DNA from: a virus
Reading direction: 5' to 3' (one strand)
DNA length: 42,569 bases
IMG/VR virus record: IMGVR_UViG_3300005468_000030
Span: 1-42,569 of that record
Shown here: positions 1-42,569 of the stretch, piece by piece
How the letters are laid out: every line of letters starts with the position of its first letter
How positions within the stretch are numbered: position 1 is the stretch's first letter
Program-made: the position numbers and the translations under genes
Notes under the pieces: generated by a model
Seen by the model: only the letters and a program-made list of their open reading frames with translations
What the model was told of the DNA's origin: nothing
Databases searched by the model: none

Positions 1-56
1 GTCGGTGACGGGCATCAGTGTACCCAAACACGAACCCTTATGAGAGAATAGGAACC

Positions 57-827
57 ATGGCTAACCCGCGTAAGACGACTAAGACGTTCAAAATGCACAC
101 CGAAGACCTTCACCCGGATGACACAACCAACCGACTGATCCTGCGGGACTGGTTCATCGCCGAACAGAAAGCACAAGGGCTTAGCGACGGTCAGCTCGGC
201 GCCCGCGTCGGCTACGGCGACGGCTGGGTTCGCGGCTTCCGTAAAGGCACCCATTGGACCATGGTCAGCCTCCAGAAACTTGTTCGTGCTCTCGGCTATG
301 AGCTGCGGACGACGCCGGAGATTGCTGGCATGACGTTGGCTCCGTCGGCGTTGAACTGGCACATGTCGGTGATGTTGGCCAGTTCCAGCCCTGAACGCCG
401 GGAGCAGGCGCTGCGTTTCGATCTCGGGGCTGTCGGCGCCCAGCTGCGGGAGTTGATGTTGCTGTCGCAGGCGACGGTGGCGCGGGCACTGAAAACAGAG
501 ATCCGCATCGTACGCCAGTTCGAAGAAGGTGATGTTGATGGGTTCCTGCTGGTCCGCGCCCAGCGTTACTTCCGCACCATCGGCTGCCCGTTGACCTTCA
601 GCATCCACAAACCCGACCAGGCACCAGAGCATGCTGCTGTGGAGATGAAGCATCCTAAGCCTGCCCTCAACGCCACGACTGGCGGCAAGCCGATCGTGAA
701 CGTGGTGGAAACCGCCGATCGGACGTTGGTGTGGCATGCTGACGACCCACAGCGGGTGATCAACTTCCCGACAGCGGCATGGCTGGAATGGCTCGCCGCC
801 CGCACCGAAACTGCTGCCGATGCGTAA
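57..827 (+). CDS. Two-HTH DNA-binding protein, function unknown
   Basis: 256 residues. Around residues 35-75 the sequence AEQKAQGLSDGQLGARVGYG followed by a second amphipathic helix has the spacing of a Cro/XRE-type helix-turn-helix. A second HTH-like stretch occurs near residues 125-160 (LRELMLLSQATVARALKTE). The start at 57 follows an AGGA-type ribosome site in the short leader. The last 8 bases overlap the next gene, so it heads a four-gene coupled cluster ending at 1540. A transcriptional regulator is the natural reading, but no target or family name can be fixed. Confidence 0.7.
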   Translation: MANPRKTTKTFKMHTEDLHPDDTTNRLILRDWFIAEQKAQGLSDGQLGARVGYGDGWVRGFRKGTHWTMVSLQKLVRALGYELRTTPEIAGMTLAPSALNWHMSVMLASSSPERREQALRFDLGAVGAQLRELMLLSQATVARALKTEIRIVRQFEEGDVDGFLLVRAQRYFRTIGCPLTFSIHKPDQAPEHAAVEMKHPKPALNATTGGKPIVNVVETADRTLVWHADDPQRVINFPTAAWLEWLAARTETAADA

Positions 828-1122
828 AGGGTCTATCTTCGGCGTCCTCGTTGCCTTAGTGGTGGCCGCCGTGTTGATCATCACCGGTGTGGCCGTCTAC
901 CAAGAAATCACTGAACCCGACAAAGGCATCATCTACCAGAAGACCTACCACGCCGCGTACTGGTGGACATCGTGTCATCAAGTCGGCAAAATCACCGTCT
1001 GCCAGCCGATGCAGCAGCCCGAATGCTACGAGATCCACTATCGCAGCGGCGGCAACAACGGTGACGCCTGCGTGGCTCCCACCGACTATGACCGTTACCA
1101 GATCGGAGGACAGTACCCGTGA
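820..1122 (+). CDS. Small secreted or membrane-anchored protein
   Basis: 100 residues. Basic N-terminus (MRKG) followed by a strongly hydrophobic segment at about residues 6-27, then a polar domain with four cysteines (about residues 52, 60, 68 and 82). This fits a signal anchor or uncleaved signal peptide with a disulphide-stabilised outer domain. It overlaps the preceding gene by 8 bases and the following one by 4. I do not recognise the family. Confidence 0.65.
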   Translation: MRKGSIFGVLVALVVAAVLIITGVAVYQEITEPDKGIIYQKTYHAAYWWTSCHQVGKITVCQPMQQPECYEIHYRSGGNNGDACVAPTDYDRYQIGGQYP

Positions 1123-1349
1123 GCACTCTGCATCGGCTTGCGCCCGGCCACGTGTGCCGTGAAGACGGCGAAACATGGCCATGCACCACCGAGCAAGCCA
1201 CCCGCCGCCGGATGCGTCAGCGGGCCACACAGAGGCCTGCAACCGGTCCCATCATCGAGGGAAGCTACCTGCCGCCGGAAATCCTTCTCGGTGGAGCCAT
1301 CTGCGACGACCCGAACTGCTGCAACAGGGAACCTGGTGATCTGCGATGA
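1119..1349 (+). CDS. Small Cys-containing hypothetical protein
   Basis: 76 residues, starting at a GTG that overlaps the previous TGA, with a perfect GGAGGA ribosome site 8 bases upstream. Cysteines occur in two groups (C13, C22, and C64, C69/C70 with the motif CDDPNCCNRE), suggesting metal binding. The end overlaps the next ATG by four bases (ATGA), showing translational coupling. Function unknown. Confidence 0.6.
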   Translation: MSTLHRLAPGHVCREDGETWPCTTEQATRRRMRQRATQRPATGPIIEGSYLPPEILLGGAICDDPNCCNREPGDLR

Positions 1350-1540
1350 ACCTCGACGATCAGCAGCTGACCGACGTCAGAGAAATCCTTCAACTCGCCC
1401 GCCACGGCGCTATCACCGTCCACTACGAACCGGGCAGCCCATGCCGCGAAAACTCCCGCTTCGTAACCTGTCAGACGCCCGGTTGCGTCGATCGCCGCAA
1501 CCGGATAGCCCGCGTACGCATCATGTTGACCGGCGAATAG
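1346..1540 (+). CDS. Small protein with CX7CX4C cysteine pattern
   Basis: 64 residues, last gene of the coupled cluster and directly followed by a terminator. The central region holds three cysteines and basic residues (C33, C41, C46, then RRNR), resembling a partial zinc-binding knuckle. The start is fixed by the ATGA overlap with the upstream gene. No family recognised. Confidence 0.6.
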   Translation: MNLDDQQLTDVREILQLARHGAITVHYEPGSPCRENSRFVTCQTPGCVDRRNRIARVRIMLTGE

Positions 1541-1543
1541 GCG

Positions 1544-1573
1544 CTGGCCCCCGGATACCCTTCCGGGGGCCAG
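1544..1573 (+). terminator. Strong hairpin terminator
   Basis: A perfect 11-bp inverted repeat, CTGGCCCCCGG (1544-1554) and its complement (1563-1573) around an 8-base loop, lies 4 bases after the stop at 1540. It closes the rightward cluster and sits 13 bases beyond the 3' end of the leftward tRNA at 1586, so it may serve both strands. Confidence 0.85.
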
Positions 1574-1585
1574 CTATAGAGTGTT

Positions 1586-1659
1586 TTGGCGGCACAGGAC
1601 TTGAACCTGTTACCTACAGTTCCAAAGGACTGTCGCTCTTCCAAATGAGCTAGTCGCCA
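1586..1659 (-). tRNA. tRNA-Gln(TTG)-like, 8-nt anticodon loop
   Basis: On the minus strand: acceptor TGGCGAC/GCCGCCA (one A-C mismatch), D-arm, T-arm ACAGG-TTCAAGT-CCTGT, discriminator A, no encoded CCA. The anticodon stem ACAGT/ACTGT encloses eight bases, CCTTTGGA, one more than normal. U1-A72 and the TTG read after a U favour Gln; Pro(TGG) with an enlarged loop is the alternative. Its 5' end lies two bases after the permuted intron half described next. Confidence 0.75.
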
Positions 1660-1660
1660 A

Positions 1661-1710
1661 CTCAAGTGTCCTGCACCCAGTACCGGCATTTAAAGACGAC
1701 GGTCAATTTC
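1661..1710 (-). ncRNA. 5' half of a circularly permuted group I intron
   Basis: Follows the tRNA 5' exon on the minus strand. The exon end GUU pairs with GAC (1704-1702) across a GAAAUU loop, giving P1 with the U-G wobble required at a group I 5' splice site. AUU in that loop can pair with AAU at the start of the 3' exon (P10). A P2-like hairpin follows. ACUUGA (1667-1662) is complementary over 6 bp to UCAAGU at 1861-1856 in the other half and forms P3. The segment ends two bases before tRNA-Gln, so RNase P cleavage would create its 3' end. Inferred by hand folding. Confidence 0.7.
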
Positions 1711-1787
1711 AACGGTATGACGCTCTGCCGCTGAGCTACCAGCCCACGAAGAGGGCTGGGCAGGATTCGAACCTGCGTCTTCATATT
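1711..1787 (-). tRNA. Permuted tRNA, probable Asn(GTT): 3' half precedes 5' half
   Basis: On the minus strand the 3' half comes first (1787-1753: AA, anticodon strand TATGA, variable AGAC, T-arm GCAGG-TTCGAAT-CCTGC, acceptor CCAGCCC). A 7-base linker TCTTCGT (1752-1746) follows, then the 5' half (1745-1711: acceptor GGGCTGG, D-arm GCTC-AGCGGCA-GAGC, G26, TCATA, CCGTT). Acceptor strands pair 7/7 and anticodon strands 5/5. Joining the halves gives a 70-nt cloverleaf with loop CCGTTAA, anticodon GTT. Oddities are C33 in place of U33 and a U at position 73. A conventional tRNA-Asn(GTT) exists at 9504-9576. Linear reading gives no tRNA. Confidence 0.8.
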
Positions 1788-1942
1788 CGATAGCCGCCGC
1801 CTGGTCGATGCACCAGGCCAGTTTGTTCAGTTATCAGCTTCGAGCAGAAGTCTCAACTTGATCGCCGAACATCTCACCCGGCGTGAATGTTGATCTTCAC
1901 CTTCAGCTTGTGCTCACCCGCTCACGCGGGGGTCTACAGGCT
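1788..1942 (-). ncRNA. 3' half of a circularly permuted group I intron
   Basis: Between the stop of the upstream leftward gene and the tRNA 3' exon. Elements in transcription order: P4 AGCCUGU (1942-1936) with ACAAGCU (1911-1905), one mismatch; P5 CCCGC-GUGA-GCGGG (1930-1917) with a GNRA loop; P6 GUGAA/UUCAC (1900-1883); P7 UGUUCGG (1871-1865) with CUGAACA (1830-1824), 7 bp; 3-nt joint; P3 UCAAGU (1861-1856); P8 UUGAG/CUCGA (1856-1840); P9 CCUGGU/ACCAGG (1817-1800). The intron ends in G (1788), matching the terminal guanosine. Together with the other half it is about 205 nt, the size of compact bacterial tRNA introns. Confidence 0.7.
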
Positions 1943-2678
1943 ACTGGACGAAAACGTAATCCAGCAGCGCGGCGCCGATCGACTTATCGACCGCAGCCGT
2001 CAAGTTCGCGTACTCGCGGGCCACCTTCACAGCCTCCGCAAGCTTCGTAGCCCGATCCAGCCACGCCTTCACCTTCTCGGCAGGCAGAGCACCAGACAGC
2101 TTCACCGTCGTCCACGTACCAGCCGGAACATCCTTGGTGACCTTCTCCACCTGCGCCGGGTGCTTGTCAGTGTGTGGGTACAGGATCACCGGCTCAACGA
2201 TCTTCTCAGACCGCATCGTGTTCACCGGCACCGACTCCCACACCAGCGACGTCGTACTGTACGACCACTCCTCGGCAGGATCCAGCACCGGCAGCTTGCG
2301 GATCAACGTGACCACGTCAAGCAGCTGCTTCTCCAGCCACAGCAGCGTGGTCGCCGGGACGTCGGCGATGAGAACCTGACCGTCCACGATGACGTTGGCC
2401 TTCGCGACACAGTTCGTCGCGTCGATGGTCGCGGTGACGTCGATCAGCCGCTCCCACGCCTTCGTCGCCTGCTCCACCACATCCTGGACGCGGACCTGTA
2501 CCTTCTGCGACTCGCCGGGAAGCTTCGTTCCCTCGTCGTTCAGCGGCTGGTAGGTGCGTCGCTGCCCACCGAACGCGCCACCCTTCTGGATCAGGTGGTA
2601 TTGGGTGGTGATGGTGGCGTTTGCCTCGTTCGCTGCGCCCTTCTTCACGGCAAGCAGCTGGTTCAGCTTGGTAGCCAT
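1941..2678 (-). CDS. Conserved phage protein, function unknown
   Basis: 245 residues, no cysteine-rich or membrane segments. The N-terminal region (MATKLNQLLAVKKG, then QYHLIQK and YQPLNDEGT) recalls a widely distributed actinophage and actinobacterial hypothetical family with an alpha/beta fold, but I cannot assign a role. The start at 2678 follows an AGAGGAG ribosome site; a promoter lies at 2717-2746. The last two codon bases overlap P4 of the permuted intron, so the transcript of this gene probably continues into the ribozyme and tRNA. Confidence 0.75.
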   Translation of the reverse strand: MATKLNQLLAVKKGAANEANATITTQYHLIQKGGAFGGQRRTYQPLNDEGTKLPGESQKVQVRVQDVVEQATKAWERLIDVTATIDATNCVAKANVIVDGQVLIADVPATTLLWLEKQLLDVVTLIRKLPVLDPAEEWSYSTTSLVWESVPVNTMRSEKIVEPVILYPHTDKHPAQVEKVTKDVPAGTWTTVKLSGALPAEKVKAWLDRATKLAEAVKVAREYANLTAAVDKSIGAALLDYVFVQ

Positions 2679-2716
2679 TGAGCTTAAATCTCCTCTTCCC
2701 TTCGGGAACATGTGGA

Positions 2717-2746
2717 ACTGTAGCAGAGTCTCCGGGGAGATGCAAA
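2717..2746 (-). promoter_or_regulatory. Promoter, TTTGCA-N18-TACAGT
   Basis: On the minus strand, -35 TTTGCA (2746-2741) and -10 TACAGT (2722-2717) separated by 18 bases, preceded by GC at the -10 box as in other promoters of this window. It lies about 40 bases upstream of the start at 2678 and would drive that gene plus the permuted tRNA/intron locus. Confidence 0.55.
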
Positions 2747-2764
2747 CGTGGTAACCTGTATCAC

Positions 2765-3268
2765 ATGCTTCTCAGCGACAGATCCATCGCCGACCACATG
2801 GCCAACGGAGACCTCCGCATCGAACCATGGAAAGGCGAACGCCAACTCCAACCAGCCAGCATCGAAGTCCACCTAGGCTTCAGCATCGACAACTGCGGCT
2901 TCGGAGCCATCCACCCAGACGACTATCTACTAACACTGCACCCCAACGAATTCCGGCTCGCCCACACCCTAGAAGTCGTCACCCTACCCGCCGACATCGC
3001 CGCCCGTGTAGAAGGCAAATCAAGCCTCGGACGCCTCGGACTCCTCATCCACACCGCAGGCTTCATCGACCCCGGCTTCAGCGGACAAATCACCCTCGAA
3101 CTCAAAAACCTCAATCACGACCAGTCCCTCACCCTCAGCTACGGGCAACCAGTCGGACAACTAGCCTTCTTCACCATGACCACACCCGCCCACCGGCCCT
3201 ACGGCCACGAAGAACTAGGCAGCCACTACCAAGGACAACGCGGAACCACACCAAGCTACATGTCTTAA
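2765..3268 (+). CDS. dcd: dCTP deaminase
   Basis: 167 residues. Family hallmarks are visible in order: MLLSDRSIADHM at the N-terminus, PASIEVHLG (30-38), the nucleotide-binding RVEGKSSLGR (81-90), GFIDPGFSGQITLEL (99-113) with the likely catalytic Glu at 112, and QGQRGTTPS (156-164) at the C-terminus. The enzyme deaminates dCTP to dUTP, or directly to dUMP in bifunctional members, feeding dTMP synthesis. Length is slightly below the usual 180-190. It stands alone on the plus strand between two leftward transcripts, and its stop is directly adjacent to the 3' end of tRNA-Phe. Confidence 0.93.
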   Translation: MLLSDRSIADHMANGDLRIEPWKGERQLQPASIEVHLGFSIDNCGFGAIHPDDYLLTLHPNEFRLAHTLEVVTLPADIAARVEGKSSLGRLGLLIHTAGFIDPGFSGQITLELKNLNHDQSLTLSYGQPVGQLAFFTMTTPAHRPYGHEELGSHYQGQRGTTPSYMS

Positions 3269-3269
3269 G

Positions 3270-3341
3270 TGCCAACGCCAGGAATCGAACCCGAATCTTC
3301 CGATTTTCAGTCGGACGCTCTCCCATTTGAGCTACGAAGGC
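3270..3341 (-). tRNA. tRNA-Phe(GAA)
   Basis: Anticodon stem TCCGA/TCGGA around loop CTGAAAA gives GAA. D-arm GCTC/GAGC and T-loop TTCGATT are normal; the acceptor GCCTTCG/CGTTGGC has two central mismatches and the T-stem has wobble pairs. Discriminator A, no encoded CCA. It lies apart from the main array. Confidence 0.88.
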
Positions 3342-3344
3342 TTG

Positions 3345-3378
3345 GTCGGCCGCAGGCACCCCCATGACTGCGGCCGAC
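3345..3378. terminator. Hairpin terminator after the lipoprotein operon
   Basis: Perfect 11-bp inverted repeat GTCGGCCGCAG (3345-3355) / CTGCGGCCGAC (3368-3378) with a 12-base loop, 5 bases after the stop of the leftward gene at 3384 and immediately upstream of the tRNA-Phe 5' end. Confidence 0.75.
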
Positions 3379-3383
3379 GTCTA

Positions 3384-4304
3384 CTACTTGGAACCGTTCA
3401 AGATGATGTTACCGCTGGAACCGATGATGATCGTGCACTTGTCGCTGCACGCCTTAATCGCCTCCAACTGCAACTGCGCCAACTGAAGCTTCATCCAAGC
3501 ATCGTTCTTGTACAGGTCGTTCAGCTTCCCAGCCGCATCGACCTTCCCCTGAGCCTCTGCCACCGTCGCAGCGGCCATCTCAATGGCCTTCTGCTTCGCG
3601 TTACGGGCCTCCTGAATACCAGGATCAGCGTAATCGACATCCTTGATCGTGATCTCGATGTCCGGGCAGTCCGGCTTCCGGCGATCATACGACGGGCCAC
3701 AGAAATAGCTGCCACCCACCAGACGCTTCAGCTCAGCCGTGAACTGGGTGGCGATCTTCGCCTGCGCCTCAACACGAACACCGTTGATGTTACCCACCAA
3801 CGCGTCCGCGCTGTAACTACGCACCACGTCCTGGATGACCTTCTCCATCACCGGCACGAACGTCTGCACCAGCATGTTACGCCAGCCGTCAGGGTCCTCG
3901 GCGTCGTAGCGGCGTCCGATCTTCTCCCAGAAGTCCTTCAACAGGGCGCCGTCCGAACCACAGTACGTGTTCAGGAAGAAGTTCGTGGTCGGCCACACGT
4001 TGACCTGAACACCCGACGGCTGATTCTCCTCAGGCTTCGTCGACACCGTGATCGGCTTGTTGCTGTCACCGCCGTCAGCCGCAATGTTCCACGTCCGCAG
4101 CGACGTCGGCAGATACACCACCGAGTTGTTCCATTCGGCGTCGCCGGTCTCCCCCGGCTCGATGCACTTGTCGAACTTGTAGCCGTCCGAGTTGCCTTCC
4201 AGGTAATACAACCCCACCTGGTCCGGGTCAGCGATCGTCGAACAACCCGACAACGCGACACCGGCAGCCAGCAGCAAAGCCGCGATGACCGCAATCTTCT
4301 TCAT
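3384..4304 (-). CDS. SPFH/Band-7 domain lipoprotein
   Basis: 306 residues. Residues 1-20 form a lipoprotein signal (MKKIAVIAALLLAAG then the lipobox ALSGC), so the protein should be lipid-anchored on the outer face of the cytoplasmic membrane. The middle resembles the SPFH/prohibitin-stomatin fold, and residues of about 225-280 (QEARNAKQKAIEMAAATVAE onward) form the Ala/Gln/Glu-rich coiled coil typical after that domain. Role in phage is unknown. It is the last gene of a coupled operon (5572 to 3384), with a terminator after it. The ATG at 4304 is preferred because it places the lipobox at the usual distance. Confidence 0.8.
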   Translation of the reverse strand: MKKIAVIAALLLAAGVALSGCSTIADPDQVGLYYLEGNSDGYKFDKCIEPGETGDAEWNNSVVYLPTSLRTWNIAADGGDSNKPITVSTKPEENQPSGVQVNVWPTTNFFLNTYCGSDGALLKDFWEKIGRRYDAEDPDGWRNMLVQTFVPVMEKVIQDVVRSYSADALVGNINGVRVEAQAKIATQFTAELKRLVGGSYFCGPSYDRRKPDCPDIEITIKDVDYADPGIQEARNAKQKAIEMAAATVAEAQGKVDAAGKLNDLYKNDAWMKLQLAQLQLEAIKACSDKCTIIIGSSGNIILNGSK

Positions 4305-4306
4305 GT

Positions 4307-4426
4307 TCACTCAGGCCCCTTCTTAACCTTGAACATCCATTTCACGAACCTGGCTACGATCGCAGCCAGGAGACCAACCCCGACGATTCCCGTCGCTAGG
4401 GCCAAGAAGATGAACACGCCCTTCAT
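4307..4426 (-). CDS. 39-residue membrane mini-protein
   Basis: One transmembrane helix (about residues 3-25, VFIFLALATGIVGVGLLAAI) followed by a basic tail (RFVKWMFKVKKGPE), giving a predicted inside C-terminus. ATG overlaps the stop of the phosphatase gene, and its own stop lies 2 bases before the lipoprotein ATG, which argues for a real coupled gene despite its size. Confidence 0.6.
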   Translation of the reverse strand: MKGVFIFLALATGIVGVGLLAAIVARFVKWMFKVKKGPE

Positions 4427-4929
4427 GCCGACGCCCCCAGCAGATACCGAACGAAGTGGATGTTGCACAGTGCCCATGGTCCGCGTGCAGCCCGCACCAT
4501 TTCGATGGCCTCACGTGGCGTGTGGCCCATCTCGATCAACGCGAAGCCGACGACAAGCCCGGAACGGTTGTAGCCCGCCTGGCAGCGAACTAGAACCTTA
4601 TCGCCCAGCTGCGTCATCCCGGCGACCTCAAGGGCGAACAGGCGAACCTTAGCCAGCTCAGCCGCCGACAGCAGACCATCAGGAATCCGGTAATGCTCAT
4701 GCCATACGCCTGGATCAGGGCCGTTGCCGTCGTTGTCCCAGAAGAACGAGAACACACGATCGAATTCGTCACGAACCAAAACATGCTGATCTTTGTAGCT
4801 GGCGCCACGCTTCAGCTGGCCGCCCTGCCACAGACCAGGCATAACCTGATCCCAGCCGTTGACCGGCCACGGGATGCCAACCCCAGTAGACGGCGGAATC
4901 AGATCCTCAGGTATGTCGATGTCGGTCAT
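4423..4929 (-). CDS. Dual-specificity/tyrosine-type protein phosphatase
   Basis: 168 residues. The signature CX5R loop is present as VRCQAGYNRSG, with the nucleophile Cys116 and Arg122, followed by the expected helix. A preceding Asp near residue 84 (YRIPDG) is a candidate general acid. Family members hydrolyse phosphotyrosine, phosphoserine/threonine or phosphoinositides. The start overlaps the previous mini-gene stop (ATGA). Lying between two mini membrane proteins and upstream of a Band-7 lipoprotein, it may act at the membrane on host signalling; this is inference. Confidence 0.85.
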   Translation of the reverse strand: MTDIDIPEDLIPPSTGVGIPWPVNGWDQVMPGLWQGGQLKRGASYKDQHVLVRDEFDRVFSFFWDNDGNGPDPGVWHEHYRIPDGLLSAAELAKVRLFALEVAGMTQLGDKVLVRCQAGYNRSGLVVGFALIEMGHTPREAIEMVRAARGPWALCNIHFVRYLLGASA

Positions 4930-5018
4930 CGCGAGAAAGCCCCCGACCACAGCAGCAACATCACTGCCATGAACACGAGAGAGCCCAACAGAGCGGGCAG
5001 GAAATAGCGTGGCATCAT
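4926..5018 (-). CDS. 30-residue membrane mini-protein
   Basis: Sequence starts MMPRYFLPALLG and contains one hydrophobic helix (residues 5-26) with a short basic end. Its ATG overlaps the stop of the 185-residue gene and its TGA overlaps the phosphatase ATG, so it exactly fills the gap in the operon. No homology claim is possible at this length. Confidence 0.55.
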   Translation of the reverse strand: MMPRYFLPALLGSLVFMAVMLLLWSGAFSR

Positions 5019-5572
5019 GACGGGTTCGCGGCCTTTTCACCTAGGTAAGAGAACCGGACAGCGGCGGCGATCTGCTCGAACGACCAGTCCATCGAATCGT
5101 TCGCATTCATAGCCGTAACACCGATTTGTCCATGATCAGAATCAAGGAGCTGGCGCCAGCGGGCCACGACAGGATTCTGGCTATCAAAACCAAGCCACCG
5201 GGCCGTCGCCGCATTCATCACGCTACGATTGACCTCATCTGCGTCTGATGAACCATTCCACATGTAGACACGTTCCTGGAACGGGGCATGAATGGCTGTC
5301 GGATTATGGAACGTCAACGGGTGACAGCACACCACCACCCTCGGCTCCATCGGAACACCGTCGGCAGCCGCCAGAAGGTTCGCCACCTCCAGGCAGCAAA
5401 CCTTCTGGCTGCCGTCCTCTTCGATACGGCACAGACGCTGTTTGCCCTGCTGATAGTTGCCTGATTCGAGGGCCTCAACCCACAGGCGCACGCGATCCAA
5501 GTTCAAGCTGGGCTGAACCTCGGACTCCAACAGCGGCACCAACTGGTCCAAGAACTCTTGATCAACAGCCAT
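5015..5572 (-). CDS. Hypothetical protein, first gene of phosphatase/Band-7 operon
   Basis: 185 residues, soluble, with a cysteine pair (VCCLEV and VVVCCHP). I do not recognise the family. It begins 26 bases after the terminator hairpin at 5598-5631 and overlaps the next mini-gene. Ribosome site GGGGGAAGGG precedes the start. Confidence 0.65.
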   Translation of the reverse strand: MAVDQEFLDQLVPLLESEVQPSLNLDRVRLWVEALESGNYQQGKQRLCRIEEDGSQKVCCLEVANLLAAADGVPMEPRVVVCCHPLTFHNPTAIHAPFQERVYMWNGSSDADEVNRSVMNAATARWLGFDSQNPVVARWRQLLDSDHGQIGVTAMNANDSMDWSFEQIAAAVRFSYLGEKAANPS

Positions 5573-5597
5573 CTACCCTTCCCCCTCTCCGAGAGAA

Positions 5598-5631
5598 CCC
5601 CGTGGCCTTAGTGCTAGCTGAGGCCACGGGG
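5598..5631 (-). terminator. Hairpin terminator after the AAA+ gene
   Basis: Perfect 11-bp repeat CCCCGTGGCCT (5598-5608) / AGGCCACGGGG (5621-5631), loop of 12, downstream of the stop at 5652 on the minus strand. Confidence 0.8.
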
Positions 5632-5651
5632 AGAACAACTAGACCCAGCCG

Positions 5652-7163
5652 TTACTTGCCGCCGTGGCCGTTGACAGCCACCAGCGTGCCGTCGCCGTCG
5701 ACCTCCACGCGGTGCTCACGCAGCGTCGAACCGAAGTGCTTCTTCAACGCCTCGCCCACCGAATCGATGTTCGACGCCAGAGGCGCATCCTCCATCATCT
5801 TCACCTGCGTCCGGATACCGTTCGCAGCATCCACCAGATCACTGGTGGTGATGACCTGCGGGACGCCGCCGGAACGGGCAATCGCGTACCGCTGTGCCCG
5901 GTCGATGGCTTCCTTCGCGAAAGCCGGAAGCAGGCCGTCGAACCCAGCCGCCACCGCCTTCCAGTCCAGATCCTCCGACCGCAGAAGCTCCGGTACCGTC
6001 GCCTCCACCAGCCGACGGACACCGCCAGCATCCAAGCCGCCCAGCTCGATGACAGCGTCGAGACGACCCGGCCGCATCATGCCCCGGTGCAGCTTGTCAG
6101 GGTGGTTGGTGGTGAACAGCGCCATCACCTCCACGCCCTTGTTGGTGACACCGTCGAGAACATCCAGCAGATGTGCGACGCCTTCGGTGTGGCTGGTCTT
6201 GATGACGTCGATGTCCTCGAACATCACCACAGCCGGTGCGTACACCTGCGCGGTCTTCAACGCCCCGTACAGGTCGTCTTCGGGGCGCACCTGGATGTAG
6301 GTGAACCCGTTGGCTTCGGCCTGCTGTGCGGTGAGCATCCCAGCGAGGGTCTTGCCGGTACCGTACGGCCCGTACAGCAGCACCTGCCGCTTGATCGGCA
6401 GGCCGGTGGCCCGCAGCGCATCCGTGTACTTGATCGCCGACCAGACGTTGGCGTCGAGCTGACGCATCACCTCGTCGGAGTAGATCACCTTCGACGGGTC
6501 GACGGTCTTCGTGTTCAGGAACATCGGCACTTGGGCGGCGGTGATGGCCTTGCCCCGGTAGATCGACGTCTGCTTCAGCTCGTCTTCGATGACCTGGAAG
6601 AACGCCTCGATGTGGGACCGGTACTTCTTCGGTGCTTGCACCGAAAGATAGAACACGGGACCCAGTTCGGGGTTCATGGTTCCGTTGAGGGTGAACGTGG
6701 CGTCGAGCGGTTTGAACCCGACCCGTCCCCACGGAACCTGCATGGTCTCGTTGTGGCTGATGTTGATCGTCTCGTACTGCGGCGGGTACTGGCCGAAGAA
6801 GGTGCGGGTGACCTTGCCGATGCCAGTGGTGCCAAACAGGCGCTTCATGCCCCGGTCGAACGCGGCGGCGCCGTCCCACGGCCGGAACTTGAACTCGCGG
6901 CCGTATTCGTAGGTTTCCTCCTGCGCCTCCTGCCAGTCCTCCAGGTAGCTGATGGCGTCTTCGACGCGGCCCTGCATGTTGGCGGGGAGGATGAACTTGG
7001 TTCCCTCGAAGACGAGGGCGTCGTCCTGGACCCGCAGGCCGCCGAGCTTGCTGAGGGTGGAGAGGATTTCTTCCTGAAGCTTCTGGTTCTCGGTCTTCTC
7101 GGCAGCCTTGGCGCTTACGGCTTCCGCTGTGGCCTTGGCGAGGATTTCTTTGATGCCGTCCAT
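5652..7163 (-). CDS. AAA+ ATPase
   Basis: 503 residues. An N-terminal region with coiled-coil character is followed by a AAA+ module: Walker A GPYGTGKT (265-272), Walker B VVMFEDID (312-319), sensor-1 TTNH (351-354) and the RPGRLD arginine-finger motif (364-369), as in classical AAA (FtsH/Cdc48-like) ATPases. No protease or nuclease domain is attached. Such proteins unfold or remodel protein substrates; the substrate is unknown. It has its own promoter (7201-7228) and terminators on both sides, so it is a one-gene unit. Confidence 0.9.
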   Translation of the reverse strand: MDGIKEILAKATAEAVSAKAAEKTENQKLQEEILSTLSKLGGLRVQDDALVFEGTKFILPANMQGRVEDAISYLEDWQEAQEETYEYGREFKFRPWDGAAAFDRGMKRLFGTTGIGKVTRTFFGQYPPQYETINISHNETMQVPWGRVGFKPLDATFTLNGTMNPELGPVFYLSVQAPKKYRSHIEAFFQVIEDELKQTSIYRGKAITAAQVPMFLNTKTVDPSKVIYSDEVMRQLDANVWSAIKYTDALRATGLPIKRQVLLYGPYGTGKTLAGMLTAQQAEANGFTYIQVRPEDDLYGALKTAQVYAPAVVMFEDIDVIKTSHTEGVAHLLDVLDGVTNKGVEVMALFTTNHPDKLHRGMMRPGRLDAVIELGGLDAGGVRRLVEATVPELLRSEDLDWKAVAAGFDGLLPAFAKEAIDRAQRYAIARSGGVPQVITTSDLVDAANGIRTQVKMMEDAPLASNIDSVGEALKKHFGSTLREHRVEVDGDGTLVAVNGHGGK

Positions 7164-7200
7164 GTTTTTCCCTTCACTGGAGCATCTTGGTTCGTACGGA

Positions 7201-7228
7201 AGTGTAGCAGACGATGCGGGTATGTCAA
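7201..7228 (-). promoter_or_regulatory. Promoter of the AAA+ gene
   Basis: Minus strand -35 TTGACA (7228-7223) and -10 TACACT (7206-7201) with a 16-base spacer; GC precedes the -10 box. The -35 box abuts the terminator hairpin at 7229-7261. Confidence 0.65.
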
Positions 7229-7261
7229 AGGGGCCTGTTTCTTGGGAACGGTCAGGCCCCT
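7229..7261 (-). terminator. Terminator at the end of the tRNA-array transcript
   Basis: Perfect 9-bp repeat AGGGGCCTG (7229-7237) / CAGGCCCCT (7253-7261). On the minus strand it follows the stop of the gene at 7317 and should stop read-through from the tRNA array before the AAA+ promoter. Confidence 0.75.
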
Positions 7262-7316
7262 ACCACCGTCAGCCAGCAGCCACGCCATCATCCGGACGCG
7301 TGACTGCCCCAAGCCT

Positions 7317-7559
7317 CTAATCGCCGCGAAGAATCTCCGCAGCCTTACGAATCGTGGCCTCCATGTCGCCAGCCATAACTTCAGGCTGCCGCAACACTTC
7401 AAGCGCCTGAGCGATAACCAGCTCAGCCAACGCCTCAGCCCGTTGAAGCAACCTGATTTGCCCGGCCTGCGCCAAGACCACTTCCACCAGGTTCCTCTTC
7501 GAGAGGTCCATCAGCTCAGAAGCTGTCAGACCGTGACTCTGATCAATCACGGATCCCAT
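7317..7559 (-). CDS. Helical hypothetical protein
   Basis: 80 residues, almost entirely predicted alpha-helical (LSKRNLVEVVLAQAGQIRLL onward), no cysteine. The ATG at 7559 overlaps the upstream stop as TAATG. Last gene of the leftward array. No family recognised. Confidence 0.6.
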   Translation of the reverse strand: MGSVIDQSHGLTASELMDLSKRNLVEVVLAQAGQIRLLQRAEALAELVIAQALEVLRQPEVMAGDMEATIRKAAEILRGD

Positions 7560-7918
7560 TACTGGTCCTCGTGGTTGGGGCAACCGTGCCAGTGCTTCTC
7601 GATTATCGCCCAGTTCACGCCATGATCCGGCCGCTGCCAGTCATATAGACCATCCTCAGGAAAACCGAAATCTTCCTCCGGATACTTGGCCCTAGCCTCA
7701 GCCAGATCCCGTTCATCCCAGGCCAGCATCCAGCCGGTCACAGCCTCATCCTCATGATCACGCAGGCTGGCCAACGCATGACATGGCGCACAGCAGATCG
7801 GGCAGCAGCCCTCGCACTCCTCACCGTCAACATGATCACAACTGAGAATATGATCATTGATGATCCCGGCCATCAACTGCACCAACGCATGACCAATACC
7901 ACTACTTGTTGCATCCAT
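7559..7918 (-). CDS. Cys-rich small protein, probable metal binding
   Basis: 119 residues. A dense Cys/His cluster lies at residues 27-48 (CDHVDGEECEGCCPICCAPCH) with paired CxxC motifs, suggesting zinc or iron-sulphur binding; the remainder is acidic with many Trp. It begins two bases before the tRNA-Cys 3' end region. Function unknown. Confidence 0.65.
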   Translation of the reverse strand: MDATSSGIGHALVQLMAGIINDHILSCDHVDGEECEGCCPICCAPCHALASLRDHEDEAVTGWMLAWDERDLAEARAKYPEEDFGFPEDGLYDWQRPDHGVNWAIIEKHWHGCPNHEDQ

Positions 7919-7919
7919 G

Positions 7920-7991
7920 AGACCCTAGCGAGAATCGAACTCGCGTACCAGGATTTGCAATCCTGTGCCTCAACCTCTCGGCCATAGGGTC
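7920..7991 (-). tRNA. tRNA-Cys(GCA)
   Basis: Acceptor GACCCTA/TAGGGTC perfect, anticodon loop TTGCAAA in stem CAGGA/TCCTG, T-arm GCGAG/CTCGC, discriminator U as expected for Cys. Confidence 0.95.
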
Positions 7992-7995
7992 CTTG

Positions 7996-8080
7996 CGGAG
8001 GGCAAAGGGATTGAACCTCTGTGCGGTCACCCGCAGCCATGGCTTAGCAAGCCAGCCCATTACCACTCTGGCAGCCCTCC
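7996..8080 (-). tRNA. tRNA-Ser(GCT)
   Basis: Type II tRNA with a long variable arm (GCGG..CCGC), acceptor GGAGGGC, anticodon loop TTGCTAA, discriminator G. Confidence 0.93.
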
Positions 8081-8090
8081 AACACTTACG

Positions 8091-8173
8091 CGGAGGGTGA
8101 AGGAGTCGAACCCTCAGCTTTCACACTGGCACGGTTTTCAAGACCGCTTCCCGACCAACCGGGGCCACCCTCC
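8091..8173 (-). tRNA. tRNA-Ser(TGA)
   Basis: Acceptor GGAGGGT/ACCCTCC perfect, loop CTTGAAA in stem GCGGT/ACCGT, long variable arm, discriminator G. Confidence 0.92.
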
Positions 8174-8185
8174 ATATTCAATTGG

Positions 8186-8257
8186 GGTGACTGCCCGGAT
8201 TCGAACCGGGACCTCCGCAGTCACAGTGCGGCGCTCTGCCATTGAGCTACAACCACC
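8186..8257 (-). tRNA. tRNA-His(GTG)
   Basis: Loop CTGTGAC in stem CCGCA/TGCGG. An extra G at -1 opposite C73 is present, the hallmark of tRNA-His. Confidence 0.95.
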
Positions 8258-8258
8258 A

Positions 8259-8402
8259 AGTATGCGAATCATCCCTATCGCATGTTTCAGGCCCACCCGT
8301 ACCGCGCCTGATTCTTACTGCCCGAGCTTAGAGGTGACAGATCATGTCTCGGTGTAGGTTCCGCCTAGGGTACTCCCTGCTAGTGTCACTGCTTTCCTTA
8401 CG
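8259..8402 (-). ncRNA. Structured spacer RNA between tRNA-His and tRNA-Tyr
   Basis: 144 bases without a gene. Three separate perfect 6-bp stems can form: GTGACA/TGTCAC (8334-8339 with 8384-8389, enclosing an AGGG-AGTA-CCCT hairpin), TCAGGC/GCCTGA (8287-8292 with 8306-8311) and ATGCGA/TCGCAT (8262-8267 with 8278-8283). It does not fold as a tRNA and carries no credible reading frame. Confidence 0.5.
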
Positions 8403-8480
8403 TGGGCGTAGATGGAATCGAACCACCCATACCGAAGTAACCGGTTTACAGCCGGTCTGAGGACCACCCTCAATACGCCC
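8403..8480 (-). tRNA. tRNA-Tyr(GTA)
   Basis: Acceptor GGGCGTA/TACGCCC perfect, loop CTGTAAA in stem ACCGG/CCGGT, extra variable arm as in bacterial Tyr, discriminator A. Confidence 0.95.
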
Positions 8481-8486
8481 AAGCAT

Positions 8487-8645
8487 TCAATTATCGCGGG
8501 CTTCAAGCCTGCCTTCGCGCCGCTCACGGCGCCGCATCTGCCGCTTAATACCCGACGTGACGCCCGGTCGCTGTAGATAAGTCAAATACCGTCGCCAACT
8601 AGTGACAGTATCCACCTCAGCCGCTGTTTTGCTCTGCCTTTTCAT
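8487..8645 (-). CDS. 52-residue basic protein
   Basis: Starts MKRQSKTAAEVDTV and ends in a strongly basic helix (KRQMRRRERREGR), suggesting nucleic-acid binding. The ATG begins one base after the discriminator of tRNA-Glu(CTC), with no ribosome site, so after tRNA processing the message would be leaderless. Function unknown. Confidence 0.5.
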   Translation of the reverse strand: MKRQSKTAAEVDTVTSWRRYLTYLQRPGVTSGIKRQMRRRERREGRLEARDN

Positions 8646-8646
8646 G

Positions 8647-8720
8647 TAACGCCAGCGGGACTCGAACCCGCAACCTCCTGATTGAGAATCAGGTGAGCTA
8701 ACCAATTGCTCCATGGCGTC
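8647..8720 (-). tRNA. tRNA-Glu(CTC)
   Basis: Anticodon loop TTCTCAA in stem CCTGA/TCAGG, T-arm GCGGG-TTCGAGT-CCCGC, acceptor GACGCCA/TGGCGTT. Confidence 0.9.
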
Positions 8721-8728
8721 AAGCCCTG

Positions 8729-9001
8729 CTACCCCTGACCAGAATACTGGCAGTATTCACAGTTTTTTGCGTGCCGACGGTTCGCCTCATCCGCCGCCAA
8801 ACGAATCAGCATTCCCTTAATCTGACCCGGCGCAATTTCACGCAGACTGGCAACGAACTGCTGCGACGCTTCCATTTTTTCTTCAGGAGGCAAATGGAAT
8901 GCGACTAGAATGGCTTCAACAATCGCATCGATACCAGCATCGATCAAAGTTGACATGAACTGCATTTCCAGCTCATGCTTGTCTTCCTCGCTGATGTTCA
9001 T
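8729..9001 (-). CDS. Small helical protein with C-terminal CxxC
   Basis: 90 residues: acidic N-terminus, hydrophobic helices (IDAIVEAILVAF), and a C-terminal CEYCQY pair. The start at 9001 follows GGGGA about 5 bases upstream and lies 14 bases after tRNA-Glu(TTC). The helical body and C-terminal CxxC recall the neighbouring gene at 9098-9400, so the two may be distant paralogues. Function unknown. Confidence 0.6.
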   Translation of the reverse strand: MNISEEDKHELEMQFMSTLIDAGIDAIVEAILVAFHLPPEEKMEASQQFVASLREIAPGQIKGMLIRLAADEANRRHAKNCEYCQYSGQG

Positions 9002-9014
9002 CTCAATCCCCACG

Positions 9015-9088
9015 TGACCTCGACGGGGTTCGAACCCGTAACCGCCAGAGTGAAAGTCTGGAGAGCTAACCAATTGCTCCACGAGGCC
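9015..9088 (-). tRNA. tRNA-Glu(TTC)
   Basis: Loop CTTTCAC in stem CCAGA/TCTGG, acceptor GGCCTCG/CGAGGTC (one wobble), T-arm ACGGG-TTCGAAC-CCCGT, discriminator A. Confidence 0.93.
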
Positions 9089-9097
9089 ATATTCGAT

Positions 9098-9400
9098 TTA
9101 CTCGGTCTTACAGTTACAGCATTTCTTGCAAATATCGCAGTCGTCTTTGTCGTGGGCGATATTGACGAGGTCGCCTGCCATGGAAATCATGAGACCAATG
9201 ACGAGAAGCGGGGGCATCTCTTTAATCTTCATGATCATTTCTTCGGCGGCGTTCTCCCGAACAGCATCATCCTTAATATGAGTGATCAAATCGAACGTCG
9301 CCAGAATATTCATCGCCACCTCTTCAGTGGTAGCGATCTTAAACATCACATCCAACTCTTCGCCGTCCGCAACACTCAACCCAAGGCTGCCGAAATCCAT
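9098..9400 (-). CDS. Small protein with hydrophobic segment and Cys-rich tail
   Basis: 100 residues. A hydrophobic stretch (MPPLLVIGLMISMAGDLV) is followed by DCDICKKCCNCK, a likely metal site. GGGGAG five bases before the ATG at 9400 fixes the start. Similar plan to the gene at 8729-9001; function unknown. Confidence 0.6.
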   Translation of the reverse strand: MDFGSLGLSVADGEELDVMFKIATTEEVAMNILATFDLITHIKDDAVRENAAEEMIMKIKEMPPLLVIGLMISMAGDLVNIAHDKDDCDICKKCCNCKTE

Positions 9401-9423
9401 CAAACTCCCCTTCCCCTTCTACG

Positions 9424-9497
9424 TGCCCCCGGCAGGATTCGAACCTGCGACCCGCTGATTAAAAGTCAGCTGCTGCTAACCACTGAGCTACGAAGGC
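9424..9497 (-). tRNA. tRNA-Lys(TTT)
   Basis: Loop CTTTTAA in stem GCTGA/TCAGC, T-arm GCAGG/CCTGC; the acceptor GCCTTCG/CGGGGGC relies on G-U pairs. Discriminator A. Confidence 0.92.
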
Positions 9498-9503
9498 ATA
9501 ACG

Positions 9504-9576
9504 CTGACATGGCTGGATTCGAACCAGCATCCCCCGGATTAACAGTCCAGTGCTCTACCAATTAAGCTACACGCCA
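9504..9576 (-). tRNA. tRNA-Asn(GTT)
   Basis: Loop CTGTTAA in stem CTGGA/TCCGG, T-arm GCTGG/CCAGC, discriminator G. A normal linear counterpart of the permuted Asn-type tRNA at 1711-1787. Confidence 0.92.
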
Positions 9577-9578
9577 AT

Positions 9579-9648
9579 GGTGGACCCCCCAGGATTCAAT
9601 CCCTACCAGTACCATGGTGTTGGCCGGGGAGCCCATGACCTAGCCACC
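9579..9648 (-). pseudogene. Degenerate tRNA-like element
   Basis: 70 bases, tRNA length. GGTGG at one end pairs with CCACC at the other; GGTC/GGCC can form a D-stem around an 11-base loop with GGG; a weak ACCA/TGGT anticodon stem follows; the T-loop ATTGAAT lacks the C of TTCGAAT and its stem has mismatches. Probably a decayed tRNA; an alternative fold pairs TTGGCC with GGCCAA. Confidence 0.4.
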
Positions 9649-9671
9649 GCGAATGGCCAAGTGGTACACCG

Positions 9672-9744
9672 CTCCGGGGCAGGGAATCGAACCCCAATCA
9701 CCTGAACCAAGGTCAGGCATCCTACCCATTTAGACGAACCCGGA
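9672..9744 (-). tRNA. tRNA-Gln(TTG)
   Basis: Stem CCTGA/TCAGG around loop CCTTGGT gives TTG, with C33. U1-A72 and discriminator G match Gln identity, and the D-arm resembles that of the adjacent tRNA-Gln(CTG). Confidence 0.82.
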
Positions 9745-9749
9745 AAGCG

Positions 9750-9820
9750 CTCCGAGACAGAGATTCGAACTCCAATTAGCTGATTCAGAATCAGCCGTCT
9801 TGCCATTAGACGATCTCGGA
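9750..9820 (-). tRNA. tRNA-Gln(CTG)
   Basis: Acceptor TCCGAGA/TCTCGGA perfect, loop TTCTGAA in stem GCTGA/TCAGC, discriminator G. Confidence 0.94.
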
Positions 9821-9841
9821 ATAGTATTCAATTAAGAATCG

Positions 9842-9912
9842 AGCCCGGAAGCGGAATTGAACCGCTATCGACTGCATGGCAAGCAGCCGTGTTGCCGTTA
9901 CACCACCCGGAC
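9842..9912 (-). tRNA. tRNA-Gly(GCC)
   Basis: Loop TTGCCAT in stem GCTGC/GCAGT, T-arm AGCGG/CCGCT, discriminator U as usual for bacterial Gly. Confidence 0.93.
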
Positions 9913-9974
9913 AATGGGCCGGTACCGCTGCCCCTCAACCATTCCCTCAAATAGTTAAAACGGTACCGGCCTCG

Positions 9975-10045
9975 CCCGGACTAGAGGAATCGAACCCCTG
10001 TCTGCCGCTTTGGAGACGGCCGTGTTACCACTACACCAAGCCCGA
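9975..10045 (-). tRNA. tRNA-Trp(CCA)
   Basis: Loop CTCCAAA in stem GCCGT/GCGGC, T-arm AGGGG/CCTCT, discriminator G. Confidence 0.93.
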
Positions 10046-10051
10046 AAGAAA

Positions 10052-10210
10052 TCACATCGCCGAATTGAAAGCCGCCACATCGTAGGGTTCCACCGACTTA
10101 TCGCCATCTACGATGCGGTTGACAATCGCCAACACCTGTTCGTCAGAAAGATTCTCCAACGAAACCTCGCCCACCTCATCCAACGTTCGGCTGACATCGG
10201 TTGCCGTCAT
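10052..10210 (-). CDS. 52-residue acidic protein
   Basis: Reads MTATDVSRTLDEVGEVSLEN onward to FNSAM. A strong TAGGAGG ribosome site 9 bases before the ATG supports it as a real gene. It ends 7 bases before tRNA-Trp. No domain recognised. Confidence 0.65.
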   Translation of the reverse strand: MTATDVSRTLDEVGEVSLENLSDEQVLAIVNRIVDGDKSVEPYDVAAFNSAM

Positions 10211-10223
10211 GGACAGTTACCTC

Positions 10224-10478
10224 CTAGTAGGCGCCGAGCCGGTTCCAAGCGATAGCCAGCTCCCGGTACGCGGCAGCCTGATCATGAAGACCAGCATCCA
10301 CCGCAGCCTCAGCCTTCGTCAACAGTCGCTTTCCGGCTTCGATGATGGTACCGGCCTGGGCTGCTTGAAGCTGCTTGATGACCCGCCACGGATCAGCAGC
10401 GTCAGTAGACGTTTCCGCCGCAATCGCCGCCTCCGCTTCCCGTAGATCGTCGTCGATGTCACGCGGCACCTCGGTCAT
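10224..10478 (-). CDS. 84-residue helical protein
   Basis: Acidic N-terminus (MTEVPRDIDDDLREAEAAI), then Ala/Glu-rich helices that look like a tetratricopeptide-type or coiled-coil bundle. GGGGAGG nine bases upstream favours the ATG at 10478; an ATG at 10532, 8 bases after tRNA-Ala, would add 18 residues. Unknown function. Confidence 0.55.
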   Translation of the reverse strand: MTEVPRDIDDDLREAEAAIAAETSTDAADPWRVIKQLQAAQAGTIIEAGKRLLTKAEAAVDAGLHDQAAAYRELAIAWNRLGAY

Positions 10479-10539
10479 CTCCCGAGCCTCCCCTTCACTG
10501 AGCAGCCTGAAACTGCCATCAGGATATTGCATTCTCACG

Positions 10540-10612
10540 TGGACCCACGAGGACTCGAACCCCGCACCCCCGGTGTGCAAAACCGGCGCTCTACCAGATG
10601 AGCTATGAGCCC
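10540..10612 (-). tRNA. tRNA-Ala(TGC)
   Basis: Loop TTTGCAC in stem CCGGT/ACCGG, acceptor GGGCTCA/TGGGTCC, discriminator A. Confidence 0.94.
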
Positions 10613-10620
10613 CTGTTAGA

Positions 10621-10824
10621 TTAACTGTCTCGCGGCACTAGCATCACAACAAGATCATGACCCAAAGCGTCCGCGATACGTTCAAGCGTATCCAGGCGAG
10701 GCAACGGCTTTCCGCGCTCCCAATCCGAAATCGCCGTGAAATGGCCACCAATCAATTCGGCCATTGCCTCCTGCGACAAGCCACGAAAATGACGTGCTTT
10801 ACGGATTTCAGCGCCAACATCCAT
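10621..10824 (-). CDS. XRE-family HTH regulator
   Basis: 67 residues. Classical Cro/CI-type helix-turn-helix: AEIRKARHFRGLSQEAMAEL, then HFTAISDWERGKPLPRLDTLERIA with the WERG motif of the XRE fold. It fills the whole protein. Directly downstream of a DUF397 gene, a pairing common in actinomycetes, where the HTH protein controls the pair. Confidence 0.88.
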   Translation of the reverse strand: MDVGAEIRKARHFRGLSQEAMAELIGGHFTAISDWERGKPLPRLDTLERIADALGHDLVVMLVPRDS

Positions 10825-10840
10825 CACAATCCGTCTTCTG

Positions 10841-11032
10841 CTACAGGTCGAACTCGCCGCCCTTAACGGCGGCAACGAACACCGACCATTCCTTCTCCGT
10901 GAAGATCAGCTTCCCGCCGTCAGGATTCTTCGAATCCCGAACCGCAACCATTCCGCCGCCCAACGGCATCGCCTCAACGCAGGCACCCTGATTACTCGAC
11001 TCAGCCGCCTTCGTCCACACACCAGCCTTCAC
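10841..11032 (-). CDS. DUF397 domain protein
   Basis: 63 residues. The DUF397 pattern is clear: W-TKAAESSNQGACVEA, GGGMVAVRDSKNPDGGKLIF, then TEKEWSVFVAAVKGGEFDL. An AAGGAGG site fixes a GTG start at 11032; a longer GTG frame to 11059 would run into tRNA-Gly. In actinobacteria DUF397 proteins pair with XRE regulators, and some pairs behave as toxin-antitoxin-like or developmental switches. Here the XRE partner follows after 16 bases. Confidence 0.88.
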   Translation of the reverse strand: MKAGVWTKAAESSNQGACVEAMPLGGGMVAVRDSKNPDGGKLIFTEKEWSVFVAAVKGGEFDL

Positions 11033-11051
11033 TGCATCCTCCTTCGAGAAG

Positions 11052-11122
11052 AGCCCCACGCCGGAATCGAACCGGCATACCCTGATTGGAAATCAAGTGC
11101 TCTGCCATTGAGCTAGTAAGGC
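11052..11122 (-). tRNA. tRNA-Gly(TCC)
   Basis: Loop TTTCCAA in stem CTTGA/TCAGG, T-arm GCCGG/CCGGC, discriminator U. Confidence 0.93.
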
Positions 11123-11132
11123 ATTCACTGCG

Positions 11133-11204
11133 CGCCCCATGCCGGGATCGAACCGGCGACCTCCTGATCGACAATCAGGTGCTCTCCCATTGAGCTAATG
11201 GAGC
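11133..11204 (-). tRNA. tRNA-Asp(GTC)
   Basis: Loop TTGTCGA in stem CCTGA/TCAGG, acceptor GCTCCAT/ATGGGGC, discriminator G. Confidence 0.94.
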
Positions 11205-11208
11205 CCAG

Positions 11209-11280
11209 TACCCCAAGCCAGTCGTGAGCTGACATCTCCCTGTTTATCAGACAGGGGCTTTAACATTAAGCTATCGGGGC
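11209..11280 (-). tRNA. tRNA-Ile(GAT), aberrant T-loop
   Basis: Acceptor GCCCCGA/TTGGGGT, loop CTGATAA in stem CCTGT/ACAGG. The T-stem GTCAG/CTGGC is intact but the T-loop reads CTCACGA in place of TTCRANY, so the usual T-loop/D-loop contact would be altered. Confidence 0.82.
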
Positions 11281-11285
11281 TTGAA

Positions 11286-11360
11286 CCGTCACGCAGCTTA
11301 CCAAAGGACTCCCATCCTCATAGCGGTTCGCTTAGATTAGGTGGATCTTTAACGTGACGG
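11286..11360 (-). ncRNA. Structured RNA, copy A of a two-copy family
   Basis: 75 bases closed by a perfect 8-bp stem CCGTCACG/CGTGACGG. Inside is an AGAT/ATCT hairpin with a 7-base loop, then the conserved core AAGCRAACCRCTATGRGGAT, then GGTRAGCTGCGTG. It shares this architecture and sequence with 11819-11892, with a U-A to C-G change in the closing stem. The conserved GCACAACCCGYCACGTT extends 7 bases further upstream. Not a canonical tRNA. Confidence 0.65.
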
Positions 11361-11396
11361 GTTGTGCGTATTCATGAAGCAACCCGAACCGGGTCG

Positions 11397-11470
11397 AGCC
11401 TTCACCAGGAATTGAACCCGGAACCGTCCGCTTACAAGGCGGATGCTCTACCAAATTGAGCTATGAAGGC
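11397..11470 (-). tRNA. tRNA-Thr(TGT)
   Basis: Acceptor GCCTTCA/TGAAGGC perfect, loop CTTGTAA in stem TCCGC/GCGGA, T-loop TTCAATT. Confidence 0.94.
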
Positions 11471-11488
11471 GTATGCAGTTGTGTTGCG

Positions 11489-11561
11489 TGCCCCCGGCAG
11501 GAGTCGAACCTGCGCGCATCCCGCTAAGAACGGGCAGCTCTGGCCTCTGAGCTACGAAGGC
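11489..11561 (-). tRNA. tRNA-Lys(CTT)
   Basis: Loop TTCTTAG in stem GCCCG/CGGGA (terminal pair mismatched), T-arm GCAGG/CCTGC, acceptor GCCTTCG/CGGGGGC with G-U pairs, discriminator A. Confidence 0.88.
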
Positions 11562-11565
11562 GTAA

Positions 11566-11659
11566 CGGGAAGGCGCCGGACATTGGCATGCCCCAGGGGC
11601 TCCGGTCTCTTCCGTGATCACTTTCTATCCCACAGCCACCACAGCAGTGGGCCTTCCCG
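11566..11659 (-). ncRNA. Stem-closed structured RNA between tRNA-Lys and tRNA-Arg
   Basis: 94 bases closed by a perfect 9-bp stem CGGGAAGGC/GCCTTCCCG. Inside are CCAC-TGCT-GTGG and a CCGGA/TCCGG stem enclosing a GCCC/GGGC hairpin, forming a three-way junction. No tRNA landmarks and no reading frame. Confidence 0.5.
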
Positions 11660-11733
11660 CACCCCTGACAGGATTCGAACCTGCCACCCCCTCATCCGTA
11701 GTGAGGTGCTCTAATCCGCTGAGCTACAGAGGC
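11660..11733 (-). tRNA. tRNA-Arg(ACG)
   Basis: Loop CTACGGA in stem CCTCA/TGAGG, T-arm GCAGG-TTCGAAT-CCTGT, discriminator G. A34 would need deamination to inosine by a host TadA. Confidence 0.93.
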
Positions 11734-11738
11734 TTGCG

Positions 11739-11812
11739 TACCCCACCTGCGAGTCGAACGCAGACACACCAGATCTTGAATCCGGCCGCTTTGCCTTTTT
11801 GCGTAGTGGGGC
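11739..11812 (-). tRNA. tRNA-Leu(CAA), short variable arm
   Basis: Loop TTCAAGA in stem CCGGA/TCTGG; T-arm CTGCG/CGCAG; acceptor GCCCCAC/GTGGGGT. The variable region is only about 5 bases, unlike the long arm of bacterial tRNA-Leu, so charging identity is less certain. Confidence 0.82.
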
Positions 11813-11818
11813 TTAATA

Positions 11819-11892
11819 CCGCCACGCAGCTCACCGAGGGCCGTTAATCCCCATAGTGGTTTGCTTCAGCGTGGGATGCTTGAACGTGGCGG
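11819..11892 (-). ncRNA. Structured RNA, copy B of a two-copy family
   Basis: 74 bases closed by CCGCCACG/CGTGGCGG (8 bp). Same order as copy A at 11286-11360: hairpin with a 7-base loop (AGC/GCT, extended by TTC/GAA), core AAGCAAACCACTATGGGGAT, then GGTGAGCTGCGTG. A GGAC-GAAA-GTCC hairpin lies just upstream (11907-11918 region). Confidence 0.65.
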
Positions 11893-11923
11893 GTTGTGCT
11901 GGTCTCCCGTGGACTTTCGTCCG

Positions 11924-11996
11924 TAGCGTCGCAGGGACTTGAACCCCGAACCCGCACTTTGTAAGAGTGCTGCTCTCCCAATTGAGCTACAACGCC
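11924..11996 (-). tRNA. tRNA-Val(TAC)
   Basis: Loop CTTACAA in stem GCACT/AGTGC, acceptor GGCGTTG/CGACGCT, discriminator A. Confidence 0.93.
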
Positions 11997-12006
11997 AAGT
12001 GTTGCG

Positions 12007-12080
12007 TAGCCCCCGAGCGATTCGAACGCTCAATCACCAGTACCTAAAGCTGGCGGCTTTGCCATTTTGCCTAGGGAGCC
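12007..12080 (-). tRNA. tRNA-Leu(TAG), short variable arm
   Basis: Loop TTTAGGT in stem CCAGC/ACTGG, T-arm GAGCG/CGCTC, discriminator A. Again no long variable arm, as in the other Leu tRNA. Confidence 0.83.
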
Positions 12081-12083
12081 AAG

Positions 12084-12149
12084 GCGCACAGAGGCTGGAC
12101 CAACGCACCCTAAACTCGATAAGGGATAGGTGTGTGTTGCTCTGTGCGC
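12084..12149 (-). ncRNA. Stem-closed structured RNA between tRNA-Leu and tRNA-Met
   Basis: 66 bases closed by a perfect 10-bp stem GCGCACAGAG/CTCTGTGCGC. An inner CACC/GGTG stem holds a CCCT/AGGG hairpin. No T-loop or anticodon arm. It differs in sequence from copies A and B. Confidence 0.5.
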
Positions 12150-12153
12150 TTCG

Positions 12154-12226
12154 TGGCGGGAGTGGGATTTGAACCCACAACTTCCAGATTATGAGCCTGG
12201 CGTGCTACCGAGTTGCACCATCCCGC
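12154..12226 (-). tRNA. tRNA-Met(CAT)
   Basis: Loop CTCATAA in stem CCAGG/TCTGG, acceptor GCGGGAT/TCCCGCC. G1-C72 pairs, so it is not a typical initiator; a lysidine-modified Ile(CAT) cannot be excluded. Confidence 0.88.
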
Positions 12227-12227
12227 T

Positions 12228-12305
12228 AAGTTTGGTGGCGTCCTACCACTAGACCAGATCGAGTTTTACCTCGACCCCAGGGATTCGAACCCTGGCCCTC
12301 CCCCG
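12228..12305 (-). tRNA. Second permuted tRNA-like locus, Gln-type ends
   Basis: On the minus strand a 3' half (T-arm CAGGG-TTCGAAT-CCCTG, acceptor GGGTCGA, G73) comes before a 5' half (acceptor TCGATCT, D-arm GTCT-AGTGGTA-GGAC, G26, CCACC). About 7 bases (GTAAAAC) link them. The acceptor strands pair 7/7 with two wobbles, and U1-A72/G73 are Gln-like. Anticodon strands CCACC/GGGGG pair 4/5, and no normal anticodon loop can be assembled. The flanking tRNA-Pro and tRNA-Met leave no room for an intron. May be a scrambled remnant. Confidence 0.5.
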
Positions 12306-12378
12306 TCGGGAACGTAGGCGTCGAACCTACCAGTGTCCTGCTCCCAAAGCAGGCGGCCCACCCCGAGCCCTGTTCCCG
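12306..12378 (-). tRNA. tRNA-Pro(TGG)
   Basis: Acceptor CGGGAAC/GTTCCCG perfect, loop TTTGGGA in stem CCTGC/GCAGG, T-arm GTAGG/CCTAC, discriminator A. First tRNA behind the array promoter. Confidence 0.94.
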
Positions 12379-12425
12379 TTGGAGCCAGGGCTTGGAAGTT
12401 TGGGCTGTCCGCCCTGGCGATGACT

Positions 12426-12455
12426 ACGTTAAACGACTGCCACCAACACTGTCAA
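12426..12455 (-). promoter_or_regulatory. Promoter of the tRNA array
   Basis: Minus strand -35 TTGACA (12455-12450), 18-base spacer, -10 TAACGT (12431-12426), about 40 bases upstream of tRNA-Pro. With the plus-strand promoter at 12492-12521 it makes a divergent control region of about 165 bases (12379-12543) that holds no gene. Confidence 0.7.
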
Positions 12456-12491
12456 GTCTTTAGGGAAGATGCGGTTTCATCAGGGTGTCTG

Positions 12492-12521
12492 TTGACATGT
12501 GAGGTGGGGTCTGGCTACACT
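12492..12521 (+). promoter_or_regulatory. Promoter of the rightward small-gene operon
   Basis: TTGACA (12492-12497), 18-base spacer, GC then TACACT (12516-12521), 22 bases upstream of the ATG at 12544, which has a GAAGGAGG ribosome site. Confidence 0.75.
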
Positions 12522-12543
12522 CAACCCCACGAAGGAGGCAGTC

Positions 12544-12753
12544 ATGTCGCTCAAGATCGCAGCGGCTCTACTCGTCGCCGCAGCAGCCATCAAAATCACA
12601 CAGAAGGTTCAGCAGTACCGCAAACGCCGCCAGCCCGGACGCCACCAGTGGCAAGACGGAGACATCGTCATGCTCATGGTCCGCAACGCCGAAAAAACCC
12701 TCATCTGGGGACACAAACCCCTCGAATACGGGTACCTCGGAGCCGCCGCATGA
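12544..12753 (+). CDS. Small membrane-anchored protein
   Basis: 69 residues: hydrophobic N-terminal helix (SLKIAAALLVAAAAIKI), then a basic stretch (YRKRRQPGRHQW) and a short beta-rich region. GAAGGAGG precedes the ATG. First gene of the operon and overlapping the next by 4 bases. Function unknown. Confidence 0.7.
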   Translation: MSLKIAAALLVAAAAIKITQKVQQYRKRRQPGRHQWQDGDIVMLMVRNAEKTLIWGHKPLEYGYLGAAA

Positions 12754-12947
12754 AACTCGCTGAAGCCCAACTGAAAATCGCCGACCTCGAACGCCGCATC
12801 GCCGGATACGAGATCGCACTACGACAACTGCGACTCGACGTCGACTACGCCGTCAGCCTCGCCAGCCCCACCAACGGCAGCCTGAACCAGCTCCGGGCAG
12901 AACGCCACCGCGACCGCGAAAAAGCAATGCGAGGCATACGCCAATAG
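12750..12947 (+). CDS. Coiled-coil small protein
   Basis: 65 residues with heptad character from residue 3 to about 35 (AEAQLKIADLERRIAGYEIA, then LRQLRLDV), followed by a basic C-terminus. ATGA overlap with the upstream gene fixes the start. Function unknown. Confidence 0.65.
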   Translation: MKLAEAQLKIADLERRIAGYEIALRQLRLDVDYAVSLASPTNGSLNQLRAERHRDREKAMRGIRQ

Positions 12948-12949
12948 CC

Positions 12950-13177
12950 ATGAAAACGATCAACGGCACCGTCGAGCCGATCACATGCAGCCACTGCCAC
13001 GCCACCACAGAACAGTCCGTAGACCGGGCACGGCAGGCAGGGTGGCGTATCGGCTGGCATCCAGGCCACCCCACATGGTGCCCGGACTGCTTCGGTGCCA
13101 GCGTTCGACGCGCCCGGCATCGAGAAGAACAACACAACCACGACATGGATCCGCTATGGGGAGAAGACGATGCGTGA
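12950..13177 (+). CDS. Zinc-ribbon-like small protein
   Basis: 75 residues with CSHCHA (13-18) and CPDCFG (44-49), two CxxC knuckles about 30 residues apart, typical of a zinc ribbon; the C-terminus is charged. Overlaps the next gene by 8 bases. Confidence 0.7.
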   Translation: MKTINGTVEPITCSHCHATTEQSVDRARQAGWRIGWHPGHPTWCPDCFGASVRRARHREEQHNHDMDPLWGEDDA

Positions 13178-13385
13178 AATCATTCAGCTGGACAGCCGAG
13201 GCCGCGCAGCGCTCGGAAAATGGGCAGGCGACACAACGATCTTCATCATCGACGTCGCCGACGACGGAGTCATCACCCTGACCCCAGCCATCGTCATGCC
13301 GATCCTTGAGCGCAAACCAGCCACTGTCACCCCCATCAAGCCACCGAAAGTGCCCTGGCAAACCAAAGCCAACCTGGCTGCCTAA
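13170..13385 (+). CDS. AbrB/SpoVT-like DNA-binding protein
   Basis: 71 residues. The pattern LDSRGRAALGKWAGD...DDGVITLTPAI matches the swapped-hairpin AbrB fold (GR-I-L-P near the start and a G-I-L-PA strand at the end). Such proteins are transition-state regulators or antitoxins; no toxin gene is adjacent. ATG at 13170 follows GGGGAGAAG. Confidence 0.65.
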   Translation: MREIIQLDSRGRAALGKWAGDTTIFIIDVADDGVITLTPAIVMPILERKPATVTPIKPPKVPWQTKANLAA

Positions 13386-13419
13386 AAGTTGAAGTTTCAA
13401 TAGTTGAAGGAAGAGGCAT

Positions 13420-13806
13420 ATGACATCTATAACTGTCGAAGTCGACAGCAAAAAGCTTGTTGAGCTGGGAATGTACGAAGACCGCTGGAACGCTTTGGAA
13501 CAGATGCGCCGCGACCTGGACACCCTCAAAGCCGCCATCGACCGTGCCGAAGCGTTCTTTTCCCAGCTCATGCAAGACGCGAACGCCAACGGGCTGAAAA
13601 TCCACGGCGTCCAAAAAGTCAACTACCAGAAGAACGCTACCTTCGCCGCCAAACAGTTCGCTGAAGAAAACCCGGACCTGGCGAAGAAATACCAAACCGT
13701 CAAAACGGTTCTCGACGTTGAACGGCTGCGAGAAGACCTGCCGCAGATCGTCGCCCAATACCGGGGCTACAGCTTCAAATACGTCACCCCGAAGAAGACA
13801 CGTTGA
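13420..13806 (+). CDS. Conserved phage hypothetical, early operon
   Basis: 128 residues, mainly helical with a coiled coil at about residues 20-60 and a C-terminal region YRGYSFKYVTPKKTR. GGAAGAGG lies upstream of the ATG. It overlaps the next (nuclease-like) gene by 4 bases. The plan recalls small phage proteins that assist recombination enzymes, but I cannot name it. Confidence 0.65.
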   Translation: MTSITVEVDSKKLVELGMYEDRWNALEQMRRDLDTLKAAIDRAEAFFSQLMQDANANGLKIHGVQKVNYQKNATFAAKQFAEENPDLAKKYQTVKTVLDVERLREDLPQIVAQYRGYSFKYVTPKKTR

Positions 13807-14414
13807 GCCGGTCAAAAGCTAAAGGAACCGCCGCCGAAACTGCTGTTGTCGCCGCGTTGCAGAACCTCGGCTGGCCGACAGCAGAACGCCGGGCGTTGAG
13901 CGGCAACCTAGACAAAGGCGACATCAGCGGGATACCAGGCGTCTGCTTCGAGGTGAAAGACGCCAGGACATGGCAGACATCAGGGTGGATGCTGGAAACC
14001 GAAATCGAACGCGTCAACGCAGGCGCTGATTACGGCATTCTGGTGATCAAACTGCCTCGGGTCGGGTATCCGAACGCCGATAAATGGTTGACGGTGATGG
14101 AAAATGACGCCGCGTTTCGTCTTCTGCGCGGCAACCGGTTCTTTCTGCCCCACCTGCGGCTGGTGACGATGAAAGCTGTTGGTATCCACAAGGGTGTGGA
14201 TGAGCTTGTGGAACGTGAACGGCATTGCGGCTCAACACCGGTGATGGTGAAGGTGAAACGCCACGGCACCGACGGCTACTACAACCTTATGCGGCTGGAC
14301 GCGAGATGTCGTCTACTGGCTGATGCTGGATATGGCGGGTATGGCATCATGGATGCGAATACAACAAGCACCATGAAGGAGCACCCTGATGGCAACAGAA
14401 GCATTCGAACTTGA
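13803..14414 (+). CDS. PD-(D/E)XK nuclease-like protein, possible Holliday-junction resolvase
   Basis: 203 residues, TTG start overlapping the upstream TGA. The N-terminal half has the archaeal-type resolvase order: KGTAAETAVVAAL (helix with the first Glu), LSGNLDKGDISG (the Asp), then GVCFEVKDA giving the E-x-K active-site pair. Family members cleave branched DNA or act as restriction-like nucleases. The C-terminal part beyond residue 110 is not recognised. It overlaps the next gene by 26 bases. Confidence 0.7.
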   Translation: MSRSKAKGTAAETAVVAALQNLGWPTAERRALSGNLDKGDISGIPGVCFEVKDARTWQTSGWMLETEIERVNAGADYGILVIKLPRVGYPNADKWLTVMENDAAFRLLRGNRFFLPHLRLVTMKAVGIHKGVDELVERERHCGSTPVMVKVKRHGTDGYYNLMRLDARCRLLADAGYGGYGIMDANTTSTMKEHPDGNRSIRT

Positions 14415-14637
14415 CCGGCCCACCTACAGCCCCCGCCAAGTCTGCGAACTGTACAGCCGCTACGTCCGCAAAGTCAGCTACCCAACCGTCCTGGAATGGA
14501 TCCAGGTCTACGAGGTCACCAAAGGCAAAGAAGGCGTCAAAGCTGGCCAGTCGCCACGCAGCCGCCGCTATGTGATCACTGCTGAAGAGGTAGAGCGGAT
14601 CCTACTTCAAGCAGGAGCAACCAAGAAGGGAAGCTAA
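14389..14637 (+). CDS. Small winged/MerR-like HTH protein
   Basis: 82 residues: YSPRQVCELYSRYVRKVSYP then TVLEWIQVYE and RSRRYVITAEEVERIL, the layout of excisionase/MerR-like helix-turn-helix proteins. AAGGAG precedes the ATG. It could act as a DNA-architectural or regulatory protein; no integrase is seen here. Confidence 0.65.
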   Translation: MATEAFELDRPTYSPRQVCELYSRYVRKVSYPTVLEWIQVYEVTKGKEGVKAGQSPRSRRYVITAEEVERILLQAGATKKGS

Positions 14638-14765
14638 TGGCAGAGAACCGGGGCGGCGTAGCGAAACGGGACCGTCTCATAGCAGTCATCGTTCTGTTTG
14701 GGCTCATCCTTGCCCCGACAGTTTGCTGCATCGGCGGGTTCATTGCTGGGAGGCTCAGTGTCTGA
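14637..14765 (+). CDS. 42-residue membrane protein
   Basis: Reads MAENRGGVAKRDRLIAVIVL, then one transmembrane helix with a CC pair (TVCCIGGFIAGRLSV). ATG shares a base with the previous stop, and the end overlaps the next GTG by 8 bases. Function unknown. Confidence 0.6.
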   Translation: MAENRGGVAKRDRLIAVIVLFGLILAPTVCCIGGFIAGRLSV

Positions 14766-15312
14766 GGCCGGACCATTTGACCAGGAAACATTGAACCTGA
14801 TCAAACCGCAGGACAAGACGCGCCTCGAATCAGGGCAAACGCTGCATCATCACACGAAAGCCGAATGCAGCGGCGAATGCTGCCTACATGGCAGCAGCCC
14901 CTACGATTCCTGCAAAGGGTGGCGGTCATGGCGCAGTGACCGGCAAATCCTGGAACACCGCTGCCCGTGCGGTGTCGCGCATCCATGTGCTGCTGGGCTT
15001 GCTGAAGCTCTGCGACGTGGCCACAACGACAGCGGTGTCCACGGCTGCTGCGGTGTCACCGGGCATTGTGGGGCGGCTTTCATCGAAGTCAACTCGGAGT
15101 TGACCGAAGATCCCGAGGATGATCCACAGGATCTGGCGATAGAGTTTCTGCTGGAACGCACCGAGAACGTTGAAAAAGACTTCGACAACGCAGCGAAGCT
15201 GTTCGACTACCACGACCGGCGGCTGGGGCGGCTGGAGAAGTTCATCCTCTTCCTTGCCGGGTTCACAGTCATCTGGACGGTATGGGACATTATCTCTGAC
15301 AGCCTGAAATAG
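14758..15312 (+). CDS. Cys/His-rich membrane protein with coiled coil
   Basis: 184 residues, GTG start with GGGAGG upstream. Residues 28-100 contain many Cys and His, including RCPCGVAHPC and HGCCGVTGHCG, probably binding zinc. Residues 115-155 form an acidic coiled coil, and residues 160-180 a transmembrane helix (FILFLAGFTVIWTVWDII). It is the last gene before the terminator. Role unknown. Confidence 0.65.
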   Translation: MSEAGPFDQETLNLIKPQDKTRLESGQTLHHHTKAECSGECCLHGSSPYDSCKGWRSWRSDRQILEHRCPCGVAHPCAAGLAEALRRGHNDSGVHGCCGVTGHCGAAFIEVNSELTEDPEDDPQDLAIEFLLERTENVEKDFDNAAKLFDYHDRRLGRLEKFILFLAGFTVIWTVWDIISDSLK

Positions 15313-15321
15313 CAGAAAGAA

Positions 15322-15366
15322 ACCAGCAGCCCCAGCCGGAGGAAGAATACGGCTGGGGCTGCTGGT
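15322..15366. terminator. Bidirectional 16-bp hairpin terminator
   Basis: Perfect 16-bp repeat ACCAGCAGCCCCAGCC (15322-15337) / GGCTGGGGCTGCTGGT (15351-15366) between convergent genes; its last base begins the stop codon region of the minus-strand gene. Confidence 0.85.
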
Positions 15367-15773
15367 CATCCTGACACTATGCCGCCCCCTGCAAGCCCGT
15401 CCATCGTAGCACCATCCGCCAGCATCTGACGTAGCTCTGCTGTAGCGAATGTTCCCGGCGGCGTACGCCCCTCGGTGAGGGTTTTGTTGCGGCCGGTCGG
15501 CAGCACCGTTTGCTGCAACAGCATGATCCGGTTCGGTGTGACACCAGCCCGATGGAAGACAGCCCGGATCGGCGCCACGATACGCCGGGTGATCGCAGAC
15601 CGGTCATGGCCACGAGAACGCAGCCGCACGGTGCCTTCAACGGCGCCGTCAGACGGCCGCTCGATGGTGAACCCACTGAAGTTGCGGTTCAGTGCTACAG
15701 CGCGTTCTGCGGCGGCTTGTAGTTCATCCCAGCGGTCTGTGCCGGTGACACGGTACACAAACTCGACTTCCAT
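15366..15773 (-). CDS. Hypothetical phage protein
   Basis: 135 residues. Beta-rich N-terminal half (MEVEFVYRVTGTDRWDELQ) and a C-terminal half with NRIMLLQQTVLPTGRNKTLTEG. ATG at 15773 lies 7 bases from a TAACAT box, so the mRNA may be leaderless. No family recognised. Confidence 0.6.
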   Translation of the reverse strand: MEVEFVYRVTGTDRWDELQAAAERAVALNRNFSGFTIERPSDGAVEGTVRLRSRGHDRSAITRRIVAPIRAVFHRAGVTPNRIMLLQQTVLPTGRNKTLTEGRTPPGTFATAELRQMLADGATMDGLAGGGIVSG

Positions 15774-15790
15774 GCCACACATGTTACACT
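15762..15790 (+). promoter_or_regulatory. Lysis promoter with leaderless start
   Basis: CTCGAC (15762-15767), 17-base spacer, TACACT (15785-15790). Only AGGAGC separates the -10 box from the ATG at 15797, so the transcript should begin at or next to the start codon. A minus-strand TAACAT (15786-15781) overlaps the same bases. Confidence 0.5.
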
Positions 15791-15796
15791 AGGAGC

Positions 15797-16000
15797 ATGC
15801 TACCGGAAGAAGCAGCATCAATCAGCGAACAACCGCCAGAGGTAACCGCCACCTTCGGCACTACACAACCAGTAACATACTTCTACAGCAGCAGCCGTGT
15901 CGGTGCCGACTGCGGAGAAGACTGCGGCCAAACACCCCTAGAACACCAAGGCGAAAGCCTTGACGGTGTCATGGGCTGGGAAGAACCGGCGGTCGACTGA
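15797..16000 (+). CDS. Acidic small protein upstream of the endolysin
   Basis: 67 residues, acidic, with CGEDCG in the middle; no membrane segment. The stop shares a base with the endolysin ATG, so the two are translationally coupled. Function unknown. Confidence 0.6.
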   Translation: MLPEEAASISEQPPEVTATFGTTQPVTYFYSSSRVGADCGEDCGQTPLEHQGESLDGVMGWEEPAVD

Positions 16001-16617
16001 TGGCCAAACTAGCCGCACCACTACGCCGCCTACGCGACGACAACCTCAGCGTCAAATGGCCCGAACGTCCACGTGCCCTTGACGGCTGGATCGGCGACGC
16101 AGCCCACCAGCAGCGCCTATCAGACCACAACCCGAACCAGCGCGGCACCGTAGACGCCCTAGACGTCGACAGCGGGCAAACCGGTGACACCCCAATTCAC
16201 GTGCCGACCGTCATCGCCTCCATGATCTGCCACCCATCGACACATTATGTGATCCATCGACGCCGGATCATGTCATCCAGCACCAAATTCATGCCACACG
16301 TGTACACGGGCGATAATCCTCACGACAAACACATCCACAACAGCATCTTCCAAACCACTCGCGCCGAAAGCAGCACGACTGCCTACAAATTCATCCTCAA
16401 ACCGATGGACTGGCCGCTGCTCACAGCTGGAATGAACAGCGTAAAAGTCGGCGAACTACAGGCATATTTGATCGGATGGGGTTACGCCGTAGCCAAAGAC
16501 AACGACTTCGGGCCGAAAACCGTTGCCGCCGTTAAAGCATTCCAAAACGCACACGGCCTAAACGCCGACGGCAAAGTAGGCGCGAAAACCAAAGCCAAAC
16601 TGCGGCCGTTCCATTAG
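16000..16617 (+). CDS. Endolysin: M15-like peptidase plus peptidoglycan-binding domain
   Basis: 205 residues. The N-terminal domain (about 1-120) has the metal-ligand pattern SDHNP (His43), VDALDVD (Asp52/55) and NPHDKHIHNS (His108, 111, 113), as in D-Ala-D-Ala carboxypeptidase/L,D-endopeptidase-type lysins. Residues 146-202 form a PG_binding_1 domain (VKVGELQAYLIGWGY, DFGPKTVAAVKAFQ, GLNADGKVG). It should cleave host cell-wall cross-links at lysis. No signal peptide, so it needs a holin; the membrane protein at 16923-17231 is a candidate. Confidence 0.87.
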   Translation: MAKLAAPLRRLRDDNLSVKWPERPRALDGWIGDAAHQQRLSDHNPNQRGTVDALDVDSGQTGDTPIHVPTVIASMICHPSTHYVIHRRRIMSSSTKFMPHVYTGDNPHDKHIHNSIFQTTRAESSTTAYKFILKPMDWPLLTAGMNSVKVGELQAYLIGWGYAVAKDNDFGPKTVAAVKAFQNAHGLNADGKVGAKTKAKLRPFH

Positions 16618-16627
16618 GAGCTGAAAC

Positions 16628-16933
16628 TTGTCCCGAACCATGTGGGGAAACGACTCCAAACACGTCTATCGTGCTGTCGTCACCATCAGCTACCCAGCCG
16701 GATACAAGGTCTACGGGTACGCGGTAGCGCACGAAGAGATGCGGGCAACCGAATACCTCGGACCCTACATGTCTAAAGGACAAGCAAAAGCAGCCATGAC
16801 ACGGTTCAAGAAAGAACACCGATCGTGGCGGTTCAATCGTGACGACAGTCCGCAGCCGAAAATCGACTATCGCATCGAGGCTGCGGAACTGAACTGGTTC
16901 ACTGTTGTATGGCCGGAAACGTTTAACGTTTGA
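16628..16933 (+). CDS. Hypothetical protein in lysis region
   Basis: 101 residues, soluble, with aromatic-rich beta strands. TAGGAG eight bases upstream favours the TTG at 16628 over the ATG at 16640. It overlaps the convergent membrane gene by 11 bases. Function unknown. Confidence 0.6.
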   Translation: MSRTMWGNDSKHVYRAVVTISYPAGYKVYGYAVAHEEMRATEYLGPYMSKGQAKAAMTRFKKEHRSWRFNRDDSPQPKIDYRIEAAELNWFTVVWPETFNV

Positions 16934-17231
16934 AGTTGAAGAAGGCCAGAACTAGCGCCAGGGCGGCAGAGGCGAAGGTGCCGATAGCGACACCACGGTT
17001 CTGCCGCTTGTCGTCTTCGAGGGATTTGATTTTGCCTTCCAGTTCGGATAGGCGCTGGTTGATGGTGGCGTATTGGGCGGCGATTTCAGCGCGTAGTGTG
17101 GCTTGTTCGGCGCGGTAAACGTCGGCTCGGATCATGCTGCCGACGGCTGAGCGGAATTCCTCGCGGAAGTCCTTCATGGTGCGCACGATTTCCGCTAGAG
17201 AGATGGCTTCTTCCGGCGTCGGCATAGTCAT
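16923..17231 (-). CDS. Coiled-coil membrane protein, holin candidate
   Basis: 102 residues: a long coiled coil (about 30-80, ATINQRLSELEGKIKSLEDD) and one C-terminal transmembrane helix (VAIGTFASAALALVLAFFNF) ending FKR. The position next to the endolysin suggests a holin-like or spanin-like lysis role. Single-helix holins of this plan occur in actinophages; this is inferred from layout only. Confidence 0.7.
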   Translation of the reverse strand: MTMPTPEEAISLAEIVRTMKDFREEFRSAVGSMIRADVYRAEQATLRAEIAAQYATINQRLSELEGKIKSLEDDKRQNRGVAIGTFASAALALVLAFFNFKR

Positions 17232-17237
17232 GATCCA

Positions 17238-17267
17238 ATCCTAGCTAACGCCAATCACTAAGATCAA
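17238..17267 (-). promoter_or_regulatory. Promoter, TTGATC-N18-TAGGAT
   Basis: Minus strand -35 TTGATC (17267-17262), 18-base spacer, -10 TAGGAT (17243-17238), then six bases to the ATG at 17231, predicting a leaderless or near-leaderless mRNA. Confidence 0.5.
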
Positions 17268-17320
17268 CTCGGTGGAAAACGCGCATTTAAGTCACCTACC
17301 ACAATTCGCGGAACAATCCA

Positions 17321-18004
17321 TCACGCTTCACGCCACAACCGCTGCTTCACCAACCGCAGCAAAGGCGCTGTCACAGTCGAAGCATTCTGAGCCGCCTGAA
17401 GCTGCAAGTTCCCAGCCGTACCACCCATGATGATCTCACCCTTGATGACCGCCAGAGTCGGTGACGTGGTACCAGCAAGACCCATCGGCTGCGGATCAGC
17501 AGACGTCGTACGGACGCTGGCATCGATGCTAGTCAAGGTAGTGGCGTTCTGGTTGATGGCACCCCACAACACGGTCGCGCCAGCCGGGAACGTGTACGCG
17601 AACTTGATGTCCGACGCCGTATCGCCAGACATGTAAATCTCACACTCCCAATAGAAACGCCCAGCAGTCGGAAGCGTCGCAACAATATTCGGAACGTTCT
17701 GCAATGCGGTCGAAGAAGCCGCCAGCGTCAAGTTCGACTGCCGGGTGTAAGAGAAAAAGCTGCGCGAATACTGAGAGATCCAGTTCGCGCCATCGAAAAT
17801 CTCCTGCCGATCTACATCCGCCAACGCCGATAGTTCGTTTTCATTCGGTGCCGGGTTACGGGCAGTCCGGTCAGCGATAGACGTATACCGCTGCGCCAGC
17901 CGGTTCTCCATCACGCTGTCCCATGATGTTTGAGCACCAGGCAGGTTCGCGGGGTCAGTACCAACCTGGGTGATGATTCCTTGGTTCGGTGTTAGGCCAG
18001 TCAT
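17321..18004 (-). CDS. Distal tail / receptor-binding candidate 4
   Basis: 227 residues, last gene of the virion module. An N-terminal helical segment (NRLAQRYTSIADRTARNPAP) precedes a beta-rich C-terminal domain (GRFYWECEIYMSG, DIKFAYTFPAGATVLWG) of the jelly-roll kind seen in phage receptor-binding tips. It lies in a run of four similarly sized genes with a helical N-terminus and beta C-terminus. Confidence 0.7.
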   Translation of the reverse strand: MTGLTPNQGIITQVGTDPANLPGAQTSWDSVMENRLAQRYTSIADRTARNPAPNENELSALADVDRQEIFDGANWISQYSRSFFSYTRQSNLTLAASSTALQNVPNIVATLPTAGRFYWECEIYMSGDTASDIKFAYTFPAGATVLWGAINQNATTLTSIDASVRTTSADPQPMGLAGTTSPTLAVIKGEIIMGGTAGNLQLQAAQNASTVTAPLLRLVKQRLWREA

Positions 18005-18013
18005 GGCTATTCC

Positions 18014-18577
18014 TTAAGCGGCGTAGAGGAACGAGACGTCGAATCGGCCACCAGCGCCGCCAGCAGCAGCCAAAGAGCCAGTACCGGTCCAGAGGTAACT
18101 GATCGTAATAACATCCCCGGCAGCAAAACTCAAAGCTGCCGAATAAGATCCACCATTAACGAAGATATCCGTTGGATTACTGCCACGAAAACGCTTCCCA
18201 AGCTGGTACACGGCATTCTTGAACACTGATGCCCTCTGACTCGTCAAAGTCAAAGACGACTGCGGGTTAAAACATGTCACCGACACATGATGAATGCCAG
18301 GGCGGATGATTGTCACCGTACCAGCGGCAGCATTAACTGTCATGCCGGTAGTAGATAGCGAAGAAGCCGAGAAGATGCTCGTTGTTTCGACGCCGACAGC
18401 TGGGTTCGCAAGAGACCAGTTCCCGGCAGCATAAGGACGGTGAGTTGCGAAAGTAGCGGCAGCATCAACCGTTACTAGGGCAGCCTCGGTATCCATTGCC
18501 AGCATCTGGAAATCGGCCAGCGAAACCGATGTCCCCTCGCAGGGATAGTCGATACTGAAATTAGGGGTTGTAGGCAT
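18014..18577 (-). CDS. Distal tail / receptor-binding candidate 3
   Basis: 187 residues. N-terminal anchor-like segment (SLADFQMLAMDTEAALVTVD) then a TNF/C1q-like jelly roll: RPGIHHVSVTCFN, LTSQRASVFKNAVYQ and a terminal FDVSFLY strand. This fold is typical of tail receptor-binding domains. Overlaps the upstream gene by one base. Confidence 0.72.
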   Translation of the reverse strand: MPTTPNFSIDYPCEGTSVSLADFQMLAMDTEAALVTVDAAATFATHRPYAAGNWSLANPAVGVETTSIFSASSLSTTGMTVNAAAGTVTIIRPGIHHVSVTCFNPQSSLTLTSQRASVFKNAVYQLGKRFRGSNPTDIFVNGGSYSAALSFAAGDVITISYLWTGTGSLAAAGGAGGRFDVSFLYAA

Positions 18578-19218
18578 TAGGCGCTTCCAATCTCAATTCC
18601 GGTACCGACATAAGTGATCCAGAACAAGGCGCCCGGCTGTGATGTGACTTGGCTGGCAAGGTTTGCGTGAGACCAGCGCGCCACAGGCAGAATAGTCGTG
18701 CCAGCCGTAGCGTAGAAAGAGCCGCCAGAGGCAATCAGAAATTCTCCACCAGCCACACTATTTTCAACAGTTCGCCACCGGATTTCGTCTAGCCGCACCG
18801 CTGTTGCGCCTGAAAGCGAATATACGGAAGCGAAGATTTCGCGGCGAGAGAAAGCTGTAGCAGCACCCGCAAGAGTCAGGTTCAGATAGTTTCCATACTC
18901 ATACCAGCCGGTGGTGGTCGCCTGAACCGTGGCAACACTGCCAATGAGCGGGGTCAAGATGGAGACAATAGGGAAACCACGAGATGCTGTGACAGACCAA
19001 GCGCCCTGCGCAAACTGTTGTTCACCACCCGACGAAACTGTGCTTCCGGCGGTAGTGGTAAAGAATGCGTAAGGATAGCTGTTGATTGTATTAAACGAAT
19101 TGTTAATTGACGTCAACGATGCATCAGTTGCCAATGCATCGGTTTGCATGGCCAGCGCAATAGCTGCATAGTCTTCATCGTCAAGGCACACGAGGCCGTG
19201 ATCCGTGTATGTGCTCAT
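18577..19218 (-). CDS. Distal tail / receptor-binding candidate 2
   Basis: 213 residues. N-terminus MSTYTDHGLVCLDDEDYAAI with MQTDALATDASLTSINNSFN resembles the anchors of its neighbours. The C-terminal half is beta-rich with Ser/Thr/Gly-rich strands. Predicted outer tail protein. Confidence 0.7.
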   Translation of the reverse strand: MSTYTDHGLVCLDDEDYAAIALAMQTDALATDASLTSINNSFNTINSYPYAFFTTTAGSTVSSGGEQQFAQGAWSVTASRGFPIVSILTPLIGSVATVQATTTGWYEYGNYLNLTLAGAATAFSRREIFASVYSLSGATAVRLDEIRWRTVENSVAGGEFLIASGGSFYATAGTTILPVARWSHANLASQVTSQPGALFWITYVGTGIEIGSA

Positions 19219-19817
19219 GGCAGATCCGCCAACCAGTAGACAGTGAGACGTGCGCTGTTGATGGTGGTGACCACTGATGCTGGTACAGTGACATACAGCA
19301 GCAGATCATCTGTAGTTGTATCTGACGGAGATGTCGTCGAGTAGCGAACCGTATATGTCCCATTCATAGGAACCGGGACACTGGCGTCACTCAAATAATT
19401 GTCATACGGCCCGATATTTGTGTTAGACAAGCTCCCAACCGAGGCATTGATAGTAATTGCCACCGGGAACGATGCGGCAACGAGTTGGAAGTTCACAACA
19501 TATCGACCGAATGCTGGCATCGTTATCCCGAATGGATTCGAAGCCAGGTCAACCATGTTATCCGTGTCGACATCCACAGTGTCGAAAGGGATAGAGATCG
19601 TTGTGCCGCCGCCGCCGGTATTGTCGAAAGAAAACGGAGCCGTCAATCTGACCTGCGCCATTGGCGTTGTGTCGATAGTGCGGTCCACAATCGCATCGAA
19701 ACGGTCAAGGTTCGATTCGACAGAGTCAGCAAAAGCACACAAAGTGTCGTTGATGTCGCAAGGCCGGTCAGCGCCGACCGCGTATTCCAAACCATAAACC
19801 GGTGTGCATGTGCTCAT
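19215..19817 (-). CDS. Distal tail / receptor-binding candidate 1
   Basis: 200 residues. N-terminal MSTCTPVYGLEYAVGADRPC then DTLCAFADSVESNLDRFDAI is anchor-like; the C-terminal jelly-roll strands include GRYVVNFQLVAASFPVAITI and ARLTVYWLADLP. The start at 19817 overlaps the upstream stop by 4 bases. Confidence 0.72.
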   Translation of the reverse strand: MSTCTPVYGLEYAVGADRPCDINDTLCAFADSVESNLDRFDAIVDRTIDTTPMAQVRLTAPFSFDNTGGGGTTISIPFDTVDVDTDNMVDLASNPFGITMPAFGRYVVNFQLVAASFPVAITINASVGSLSNTNIGPYDNYLSDASVPVPMNGTYTVRYSTTSPSDTTTDDLLLYVTVPASVVTTINSARLTVYWLADLP

Positions 19818-20314
19818 TGCGTCATCACCTGTGCCTGCCAATGAACCGGAAAGTTGGTCCACGTATTAGCCAGTGCCGCGCTGACAAGGATCGTGAACCC
19901 TAAAGTGGTGACGCTGGTGACGCGGACAAACCACAAGTTCGCGTTACCGCTGCCGCTGGCAATCGTTGCAACAACTGACGGGGTGGATTGGAACGGTACG
20001 GAAAACACGACCGCCAAAGTGGCGGAGGTCTGGGCCGTGAAAGAGAGCAAAGCTTGACCGGCTTGCATCAACGGGTATTGAGCAACAGATCCCGCTGAGA
20101 CGGCCCCCAACATCAGCCATGTCTGGTCTTGACGCAGCAACGCCACAGTGTCACCGACCTGAAGCGGGATAGGCCGTGAATCATCGAGCAGTCCAGGGTT
20201 GTTGACAATGCCGCCGCGCACGTTGACGGTCAGCGGATTCAGCGTGGCGATAGTGCCGATAACCAGACCATTGTCTGACGGCATTGCCTGGGCGATTTTC
20301 TGCGGCAGGCTCAT
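19814..20314 (-). CDS. Minor tail protein
   Basis: 166 residues: an OB-fold-like N-terminal part (VIGTIATLNPLTVNVRGGIV, PIPLQVGDTVALLRQDQTWL) and a C-terminal beta domain of the H-type lectin kind (FSVPFQSTPSVVATIASGSG, WFVRVTSVTTLGFTI). Likely at the tail tip, adaptor plus binding domain. Overlaps neighbours by 4 bases on each side. Confidence 0.72.
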   Translation of the reverse strand: MSLPQKIAQAMPSDNGLVIGTIATLNPLTVNVRGGIVNNPGLLDDSRPIPLQVGDTVALLRQDQTWLMLGAVSAGSVAQYPLMQAGQALLSFTAQTSATLAVVFSVPFQSTPSVVATIASGSGNANLWFVRVTSVTTLGFTILVSAALANTWTNFPVHWQAQVMTQ

Positions 20315-21444
20315 TCCAGCGCCCCAATCACCTGCGCGTGAGCCTGAACCGTCATCATATCCCCAACAGTAAGCGGCAACGAGTAACTTGACACTACTTG
20401 AATGATACCGGTACGGCCATACGCATCAATCGACACTACGTCGCCCAACTCCAAGCTGGCGTCAGGCGGCTGTGTCCACGTCCACGTCTCCTGCAACGCG
20501 ACACTGCGCTGCAACCAAGCATTCGCGGCCGTCTGCGCAGAGCCTTGCGTTTGTGGTGTTTGCAGCGGCACGAGTCGATGCCGACGGCCGAAAGGCCCGT
20601 TGACATAGGTCGGCGAAGCAGGGTTATTGTCTTCAGCCAACGCATAAACTGGTGTGGTGCCGTCAGCTCGTTCGCCGCTGACGGTGATCGAATTCCACAC
20701 GTTTTCGCGGTCACGGAACGGTTCTCCGATAAGCACCCCACCTGTGCCATCTGACAGCGTCACCACGGGGCTGGCGGGTACCGTCCAGGGGTATTTGCGC
20801 AACACGAAACTTCCATCAGCCAGCGTGTACCAGAACGCGCCGACCGATGTCGCGATCTCATCCAACGCTGAAGCACGATCCGACTCCCACGTCAACTGCG
20901 GCATCGTCTGCGGAAACGTATCCGAAGCCCCGAACACGACATCATCCAATGCATCCGACACCAGGCGAATGAACTGGGCGTTGACGGTAGCGCCGACCGT
21001 TGAATTCGTCGGGAACTGGAACCCGAACTCAGCCACCTCATAAGCGCGGTCAGCTGCCGGAACCATCACCGAACCATCAGCCAACAACGCTGGACGTTGA
21101 ATCTTCCCAGTGAAACACGTCCACTTATATGTGGCCCCGTTAGCGAATTCGATGCCACGTTCGGCACGCAAACGGTTCCCGTACGGTGCTAGCAAATCCC
21201 CCGGATCTGCCGGATACAAATCGAACGGGACAATGATCTGCAACGTCCGCGCCACCCGCGACTGCAACGTGGCAGTCACATACGAACCCCGACCGATCGT
21301 CAGGCCGCCTGTCTCAGTGGACACAAACTGTGGCGGGATTTCCAATTCGACGCCAGCATCATCGAGGACAACAACTTTCACCCACGCCCGATGCGGCCGG
21401 GAAAGAGCCTCCCGATATAGGCCGTCGGTTCCACCGGCAAGCAT
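20311..21444 (-). CDS. Minor tail protein, DUF5047-like
   Basis: 377 residues. The N-terminus SRPHRAWVKVVVLDDAGVEL and the middle (TVPASPVVTLSDGTGGVLIG, then ENVWNSITVSGE) match the actinophage minor-tail family annotated DUF5047, a tail-tip hub protein related to the gp27/Tal fold. No enzymatic motif seen. One-base overlap with the upstream gene. Confidence 0.78.
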   Translation of the reverse strand: MLAGGTDGLYREALSRPHRAWVKVVVLDDAGVELEIPPQFVSTETGGLTIGRGSYVTATLQSRVARTLQIIVPFDLYPADPGDLLAPYGNRLRAERGIEFANGATYKWTCFTGKIQRPALLADGSVMVPAADRAYEVAEFGFQFPTNSTVGATVNAQFIRLVSDALDDVVFGASDTFPQTMPQLTWESDRASALDEIATSVGAFWYTLADGSFVLRKYPWTVPASPVVTLSDGTGGVLIGEPFRDRENVWNSITVSGERADGTTPVYALAEDNNPASPTYVNGPFGRRHRLVPLQTPQTQGSAQTAANAWLQRSVALQETWTWTQPPDASLELGDVVSIDAYGRTGIIQVVSSYSLPLTVGDMMTVQAHAQVIGALE

Positions 21445-23069
21445 TAGTCACCGTCCAGAACATCGTTCCAGTCTGGTTCGTTCACCAGAAGTGTGTTCCA
21501 GTTAGCGTTCTGTGCGTTGATCAAGTTCCAGGTGGCTAGGCCGGAAGGTGTAGTTGAAGCATCACCGCGCAGCAGATCCGCATACGTCAAGCCAGCTGCG
21601 ATCAACGCATTCCAGGTTGGGTAAACGTCGCAGAGGTCTTCGAAACGGGCGCCACAAACACCCAAAGTCGGACCGACTGGGGCTTGTTCCTCCTGGAACG
21701 GCAACGCCATGAAACGCGGCTGGATTGTCAAATCAGCAAGCTGCGGGGATACGGGAACATCACCGATAGCCATATATTTGTCGGTGATCCCATAGTTTGC
21801 CGGGCCGCGCCAGAACAGGACATCTCCTGGCGACAGCAGATCCAGCAATGCGTCGCGGGCAACAAAGCTGGTGGCAACAATGTCTAGTTCACCGGTCGGT
21901 GCCATCCGGGTACGGCTGATTGTGATCGGATATTTCGAGTTGACGGGTAGAATGCTGCCCGAATTCGAGGCATAGTTCTCGGGTGTCATCCCGGCGAAGA
22001 ACAGGCCGCCGGTGGCACCACATGCAACACCGTCAGCGCATAGACAGATTTTGACGTCGTTGCATGGGCGTACTGGGTCGCCGAGACGGAAACAGCCGTC
22101 GCATTCGATGGTGACTGCTTCGGTGCAGACTTGAACGTCTACAGGCGATGCGCAGACGTCGACAACGCTGAAGTTGTCGAACTGGAAGTTGACGGTGCCA
22201 TTGGTGTTTCCTGCGTTTCGCAGCGATACCAGGTCGCTGGGTCCGGCATTTGGAAACGTCGTGTCGACAACTGTTACCTGATAGCTGGACGGTTCTGGGG
22301 TGGTGACATCCCAGATCCTTGCGTTGAGGCTGCTTCCCCAAGCCTGGAACTCAAGCGCGACACCAGTAGTAGCAATATAGGTGAGGACGTTGAGGGAGCT
22401 ACCGAGGCTGGTCGCGACACCGGCCACAACCTTCTCAATGATCAGGTCAACCGTGCCACCCGTGTTGTAGCGGACTCGCGCTTTGTAACCGTTCTGGGCT
22501 GTCGCGTCGCCGCGAAGAATAAGCCATTGTTCAGTGGCTTGGGTGACCGCAACCTGCGCCGGGTACATGGTGACCATGGCGGTGACGTTGGGTGTTGTGG
22601 TGGCGATTGACGCAACCCGGTTCACGGCGGTTGAAGTGACAGCCATTTGACCGCGTGTTCCGGTCACTGAATAGTCCGCCAACGCGCCGCCGCTGACGGC
22701 CCACGGCTGGCCGGAGTCGGCTGTGCCCCAGTCGCTGGCAACAGTACGGGTGAACGTGTCGGTGATGAGGTTCGCGGCTGGCTGTGTGACCGTGGTTCCC
22801 GCCGAGTTGACTGCGGTCGCACAGTAGATCGTGGGGACGTCGCAGCTGATTTCGGTGTCCCAGAAAACGGCTTGCCCACAGCTGAGGGTTTGGCAGCCGT
22901 CGCTGCTGTATGAGATGTATGGGTGCAGCGGGCGGCGTACTTCGCTGCTGGTGCCGGAACCTGTGACGGCTTCAACGCAGGCGTAGAAGGCGCTGCCGAT
23001 GTCGCTGAAGTTGACGTCTAGGAGGACTTGGCCTCGGGTGGGGTATGGGGTGGCGACGATTGACGGCAT
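21444..23069 (-). CDS. Large minor tail protein with LamG-like domain
   Basis: 541 residues. The N-terminal part is Cys-containing and beta-rich. Residues of about 105-310 (DTFTRTVASDWGTADSGQPW onward to FQFDNFSVVD) form a concanavalin-like/LamG module, suggesting glycan binding. A Cys-rich stretch (CTEAVTIECDGCFRLGDPV, CNDVKICLCADGVAC) may bind metal or form disulphides. Follows the tape measure gene, as distal tail proteins do. Confidence 0.75.
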   Translation of the reverse strand: MPSIVATPYPTRGQVLLDVNFSDIGSAFYACVEAVTGSGTSSEVRRPLHPYISYSSDGCQTLSCGQAVFWDTEISCDVPTIYCATAVNSAGTTVTQPAANLITDTFTRTVASDWGTADSGQPWAVSGGALADYSVTGTRGQMAVTSTAVNRVASIATTTPNVTAMVTMYPAQVAVTQATEQWLILRGDATAQNGYKARVRYNTGGTVDLIIEKVVAGVATSLGSSLNVLTYIATTGVALEFQAWGSSLNARIWDVTTPEPSSYQVTVVDTTFPNAGPSDLVSLRNAGNTNGTVNFQFDNFSVVDVCASPVDVQVCTEAVTIECDGCFRLGDPVRPCNDVKICLCADGVACGATGGLFFAGMTPENYASNSGSILPVNSKYPITISRTRMAPTGELDIVATSFVARDALLDLLSPGDVLFWRGPANYGITDKYMAIGDVPVSPQLADLTIQPRFMALPFQEEQAPVGPTLGVCGARFEDLCDVYPTWNALIAAGLTYADLLRGDASTTPSGLATWNLINAQNANWNTLLVNEPDWNDVLDGD

Positions 23070-23078
23070 CGTTGTCTC

Positions 23079-24911
23079 CTATGTCCGTGGCCCGTACGAC
23101 ATCATCGACGCCTGTATTTGGTTGTTGTATCCGATGCGGTAGTCGACGCGTTCATCCAACCGTTCCGTGCCGAGATAAACGTTGATCACCTGGCGTCCGG
23201 CACCGAGAGCGTTAGCGATCATCGACGTCAACCCGAACTGGTTCGACAAAGCCATAGCCCGTTGTGGCATCACCGACGGGTCCGGGATCACAGCTTCCTT
23301 ATAGCCTGCTTCACCGATCACGGCGGCTGTCGGCCGGTCGACAATTCCACCCAACGCGTATTGGGTGGCTGTTTTTAGGCCACCTCCACCGTTTGCTGTC
23401 GCGATAGCAGCAGCCGCAATGCTCGCTGCCCGTGCGGCGGCTGCACCAAGTTTGCGGAAGCCTTCCAAGGCTGCCTGTAGGCCCGGCGTTTTCACTTCGA
23501 TGGCGACTTCACCGGGAAGCGCATGCGCCCGGTCAAAGACCTCTTTCAGGGAATCGCTTTGGGCTGCGTTTTTACCGATGACTTTCTCAATCTCACGGAT
23601 TTCAGACTCATATTTCGCGTTGATCTGATCGATCGATTGGCCCGTCTTCGCTGAGTCAGCAATAGCTTGGTCTCGCTGCCGAGCGGACGCGTTAAGCGCG
23701 GCTTCGATAAGGCGCAGGTTTTTGCGGCCGTTTTCTTCGGTGATCCGGAAATCTTTATTACCGTCACGAATCGATTCCGCTAGATCGTCGATGGCCTGCT
23801 CATAGTCGATAGCAGCATCGAGACCTGCCAGCATCGTTTTCGCCAAGTCAAAGATGGCCAGCCGAGCCGCCAACGCTTCCGACGCGGTACCGCTGAGTGT
23901 GGTGTCCAGTCCCGTCAAACCGTCTTCTAGCTGACCGCTGGCCAGGTATGCGTCATGAGTGTGCTGCACCATCAATCCGATAGCTGTCTGGAAATCTCCC
24001 GACGCGAATGCGGAGAAGACCCGAATCGCGTAGTAAGCCTTACTCAAAGCCGTGATTAGGGCTGCCAGAGCAATGACGGTTAGACCGACTAGGTGAATGA
24101 AGTCACGCAGTGCCAGGGCTGCCTCAGGGCCGCTATCAGCGATGAGGGTAAGCGCCGCTGAAATATCTAGACCAAGTTCCGGCAGCGTTTCCGCCAAAGC
24201 ATTGATGACAGGACGGGCGGCTTTAGCCAGGTTCACGAAACCGATGGTCAGGTTGTCGATAAATCCGACAAGTCCTTCAGTCAACGGGACAATGTCCAGG
24301 GCGATCTGCCCAAATACACGCTGAATGGATTCAGCGATTTTCCCGAATCGTTGATCGACGATTTCAGCGGCTTCGAGGATGGGACGCACAAGCGGCAACG
24401 CTGAGGTAGTTAGTTTGTCCAGCAGCGATTGGCCGAGAGATGACAGTTGGCGTTGAACAATGTTCAACCGGAACGCGAGGATAGTTCCTAGAGCGGCAGC
24501 GCCGAGGGTTGCGCCGCTGATGATTGACGCGGAGATCACTCCGCCAAGGAGCGGGGCGATGACGACTGCCGCTGCCGCAATACCAATAACGATGGCGGCT
24601 TTGACTTGGGGGGGGATCGCAGATAGGCCGTCGTCGAGGAAGTCGCCGATGGTGGCGATAAAGTTCTGGGCTTGACGGGTGGCTTTGCGGCTGCCGCGCC
24701 GGAACCCGTCGTCCATCCCGTCTTCAACGCCGTCGCCGAGCCCTTTTTTGACTCCTTTTCCTAGCGAGTCGCCGATCCTGCGACCTAGGTTGGGGTCGGC
24801 AGCGATTTTCCTTTCGGCGGCCCGGAGAATGTCTTTGATGCCTTTCTCCAGGTCTCTGGCGAAAGGCTTTACATCTGCGCGTACGTTGATGAACGCTTCG
24901 CCGAGAGCCAC
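23079..24911 (-). CDS. Tape measure protein
   Basis: 610 residues. Starts with the usual GEAFINVRADVKPFARDLEK module, followed by a basic/Gly linker, hydrophobic segments near 105-150 and 275-300, and long helices. It lies directly downstream of the two tail-chaperone genes. The length would set a short to medium tail. Hydrophobic helices are expected to insert in the membrane during DNA entry. Confidence 0.9.
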   Translation of the reverse strand: MALGEAFINVRADVKPFARDLEKGIKDILRAAERKIAADPNLGRRIGDSLGKGVKKGLGDGVEDGMDDGFRRGSRKATRQAQNFIATIGDFLDDGLSAIPPQVKAAIVIGIAAAAVVIAPLLGGVISASIISGATLGAAALGTILAFRLNIVQRQLSSLGQSLLDKLTTSALPLVRPILEAAEIVDQRFGKIAESIQRVFGQIALDIVPLTEGLVGFIDNLTIGFVNLAKAARPVINALAETLPELGLDISAALTLIADSGPEAALALRDFIHLVGLTVIALAALITALSKAYYAIRVFSAFASGDFQTAIGLMVQHTHDAYLASGQLEDGLTGLDTTLSGTASEALAARLAIFDLAKTMLAGLDAAIDYEQAIDDLAESIRDGNKDFRITEENGRKNLRLIEAALNASARQRDQAIADSAKTGQSIDQINAKYESEIREIEKVIGKNAAQSDSLKEVFDRAHALPGEVAIEVKTPGLQAALEGFRKLGAAAARAASIAAAAIATANGGGGLKTATQYALGGIVDRPTAAVIGEAGYKEAVIPDPSVMPQRAMALSNQFGLTSMIANALGAGRQVINVYLGTERLDERVDYRIGYNNQIQASMMSYGPRT

Positions 24912-24937
24912 GCCATGATCTTACGCTATTAGATCAG

Positions 24938-25486
24938 TTATTGGGCAGTCCTCATTGTTTGCCGGAACGAATCCTGCGCCTTCCTGCGGTCTATTACTGC
25001 TTTGATTCCGGGTGGTGGGCGCAGTAGTGCGGCATCAAACTTTTGCCGGTCTTCCGGCTTCATGTGTTCGATATAGATGGCGTAGATCGCGTCGAGCCAG
25101 GCGGCGAGGCTGACGGTTGATGCGTCGATGCGCCACATGATGAGTTTGGCGCGTACCACGTCAACGGTGTTGAAGTGTTTAGCGTTGGCTACGAGGTATA
25201 GTGCTGTCCACCAATCACGGCCTGCCGCAATACCCAACAGTTCCCATGCCAGTTCTTCGTATTCTTCGCGGCTGAATTCGCCTGCCAGCATCAGTTCGGT
25301 GACGTAATCTTCAGCATCATCGGGTTCCAGCATCTGCGGGACGATCATCCATGGGCTGAAGTCTTCATGGAGAAGGGACTCCAGCCAGGCGTCGGCGGCT
25401 AGAGCCGGGATGCGGAAGATCCTCTCCCCGATCTGGATGTCTTCAATCGACCATGATCGTAGTGAGGCGATAAGCTCACTTGCCAC
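24938..25486 (-). CDS. Tail assembly chaperone 2
   Basis: 182 residues, GTG start overlapping the previous gene by 11 bases, in the +1 frame. Trp-rich and helical (WWTALYLVANAKHFN). Position before the tape measure matches the gpGT slot. An in-frame TGA lies just upstream of the GTG and I see no X-XXY-YYZ heptamer, so coupled re-initiation is likelier than a -1 frameshift. Confidence 0.78.
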   Translation of the reverse strand: MASELIASLRSWSIEDIQIGERIFRIPALAADAWLESLLHEDFSPWMIVPQMLEPDDAEDYVTELMLAGEFSREEYEELAWELLGIAAGRDWWTALYLVANAKHFNTVDVVRAKLIMWRIDASTVSLAAWLDAIYAIYIEHMKPEDRQKFDAALLRPPPGIKAVIDRRKAQDSFRQTMRTAQ

Positions 25487-25817
25487 GTCGCGGTTTCACC
25501 TTGACCGGCGCGGTTTCTTTCTGCTCAACGTTGAAGAACAGGGAACCGAAGTCGGAAAGCGTGACGTTGCCGTCGATGATTTCACCTTCAAGCCAGTCCC
25601 GGTCGGCTTGTTCAACAACGAGGGCTTCGAATAGGCGCATCAGCTTACCGAAGACGTCAAGCCCTGCCTCGTCGCTGACATCCGGTGCCTTCATACGCCG
25701 GTTGAGGCCGCCGAGAACCATCGCCTGAGCTTCGTTGGCGTGTTTTACGAGGATGTCTCGGCCCTTGACGTCTGCCCAGTAGCAGCCTTTAGGTGTTGTC
25801 TTCGCATCTTCCGTCAT
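25476..25817 (-). CDS. Tail assembly chaperone 1
   Basis: 113 residues, acidic helical core (VFGKLMRLFEALVVEQADRD) and basic tail (VKVKPRRGK). Matches the first chaperone slot upstream of the tape measure gene. Confidence 0.78.
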   Translation of the reverse strand: MTEDAKTTPKGCYWADVKGRDILVKHANEAQAMVLGGLNRRMKAPDVSDEAGLDVFGKLMRLFEALVVEQADRDWLEGEIIDGNVTLSDFGSLFFNVEQKETAPVKVKPRRGK

Positions 25818-25831
25818 GAAGCTACTATAAC

Positions 25832-26305
25832 CTATGGCAATGGTGATGTTAGGGGAGTCTTGCGGCGAACCACAAAACCATTACGCCGACCCACAATCGC
25901 CAACGGCAGAAACAGATACTGCTTACGAGCGAAATGCCGGACACCAGGATGCCTCACCTTCTTACCAACGAAGGTGACACCTTCCCTCTCCCAGAAAAAC
26001 ACCAGATTAGGTTCATTACGAGCCCGGATAACATGCGCCTGCGCACCTTCATGCACAGAAGCCGCGTACCGCAGCGTCGAACCAACCTTCCCAGCCACCG
26101 ACCAGACACCTTTACGCGGCCCCACCTTACGCAGAGACCGCTTCAATCGGCCCGTAGCCCGCCGATCAAACGCCCGAGGCTTACGAACCGGCACATACCG
26201 TTTAGACAACTCCAAAGTTTCATTCATCGTCTTATTGACGAGAGGGAAAACTTCGGTAATGCCTGTGTATCTAACTGCCGTCTTGTCCAGAATCAGCTTC
26301 GCCAT
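25832..26305 (-). CDS. HK97 gp10-like tail completion/connector protein
   Basis: 157 residues. Motifs of the gp10-like family are visible: YVPVRKPRAFDRRATGRLKR, RYAASVHEGAQAHVI, KKVRHPGVRHF and YLFLPLA. It joins head and tail. Overlaps the upstream gene by 35 bases. Confidence 0.85.
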   Translation of the reverse strand: MAKLILDKTAVRYTGITEVFPLVNKTMNETLELSKRYVPVRKPRAFDRRATGRLKRSLRKVGPRKGVWSVAGKVGSTLRYAASVHEGAQAHVIRARNEPNLVFFWEREGVTFVGKKVRHPGVRHFARKQYLFLPLAIVGRRNGFVVRRKTPLTSPLP

Positions 26306-26522
26306 CAGACGCCTTCTTCCGGCCAGTCTTACCCTTCACGCCACCCACTGAAGCCCAAGCCTCATCAGCTTCAGCTTCATCTTCCTCGTAGAAGGCAGCG
26401 ACCTCTTCGAGATAAGCAACACCGACAAGAGCCGCCAAACGTGGCGTCTCCTCCACCGTAAAAGAATCACCTTCACGGATGTGCTCGAACGTTTTCAACG
26501 CCACATAAGTCTTCTCAACCAT
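26271..26522 (-). CDS. Small head-tail connector-region protein
   Basis: 83 residues. The N-terminus MVEKTYVALKTFEHIREGDS is a short beta domain, the C-terminus is very acidic and then Lys/Asp-rich. GGAG precedes the ATG at 26522. Common small protein of this position in actinophages; role unproven. Confidence 0.65.
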   Translation of the reverse strand: MVEKTYVALKTFEHIREGDSFTVEETPRLAALVGVAYLEEVAAFYEEDEAEADEAWASVGGVKGKTGRKKASDGEADSGQDGS

Positions 26523-26531
26523 GTTCAACTC

Positions 26532-27083
26532 CTAAGTGCAGCAAGGGCCGGGGATGCTAGCAAACACCTGCATGGTACCGCTCAAACATTGCCCCTCCGG
26601 GCCGCCCATCTCCCAGCCCTGAGCGAACCATTTAACACCCCGGTTGACCTCTTTCATCTGCTTCACCCAGCAGCACACAGCATCGAAAGCAGCCTGTGCG
26701 TCGGCAGCCATCAACCGTACCGCTTCACTGGACTGGACGCAGTCGGGATCCGACGGCAGACAGCGTAGGGTTCCCATTTCCAGGCTGACAGCTAGCATCT
26801 GCATTTGGCATGGCGTGTTCAGGGCTGCCGAGTCGGGTTCCGGAAACGCCTGCGACGAAGGATAGATGCTGCTGATTTTCACGTAGGCTTCGCCTTCGCA
26901 GCAGCGGTCGACAAGAACGAAACCTTCTTCGTTGACGTCCATCGGAATATCCACTCCGGCACGCAGGCAGCAGCGCAGCGGCATCGGCAGCGTAGGGTCA
27001 GCGTCAGCATTGGCTTGCAGTTTGGCGCAGAAGCAGCCGAGCAACAGTGTGGCCCATTCCCAGGAACGTGGTTGAACGGTCAT
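26532..27083 (-). CDS. Head-tail connector protein, Cys-rich
   Basis: 183 residues with several CC pairs (LRCCLRAG, DRCCEGEAYVK, AVCCWVKQ, PGPCCT). Position between adaptor and gp10-like genes suggests the stopper. Overlaps the upstream gene by 4 bases. Confidence 0.7.
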   Translation of the reverse strand: MTVQPRSWEWATLLLGCFCAKLQANADADPTLPMPLRCCLRAGVDIPMDVNEEGFVLVDRCCEGEAYVKISSIYPSSQAFPEPDSAALNTPCQMQMLAVSLEMGTLRCLPSDPDCVQSSEAVRLMAADAQAAFDAVCCWVKQMKEVNRGVKWFAQGWEMGGPEGQCLSGTMQVFASIPGPCCT

Positions 27084-27865
27084 GCCTGTGTCACCACACG
27101 AATCCGTGGATCGGTGTCGAAGCTGGAGAAGAAGGGACGGCTGCGGTGACCGAACGGGTTATCGGCCATGATCACCATGTCGACATCAGCCAAACCGGTA
27201 AGCCCATATTTCAGCACCGTCGCAATGTCATAGTTGGATACCGTCACACCTTGCCGGGTCAACGTTTGCATGCGGCCGGGAAGGCGGCAGTCTTTGCTGG
27301 CTGCGCAAGCTTTACCGAACTCGCAGGCCAGCGAAGCAGCAGCTTCGAGAACAGCGGCCGGTACCGGTTCACCGCGTCCATAAGTAACCTGTAGGGTGCC
27401 TACTGCCGGGACGTCAACGTTGTAGTCCTGGCATTCCGGCCAGCATTGGCCGTCAGTACGCACCAGCCATTGGAAATCGTCGACACGCCACGAAGAATCC
27501 GGGACAACAACACCATCTTGAAGGACTTCGATGACGTTGTTGACTGGTCCTGGTAGTTTGATTTGGCAGCGCGGCCTGCAATCACATGGGCATTCGCATA
27601 GGCAGTTACGCCACACACCGTCGAGGATGAACGGCCGCATCCACCCGGCAGCCCAATCCCACGACCCACATGTACCGCACCGGCGGTCGGTTCCGCAGGG
27701 GCGGACTACGTTGGTGCAGACACCATATCGGCGTCCAGTGGCCGCCCACATGATTTGTGTGGCCAACGTCAACGCCCGTGTCTGTGCATCCGGGGTCAAT
27801 GTGGCCCACACGGGGCAGCATGTCTCGTCGACTTCGATGGTCCACAGACACGGCGACATAGGCAC
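27080..27865 (-). CDS. Head-to-tail adaptor, HK97 gp6-like
   Basis: 261 residues. A central Cys-rich insertion (WRNCLCECPCDCRPRCQ) is followed by LPGPVNNVIEVLQDGVVVPD and a helical C-terminal region typical of gp6-like adaptors in actinophages. An ATG two codons in is an equally good start. Confidence 0.75.
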   Translation of the reverse strand: MPMSPCLWTIEVDETCCPVWATLTPDAQTRALTLATQIMWAATGRRYGVCTNVVRPCGTDRRCGTCGSWDWAAGWMRPFILDGVWRNCLCECPCDCRPRCQIKLPGPVNNVIEVLQDGVVVPDSSWRVDDFQWLVRTDGQCWPECQDYNVDVPAVGTLQVTYGRGEPVPAAVLEAAASLACEFGKACAASKDCRLPGRMQTLTRQGVTVSNYDIATVLKYGLTGLADVDMVIMADNPFGHRSRPFFSSFDTDPRIRVVTQA

Positions 27866-27899
27866 CTCCTTCCGATCATCATAGCGGTTGTTGCTTCAA

Positions 27900-29015
27900 T
27901 TAGCAGCATGGGCCGGAGGAGTTGGCTACCTTCATAACGAACGGCGTTTCGACTGACTCTAGTGAGTCGATTGAGGCGGGGAAGATTTCCGCCAACAGCA
28001 GCAAGATCACGATCGGGTCGAAGTCTAGTGGATCAATCAGCAATAGGTCGATGGGGAATGGGTAAATCGCCACCATCCCCGGCACAATGACATGGCTGAC
28101 CTCAAACGATTCTGTCGACACAATCGAATCCGGGTAGATCGCTACCCCGCCGACCATCACAACGGGCATACCAAAGATTTCCGCTGAAGCGATAGAGCCT
28201 GGATAGAAGTTCAGGTTGATCTGCGGTATCCCGAATGTTTCAAGGGTGTCGATGTCGGTTGGATACAGGTTGCGGGAGATCAGCGGGATGCCGAATGCTT
28301 CGGCGCTGAAGATCTGCTGGTTGACGCGGATGATCTGGTTGATCTTCGGCACGCCGAACGCTTCACCGGATCCGATAGAGCTAGATTCGATCACCAGTGG
28401 ACCCAGAACGATCAGGGCATCCAATGCCTGAACTGATATCAGCGTAGTAGCGGTCCGGCTATAGGTCCCCGCACCCACCTGACCATTCGAATCGGCAATC
28501 ATCGCGTTGACGTTCAACAGGATCAGCAGACCGCCGATCCGGTCTTCGCGCTCACTGTCACCAGCCTGCGGAGACCAGCCGAGAGCAAGCAGATTCCGGC
28601 CCGCGAAACTCGACACCAGCCACGAAGGGTTAACTGCCGTCAGTGACGGTGTCGTGTGGCTGAACAACGCCAAACCGTCAGCATCCTGCGCCGCTACGGC
28701 CAGCTGACCGACACCCCTCGTAGCGTGCGCTATGCCCGTATATGCAGCTGAGGAGAACGTCCACACCCAGGAAGCCGGTTCGGCATTGGCAACCTTCGTG
28801 TAGATCCGTTTCTGTAGCGTGGTACCGACAAAGTTCGTCGCCAGCGACAATTCAATCCAGTTAGCGGGGGCAACAATAGCGCCGTTGTTGCCGATAGTGA
28901 TAGTAACAATCAGCCGGTCGCCGTTGACAACGCCAGCAGGCTTAGGAACTGTCGCCGAGGTGCCTTGGGCGAGGCCGTTAGCGACCGAGCTGGAGGCGAC
29001 AAAGCTGATGGCCAT
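27900..29015 (-). CDS. Virion protein with repeated xAFGxPxI units
   Basis: 371 residues. Residues 1-200 form a beta-rich domain (VVNGDRLIVTITIGNNG, YTGIAHATRGVG). From about 210 to 330 a degenerate 25-residue repeat recurs: GEAFGVPKINQ, AEAFGIPLISRN, LETFGIPQINLN, AEIFGMPVVM, TESFEVSHVIV. This suggests a beta-solenoid or fibre stalk. C-terminus ends GPCC. Placed between tail-tube genes and connectors, so decoration or fibre role is unproven. Confidence 0.7.
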   Translation of the reverse strand: MAISFVASSSVANGLAQGTSATVPKPAGVVNGDRLIVTITIGNNGAIVAPANWIELSLATNFVGTTLQKRIYTKVANAEPASWVWTFSSAAYTGIAHATRGVGQLAVAAQDADGLALFSHTTPSLTAVNPSWLVSSFAGRNLLALGWSPQAGDSEREDRIGGLLILLNVNAMIADSNGQVGAGTYSRTATTLISVQALDALIVLGPLVIESSSIGSGEAFGVPKINQIIRVNQQIFSAEAFGIPLISRNLYPTDIDTLETFGIPQINLNFYPGSIASAEIFGMPVVMVGGVAIYPDSIVSTESFEVSHVIVPGMVAIYPFPIDLLLIDPLDFDPIVILLLLAEIFPASIDSLESVETPFVMKVANSSGPCC

Positions 29016-29024
29016 GTTCGGCCC

Positions 29025-29435
29025 CTACAGTTTGAAGATCCGGTTGACTCCAGCCGACCAGATCACTGCGATATCGCCGCCGTTGGTGGTTACTGGGAGA
29101 CCGACAGCGGTGTCAATGTAGGCGACAAGCCGGGAAGTGGCCGCGACACCGGTGTCTTGGTAGACGACGAGGGCTTCCACCGAAACGGTACCGGGGACCA
29201 GTGGGTAAAGAAGGTCATCGGCGTCGGCAACACCTGAAGCGGACGTCTTGCCGGTGAAATTGCTGCTGGTGGCGACGACAGCACCGCCGGGGATGATGGC
29301 CAAGAATTGGTCAGTCAATAGGTTGGCGGTGTATAGGGCTGTGTCGACTAGGACGGCTTTGATGTTGTCGGACGTCCAGGAAATTTCGCCTCGCAGAAAC
29401 GATTCCCGGCCCCGATCATAAAGCGCATTTGCCAT
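29025..29435 (-). CDS. Small virion structural protein
   Basis: 136 residues beginning MANALYDRGRESFLRGEISW, a common actinophage domain of virion-associated proteins, with TSDNIKAVLVDTALYTANL and DQFLAIIPGG. GGGAG lies upstream of the ATG at 29435. Exact location in the particle is not known. Confidence 0.72.
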   Translation of the reverse strand: MANALYDRGRESFLRGEISWTSDNIKAVLVDTALYTANLLTDQFLAIIPGGAVVATSSNFTGKTSASGVADADDLLYPLVPGTVSVEALVVYQDTGVAATSRLVAYIDTAVGLPVTTNGGDIAVIWSAGVNRIFKL

Positions 29436-29527
29436 GGTGAATTTCTCCCACGTGACATGTCGCCACAGTGGCATTCACTCATGGCGGCGGCTTAAAAGTA
29501 GACCAATATGGATCTAAACTGCTAAAA

Positions 29528-29565
29528 GAAAGCCCCGCCGATGCCGCCGCGTCGGCGGGGCTTTC
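29528..29565. terminator. 14-bp hairpin terminator within the virion module
   Basis: Perfect repeat GAAAGCCCCGCCGA (29528-29541) / TCGGCGGGGCTTTC (29552-29565) followed by T-rich sequence on the minus strand, 7 bases beyond the stop at 29572. It would reduce expression of downstream tail genes relative to capsid and tail tube. Confidence 0.85.
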
Positions 29566-29571
29566 ACCATA

Positions 29572-30129
29572 TTACGGAACGTGAACGTATAGAGTCGCCG
29601 AGTCTGTCGAAGACGTGGCGTCCACTACACGAACCTGATAGACAGCCGGAGCCTGCGTGTAAGTGTGGTTCGAAGAACCCGACTCAGCGGCACCGAGAGT
29701 GGAAGTACCGTCGCCCCAGAAAATGTTGACGGTACCGTTTCCGACAGCATTCGCATACGTCAGCGTCGTTGACAGCGGGTTACCGCCAACATTCGTCGCG
29801 AACGCTGCACCTGTGGTTGTCGGCTGGTTAGTCGACGCCGGGCAGGTGTTCACGTTCTGTTCGATGCTGTTGCCGTTACCGGCGTTGTAGGTGATATTTG
29901 TTCCAGCCACATAACCCGACACCAGGTCGGTGCCGCCGCGCTTCAGCACCAGCGAACCGGCCCCGAAGTTAGCCTCCGGCACAACGAATGCGATAGCACC
30001 CGAAGCGGCCCGGTCGGTGCGGATAGCAGCCTTGTTCACGGCTGTAGACGCCCAACACAGAAGCCGCTCAGCGACTGCGGTTGCCTGGGCGTAAACATCG
30101 ACTGTTACGGTCAGTGATCCGCCAGCCAT
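29572..30129 (-). CDS. PKD-domain virion protein
   Basis: 185 residues. C-terminal 80 residues form a PKD/Ig-like domain: VNIFWGDGTSTLGAAESGSS, NHTYTQAPAVYQVRVVD and a final beta strand. The N-terminal part resembles a tail-tube decoration module. Adjacent to the major tail protein, which also carries a PKD-like end. Confidence 0.75.
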   Translation of the reverse strand: MAGGSLTVTVDVYAQATAVAERLLCWASTAVNKAAIRTDRAASGAIAFVVPEANFGAGSLVLKRGGTDLVSGYVAGTNITYNAGNGNSIEQNVNTCPASTNQPTTTGAAFATNVGGNPLSTTLTYANAVGNGTVNIFWGDGTSTLGAAESGSSNHTYTQAPAVYQVRVVDATSSTDSATLYVHVP

Positions 30130-30139
30130 GGTCTACTCC

Positions 30140-31078
30140 TTACGTAGCAACGATGGAACCTGACACATAGTCAGGTGTCGAATATTTGAGTGGCTTGTAC
30201 CGGGCCGTGTAGGTGCCCACCGCATAGGTGTGGTTTGCGGTTGTACCGCTCGAAACCAGCTGCGGCGCTGACGCGTCGCCCCATGTGATATAGGCCGGGA
30301 GGATCGGACCGTTGGCGTCTGTCGGGAACGTCATCACACGTGCTGTTGCGGCAGTACCGCTCAACGGCGCTACCAGCACTGTCGGGGTGATGTCCTGGCA
30401 GCCGCACACGGTGATCGGCGGCGGTAGTTCGGTGATGAACTGACGGCGGTGAACTTTCACACCCACCGATGTCAACAGCGACGCTGGGGTGCCGATGTTG
30501 ACACCGGACTCGACGATGCGGACGTTGTATGGTCCCTGACCCCACAGTGCGTTGCCGTGGGTGCGGCCGATCACCGTGAAGTTGATGTTGGCGTTTTCCA
30601 ACGTCACATCACTGACCTGAGCACCCATACCGAACGGCAGCAGGAAGTAGCCGTAGTCGAGGGTGCCGTCGGTGCATTGGTCGCCGGACATGTTCGTCCA
30701 GCCTTCAAGGGCGAAGAAGCTGTTCAATGGCGCGTCGGTGGTTGTATCCCAGCCGATCGCACGTGGCGTGATTTCGTCGTTGAGAACCAACGGTTCCGAC
30801 GTCATCAGGTTGAATAGTTCCGGGTCGACGTTGCAGAACGTCAACTCGAAGTTGATCCACAGAAGCTGAGCTTCTTTAGTCTCGTTGACGCAAACGTTTC
30901 CCTGACCGTTGAGCTGGATGTATTCCTGCCGGTCCTGGTTGTTGTTGGTCATGGCGAGGCTGATGACGCCTTCGCTGGTTGCGAACGAGCAGCTGTTGTC
31001 GACGACAGCGCCGCAGCTGGTCAGCTTCGTGATGCGGACCGCGTCGAACTGTAGATACGGTTCACACTGGGCAACCAT
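30140..31078 (-). CDS. Major tail protein with C-terminal PKD-like domain
   Basis: 312 residues. The body has features of actinophage tail-tube proteins (ALEGWTNMSGDQC, GYFLLPFGMGAQVSDV, GQGPYNVRIVE). Residues of about 235-312 add a PKD-like domain (PAYITWGDASAPQLVSSG, NHTYAVGTYTARYK), which would project from the tail surface. Confidence 0.78.
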   Translation of the reverse strand: MVAQCEPYLQFDAVRITKLTSCGAVVDNSCSFATSEGVISLAMTNNNQDRQEYIQLNGQGNVCVNETKEAQLLWINFELTFCNVDPELFNLMTSEPLVLNDEITPRAIGWDTTTDAPLNSFFALEGWTNMSGDQCTDGTLDYGYFLLPFGMGAQVSDVTLENANINFTVIGRTHGNALWGQGPYNVRIVESGVNIGTPASLLTSVGVKVHRRQFITELPPPITVCGCQDITPTVLVAPLSGTAATARVMTFPTDANGPILPAYITWGDASAPQLVSSGTTANHTYAVGTYTARYKPLKYSTPDYVSGSIVAT

Positions 31079-31081
31079 CGC

Positions 31082-31345
31082 TTACTCCTCCTCTGCCGTC
31101 TTCGCTTTCGGGCCACGGCGGCGTGGCTTCAGGTCTTCGTCGCTGGCTTCCGGCGCCGGTTTCGGTGCGTACGCGGCTAGCCATGCTTCGTGTAGTTCGT
31201 CGGGTACGACGAAAGCCAGTCCCTGTGGTCCTGACGTGGTTGTTTGGACGTCTCGGATGTGGAAATCCGGGTGGTTTTCGGCGACTGCCAGCAGCTGCTG
31301 TGCCAGCACTTTTGCCGGACCACTCGGGGTGATTTCAACAGTCAT
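31082..31345 (-). CDS. Small head-region protein
   Basis: 87 residues, N-terminal mixed fold (MTVEITPSGPAKVLAQQLLA) and a basic C-terminal tail (LKPRRRGPKAKTAEEE). Sits between the 285-residue structural gene and the major tail gene, 3 bases from the latter. Role unknown. Confidence 0.6.
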   Translation of the reverse strand: MTVEITPSGPAKVLAQQLLAVAENHPDFHIRDVQTTTSGPQGLAFVVPDELHEAWLAAYAPKPAPEASDEDLKPRRRGPKAKTAEEE

Positions 31346-31355
31346 CTGCTGACCT

Positions 31356-32213
31356 TTACGTAGTTGTAGTGGTCGGTAGTGTGGCGTCGATGGCGAAGAT
31401 CTGGTGGCATTCGAAGCCGACCACGTATGTCCGTTCCGCCAGCCACGTCTCCTGGTTGGTTGTCCGGTTGAGGGAGCCTTCAACGGGGCTGATGGTTACC
31501 TGGGAGTCGGGCTGCCGCCAGATCTTGATCGGCGGTGTCATGTACAGCCATTGGTGACCGGCGGCGGGTGCTGCTCCTACTGGGCTGCGGCCTGCATAGT
31601 TGCCGATGGATACGGCTGTGCCGATAGCAGTTCGCCATACGCGGCTGTTGCCGGGCAGCGGGTGTGCTGCGTCGGCCGTGAGCAGGTTGTAGGCGGAGAC
31701 GTGTTCACCGGAGCGGATCGGTAGGTGCAGTACGCCGGAGTAGCCGTAAAAGTTGTAGAAGGCCGCTTCCAGCAAACCAATCGAATCGACAAAGTTCGTT
31801 CCCGGCGTAACTGTGACCACGTCAGGGTTGTTCGACAGGCCAGGGGACTGGCCGAACAGCTGCTGGGAGAACACAGTCTCAACAACGGTCTGTTCGCTGG
31901 CACGTAGCTTCTGGAACACCAGCCGCTGCTGTTCGGCAACGGTGAACCCGACAGTGCCGCATAGGCGGCCTGCGTATACCACGAACGGGTTCGCTACTTG
32001 GAAGCTGGGGTCGTTGACGAAGTTTTTTGTCGCCAGGCTGGCGGCGCAGTCAACGGTGTAGCCGACGTCAGACCCGCAGTTTCCGGTGATCCATTGCACG
32101 CCGCCTAGGGATGCGTGTTCTGGTAGGTCTTCGATTTCGGCTACGGAGAACAGCCCGTAACGGTCCCGAGCGTTGGGGCCGGTGACAAATACCGGTCCGG
32201 TAGTTACTGCCAT
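31356..32213 (-). CDS. Virion structural protein downstream of the capsid gene
   Basis: 285 residues, no known motif. Begins MAVTTGPVFVTGPNARDRYG; aromatic-rich beta segments (FYNFYGYSGVLHLPIRSGE, GHQWLYMTPPIKIWRQPD). The place after the major capsid gene and a terminator suggests a head decoration, vertex or secondary capsid protein. Confidence 0.65.
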   Translation of the reverse strand: MAVTTGPVFVTGPNARDRYGLFSVAEIEDLPEHASLGGVQWITGNCGSDVGYTVDCAASLATKNFVNDPSFQVANPFVVYAGRLCGTVGFTVAEQQRLVFQKLRASEQTVVETVFSQQLFGQSPGLSNNPDVVTVTPGTNFVDSIGLLEAAFYNFYGYSGVLHLPIRSGEHVSAYNLLTADAAHPLPGNSRVWRTAIGTAVSIGNYAGRSPVGAAPAAGHQWLYMTPPIKIWRQPDSQVTISPVEGSLNRTTNQETWLAERTYVVGFECHQIFAIDATLPTTTTT

Positions 32214-32240
32214 CGCCGCCTCCTTCGCGACTAGGGCGGA

Positions 32241-32270
32241 GGGGCGCCTGGCTGGGATGCCAAGCGCCCC
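32241..32270 (-). terminator. Hairpin after the major capsid gene
   Basis: GGGGCGC (32241-32247) / GCGCCCC (32264-32270) with inner TGGC/GCCA pairs, 10 bases beyond the capsid stop. Probably attenuates downstream structural genes. Confidence 0.7.
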
Positions 32271-32279
32271 GGCGCTTCG

Positions 32280-33998
32280 TTACGGGGTGACGTCGGTGCA
32301 AGTTACGGCGCGCTGTACGCCGGTTGAACCGTTCGGGCAGATGTTTACGGTGTAGACGCGGCTCAGCGGGCACATGCGCATCGGCAGGTATCCATCTTCA
32401 ACGAACAGCTGCGTAACCTTGTTTGTAGAAAGCAATGTGCTGTCATAGATGGAGTCAAGTCGAATAACATCCTGCTGTGCCAACATCCAGGTACCTGCCG
32501 GGAAGGCAAGGAATGAGAGGTTGACTGTCGGCGACTGTGGCAGCGCTGTCAGCGGTGTCGCGGCACCAGGACCGGTTGTGGTCAGGCCGCTGAAGGCGTC
32601 CTGCCAGTCATAGACGTACTGGGGGCGTACGCCACGCTCACGGAACATTGACGCGATCATGGCGTCCGCAAGGTCGGCTGGGTTTGCCGCGTTGCGGCGG
32701 ATCCAGTCGGCGCGCATCTGTGCCAGCAGCCAGTACGGGAACACCATTTCGATGGTTGCGCCGGGGTCGAGGCGCAGCCGGTAGCGGATGTCCCAGACAG
32801 CCATTTCAGCGGCTGACATGACCTGGGATACAACGCTGCCGTCGGATGCCCATGGGTCGAGGGTGGCTAGCGCGACGGTGGTTGATCCGGCAACGATGGT
32901 GGCGATGACATCTTTGTTGACGTTGTGGGCCTGGGCTGCGATAGCGCCTTCGATGAAGGTCTGCACGAATTCTGGGTAACCTACATCCTGTAGGATGTCA
33001 CCAGTAATACATAGTGCTGCAACCTTTAGTCGATCATCCACAAAGGATGGGCAAGGTACCTGTACGCAGGTCTTTGCCGTATCCGCGATGACCTGAGCCT
33101 CAGTCAGGATGTTGTATCCTGTACCGCCACCAAAGATCGCCGAGAACTCGATGCCCTGGTTGTGGCGGATACCGCCACGAGGTGCACCGATTGTTGGCAG
33201 GTCAAGCATGCCGGTAGCAGTGATCTGAGAACAGGTGCTGTAGATCGTCTCCGACGGTGCACACCAGCCCACACCAGCGGTAACCGACTCAAGCAGCGAA
33301 CCACCAGGCAGAAGCTTCTCGTTGGTGGCGTCGGTGGTCATCTTCCAGATCGCCGGTTCGCTCATACCAACGCGATACTGGCGATCCTCCGTGAACTCAC
33401 GCTTGATCAACGCAACCGGGTGCTGAAGAGCATCGTCTTTGCGCGCTCCACGCTGTGAGCTGGCCCCGTAGGTGCGTGTCCGCTCCTGGAACGCTGCGGT
33501 CAGCGCGGCCATGTCCGGCAGAACCGAACCAGCGGCGTGGCCTGTCTCAGCGGCAGCGGTGATCGTCCACTTCGTGCCGCCGATCGCCTTGACGCTCTTG
33601 TCGAGAGTCTCCGGCGCGATGTCAGCAACGGTCAGCCGGGGCTGTGTGGTGACGCCTCCGGTAGCGGCGGCTGTGACTGTTTCCTCGGTGCTCTCCGAGT
33701 TGGTTTCGGTCACAGGCTCGGTGGCCGCGTCTGCCTTCAGGGACAGGTCGAGGTCGGCGATGGAGGTTGCCCGGCTGTCGACAGTCGTGAAGGTGGCGAT
33801 TTTCTCATCGGCTGCGGCGACGAAGGCTGCGAGGGCTTCTGCGTCGTCTAGGTCGGTGATGTTCTGGTTGCCACCGGCGGCTGTGACTGTTTGGATTGAC
33901 GCCTGTAGGGTCTGGAATTCCTCGAAGGCGATGCGGCGTAGGTCTTCTAGGCCCGCGCGGCTGAATGCGTCGAGGTTGGCGGGGATCTGGAACTTCAT
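32280..33998 (-). CDS. Major capsid protein, with long N-terminal region
   Basis: 572 residues. The C-terminal 350 or so carry capsid features: a region starting KREFTEDRQYRVGMSEPAIW, MVFPYWLLAQMRADWIRRNA, FLAFPAGTWMLAQQDVIRLD. The first 130-200 residues are helical and acidic (NITDLDDAEALAAFVAAADE), like a scaffold or delta domain fused to an HK97-type capsid. Its own promoter lies at 34159-34188 and a terminator follows, as expected for a highly expressed gene. Confidence 0.87.
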   Translation of the reverse strand: MKFQIPANLDAFSRAGLEDLRRIAFEEFQTLQASIQTVTAAGGNQNITDLDDAEALAAFVAAADEKIATFTTVDSRATSIADLDLSLKADAATEPVTETNSESTEETVTAAATGGVTTQPRLTVADIAPETLDKSVKAIGGTKWTITAAAETGHAAGSVLPDMAALTAAFQERTRTYGASSQRGARKDDALQHPVALIKREFTEDRQYRVGMSEPAIWKMTTDATNEKLLPGGSLLESVTAGVGWCAPSETIYSTCSQITATGMLDLPTIGAPRGGIRHNQGIEFSAIFGGGTGYNILTEAQVIADTAKTCVQVPCPSFVDDRLKVAALCITGDILQDVGYPEFVQTFIEGAIAAQAHNVNKDVIATIVAGSTTVALATLDPWASDGSVVSQVMSAAEMAVWDIRYRLRLDPGATIEMVFPYWLLAQMRADWIRRNAANPADLADAMIASMFRERGVRPQYVYDWQDAFSGLTTTGPGAATPLTALPQSPTVNLSFLAFPAGTWMLAQQDVIRLDSIYDSTLLSTNKVTQLFVEDGYLPMRMCPLSRVYTVNICPNGSTGVQRAVTCTDVTP

Positions 33999-34158
33999 GG
34001 CCCATCCTGTCTGCTGGATGCTGCGGCGTCCAACTTGTTGCAGTGATAGGCAGCTGCCGCAAGGGACGCGTGTGTCACGTCTGTGGTTGCGGGCAGGCTC
34101 GCAGCGCATCGCCCTAGTAGTGGAAGGCAGGCTCGGGGCTCATCACCTTCTGCTGCTG

Positions 34159-34188
34159 ACTATAGCAAGGGTGATCGTTTATCGGCAA
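34159..34188 (-). promoter_or_regulatory. Promoter of the major capsid gene
   Basis: Minus strand -35 TTGCCG (34188-34183), 18-base spacer, GC then -10 TATAGT (34164-34159). It gives an untranslated leader of about 155 bases; the intergenic 33999-34248 holds no other gene. Confidence 0.55.
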
Positions 34189-34248
34189 GCGGGTGTTTCA
34201 TCCGAATAGCCGATACTGGGGTCTAGTGTTTTATGCGACTGTGTGATT

Positions 34249-34446
34249 ATGATGGACCAACGTAAGTTCCTGAAGTCGCTGGAAAAAGACCACGGATTGA
34301 CCATCGTGCGTTCCCATGGCGGACACTACAAGGTTTATCGAGGTGACCGCCTACTCACCACGCTGTCCTTCTCGCCGTCCGATTCACGCACACACCGCAA
34401 TCAGGTAGCGACTCTGCGGCGAATGGGGGTGAGCATTCCACGATGA
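34249..34446 (+). CDS. HicA-like toxin candidate
   Basis: 65 residues. The order KFLKSLEKDHGLTIVRSHGG, HYKVYRGDRLLTTLSFSPSD, then NQVATLRRMGVSI matches the small HicA/YcfA double-stranded-RNA-binding-like fold, with the key His in the SHGGHYKV strand. HicA proteins are mRNA interferases. It stands on the strand opposite to the head genes and starts a three-gene coupled cassette. A second ATG follows immediately. Confidence 0.68.
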   Translation: MMDQRKFLKSLEKDHGLTIVRSHGGHYKVYRGDRLLTTLSFSPSDSRTHRNQVATLRRMGVSIPR

Positions 34447-34661
34447 TCATAATGACGAAAGACCGTGCCGCGAAACTCTGCCGCGCATGGACAGAACGAG
34501 GGTTCCACATCCAACCCTTGACCGATCACCCGCCCAGCGGCACACGCATGGTGAACGGGATCATCATCAACATCGCACCATACGCCCGGATCTGGAAAGG
34601 TTCCAACCTGCGGGCCACGATCAATCACGAATGGATCGACGCCGGGAGCGTGCTTTTGTGA
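34443..34661 (+). CDS. Middle gene of the HicA-like/XRE cassette
   Basis: 72 residues, beta-rich second half (GTRMVNGIIINIAPYARIWK, then LRATINHEWIDAG). ATGA overlap with the HicA-like gene and 4-base overlap with the XRE gene. It does not look like HicB. Role unknown. Confidence 0.6.
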   Translation: MIIMTKDRAAKLCRAWTERGFHIQPLTDHPPSGTRMVNGIIINIAPYARIWKGSNLRATINHEWIDAGSVLL

Positions 34662-34873
34662 AAATCGACGAACTGTTGCCGCGCCTGCGTCATCTCCGCG
34701 AGGAAAGCGGACTCAGCCAACGCCAAGTCGCCGCCCGCATGGGCGTCAGCCAAAGCACCTTGTCCGAGTTCGAAGCCCGTTCCGTCTCCAACCCGAAACT
34801 CGTCAGCCTGGAGAAGTACCTGCGGGCCATCGGCTACCAGCTGACCGTTGAGATCTCCGTCATCGACAGCTAA
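34658..34873 (+). CDS. XRE-family HTH protein, antitoxin or regulator
   Basis: 71 residues, GTG start. Complete XRE fold: LRHLREESGLSQRQVAARMG, VSQSTLSEFEARSVSNPKLV, then LEKYLRAIGYQLTVEI. As the last gene after a HicA-like protein it is the natural antitoxin/autoregulator of the cassette. Confidence 0.85.
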   Translation: MKIDELLPRLRHLREESGLSQRQVAARMGVSQSTLSEFEARSVSNPKLVSLEKYLRAIGYQLTVEISVIDS

Positions 34874-34881
34874 AACGTAGG

Positions 34882-34917
34882 CGGCCTCGGAAGGTGCACA
34901 CCACCCCGCCGAGGCCG
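34882..34917. terminator. Terminator between the cassette and the head genes
   Basis: CGGCCTCGG (34882-34890) / CCGAGGCCG (34909-34917), 9 bp, 8 bases after the XRE stop; it isolates the rightward cassette from the opposing virion transcript. Confidence 0.7.
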
Positions 34918-34932
34918 TCAACCGTTGTTCCA

Positions 34933-35088
34933 TCAATTCGGTTTACGTGCCTTGCTGCCGCCACCGTTGATCGTGATCAGCTGATTGGCCTCAGTCTCCG
35001 AAGACACTTCAGTGCGCTGGCCGGTCGGCGATGTGTAAATCCACCGCTCAACGGCACGAGCACCCCCACCGCAGCTACCACATGCCAT
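34933..35088 (-). CDS. 51-residue Gly/Cys head-region protein
   Basis: Begins MACGSCGGGARAVERWIYTS and ends GGGSKARKPN. GGGAGATAG precedes the ATG. Small proteins with this CGxCGG start are frequent beside actinophage capsid genes. Function unknown. Confidence 0.65.
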   Translation of the reverse strand: MACGSCGGGARAVERWIYTSPTGQRTEVSSETEANQLITINGGGSKARKPN

Positions 35089-35104
35089 AACTATCTCCCT
35101 CCGA

Positions 35105-36754
35105 CTACAGCTTCATGTCGATGATAGTACGTGCGCGGCGTTCGTCAATCTTCGCCTGCAACTCCATCGCCTGAAGCTCCAGCGCAGCCACCCGCTGGTT
35201 AGCCTTCTCCAGCTCTTTCTCGTCCGGCTGCGTGTTCTCTGCGTCGGCGGTCAAAACGTCCGGCAGAACGTCTTCCAGCACGATACCTGCGGCGACGAGG
35301 GAGATCTGCTCACCGGCCGCTGTGATCGAATACTGTGGTTCCTCGATCGGGAAGCCCGGCGTGTTCACTGCAAGGGCGGCCACCAGTTCAAGATTTCCGC
35401 CAGTTCGCCGCCAGTCTCCAGAGAGTGGGTGTGCTCGCAGCTGCTGAGCTTCCAAGTCCCCGGTACCCGCAGCCATTGCTCCGGCGACCCAGATACCCCA
35501 AGCATCTTCGCCGACATTGACCTGGGCAACGGCAGTACCTGCATCGTCGTAGTGGGCCGCAGCAGCGATGTAACCCAGGCCGGTGTCGGCGTGTCCGCCT
35601 CCGTAGGTAAGATTCCCCGCTGGCAACAGGGTGCCATCAGCAGTGAGAACAGTTCCAGTCTTGAAGTGGGCATAGTTCGTGATGCTACGTGGTGCTACCA
35701 CACAGCTGTTGCCTACGCCACGGTGGCATGTGTTCCACTGCGCCAGGTGCCCGTAGACACGGCCGTCGGCTTCCACGCGTAGTTTCGTTGGCGCGGAAAG
35801 CATCGGGTCCTGGAACCAGTCTGCTGGCGGCATGACTGGTGCTGCCGCTGACGTCATCGATTCGCCTGTGTCGCCGCCACCGCCGAATCGTTTCTGGATC
35901 CGGTTCAGGATGCCCTGGATTTTCGACTTGTCGGAGGCAGGGATACCGGATCCGGCTAGCCGGGAATCAGCATTGTTGACGGCACGGGGAATGATGGTTA
36001 GTTTCCCGTCGATGACGTCAGCGACCGGGAACTTGTAGGAGCCTAGTTTTTCTGCGTTTGCAGCGTCCCACCATAGGAATGCTTTACGGAATTTCCCCAT
36101 GTCACCGTCAGCCCACGATTCGATGCGTTGGCGGGCGGCGCCGGAGTCCCATTCCCGGCTGGTGTCGGCGATCGGGTAGCTGCCCCATCCGGCGGTGTTG
36201 ACGGCGGCAATGATTTCGTCGGGCATTTCGTCCTCCTCCCCGCCGAAAGAGGCGGTTGTGGTGTCAGGTTCGATGACTGGTTCGTCGGCTGCCGATTTCT
36301 CGGGCGGCCGATCCCATGGTGGCACCATGCGTGGGTCGTTCCATAGTGTTTGGAACTTGTCATAGATCCGGGTGATGGTTGCTTTAATCAGGTCTTGTTG
36401 TTCCGGTGGAATAGACGAAACACCGTGGGCGCCGGACAACTGTGCGGCGGCGGAGAACACTGCTGCGGGTACAAGTTTCACGGTGCCGTCGTCGAATACG
36501 TCAGCGAACGGCAGCCGATATGAGTTGCGGTTGTTGGCGAGTTTCTTTTCGTCGCGCCAGAAGAACCAGGAACTGAATTCGGTGACGGATTGCGCTTTCG
36601 ACGCCAGCCGGTTTGTTGCGGCACGGAACGCGAATTTGGTGTCACGGTCGGCGATCGGCAGTGTTTCCCAGCCGCGAGTGTTGACTGCTGCGGTAAGCTC
36701 GCCGTCGTATTCCAGTGGCACGTCGTAGGCGTCGTCGTATTCGTCGGTGTACAT
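35105..36754 (-). CDS. Head maturation protease/scaffold candidate with tandem repeats
   Basis: 549 residues. Two copies of a roughly 100-residue unit occur near residues 15-115 and 185-285: AAVNTRGWETLPIADRDTKF and AAVNTAGWGSYPIADTSREW, each followed by F-x-W and PxADV-DG segments. The second half (LRVEADGRVYGHLAQWNTCH, HYDDAGTAVAQVNVGEDAWG) resembles capsid-maturation protease domains, and a coiled coil ends the protein (residues 505-549). Start fixed by TGATG overlap with the MuF-like gene. Confidence 0.68.
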   Translation of the reverse strand: MYTDEYDDAYDVPLEYDGELTAAVNTRGWETLPIADRDTKFAFRAATNRLASKAQSVTEFSSWFFWRDEKKLANNRNSYRLPFADVFDDGTVKLVPAAVFSAAAQLSGAHGVSSIPPEQQDLIKATITRIYDKFQTLWNDPRMVPPWDRPPEKSAADEPVIEPDTTTASFGGEEDEMPDEIIAAVNTAGWGSYPIADTSREWDSGAARQRIESWADGDMGKFRKAFLWWDAANAEKLGSYKFPVADVIDGKLTIIPRAVNNADSRLAGSGIPASDKSKIQGILNRIQKRFGGGGDTGESMTSAAAPVMPPADWFQDPMLSAPTKLRVEADGRVYGHLAQWNTCHRGVGNSCVVAPRSITNYAHFKTGTVLTADGTLLPAGNLTYGGGHADTGLGYIAAAAHYDDAGTAVAQVNVGEDAWGIWVAGAMAAGTGDLEAQQLRAHPLSGDWRRTGGNLELVAALAVNTPGFPIEEPQYSITAAGEQISLVAAGIVLEDVLPDVLTADAENTQPDEKELEKANQRVAALELQAMELQAKIDERRARTIIDMKL

Positions 36755-37470
36755 CACGCACCCCGTTTCACGATCCGAAGCCAGCATCGGCAGTTGACGA
36801 CGAGGCTGGGTGGCGCTGCGGGGTCCATTGGATACATCATGGGGAATCCGCCGACGATGAAAGGCTCGGTGAGGTCTTTGCGCTGTCCCTGGGCGTGTTC
36901 ATGAGCGTCCCGGACGAGGTTGTCTCGTCGGGTCTGCCAAATTTTTTGGCGCCGGATACCATCGCGTCGTTGCGCGCTAAGCGCACCGCTGAGGGTTCCA
37001 GCTTGCGCCCATCGGTCGCCTTCGGTAGCGGCCACTTGGCGCGATTTCGCCGCCCAGTGAGGGTTTTGTGGGTCGAGGAATTGTGTGATGGACGCAGCAG
37101 CTACTACCGCAGTCACCCCGAGTGTGAGATTCACGAGGGTCGATTGTATTTCCCCGATTTGCCCCATCAGGTAGACCAACGTGGCGGCGGCAGCGCCGAC
37201 CATGATGGCGTCGCCCACGGTGAAGGTGTCTTCGACAGCCTCTGACTTATAATTCTCGGCTGCGATGGGTGCAAGCTGCTGGTTTTCGACTTGTTCGATT
37301 TCTGAGCGCCACAAAGCTGCGGTGCTGTTGATCGCAGCTGGGTCCGGCATCATCCCGTACCGGTTGTAGCTGAGCAGCACCGTGCGCCGCACCACCGGCA
37401 GCCACGTGTCGTACGCCTGCTGCATAGCGACAGCGACAGTGTCTTCCTGGGCTTGGGTTAGCTCTGCCAT
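36754..37470 (-). CDS. MuF-like minor head protein
   Basis: 238 residues. The C-terminal part has the SPP1 gp7/MuF pattern: RRDNLVRDAHEHAQGQ, EPFIVGGFPMMYPMDP, APPSLVVNCRCWLRIV. A hydrophobic stretch (VGDAIMVGAAAATLVYLMG) lies in the middle. Few copies per head, next to the portal. Overlaps the portal gene by 13 bases. Confidence 0.83.
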   Translation of the reverse strand: MAELTQAQEDTVAVAMQQAYDTWLPVVRRTVLLSYNRYGMMPDPAAINSTAALWRSEIEQVENQQLAPIAAENYKSEAVEDTFTVGDAIMVGAAAATLVYLMGQIGEIQSTLVNLTLGVTAVVAAASITQFLDPQNPHWAAKSRQVAATEGDRWAQAGTLSGALSAQRRDGIRRQKIWQTRRDNLVRDAHEHAQGQRKDLTEPFIVGGFPMMYPMDPAAPPSLVVNCRCWLRIVKRGA

Positions 37471-39290
37471 GCTGCCAGCCCATGATCTTCCAGGACGGAC
37501 GCCAGCAGGTTACGGTCATGGCCAGCCGACCGGCACAACAGGCTGCGGGTATAAGCAGCAAGTAGGGCACGGAGTTGGACCGGGTCGACACCTGTGCCCG
37601 CCACCGCGTCTGGCAGGGCTCCGAACGCTCCGGCCATCAACTCAGCAGCCTGCCCTTCATCGACACGCAGCTTTGTATGCAGCATGTGTGGTTCGGTGTC
37701 GGGGAACTCTTTACGAACCTGCGGCGTCTTCAGCCGGTTCCCGGCCAGCCGCAACGCGTTGTGGACTTCAGCGGACGCAGCAGCGAGAAGAGCCGTCGGC
37801 TGGCCGAGATGCGAGGCGATGATTCCTGGGACGTCAGTGACCGTCTCAGAGGGCCGCGCAGGCATCGGCTGTTTACCTTCAACCGGCACCCGGCCCGGTA
37901 CCGGGGGTGGGGGAGTGACGCCTTCGACTGGCAGCGAAACTTCGATCTCCAAGCCGGACGCGTCCACGATGTGTGGGTCCATGACAAGCTGCGGATCACG
38001 GAGCAGCATGGCCTGGACTTTCTTCTGCGTGATCTCCTCTTCGCCGGGCGCGTCGGACTCTTTGAAGTCGCCGTAGAACCGCAACGCTTCCGCCGAGAGG
38101 GCATCGACGTTGTAGGCGTTGAGTGCGTCCGCGAACCGGTTGGGGCGTACCGTCAAAGCGCTGGTGTCGGCTTGGAACGTGTAGCGGGAGGGGTCTTTTC
38201 CCAGCCGCTTCAACGCTGGCGCGAGGTAGCTGGTGTTCAACGCCTCGATGATCAAGTTGAGTAGTGGTTCGACATGGTATTTGACGGCGGATTCGCCGAC
38301 TTCCCATGCTGACCATTGGTTGGATTGACCAGTGCCGAGAATGATTTCCGGCGGCAGGCTCATGGTGATCGCGAGCTGCTGCAACGCCATTTCTTCGAGG
38401 TCGCGTAGCTGGTCGCTCATGACGGAGCCGAACTTGATGGGCTCTTTGAACATGTGCGGCAGAATGTCGGCGTCTACTTCGAAGAAGATAGGGCTCAGTG
38501 ATGCGGCGCTGCCTTTGCCTTCGAGGCTGGCGTTGGCTGCGTCTACGAGGGCGCGTTGAATAGACGGGGCGCCGGGTGGCGTGGAGTCGTCGTAGGTGAA
38601 GTCAAGCCCAGCAGGGATGGGGTAGATGCCAGCGTTGGCGAGACGGCTGTCTGTTTGTGCGGCTTTGAACTTGTACAGCTGTTCCAGTTCGCGGAGGGTT
38701 TGCAATGCGGCCATGCCGACAGAGTCGGCGTACCATGGTTGGTCGCTGCGTTGTTTCCAGACGCGGATGACGATTGCTGATCCGTCGGGGATTTTCTCTG
38801 AATAGGCTGTGCCTTGACCGACCCAGATTCCGCCTTTGTACGGGGCCACCATGTAGGGCGCTACAACGGTCCAGGCGTCTTTTCCGCTTCCGGCTTTGCC
38901 TTGGCCGATGACGTAGCATTCACCGGCTACGGTGATGCTTACGGCAATGTTGTTGATGATTTCGGCTTTGGTTGTGGGGCCGCCGAAAAGGGTGTCGGCG
39001 ATGGCTGCCACTTCAGGGTTGTCGGTGCGGGCGCCGACTACGCCTAGTTCGTTGACGTCGGCGACGTAGATTTCGGCGCGGGAGCAGGCTGACCCGATCC
39101 AGTTGGATCCGTAGTGGAATGCGCCGATGAGCCGATAATAGTCCCAGCATGCCCGCTGCCATGATTGGTCGATCATGGAGAAGTTTTTCCAGCTTGGGTT
39201 ATTGAGCTGGACTTGTACGGCGGATGCGAGGAGCGGGACGCGTTTGTCTAGTTCGGCTAGTTCTTTTTTGGCGCGGGTGCCTACGGCCAT
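37458..39290 (-). CDS. Portal protein
   Basis: 610 residues. Typical portal content: WQRACWDYYRLIGAFHYGSN, SACSRAEIYVADV, then a clip/stem region and ELEQLYKFKAAQTDSRLANA, SLPPEIILGTGQSNQWSAWE in the C-terminal half. Forms the dodecameric DNA gate of the head. Position between terminase and MuF-like gene agrees. Confidence 0.9.
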   Translation of the reverse strand: MAVGTRAKKELAELDKRVPLLASAVQVQLNNPSWKNFSMIDQSWQRACWDYYRLIGAFHYGSNWIGSACSRAEIYVADVNELGVVGARTDNPEVAAIADTLFGGPTTKAEIINNIAVSITVAGECYVIGQGKAGSGKDAWTVVAPYMVAPYKGGIWVGQGTAYSEKIPDGSAIVIRVWKQRSDQPWYADSVGMAALQTLRELEQLYKFKAAQTDSRLANAGIYPIPAGLDFTYDDSTPPGAPSIQRALVDAANASLEGKGSAASLSPIFFEVDADILPHMFKEPIKFGSVMSDQLRDLEEMALQQLAITMSLPPEIILGTGQSNQWSAWEVGESAVKYHVEPLLNLIIEALNTSYLAPALKRLGKDPSRYTFQADTSALTVRPNRFADALNAYNVDALSAEALRFYGDFKESDAPGEEEITQKKVQAMLLRDPQLVMDPHIVDASGLEIEVSLPVEGVTPPPPVPGRVPVEGKQPMPARPSETVTDVPGIIASHLGQPTALLAAASAEVHNALRLAGNRLKTPQVRKEFPDTEPHMLHTKLRVDEGQAAELMAGAFGALPDAVAGTGVDPVQLRALLAAYTRSLLCRSAGHDRNLLASVLEDHGLAAWQS

Positions 39291-39586
39291 TATTCGCCTC
39301 CCGTTGTGGTGCGGGGCTCCCAGTTGAGGAGACGCGGGGCTAGTTCAGCTACAGCCAGGATCAAGTAACAGGTATTGAGCCACTTGTTGGTGGGCCAAAT
39401 CAAATGGGGGATGATGATGAAGCTTGCCCAGAAACCGAAGCAGAATACGCAGTGTACTAGGTAGCTTAGCTTCGAGTTGAGTCCTGTTTTTTTCAGGATC
39501 AATGCTCTTAGTGGAAGCGTGATGTTGTCGAGGACGCCGAGACGTGTGGTGCGCATAACGGCAAGCGTCAGCACAATGAATGTCAT
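39290..39586 (-). CDS. DUF1360-like membrane protein
   Basis: 98 residues from the ATG at 39586. LTLAVMRTTRLGVLDNITLP, then YLVHCVFCFGFWASFIIIPH, matches the DUF1360 pattern with its CxxCxGFW motif; two or three transmembrane helices. An ATG at 39613 lies inside the -10 box described below, so the shorter start is preferred. Function unknown. Confidence 0.72.
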   Translation of the reverse strand: MTFIVLTLAVMRTTRLGVLDNITLPLRALILKKTGLNSKLSYLVHCVFCFGFWASFIIIPHLIWPTNKWLNTCYLILAVAELAPRLLNWEPRTTTGGE

Positions 39587-39604
39587 CGGGTCGATCACGT
39601 TATG

Positions 39605-39634
39605 ATCATACACATTTTCTGTGTTTTGTTGTAA
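39605..39634 (-). promoter_or_regulatory. Promoter, TTACAA-N18-TATGAT
   Basis: Minus strand -35 TTACAA (39634-39629), 18-base spacer, -10 TATGAT (39610-39605), about 18 bases before the ATG at 39586. It would drive the portal gene cluster. Confidence 0.5.
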
Positions 39635-39648
39635 GATGCGGGCGAAAA

Positions 39649-39686
39649 GACAACCGCCGCCAGTTCCCGTGCTGGCGGCGGTTGTC
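39649..39686 (-). terminator. 15-bp hairpin terminator
   Basis: Perfect repeat GACAACCGCCGCCAG (39649-39663) / CTGGCGGCGGTTGTC (39672-39686), followed on the minus strand by TTTTCGCCC, after the stop at 39692. Confidence 0.85.
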
Positions 39687-39691
39687 TGTTT

Positions 39692-39997
39692 CTATAGGCT
39701 GATTGCTGTGGCTTTATAGCATTGGATTGGGATGGTTAGCCATGGTGCTTGTTGGGATAGGTATTCGAGCATGTTGCCCATGTCTGTTGCGTTGAGTTTG
39801 ATTTTGAAGCAGGCGCTGGGTGGGCATTCGTTGCCGCAGGGGCCGTAGGAGTCGAATCCGGGCCATTCGTCGTTGTCTTTGGTGACGTGGAGGATGGCTG
39901 CTGCTACTTCTTCCAGGTGCCGGAACCAATCGAACTGTGTCGTTTCTCCTGTGGCGCGCATGGTGATGAACCAGAGATCTTTTTCCGCTTCGTCCAT
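39692..39997 (-). CDS. Hypothetical protein downstream of terminase
   Basis: 101 residues: WFITMRATGETTQFDWFRHL, helical, then CGNECPPSACFKIKLNATDM with three Cys. It lies between the large terminase gene and a terminator. Unknown function. Confidence 0.6.
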   Translation of the reverse strand: MDEAEKDLWFITMRATGETTQFDWFRHLEEVAAAILHVTKDNDEWPGFDSYGPCGNECPPSACFKIKLNATDMGNMLEYLSQQAPWLTIPIQCYKATAISL

Positions 39998-40043
39998 CCC
40001 TCGAAACTAGTCCCCAGCCGATCTTCGCGGCTCATACTTTCGG

Positions 40044-41507
40044 TCAGATTTTTCTGACCCATCCGCCAGCACGGTACCCGTTGGCCTGCGTCATCTTCGG
40101 TGTCAATGCGTCGATGGTCAACTGTGCCGGTGAAACGATGCGGGCTTTCTTCGACTCGCCTTCCATCAGGAATCGGCACGCGTGTACGAACGCGTCGAGG
40201 CGGTCGGGGGAGTCGTAGCCTGCGAGGGGATCCCACGCCACGAGTTGTTCTTCAAGCTTCGGGAACGTGCCGACAATGTGAATCCGATGCTGCTGGTAGC
40301 GCATCGAGACGGGTTCGGCGCGGAGCTTTTTGCCTTGGAATGAACGCACCGGTTTCAGTGGGGGATTGGTGTGTTCGGGGAAGAACCCTTCTTTCTGCAA
40401 TTCCCTATAGGCATCGACAAGAACTTGTTCCATCCATGCGTGGCCAAGGTTGTTCTCATACACCAGCACGTCTGCTTCATAGCGTTCAAATACGCGCCAG
40501 CAGTGAAGGGCGGCTTCCCGTCCGACAAGGTTGATGGATGCGTCTTCGAGGACATACATGTGGTCGCGGTCGTCGCGGACAACAACAACGACACCCATTT
40601 CGTCGCCTTTTTCGGCGCCGGTAAGTGAGGGGTCGACAGCGACGACACGGTAGGTGGTGTTGAGTGGTCCGATAGCGACACGTGTGGCGGCGATGTCGGC
40701 TGAGGAGAACAGGGCGCCTTCGATGTCTTCGAGCATTTCGCCGTCTAGTTCCTGACGGCCGATGCGTGTTCCCTCGTATTTCTTGTACATGCCGTCGACA
40801 GCGATTTTGCTTAGATTGCTAGCGTTATCCCTGGTGGATCCTCGTGAGACTTCCACTGTGCCGTCGCCACTGTTAAGCCACTCCTTGAGGAGAGTGATTG
40901 GCTTGGGGGTGGTGGTGACGAAGCAGCGGGGGTGGTCGCCTTCGATGTCGGCTCGTAGTGAGGGCATGAGTCCCTCGTACCAGACGCGGTCTGGGTTTTT
41001 CCATGTGCAGACTTCGTCGAGCCACATGGATGTATTGTTTCCGCCTCGGCCGCAGTCTGGGTTGTCGGCGCCTTCAAAGAACATTTTGACACCGGTTTTA
41101 TTGATGACAATTTTGGGTTTTGGGCTGCGGGTGTAGGTGTATTCGATGTTGCGCCGGTCTAGGACGTAGAGGATTCCGGAGTCGCCTTCTACGCAGACTT
41201 TGCGGGCTTCGCTGAGTGATTCGGCTACGACGAGGTGTTCGGTGGGTTTCCCGGCACGGTTGTAGGGGTAGCGGATGGCTCGTTCGACGATCCATTCGGC
41301 GCCGGAGCGGGTTTTTCCGGTTCCTCGTCCGGCGAGGTATAGGAAGATTGCGTAGGCGGTTTCGGGTGGGATTTGTTCGGGGCGGGCGACCCACCACCAT
41401 TCTTCGTTGACGATGTCGCGGAGGGTTTGGACGTCTTGGTCGGCCAGCCATTGTTCCTGTGCCTGGGGGGGCAGGAACGCGAATTCGTCTCGTAGCGACA
41501 TGGCCAT
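40044..41507 (-). CDS. Terminase large subunit
   Basis: 487 residues. ATPase: Walker A GRGTGKTRSG (60-69), Walker B MWLDEV (161-166), coupling motif VTTTPKP (198-204 region). RNase H-like nuclease: AVDPS with Asp292, VLVYENN and the final Asp in DRLDAFVHA. Cuts and packages DNA at the portal. No small-subunit gene is recognisable next to it. Confidence 0.93.
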   Translation of the reverse strand: MAMSLRDEFAFLPPQAQEQWLADQDVQTLRDIVNEEWWWVARPEQIPPETAYAIFLYLAGRGTGKTRSGAEWIVERAIRYPYNRAGKPTEHLVVAESLSEARKVCVEGDSGILYVLDRRNIEYTYTRSPKPKIVINKTGVKMFFEGADNPDCGRGGNNTSMWLDEVCTWKNPDRVWYEGLMPSLRADIEGDHPRCFVTTTPKPITLLKEWLNSGDGTVEVSRGSTRDNASNLSKIAVDGMYKKYEGTRIGRQELDGEMLEDIEGALFSSADIAATRVAIGPLNTTYRVVAVDPSLTGAEKGDEMGVVVVVRDDRDHMYVLEDASINLVGREAALHCWRVFERYEADVLVYENNLGHAWMEQVLVDAYRELQKEGFFPEHTNPPLKPVRSFQGKKLRAEPVSMRYQQHRIHIVGTFPKLEEQLVAWDPLAGYDSPDRLDAFVHACRFLMEGESKKARIVSPAQLTIDALTPKMTQANGYRAGGWVRKI

Positions 41508-41640
41508 GTCATGATCATAGCCGACATGCTGTCAATAGATGCAAGTTGTCTTGTTGCTGGTTTTGTCGTATGGGGGATCTAGCATTAGCCGAACGGATGA
41601 TGTACGTTCGTATGAAGCCGGATCAACCATAAGGATGGCG

Positions 41641-42516
41641 ATGGGTCGCGCACTCTGCCGCAAATGTGGGATCGTCCTCGATGCCTACTACCTGGAACGC
41701 GGCGAGGAATACCACGCACCTTGCGCCCCAGCCTCACTCCTGTTCGATGACCCGGAGCCAGTACCAGGGTTGACAAACGGCGACCCGTATGCCCGCCGTT
41801 TGCGTGACGACGTCACCGAGATTGTGTTGTGGGCCAACCGGACCAGCACCCGCAGCCAGCAGACGGAGCTGGGCGCCAGCGAGGTCGGCGTCGAATGCTA
41901 CCGGCGTCTCGGGTACCGCATCGCCGACGTCATCCCCACCAACACTGACCTTGATCCGTGGCCAGCCATTGTCGGCACCGCTGTGCATACGTGGCTGGAA
42001 ACAGCGTTGATCAAATATGAGGACGTGCATCGTCTGGACCGCTGGCACACCGAGATGGTTGTCCGGCCAGCAAAGAACGTGCTCGGCCACACCGATGCCT
42101 ATGACGCAGATTTTGCGGCTGTCGTCGACTGGAAGACCGCTAACACGGAAAAGATGCGGGAATACCGTAAGGATCCGGCAAGCATTCCCGGCTATTACAT
42201 CGACCAGATCCACCTGTATGGCTTGGGTCATGTGAAGGCTGGCCGTCGGGTGGAGCGGGTGGCGTTGGTGTTCCTGCCGCGTGCTGGATGGCTTTCCGGC
42301 ATGTATGTGTGGTCGGCGCCGTTTGATCAAGCCATTGCCGAAGCCGCTCTTGACAAGGTCAACAAGGTGGCGGCTGGGCTCATCTACTACAAGGTCACCG
42401 AGGAGCCGGGCAACTGGGAGAAGATCCCGGCCACGCCCACTAAAGACTGCACCTGGTGCCCTTGGTTCAACCCCGAAGTTGATCAGGCTTCGGCAGCCGG
42501 ATGTCCCGGCAAATAG
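41641..42516 (+). CDS. Cas4/RecB-like PD-(D/E)XK exonuclease
   Basis: 291 residues. N-terminal zinc knuckle CRKCG..HAPC (6-28). The nuclease core shows His116, GHTDAYD (Asp152), VVDWKTA (Asp163, Lys165) and YYIDQIHLYG (Gln189, Tyr193), as in Cas4/AddB-type nucleases. Cys86 together with the C-terminal DCTWCPW and a last Cys near 289 could hold a 4Fe-4S cluster. AAGGA fixes the start at 41641. A role in DNA end processing or recombination is likely. Confidence 0.85.
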   Translation: MGRALCRKCGIVLDAYYLERGEEYHAPCAPASLLFDDPEPVPGLTNGDPYARRLRDDVTEIVLWANRTSTRSQQTELGASEVGVECYRRLGYRIADVIPTNTDLDPWPAIVGTAVHTWLETALIKYEDVHRLDRWHTEMVVRPAKNVLGHTDAYDADFAAVVDWKTANTEKMREYRKDPASIPGYYIDQIHLYGLGHVKAGRRVERVALVFLPRAGWLSGMYVWSAPFDQAIAEAALDKVNKVAAGLIYYKVTEEPGNWEKIPATPTKDCTWCPWFNPEVDQASAAGCPGK

Positions 42517-42543
42517 CAAACAGAAGCAGAAAGGGACAACCTT

Positions 42544-42569
42544 ATGTTTGATGATCCGACACAGGCCCC
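42544..42569 (+). CDS. Start of next gene (partial)
   Basis: AAAGGGA ribosome site and ATG at 42544; only MFDDPTQA is visible before the window ends. Probably cotranscribed with the nuclease. Confidence 0.5.

What the first reader, a model, noticed from the sequence alone, without database searches (positions are those of the whole stretch)
1661..1942. Permuted tRNA embedded in a circularly permuted group I intron
Seen: the tRNA 3' half (1787-1753) precedes the 5' half (1745-1711) with a 7-base linker, 7/7 acceptor and 5/5 anticodon-stem pairing. The flanks give P1 with a U-G splice-site pair, P3 (6 bp, between the two flanks), P4, P5 with GNRA loop, P6, P7 (7 bp) with a 3-nt joint to P3, P8, P9, a terminal G and a short P10, in group I order once rotated, about 205 nt in total. 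Inference: splicing would join the exons into a circular tRNA precursor closed by UCUUCGU, opened later by RNase P and 3' processing. The intron breaks between P3 and P4, and its 3' end would be made by RNase P cutting tRNA-Gln two bases away. Known context: permuted tRNA genes occur in red algae and some archaea with protein splicing; permuted intron-exon arrangements were first built artificially. A natural self-splicing phage version is exciting; I cannot check how far it has been described.
Basis: partly seen in the sequence, partly recalled or inferred. Interest (0 to 1): 0.95.

Follow-up and report, generated by a model that had tools for sequence, protein, structure and literature searches.

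The report
Permuted tRNA-like RNA paired with DUF7873
The reversed tRNA halves are real, but they are the tRNA-shaped head of a conserved small RNA that travels with one unstudied protein (DUF7873) in phages and in many Streptomyces genomes, and not a tRNA cut out by a self-splicing intron.

Summary
The permuted tRNA halves at 1787-1711 (-) are real: 7/7 acceptor, 5/5 anticodon-stem, T- and D-arm pairs. The group I intron reading fails. The flanks are one side of a covarying nested rod: 6-bp helix C, loop AUCGACC/UUAAAUGCCG, 9-bp helix B, asymmetric loop, anticodon-like stem, permuted tRNA-like head. A covariance model built from 35 relatives without the window hits 1818-1675 at 109.6 bits (E 2.7e-24). 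28 of 29 pairs show compensatory changes. No covarying crossing P3/P7-like helix appears. Position 33 is U in 12/38 modules against 135/143 ordinary tRNAs, so these are not decoding tRNAs.

The RNA lies directly downstream of a DUF7873 (PF25283) gene, here 2711-1941. The same pairing holds in 72/80 phage loci and 77/80 bacterial loci. In 81 genomes of one Streptomyces-containing family, all 49 with DUF7873 carry the RNA; of 32 without it, one does. No Rfam family describes it. Nearest kin by architecture is the bacterial Y RNA YrlA, which also has a permuted tRNA-like domain (47.6 bits here, cut-off 69).

Most likely DUF7873 and the RNA form a Y-RNA-like tRNA-mimic ribonucleoprotein. Pairing and structure are shown; binding, processing and function are inferred.

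The parts
1941..2711 (-). DUF7873 (PF25283) protein gene, obligate neighbour of the RNA; true start may be an internal ATG about 11 codons in
   Evidence: Pfam PF25283 302.5 bits; 42-sequence alignment; AlphaFold2 mean pLDDT 91
1675..1940 (-). whole non-coding RNA region (ends not mapped)
   Evidence: conserved from the DUF7873 stop to helix C in relatives
1917..1930 (-). 5' hairpin CCCGC-GUGA-GCGGG, followed by conserved GAGCACAAGCUGAA
   Evidence: read from sequence; similar hairpin and motif in single-module relatives
1868..1891 (-). short hairpin at the place where many relatives carry a first permuted tRNA-like module (PT1)
   Evidence: comparison with one-module and two-module loci; inferred
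1675..1818 (-). PT2 domain: permuted tRNA-like head on a nested rod
   Evidence: R1 model 109.6 bits, E 2.7e-24
1810..1815 (-). helix C, 5' strand UGGUGC (pairs with 1683-1678)
   Evidence: covarying in relatives; 6/6 in window
1803..1809 (-). conserved internal-loop strand AUCGACC
   Evidence: alignment A3
1794..1802 (-). helix B, 5' strand AGGCGGCGG (pairs with 1702-1694)
   Evidence: partner-swap z 12.2; 9/9 in window by inspection
1781..1785 (-). anticodon-like stem, 3' strand UAUGA (pairs with 1720-1716)
   Evidence: partner-swap z 7.8
1760..1776 (-). T-arm GCAGG-UUCGAAU-CCUGC
1739..1759 (-). acceptor hairpin CCAGCCC - UCUUCGU - GGGCUGG (permuted acceptor stem with linker)
   Evidence: 7/7 pairs; helix 4 of A3, 99.6% of cells paired with compensatory changes in all 7 pairs
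1722..1736 (-). D-arm GCUCAGCGGCAGAGC
1716..1720 (-). anticodon-like stem, 5' strand UCAUA
1703..1715 (-). internal-loop strand CCGUUGAAAUUGA (family pattern YURARAYUGA)
   Evidence: alignment A3
1694..1702 (-). helix B, 3' strand CCGUCGUCU
1684..1693 (-). conserved internal-loop strand UUAAAUGCCG
   Evidence: alignment A3
1678..1683 (-). helix C, 3' strand GUACUG

Best explanation
Window 1818-1675 (-) is the head-and-stem domain of a conserved non-coding RNA encoded directly downstream of a DUF7873 gene. The RNA is a rod of nested helices capped by a tRNA-like fold whose halves are permuted; many relatives carry a second such head. Shown: structure, covariation, adjacency and co-occurrence with DUF7873. 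Inferred: the protein and RNA form one ribonucleoprotein that works like bacterial Ro60(Rsr)-YrlA. In that scheme the rod holds the protein and the tRNA-like head docks tRNA-handling proteins, for RNA quality control or repair. Also inferred: in phage versions with an encoded NCCA, RNase P and tRNA 3' processing open the acceptor linker, so the RNA works in two or three base-paired pieces with a tRNA-like CCA end. It is neither a self-splicing intron nor a decoding tRNA.
For: Model R1, built from 35 relatives without the window, finds the window at 109.6 bits against at most 39.4 for tandem tRNAs. 28/29 pairs have changes on both sides; 95.3% of cells pair, against 63.5% shuffled and at most 43.8% slid. 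Partner-swap z: B 12.2, C 8.2, anticodon-like stem 7.8, controls about 0. R1 hits lie just downstream of DUF7873, same strand, in 72/80 phage loci at 54 bits or more and 77/80 bacterial loci at 84 bits or more. In 81 genomes of one family, all 49 with full DUF7873 have the RNA; 1 of 32 others has a full-length hit. An apparently unlinked RNA exists in Herpetosiphon aurantiacus. YrlA Rfam match 47.6 bits, of which 14 bits come from the flanking stem. Sister phages Trina (Ro gene plus modules) and NiceHouse (DUF7873 plus RNA) differ at one locus between homologous flanks. Encoded NCCA in 52/85 phage modules against 31/143 ordinary tRNAs nearby. A homing HNH gene (L066) or a whole tRNA (L089) sits inside the acceptor linker.
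Against: No binding or expression data. DUF7873 has no fold match at E<=1e-3, so an RNA-binding role is not shown. The YrlA match is below the family's cut-off, and other members score 23-38 bits, close to tandem-tRNA artefacts. NCCA is encoded in only 2/51 bacterial modules and not in the window, so split-and-CCA processing may not be general. Ro co-occurs with DUF7873 in 6/49 records, so simple replacement of Ro is not strict.
Confidence: 0.7

Rival explanations
1. Permuted tRNA gene inside a circularly permuted group I intron; self-splicing joins the exons into a circular pre-tRNA.
For: Permuted halves are real; flanks are conserved RNA of about 205 nt; hairpin with GNRA loop at 1930-1917.
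Against: Covarying flank helices are nested; an unconstrained scan of up to 100 nt upstream and 110 nt downstream of the head finds only C and B. No group I match (weak test). U33 not kept. Tandem modules about 150 nt apart leave no room for one intron each.
Confidence: 0.03
2. Genuine permuted pre-tRNA that a protein (perhaps DUF7873) cuts at the internal loop above helix B and a ligase closes, giving a functional tRNA.
For: tRNA core and acceptor stem fully kept; NCCA in 52/85 phage modules; an asymmetric loop lies at the anticodon end.
Against: Position 33 is U in 12/38 phage and 4/51 bacterial modules; no constant anticodon loop can be rebuilt; the RNA is single-copy in the bacterial genomes checked.
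Confidence: 0.1
3. A true YrlA (bacterial Y RNA) whose partner is Ro60/Rsr, encoded elsewhere in the phage or by the host; DUF7873 is an accessory.
For: Best Rfam match is YrlA; related Ro-encoding phages carry permuted modules beside the Ro gene.
Against: No TROVE gene in the window record (a fragment), nor in complete Phendrix, Mimi and NiceHouse. Ro-linked modules match R1 only in the tRNA core. RNA presence tracks DUF7873 49/49.
Confidence: 0.12
4. Toxin-antitoxin-like pair in which the tRNA-like RNA restrains or is targeted by DUF7873.
For: Obligate protein-RNA pair in bacteria and phages.
Against: No nuclease or toxin family match; stable single chromosomal copies beside conserved neighbours in a Streptomyces group.
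Confidence: 0.05

Closest known systems
YrlA, bacterial Y RNA (Rfam RF02553)
   Same: tRNA-like domain in permuted order (T-arm, acceptor hairpin, D-arm) on a stem with an internal loop
   Different: window 47.6 bits against cut-off 69; lacks YrlA's inner 7-bp helix, has helix C beyond B, often two heads, and its constant partner is DUF7873 rather than Ro/TROVE
Ro-linked permuted modules of phages (Cece, Trina, Atuin, prophiGD43A-5)
   Same: same permuted tRNA core, often near tRNA clusters and a Band-7 gene
   Different: different flanking stem (5' GGUUAUC motif) and Ro protein next door; R1 matches only the core
Two-piece (permuted) tmRNA
   Same: permuted gene whose acceptor linker would be cut so that the RNA works in pieces
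   Different: full D-arm, no tag reading frame seen, different stem
Permuted tRNA genes of red algae and archaea
   Same: 3' half encoded before 5' half, acceptor ends joined by a linker
   Different: no bulge-helix-bulge splice motif recognised, no reconstructable anticodon loop
Group I introns in tRNA anticodon loops
   Same: position near the anticodon loop and total length
   Different: nested flank helices; no conserved P3/P7 pseudoknot found

Membership tests
DUF7873-linked RNA (this report, model R1) | full-length covariance-model match built without the window | tested here: met
   109.6 bits, E 2.7e-24
DUF7873-linked RNA (this report, model R1) | directly downstream of a DUF7873 gene, same strand | tested here: met
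   gene 2711-1941, PF25283 302.5 bits; RNA domain starts at 1818
Group I intron (RF00028) | covariance-model match | tested here: inconclusive
   no match at E<=10, but sensitivity is low and the rotated sequence could not be run
Group I intron (RF00028) | P3/P7 pseudoknot kept by covariation | tested here: not met
   only nested helices C and B covary around the head; domain 1 upstream was not resolved
Group I intron (RF00028) | GTP-dependent self-splicing | not testable with these tools
   needs in vitro transcription
YrlA / Y RNA (RF02553) | score at or above the gathering cut-off of 69 bits | tested here: not met
   47.6 bits; relatives 23-38 bits
YrlA / Y RNA (RF02553) | permuted tRNA-like domain on a closing stem | tested here: met
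   Rfam alignment and R1 structure
YrlA / Y RNA (RF02553) | Ro60/Rsr (TROVE) partner | tested here: inconclusive
   none in the window or in the overlapping contig record (both fragments); none in complete Phendrix, Mimi, NiceHouse; binding not testable
Functional (decoding) tRNA | 7-nt anticodon loop with U33 | tested here: not met
   window has C at 33; U in 12/38 phage and 4/51 bacterial modules
tmRNA (RF00023) | Rfam or ARAGORN match with tag reading frame | tested here: not met
   no tmRNA in the window

The most novel reading that the evidence does not exclude
An undescribed class of bacterial and phage ribonucleoprotein: an RNA with one or two permuted, tRNA-shaped heads (cut open at the acceptor end in some versions) and its dedicated protein DUF7873, present in about 60% of the sampled genomes of one Streptomyces-containing family and shared with tRNA-rich phages.
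Probability: 0.6. Interest if true: 0.87.

Novelty: new variant of a known kind. Interest (0 to 1): 0.78.

Why it matters
It gives a protein family of unknown function a specific RNA partner, and shows that tRNA mimicry by permuted RNAs is wider than the Ro/Y RNA system, common in Streptomyces chromosomes and in phages. The pair is directly testable in laboratory Streptomyces. Ordinary tRNA finders miss it because the halves are reversed.

Tried and rejected
Group I intron: no Rfam match (weak control) and wrong topology. Plain YrlA membership: below cut-off, and tandem ordinary tRNAs give 22-30 bits by themselves, so weak YrlA scores were not counted. Chance tandem-tRNA junction: rejected by 7/7 acceptor pairing and R1. 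Decoding tRNA: U33 absent. Simple replacement of Ro by DUF7873: weakened by 6/49 records with both. DUF7873 fold search: nothing at E<=1e-3 in PDB or BFVD. Helix E outside C: only z 2-3, not claimed. Structure of the upstream domain (around PT1) not resolved: my RNAalifold run returned no fold. DNA search of phages with the whole region: no match. The Chen 2014 and Wolin review papers on YrlA are not held. No held paper mentions DUF7873.

Full report
WHAT WAS CLAIMED.

OBSERVATION. The reversed tRNA is there. On the minus strand: anticodon-like 3' strand UAUGA (1785-1781), T-arm (1776-1760), acceptor 3' strand CCAGCCC (1759-1753), linker UCUUCGU, acceptor 5' strand GGGCUGG (1745-1739), UA, D-arm (1736-1722), anticodon-like 5' strand UCAUA (1720-1716); 7/7, 5/5, 4/4 and 5/5 pairs. 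Rfam's best match is YrlA, the bacterial Y RNA, over 1800-1693 at 47.6 bits, E 1.4e-8, below its curated cut-off of 69. The tRNA-like part alone gives 33.6 bits, so the flanking stem adds 14. No group I match appears even at E<=10 in 1600-1960. That negative is weak by itself: the intact T4 nrdB intron gives only 35.7 bits with the same model.

RELATIVES. The gene directly upstream (2711-1941) is DUF7873, PF25283, 302.5 bits. Phages with DUF7873 (Fryberger, NiceHouse, PA-SR01, Phendrix, Mimi, TM21B, D505) have an unannotated stretch after it with one or two permuted tRNA modules. A search of viral contigs with a DUF7873 alignment gave 368 relatives, 80 kept. A strict scan found permuted modules within 900 nt downstream in 63 of 80 loci, typically PT1 at +50 to +150 and PT2 about 150 nt further. 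Nine loci had a hit in the upstream flank, all weak 6-bp ones. The window belongs to the one-module class: PT2 at +165, with a short hairpin where PT1 would be.

STRUCTURE. For 38 PT2 loci I tested whether flank strands pair better with their own partner than with another locus's strand. Helix B: 7.24 of 8 against 5.84, z 12.2. Helix C: z 8.2. Anticodon-like stem: z 7.8. Mispaired controls: about 0. RNAalifold on 35 relatives without the window found helices C, B, T, acceptor and D unaided. Counting pairs: 95.3% of cells paired, 28/29 pairs changed on both sides, covariation score 0.863 against 0.239 shuffled and at most 0.163 slid. An unconstrained search over the two flanks found only C and B. 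The order is C - AUCGACC - B - loop - stem - permuted tRNA - stem - YURARAYUGA - B' - UUAAACGCCG - C', a nested rod. This is not the crossing P3/P7 arrangement of group I introns. The swap and shuffle tests do not correct for relatedness, but the slid controls do, and there the score collapses.

MEMBERSHIP OF THE WINDOW. Model R1, built from those 35 relatives, hits window 1818-1675 at 109.6 bits, E 2.7e-24, over its full length. The best other hit is 39.4 bits, a tandem of ordinary tRNAs.

PAIRING WITH DUF7873. R1 hits at 54 bits or more lie just downstream of DUF7873 in 72 of 80 phage loci. DUF7873 is also in at least 513 bacterial genome loci; the 80 kept are mostly Streptomyces and other actinobacteria, with Herpetosiphon and a Ktedonobacterales genome too. 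R1 finds the RNA in 77 of the 80, at 84 bits or more; the three misses are all Herpetosiphon. In ten whole genomes checked there is exactly one RNA each, including Herpetosiphon aurantiacus, where it appears to lie away from the gene. In 81 genomes of the family of S. himastatinicus, 49 have full-length DUF7873 and all 49 have a full-length R1 match beside it. Of the other 32, one has a full-length match (59 bits) and three have core-only matches (sets compared by eye). So the RNA and the protein behave as an obligate pair, and not as a phage peculiarity.

NOT A DECODING tRNA. Position 33 is U in 12/38 phage modules and 4/51 bacterial modules, against 135/143 ordinary tRNAs in the same phage loci.

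POSSIBLE PROCESSING. In phage versions the linker begins with NCCA in 52 of 85 modules, against 31 of 143 ordinary tRNAs nearby. In bacterial versions only 2 of 51 do, and the window does not. One locus has an HNH gene with homing-endonuclease repeats inside a PT1 linker (L066 2666-3226), another a whole tRNA-Arg (L089). Both fit a linker that is cut away, as in two-piece tmRNA. This is inference.

RELATION TO Ro/Y RNA. 344 phage records encode a Ro (TROVE) protein. Several carry permuted modules beside it (Cece, Trina, Atuin, prophiGD43A-5). Those modules match R1 only in the tRNA core and have a different stem. Trina (Ro) and NiceHouse (DUF7873), same genus, differ at one locus between homologous flanks. 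Six of 49 DUF7873 records also have TROVE, so the exclusion is not strict. Reviews in the held library describe YrlA as a stem that tethers Rsr and a tRNA-like domain that binds PNPase (PMC8394870), and Ro/TROVE in jumbo phages as an RNA-repair platform with a tRNA-like partner (PMC7824862).

MECHANISM. Most likely DUF7873 binds the rod, and the permuted tRNA-like head docks a tRNA-handling protein, in the manner of Ro-YrlA. Structure, adjacency and co-occurrence are shown; binding, processing and function are inferred. AlphaFold2 gives DUF7873 a confident fold (pLDDT 91) with no match at E<=1e-3 in PDB or BFVD.

NOVELTY. No Rfam family covers the RNA, and no held paper mentions DUF7873; preprints and most subscription journals were not searchable. 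By architecture it is a new variant of the Y-RNA-like permuted tRNA mimics, with a different obligate partner.

Noticed in passing
L037 1233, 2138, 2357; L039 2284; L010 854, 998, 1140; L009 844, 1005, 1167; L038 1698; L040 2023: Unannotated permuted tRNA-like modules, often in tandem, next to phage Ro-like genes, most with a 5' GGUUAUC-type motif; probably phage Y RNAs.
   Followed up: partly
L007 1007-1061 (Microbacterium phage Percival): Permuted module scoring 60 bits with R1 directly after tRNA-Lys, in a complete genome with no TROVE match; its stem is short.
   Followed up: no
   Followed up: no
L066 2666-3226; L089 2677-2772: An HNH gene with homing-endonuclease repeats, and a complete tRNA-Arg, sit inside the acceptor linker of a permuted module.
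   Followed up: yes
window 3384-4310, 4423-5040, 5652-7163 (-): Band-7-like, dual-specificity-phosphatase-like and AAA proteins between DUF7873 and the tRNA cluster; Band-7 genes also sit beside Ro genes in Cece and Trina and near DUF7873 in NiceHouse.
   Followed up: partly
L183 2622-3617; L197 553-1722: ADP-ribosylglycohydrolase gene next to DUF7873 in Herpetosiphon and in S. himastatinicus.
   Followed up: no
L004 (IMGVR_UViG_3300005444_000012): 48.7-kb contig encoding the first 73 residues of the window's DUF7873 at 100% identity at its edge; probably overlaps the window.
   Followed up: partly
phage search: 285 Vibrio phage records match a short piece of the permuted tRNA; most of the 344 matching records are at 99% identity or more; not examined.
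   Followed up: no
BFVD A0A7M1RW91: Weak structural match of DUF7873 to an uncharacterised protein of uncultured phage cr118_1 (probability 1.00, E 5e-3, TM 0.58 on the target).
   Followed up: no

What the first reader, a model, noticed from the sequence alone, without database searches (positions are those of the whole stretch)
12228..12305. Second permuted tRNA-like locus without an intron
A T-arm/3'-acceptor half lies upstream of a D-arm/5'-acceptor half; the acceptor strands are complementary and closed by a short linker, the same order as at 1711-1787. It is squeezed between tRNA-Pro and tRNA-Met, so RNase P and 3' processing of neighbours would release it as a nicked cloverleaf open at the anticodon. 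No normal anticodon can be built. It may be a remnant of tandem duplication, or a precursor or relic of permutation.
Basis: partly seen in the sequence, partly recalled or inferred. Interest (0 to 1): 0.72.

Follow-up and report, generated by a model that had tools for sequence, protein, structure and literature searches.

The report
Anticodon-less tRNA mimic between phage tRNAs
A virus of bacteria carries, squeezed between two ordinary transfer-RNA genes, a short tRNA look-alike with its halves in reversed order, no anticodon and a sealed amino-acid end; it resembles the tRNA-mimicking part of bacterial Y RNAs without their protein-binding stem, and similar look-alikes sit in other phages' tRNA arrays.

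Summary
On the minus strand, 12304-12228 holds a T-arm/3'-acceptor half, a 6-nt linker and a 5'-acceptor/D-arm half (acceptor 7/7 pairs, D stem 4/4, anticodon stem 4/5), abutting tRNA-Pro and tRNA-Met. Dinucleotide shuffles gave no such arrangement (0 of 300).

"Permuted tRNA" is not the best frame. The same order is the tRNA-mimic domain of bacterial Y RNAs (YrlA, RF02553). The twin at 1711-1787 matches YrlA (47.6 bits, below the gathering score); the finding does not, as it lacks the Ro60-binding basal stem. Many viral contigs, and cultured phages such as BRock, Myrna and A3Wally, carry full Y-type versions, often with Ro60-like genes.

The stemless form recurs: 15 modules in 13 viral records start within 4 nt of an upstream tRNA or module. 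Their anticodon stems pair 5/5 in 8 of 15, against 4.3% for mismatched halves, yet no anticodon loop is encoded. One module is present or absent between two close relatives. At this site, the nearest distinct relative keeps tRNA-Pro/tRNA-Met but lacks the module.

Best reading: a stemless Y-type tRNA mimic released by tRNA processing. Its function (decoy?) is inferred; decay remains possible.

The parts
12228..12305 (-). the finding: stemless, acceptor-closed, anticodon-less permuted tRNA module
12300..12304 (-). 3' strand of the anticodon-like stem (GGGGG)
   Evidence: pairs 4/5 with 12234-12238
12278..12294 (-). T-arm with TTCGAAT loop, 5-bp stem (6 with an extra C-G)
12270..12276 (-). 3' acceptor strand GGTCGAG
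   Evidence: 7/7 pairs with 12257-12263
12264..12269 (-). linker GTAAAA closing the acceptor hairpin; no CCA
12257..12263 (-). 5' acceptor strand CTCGATC
12240..12254 (-). D-arm GTCT-AGTGGTA-GGAC
   Evidence: 4/4 pairs; A14, G15, G18G19, A21 present; C48 present
12234..12238 (-). 5' strand of the anticodon-like stem (CCACC)
12228..12233 (-). 6-nt tail AAACTT up to tRNA-Met
12305..12378 (-). upstream tRNA-Pro (TGG)
   Evidence: ARAGORN; Infernal only 22.9 bits
12153..12227 (-). downstream tRNA-Met (CAT)
1693..1800 (-). twin locus: YrlA-type Y RNA with basal stem
   Evidence: RF02553 47.6 bits, E 7.6e-10, whole model 1-114, below gathering 69

Best explanation
The locus encodes a stemless Y-RNA-type tRNA mimic: the T-arm / closed acceptor / D-arm domain of a YrlA-like RNA without its Ro60-binding basal stem, carried as a cassette inside a phage tRNA array. 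Shown: the anatomy, the absence of an anticodon loop, the abutting tRNAs, the recurrence of the same form in other phage arrays, and gain or loss of a single module between relatives. Inferred: co-transcription with the array; 3' processing of tRNA-Pro and RNase P at tRNA-Met release a roughly 77-nt RNA nicked at the anticodon end; the sealed acceptor with no CCA keeps it out of aminoacylation and translation; with an intact elbow (U8, A14, G15-C48, G18G19, TTC, A58) it can occupy tRNA-binding proteins, most likely as a decoy or competitor for tRNA-recognising enzymes. I put the architecture and family resemblance at about 0.85 and active function as a mimic at about 0.45.
For: Anatomy. The twin in the same phage is a YrlA-type RNA. 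The same core with a basal stem is widespread in phages: 60 distinct loci (the window's two included) from contigs brought in by pattern scans; Ro60-like genes (TROVE or DUF7788) lie in 16 of 36 records tested, the window and its near-twin being negative. Stemless form: 15 of 116 distinct permuted candidates begin within 4 nt of an upstream tRNA or module, e.g. Pro-module-Ala with linker gtaa in L366, Phe-module-Asn in L352, tandem pairs in L030 and L354. Their anticodon stems pair 5/5 in 8 of 15 against 4.3% of 210 non-cognate combinations (binomial 6e-8); 0 of 5000 strand swaps reach the observed pairing, also with one module per contig. Y48 is C or T in 15 of 15. In L480/L484, 4 of 7 differences fall in the 7-nt linker (P 0.001) and both acceptor changes keep pairing; L484 carries one extra 73-nt module with the same fold. 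The same pattern scan gave stemless modules in 9 of 120 viral loci and 0 of 114 loci from bacterial and archaeal genomes.
Against: YrlA's covariance model does not report this locus at E 10 in a 381-base search or at E 1 genome-wide. The nearest distinct relative lacks the module at the same site, so there is no site conservation; the near-identical relative (99.25% around it) is uninformative. The fold is not unusually stable. The anticodon stem has an A-G mismatch. No Ro60-like gene was found in the window or its near-twin, and only 2 of 12 other stemless records had one. Three of the 15 stemless modules have poor anticodon stems (one of these, L030 at 2042, pairs 5/5 if a 6-nt variable loop is allowed). 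No expression data.
Confidence: 0.52

Rival explanations
1. A decayed Y RNA or dead cassette: once a full YrlA-type RNA (or a stemless copy), now without function, kept only by recent ancestry.
For: Absent at the same site in G033; no Ro60-like gene in the contigs; mismatch in the anticodon stem; ordinary folding energy.
Against: All tertiary-core positions checked (U8, A14, G15-C48, G18G19, A21, TTC, A58) and 7/7 acceptor, 4/4 D, 5/5 T pairs are intact, though some of these were detection rules; stemless modules recur with paired anticodon stems in other arrays.
Confidence: 0.27
2. Remnant of a tandem duplication of an ordinary tRNA whose outer halves were deleted.
For: Complementary acceptor and a D-arm of Glu/Gln/Gly type fit a tRNA source; best matches of the 5' half among 947 fetched tRNAs are phage tRNA-Thr, -Gly and -Pro.
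Against: No source tRNA found: the re-joined linear order has no match covering 80% in 50,697 phage records, only T-arm pieces at E of 0.6 or worse in the rows listed; deletion would have had to stop at both stem strands, and the same end points recur in unrelated arrays.
Confidence: 0.11
3. A circularly permuted tRNA gene as in red algae and archaea: ends ligated, circle opened at the linker, giving a decoding tRNA.
For: Gene order; a 7-nt loop would be possible by joining AAACTT to the C before GGGGG.
Against: That loop lacks U33 and a usable anticodon; in other stemless modules the flanks (0-4 nt upstream; 0-15 nt or far more downstream) do not give a constant 7-nt loop; no bulge-helix-bulge flanks; no RNA ligase among 28 ORFs scanned against PHROGs or Pfam, a partial scan of a fragment.
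Confidence: 0.05
4. A processing spacer: a tRNA-shaped insulator that helps RNase P and 3' nucleases find the ends of tRNA-Pro and tRNA-Met.
For: Exact abutment to both neighbours; G033 has another compact two-hairpin spacer of similar size (68 nt, z -2.60) in the same place.
Against: Several tRNA pairs in the array have spacers of only a few bases, so a folded spacer is not needed; does not explain retention of the tertiary core.
Confidence: 0.05

Closest known systems
YrlA / bacterial Y RNA tRNA-mimic domain (Rfam RF02553)
   Same: Order T-arm, 3' acceptor, loop, 5' acceptor, D-arm, with ends meeting at the anticodon position; intact elbow nucleotides
   Different: No basal Ro60-binding stem; no CM match; abuts tRNAs on both sides; no Ro60-like gene found in the contig
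Circularly permuted tRNA genes (Cyanidioschyzon merolae, Thermofilum; PMC3978253, passages read)
   Same: 3' half before 5' half with a short intervening sequence (1-74 nt there, 6 nt here)
   Different: No anticodon can be rebuilt, no BHB motif, virus of bacteria
Permuted two-piece tmRNA (PMC11915505, passages read)
   Same: Permuted gene cut by tRNA-processing enzymes into pieces held by pairing, without ligation
   Different: Has a full D-arm, no tag reading frame, 77 nt only
Phage-array tRNAs resistant to anticodon nucleases (PMC10264068, passages read)
   Same: Phage tRNA-array setting and a possible role against tRNA-cutting defence
   Different: Those are decoding tRNAs with altered loops; this has no loop at all

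Membership tests
YrlA Y RNA (RF02553) | covariance-model match to the family | tested here: not met
   not reported at E<=10 locally nor at E<=1 genome-wide; the twin 1693-1800 scores 47.6 bits, under the gathering score 69
YrlA Y RNA (RF02553) | T-arm, closed acceptor hairpin, D-arm in this order | tested here: met
   7/7 acceptor, 5/5 T, 4/4 D pairs
YrlA Y RNA (RF02553) | long basal stem of 5' and 3' ends that binds Ro60/Rsr | tested here: not met
   0 nt upstream and 6 nt downstream before the flanking tRNAs; flank duplex z -1.3, made of tRNA sequence
YrlA Y RNA (RF02553) | Ro60/TROVE-type gene nearby | tested here: inconclusive
   none in the 42.6-kb window or the 48.7-kb near-twin, but both records may be fragments
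YrlA Y RNA (RF02553) | binds Rsr and PNPase; modified by TruB and a Dus enzyme | not testable with these tools
   stated for YrlA in PMC8394870 (passage)
Circularly permuted tRNA gene | joined halves give a 7-nt anticodon loop with U33 | tested here: not met
   no U33 or normal anticodon
Circularly permuted tRNA gene | BHB motif at the junction for a splicing endonuclease | tested here: not met
   flanks are tRNA-Pro and tRNA-Met; by inspection
Ordinary tRNA gene | called by ARAGORN or RF00005 | tested here: not met
   only a T-arm fragment at 14.0 bits
Permuted tmRNA | reduced D region and tag reading frame | tested here: not met
   full D-arm, 77 nt in all; no tmRNA match

The most novel reading that the evidence does not exclude
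Phages carry a class of anticodon-less, acceptor-sealed tRNA mimics as cassettes inside their tRNA arrays, cut out by ordinary tRNA processing, which act as decoys for host tRNA-targeting enzymes (anticodon nucleases, modification or decay enzymes): a Ro60-independent offshoot of Y RNAs. [quoted passage not shown]
Probability: 0.22. Interest if true: 0.8.

Novelty: new variant of a known kind. Interest (0 to 1): 0.56.

Why it matters
Y RNAs of bacteria and phages are known, but tRNA finders miss permuted modules and the Rfam YrlA model misses this stemless one, so such RNAs lie unannotated even in published phage genomes. A recurring tRNA mimic without basal stem, anticodon or free acceptor, gained and lost as a unit inside phage tRNA arrays, offers a testable link between tRNA arrays, Y RNAs and defence systems that attack tRNA.

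Tried and rejected
Group I intron, permuted intron-exon or ribozyme flanks: considered because many contigs showed conserved helices beside the permuted core; no intron family matched in 15 loci, and the helices turned out to be the basal stem of Y RNAs once cultured phages showed TROVE/DUF2828 genes next door. The idea that the halves in other phages are spliced at positions 28/29 (note) was dropped for the same reason. Scoring by covariance model was rejected as proof for this locus, because tandem ordinary tRNAs score as high. My first acceptor control (part) used a wrong 3' offset and is replaced. The MAFFT alignment of the 15 stemless modules blurs the acceptor and was not used for pair counts; one search stopped with a script error after printing one line, and one search replaced it. 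Acceptor pairing is circular (it was a selection rule); only the anticodon stem counts there, and the choice between a 4- and 5-nt variable loop favours pairing a little (the control makes the same choice). L338's second module (5/5) and L484's second module were not among the 15, because the script missed them. For the L030 module at 2042 I allowed a 6-nt variable loop only.

Full report
What is there. The 77 bases between tRNA-Pro and tRNA-Met (minus strand) contain a T-arm with its 3' acceptor strand, a 6-nt linker and a 5' acceptor strand with a D-arm. The acceptor strands pair 7/7, the T stem 5/5 (6 with an extra C-G, so 13 bp in the coaxial stack instead of the usual 12), the D stem 4/4, and the two strands at the anticodon position 4/5. 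ARAGORN and the Rfam tRNA model call neither half. No such arrangement arises in 300 dinucleotide shuffles, and only 7 of 702 non-cognate acceptor combinations of the window's own tRNAs pair 7/7. The folding energy is ordinary.

What the twin is. The other permuted locus on this contig matches the Y-RNA family YrlA over the whole model (1693-1800, 47.6 bits, E 7.6e-10, below the curated 69). A review describes YrlA as a tRNA-like domain on a basal stem that holds the Ro60-like protein Rsr (PMC8394870, passage). The finding's locus gives no YrlA match. It has the mimic domain but no basal stem, since its ends meet tRNA-Pro and tRNA-Met.

How common the core is. Many carry flanking strands that pair into a two-part basal stem. 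Of 78 loci examined, 33 had a flank duplex at z -2 or lower; the test missed stems that I could see by eye, so it probably understates them. Ro60-type genes (TROVE 8 of 36 records, DUF7788 9 of 36, together 16 of 36) lie in the same records; both near-identical contigs of the finding are negative. The 36 were the window, its near-twin, four cultured phages and 30 contigs that I picked from those with a permuted core. In four cultured phages an unannotated match lies near a TROVE or DUF2828/DUF7788 gene; my script re-found the permuted core in two of them, BRock and KP13-26. Myrna, Phabba and A3Wally have TROVE and permuted cores; GodonK, Phendrix and Fryberger have cores without a TROVE match. 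Phage Y RNAs as such are in print: PMC12282133 and PMC7765460 mention them (passages); the first cites Chen et al. 2014, which is not held here.

Stemless modules are a recurring sub-class. In one search the loci with a tRNA closely upstream mostly have 36-52 nt between (room for a basal strand); the exceptions are this finding (0 nt), L030 (2 nt) and L084 (17 nt). Two further scans for T-arms too close to belong to two full tRNAs (both truncated) and the script give 116 distinct permuted candidates, 15 of them starting within 4 nt of an upstream tRNA or module, in 13 records including the window. Examples: Phe-module-Asn, Pro-module-Ala (linker gtaa), Leu-module-Ile, and two modules in tandem between Lys and Trp and between Gln and Asn. 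Anticodon stems pair 5/5 in 8 of 15 and 4/5 in 4 of 15; mismatched combinations give 4.3% and 34.3% of 210. No strand swap in 5000 reaches the observed number, also with one module per contig and without the window. No anticodon loop is encoded. The same pattern on bacterial and archaeal genomes gave 0 stemless modules in 114 loci against 9 in 120 viral loci.

Evolution. L480 and L484 are two related phages with the same module after tRNA-Asn; before the module the alignment shows five differences in about 130 columns. Within 71 positions of the module they differ at 7: 4 in the 7-nt linker, 2 in the acceptor that keep pairing, 1 in the D-loop. L484 has one more 73-nt unit that folds the same way and is cleanly absent from L480. 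At the finding's own site, G033 (65% identical major head protein) keeps tRNA-Pro and tRNA-Met, but its 68-nt spacer holds two unrelated hairpins. The near-twin contig is 99.25% identical around the locus, so its identity there says nothing. The module here is lineage-specific.

Mechanism. Shown by sequence: sealed acceptor, no CCA, no anticodon, intact elbow nucleotides, exact fit between tRNAs. Inferred: release by processing of the neighbours as a nicked cloverleaf, exclusion from aminoacylation and decoding, binding to tRNA-recognising proteins. A decoy role is the reading I would bet on among functional ones; PMC7790460 raises competitive inhibition of an anticodon nuclease by the YrlA mimic (passage). 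Ro60 dependence is unlikely for this form: 2 of 12 other stemless records carry TROVE or DUF7788, though fragments limit this.

Novelty. Searches for permuted tRNA with phage, circularly permuted tRNA, YrlA, and Y RNA with phage or tRNA cluster (listings and passages only) showed no report of stemless permuted tRNA modules in phage arrays. The library holds open-licence papers only, and the main Y RNA papers are not in it, so this is weak evidence of absence. I rate the finding a new variant of a known kind.

Noticed in passing
1585-1660 (-): tRNA with an apparent 8-nt anticodon loop (CCTTTGGA), which ARAGORN calls tRNA-???; a possible four-base or frameshifting Pro-type tRNA next to the YrlA locus.
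   Followed up: no
3269-12378 (-): The 26 ordinary tRNA calls on this contig cover all 20 amino acids.
   Followed up: no
L071, L080, L081, L100, L103, L117 and others: Many phage Y-type RNAs carry a complete 7-nt anticodon loop with U33 and A37/A38 on the 3' side, e.g. CTTTTAA or CTTGTAA, so the mimic can be a full cloverleaf; the YrlA model as printed has no such hairpin.
   Followed up: partly
L012 7573-7787, also L053: Permuted modules nested inside the anticodon stem of another tRNA-like sequence (TCGTC..GACGA), so that two tRNA shapes share one transcript.
   Followed up: partly
L125 6004 and 6357 (phage BRock), L127 6004 and 6147 (phage KP13-26), L126 and L128 (Vibrio phages): Unannotated Y-type RNA candidates near TROVE or DUF2828/DUF7788 genes in published phage genomes.
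   Followed up: partly
L267 771-838: In the relative G033 the tRNA-Pro/tRNA-Met spacer folds into two hairpins under a closing stem (z -2.60), unlike any tRNA.
   Followed up: no
L030 2306-2384: tmRNA model match of 57.8 bits over only 79 nt, behind the tandem stemless modules: possibly a tag-less tmRNA-like RNA.
   Followed up: no
11439-11523 (-) and 11093-11167 (-): Ordinary tandem tRNAs score 28 bits with YrlA and up to 45 bits with my permuted-core model, a trap for model-based searches.
   Followed up: yes
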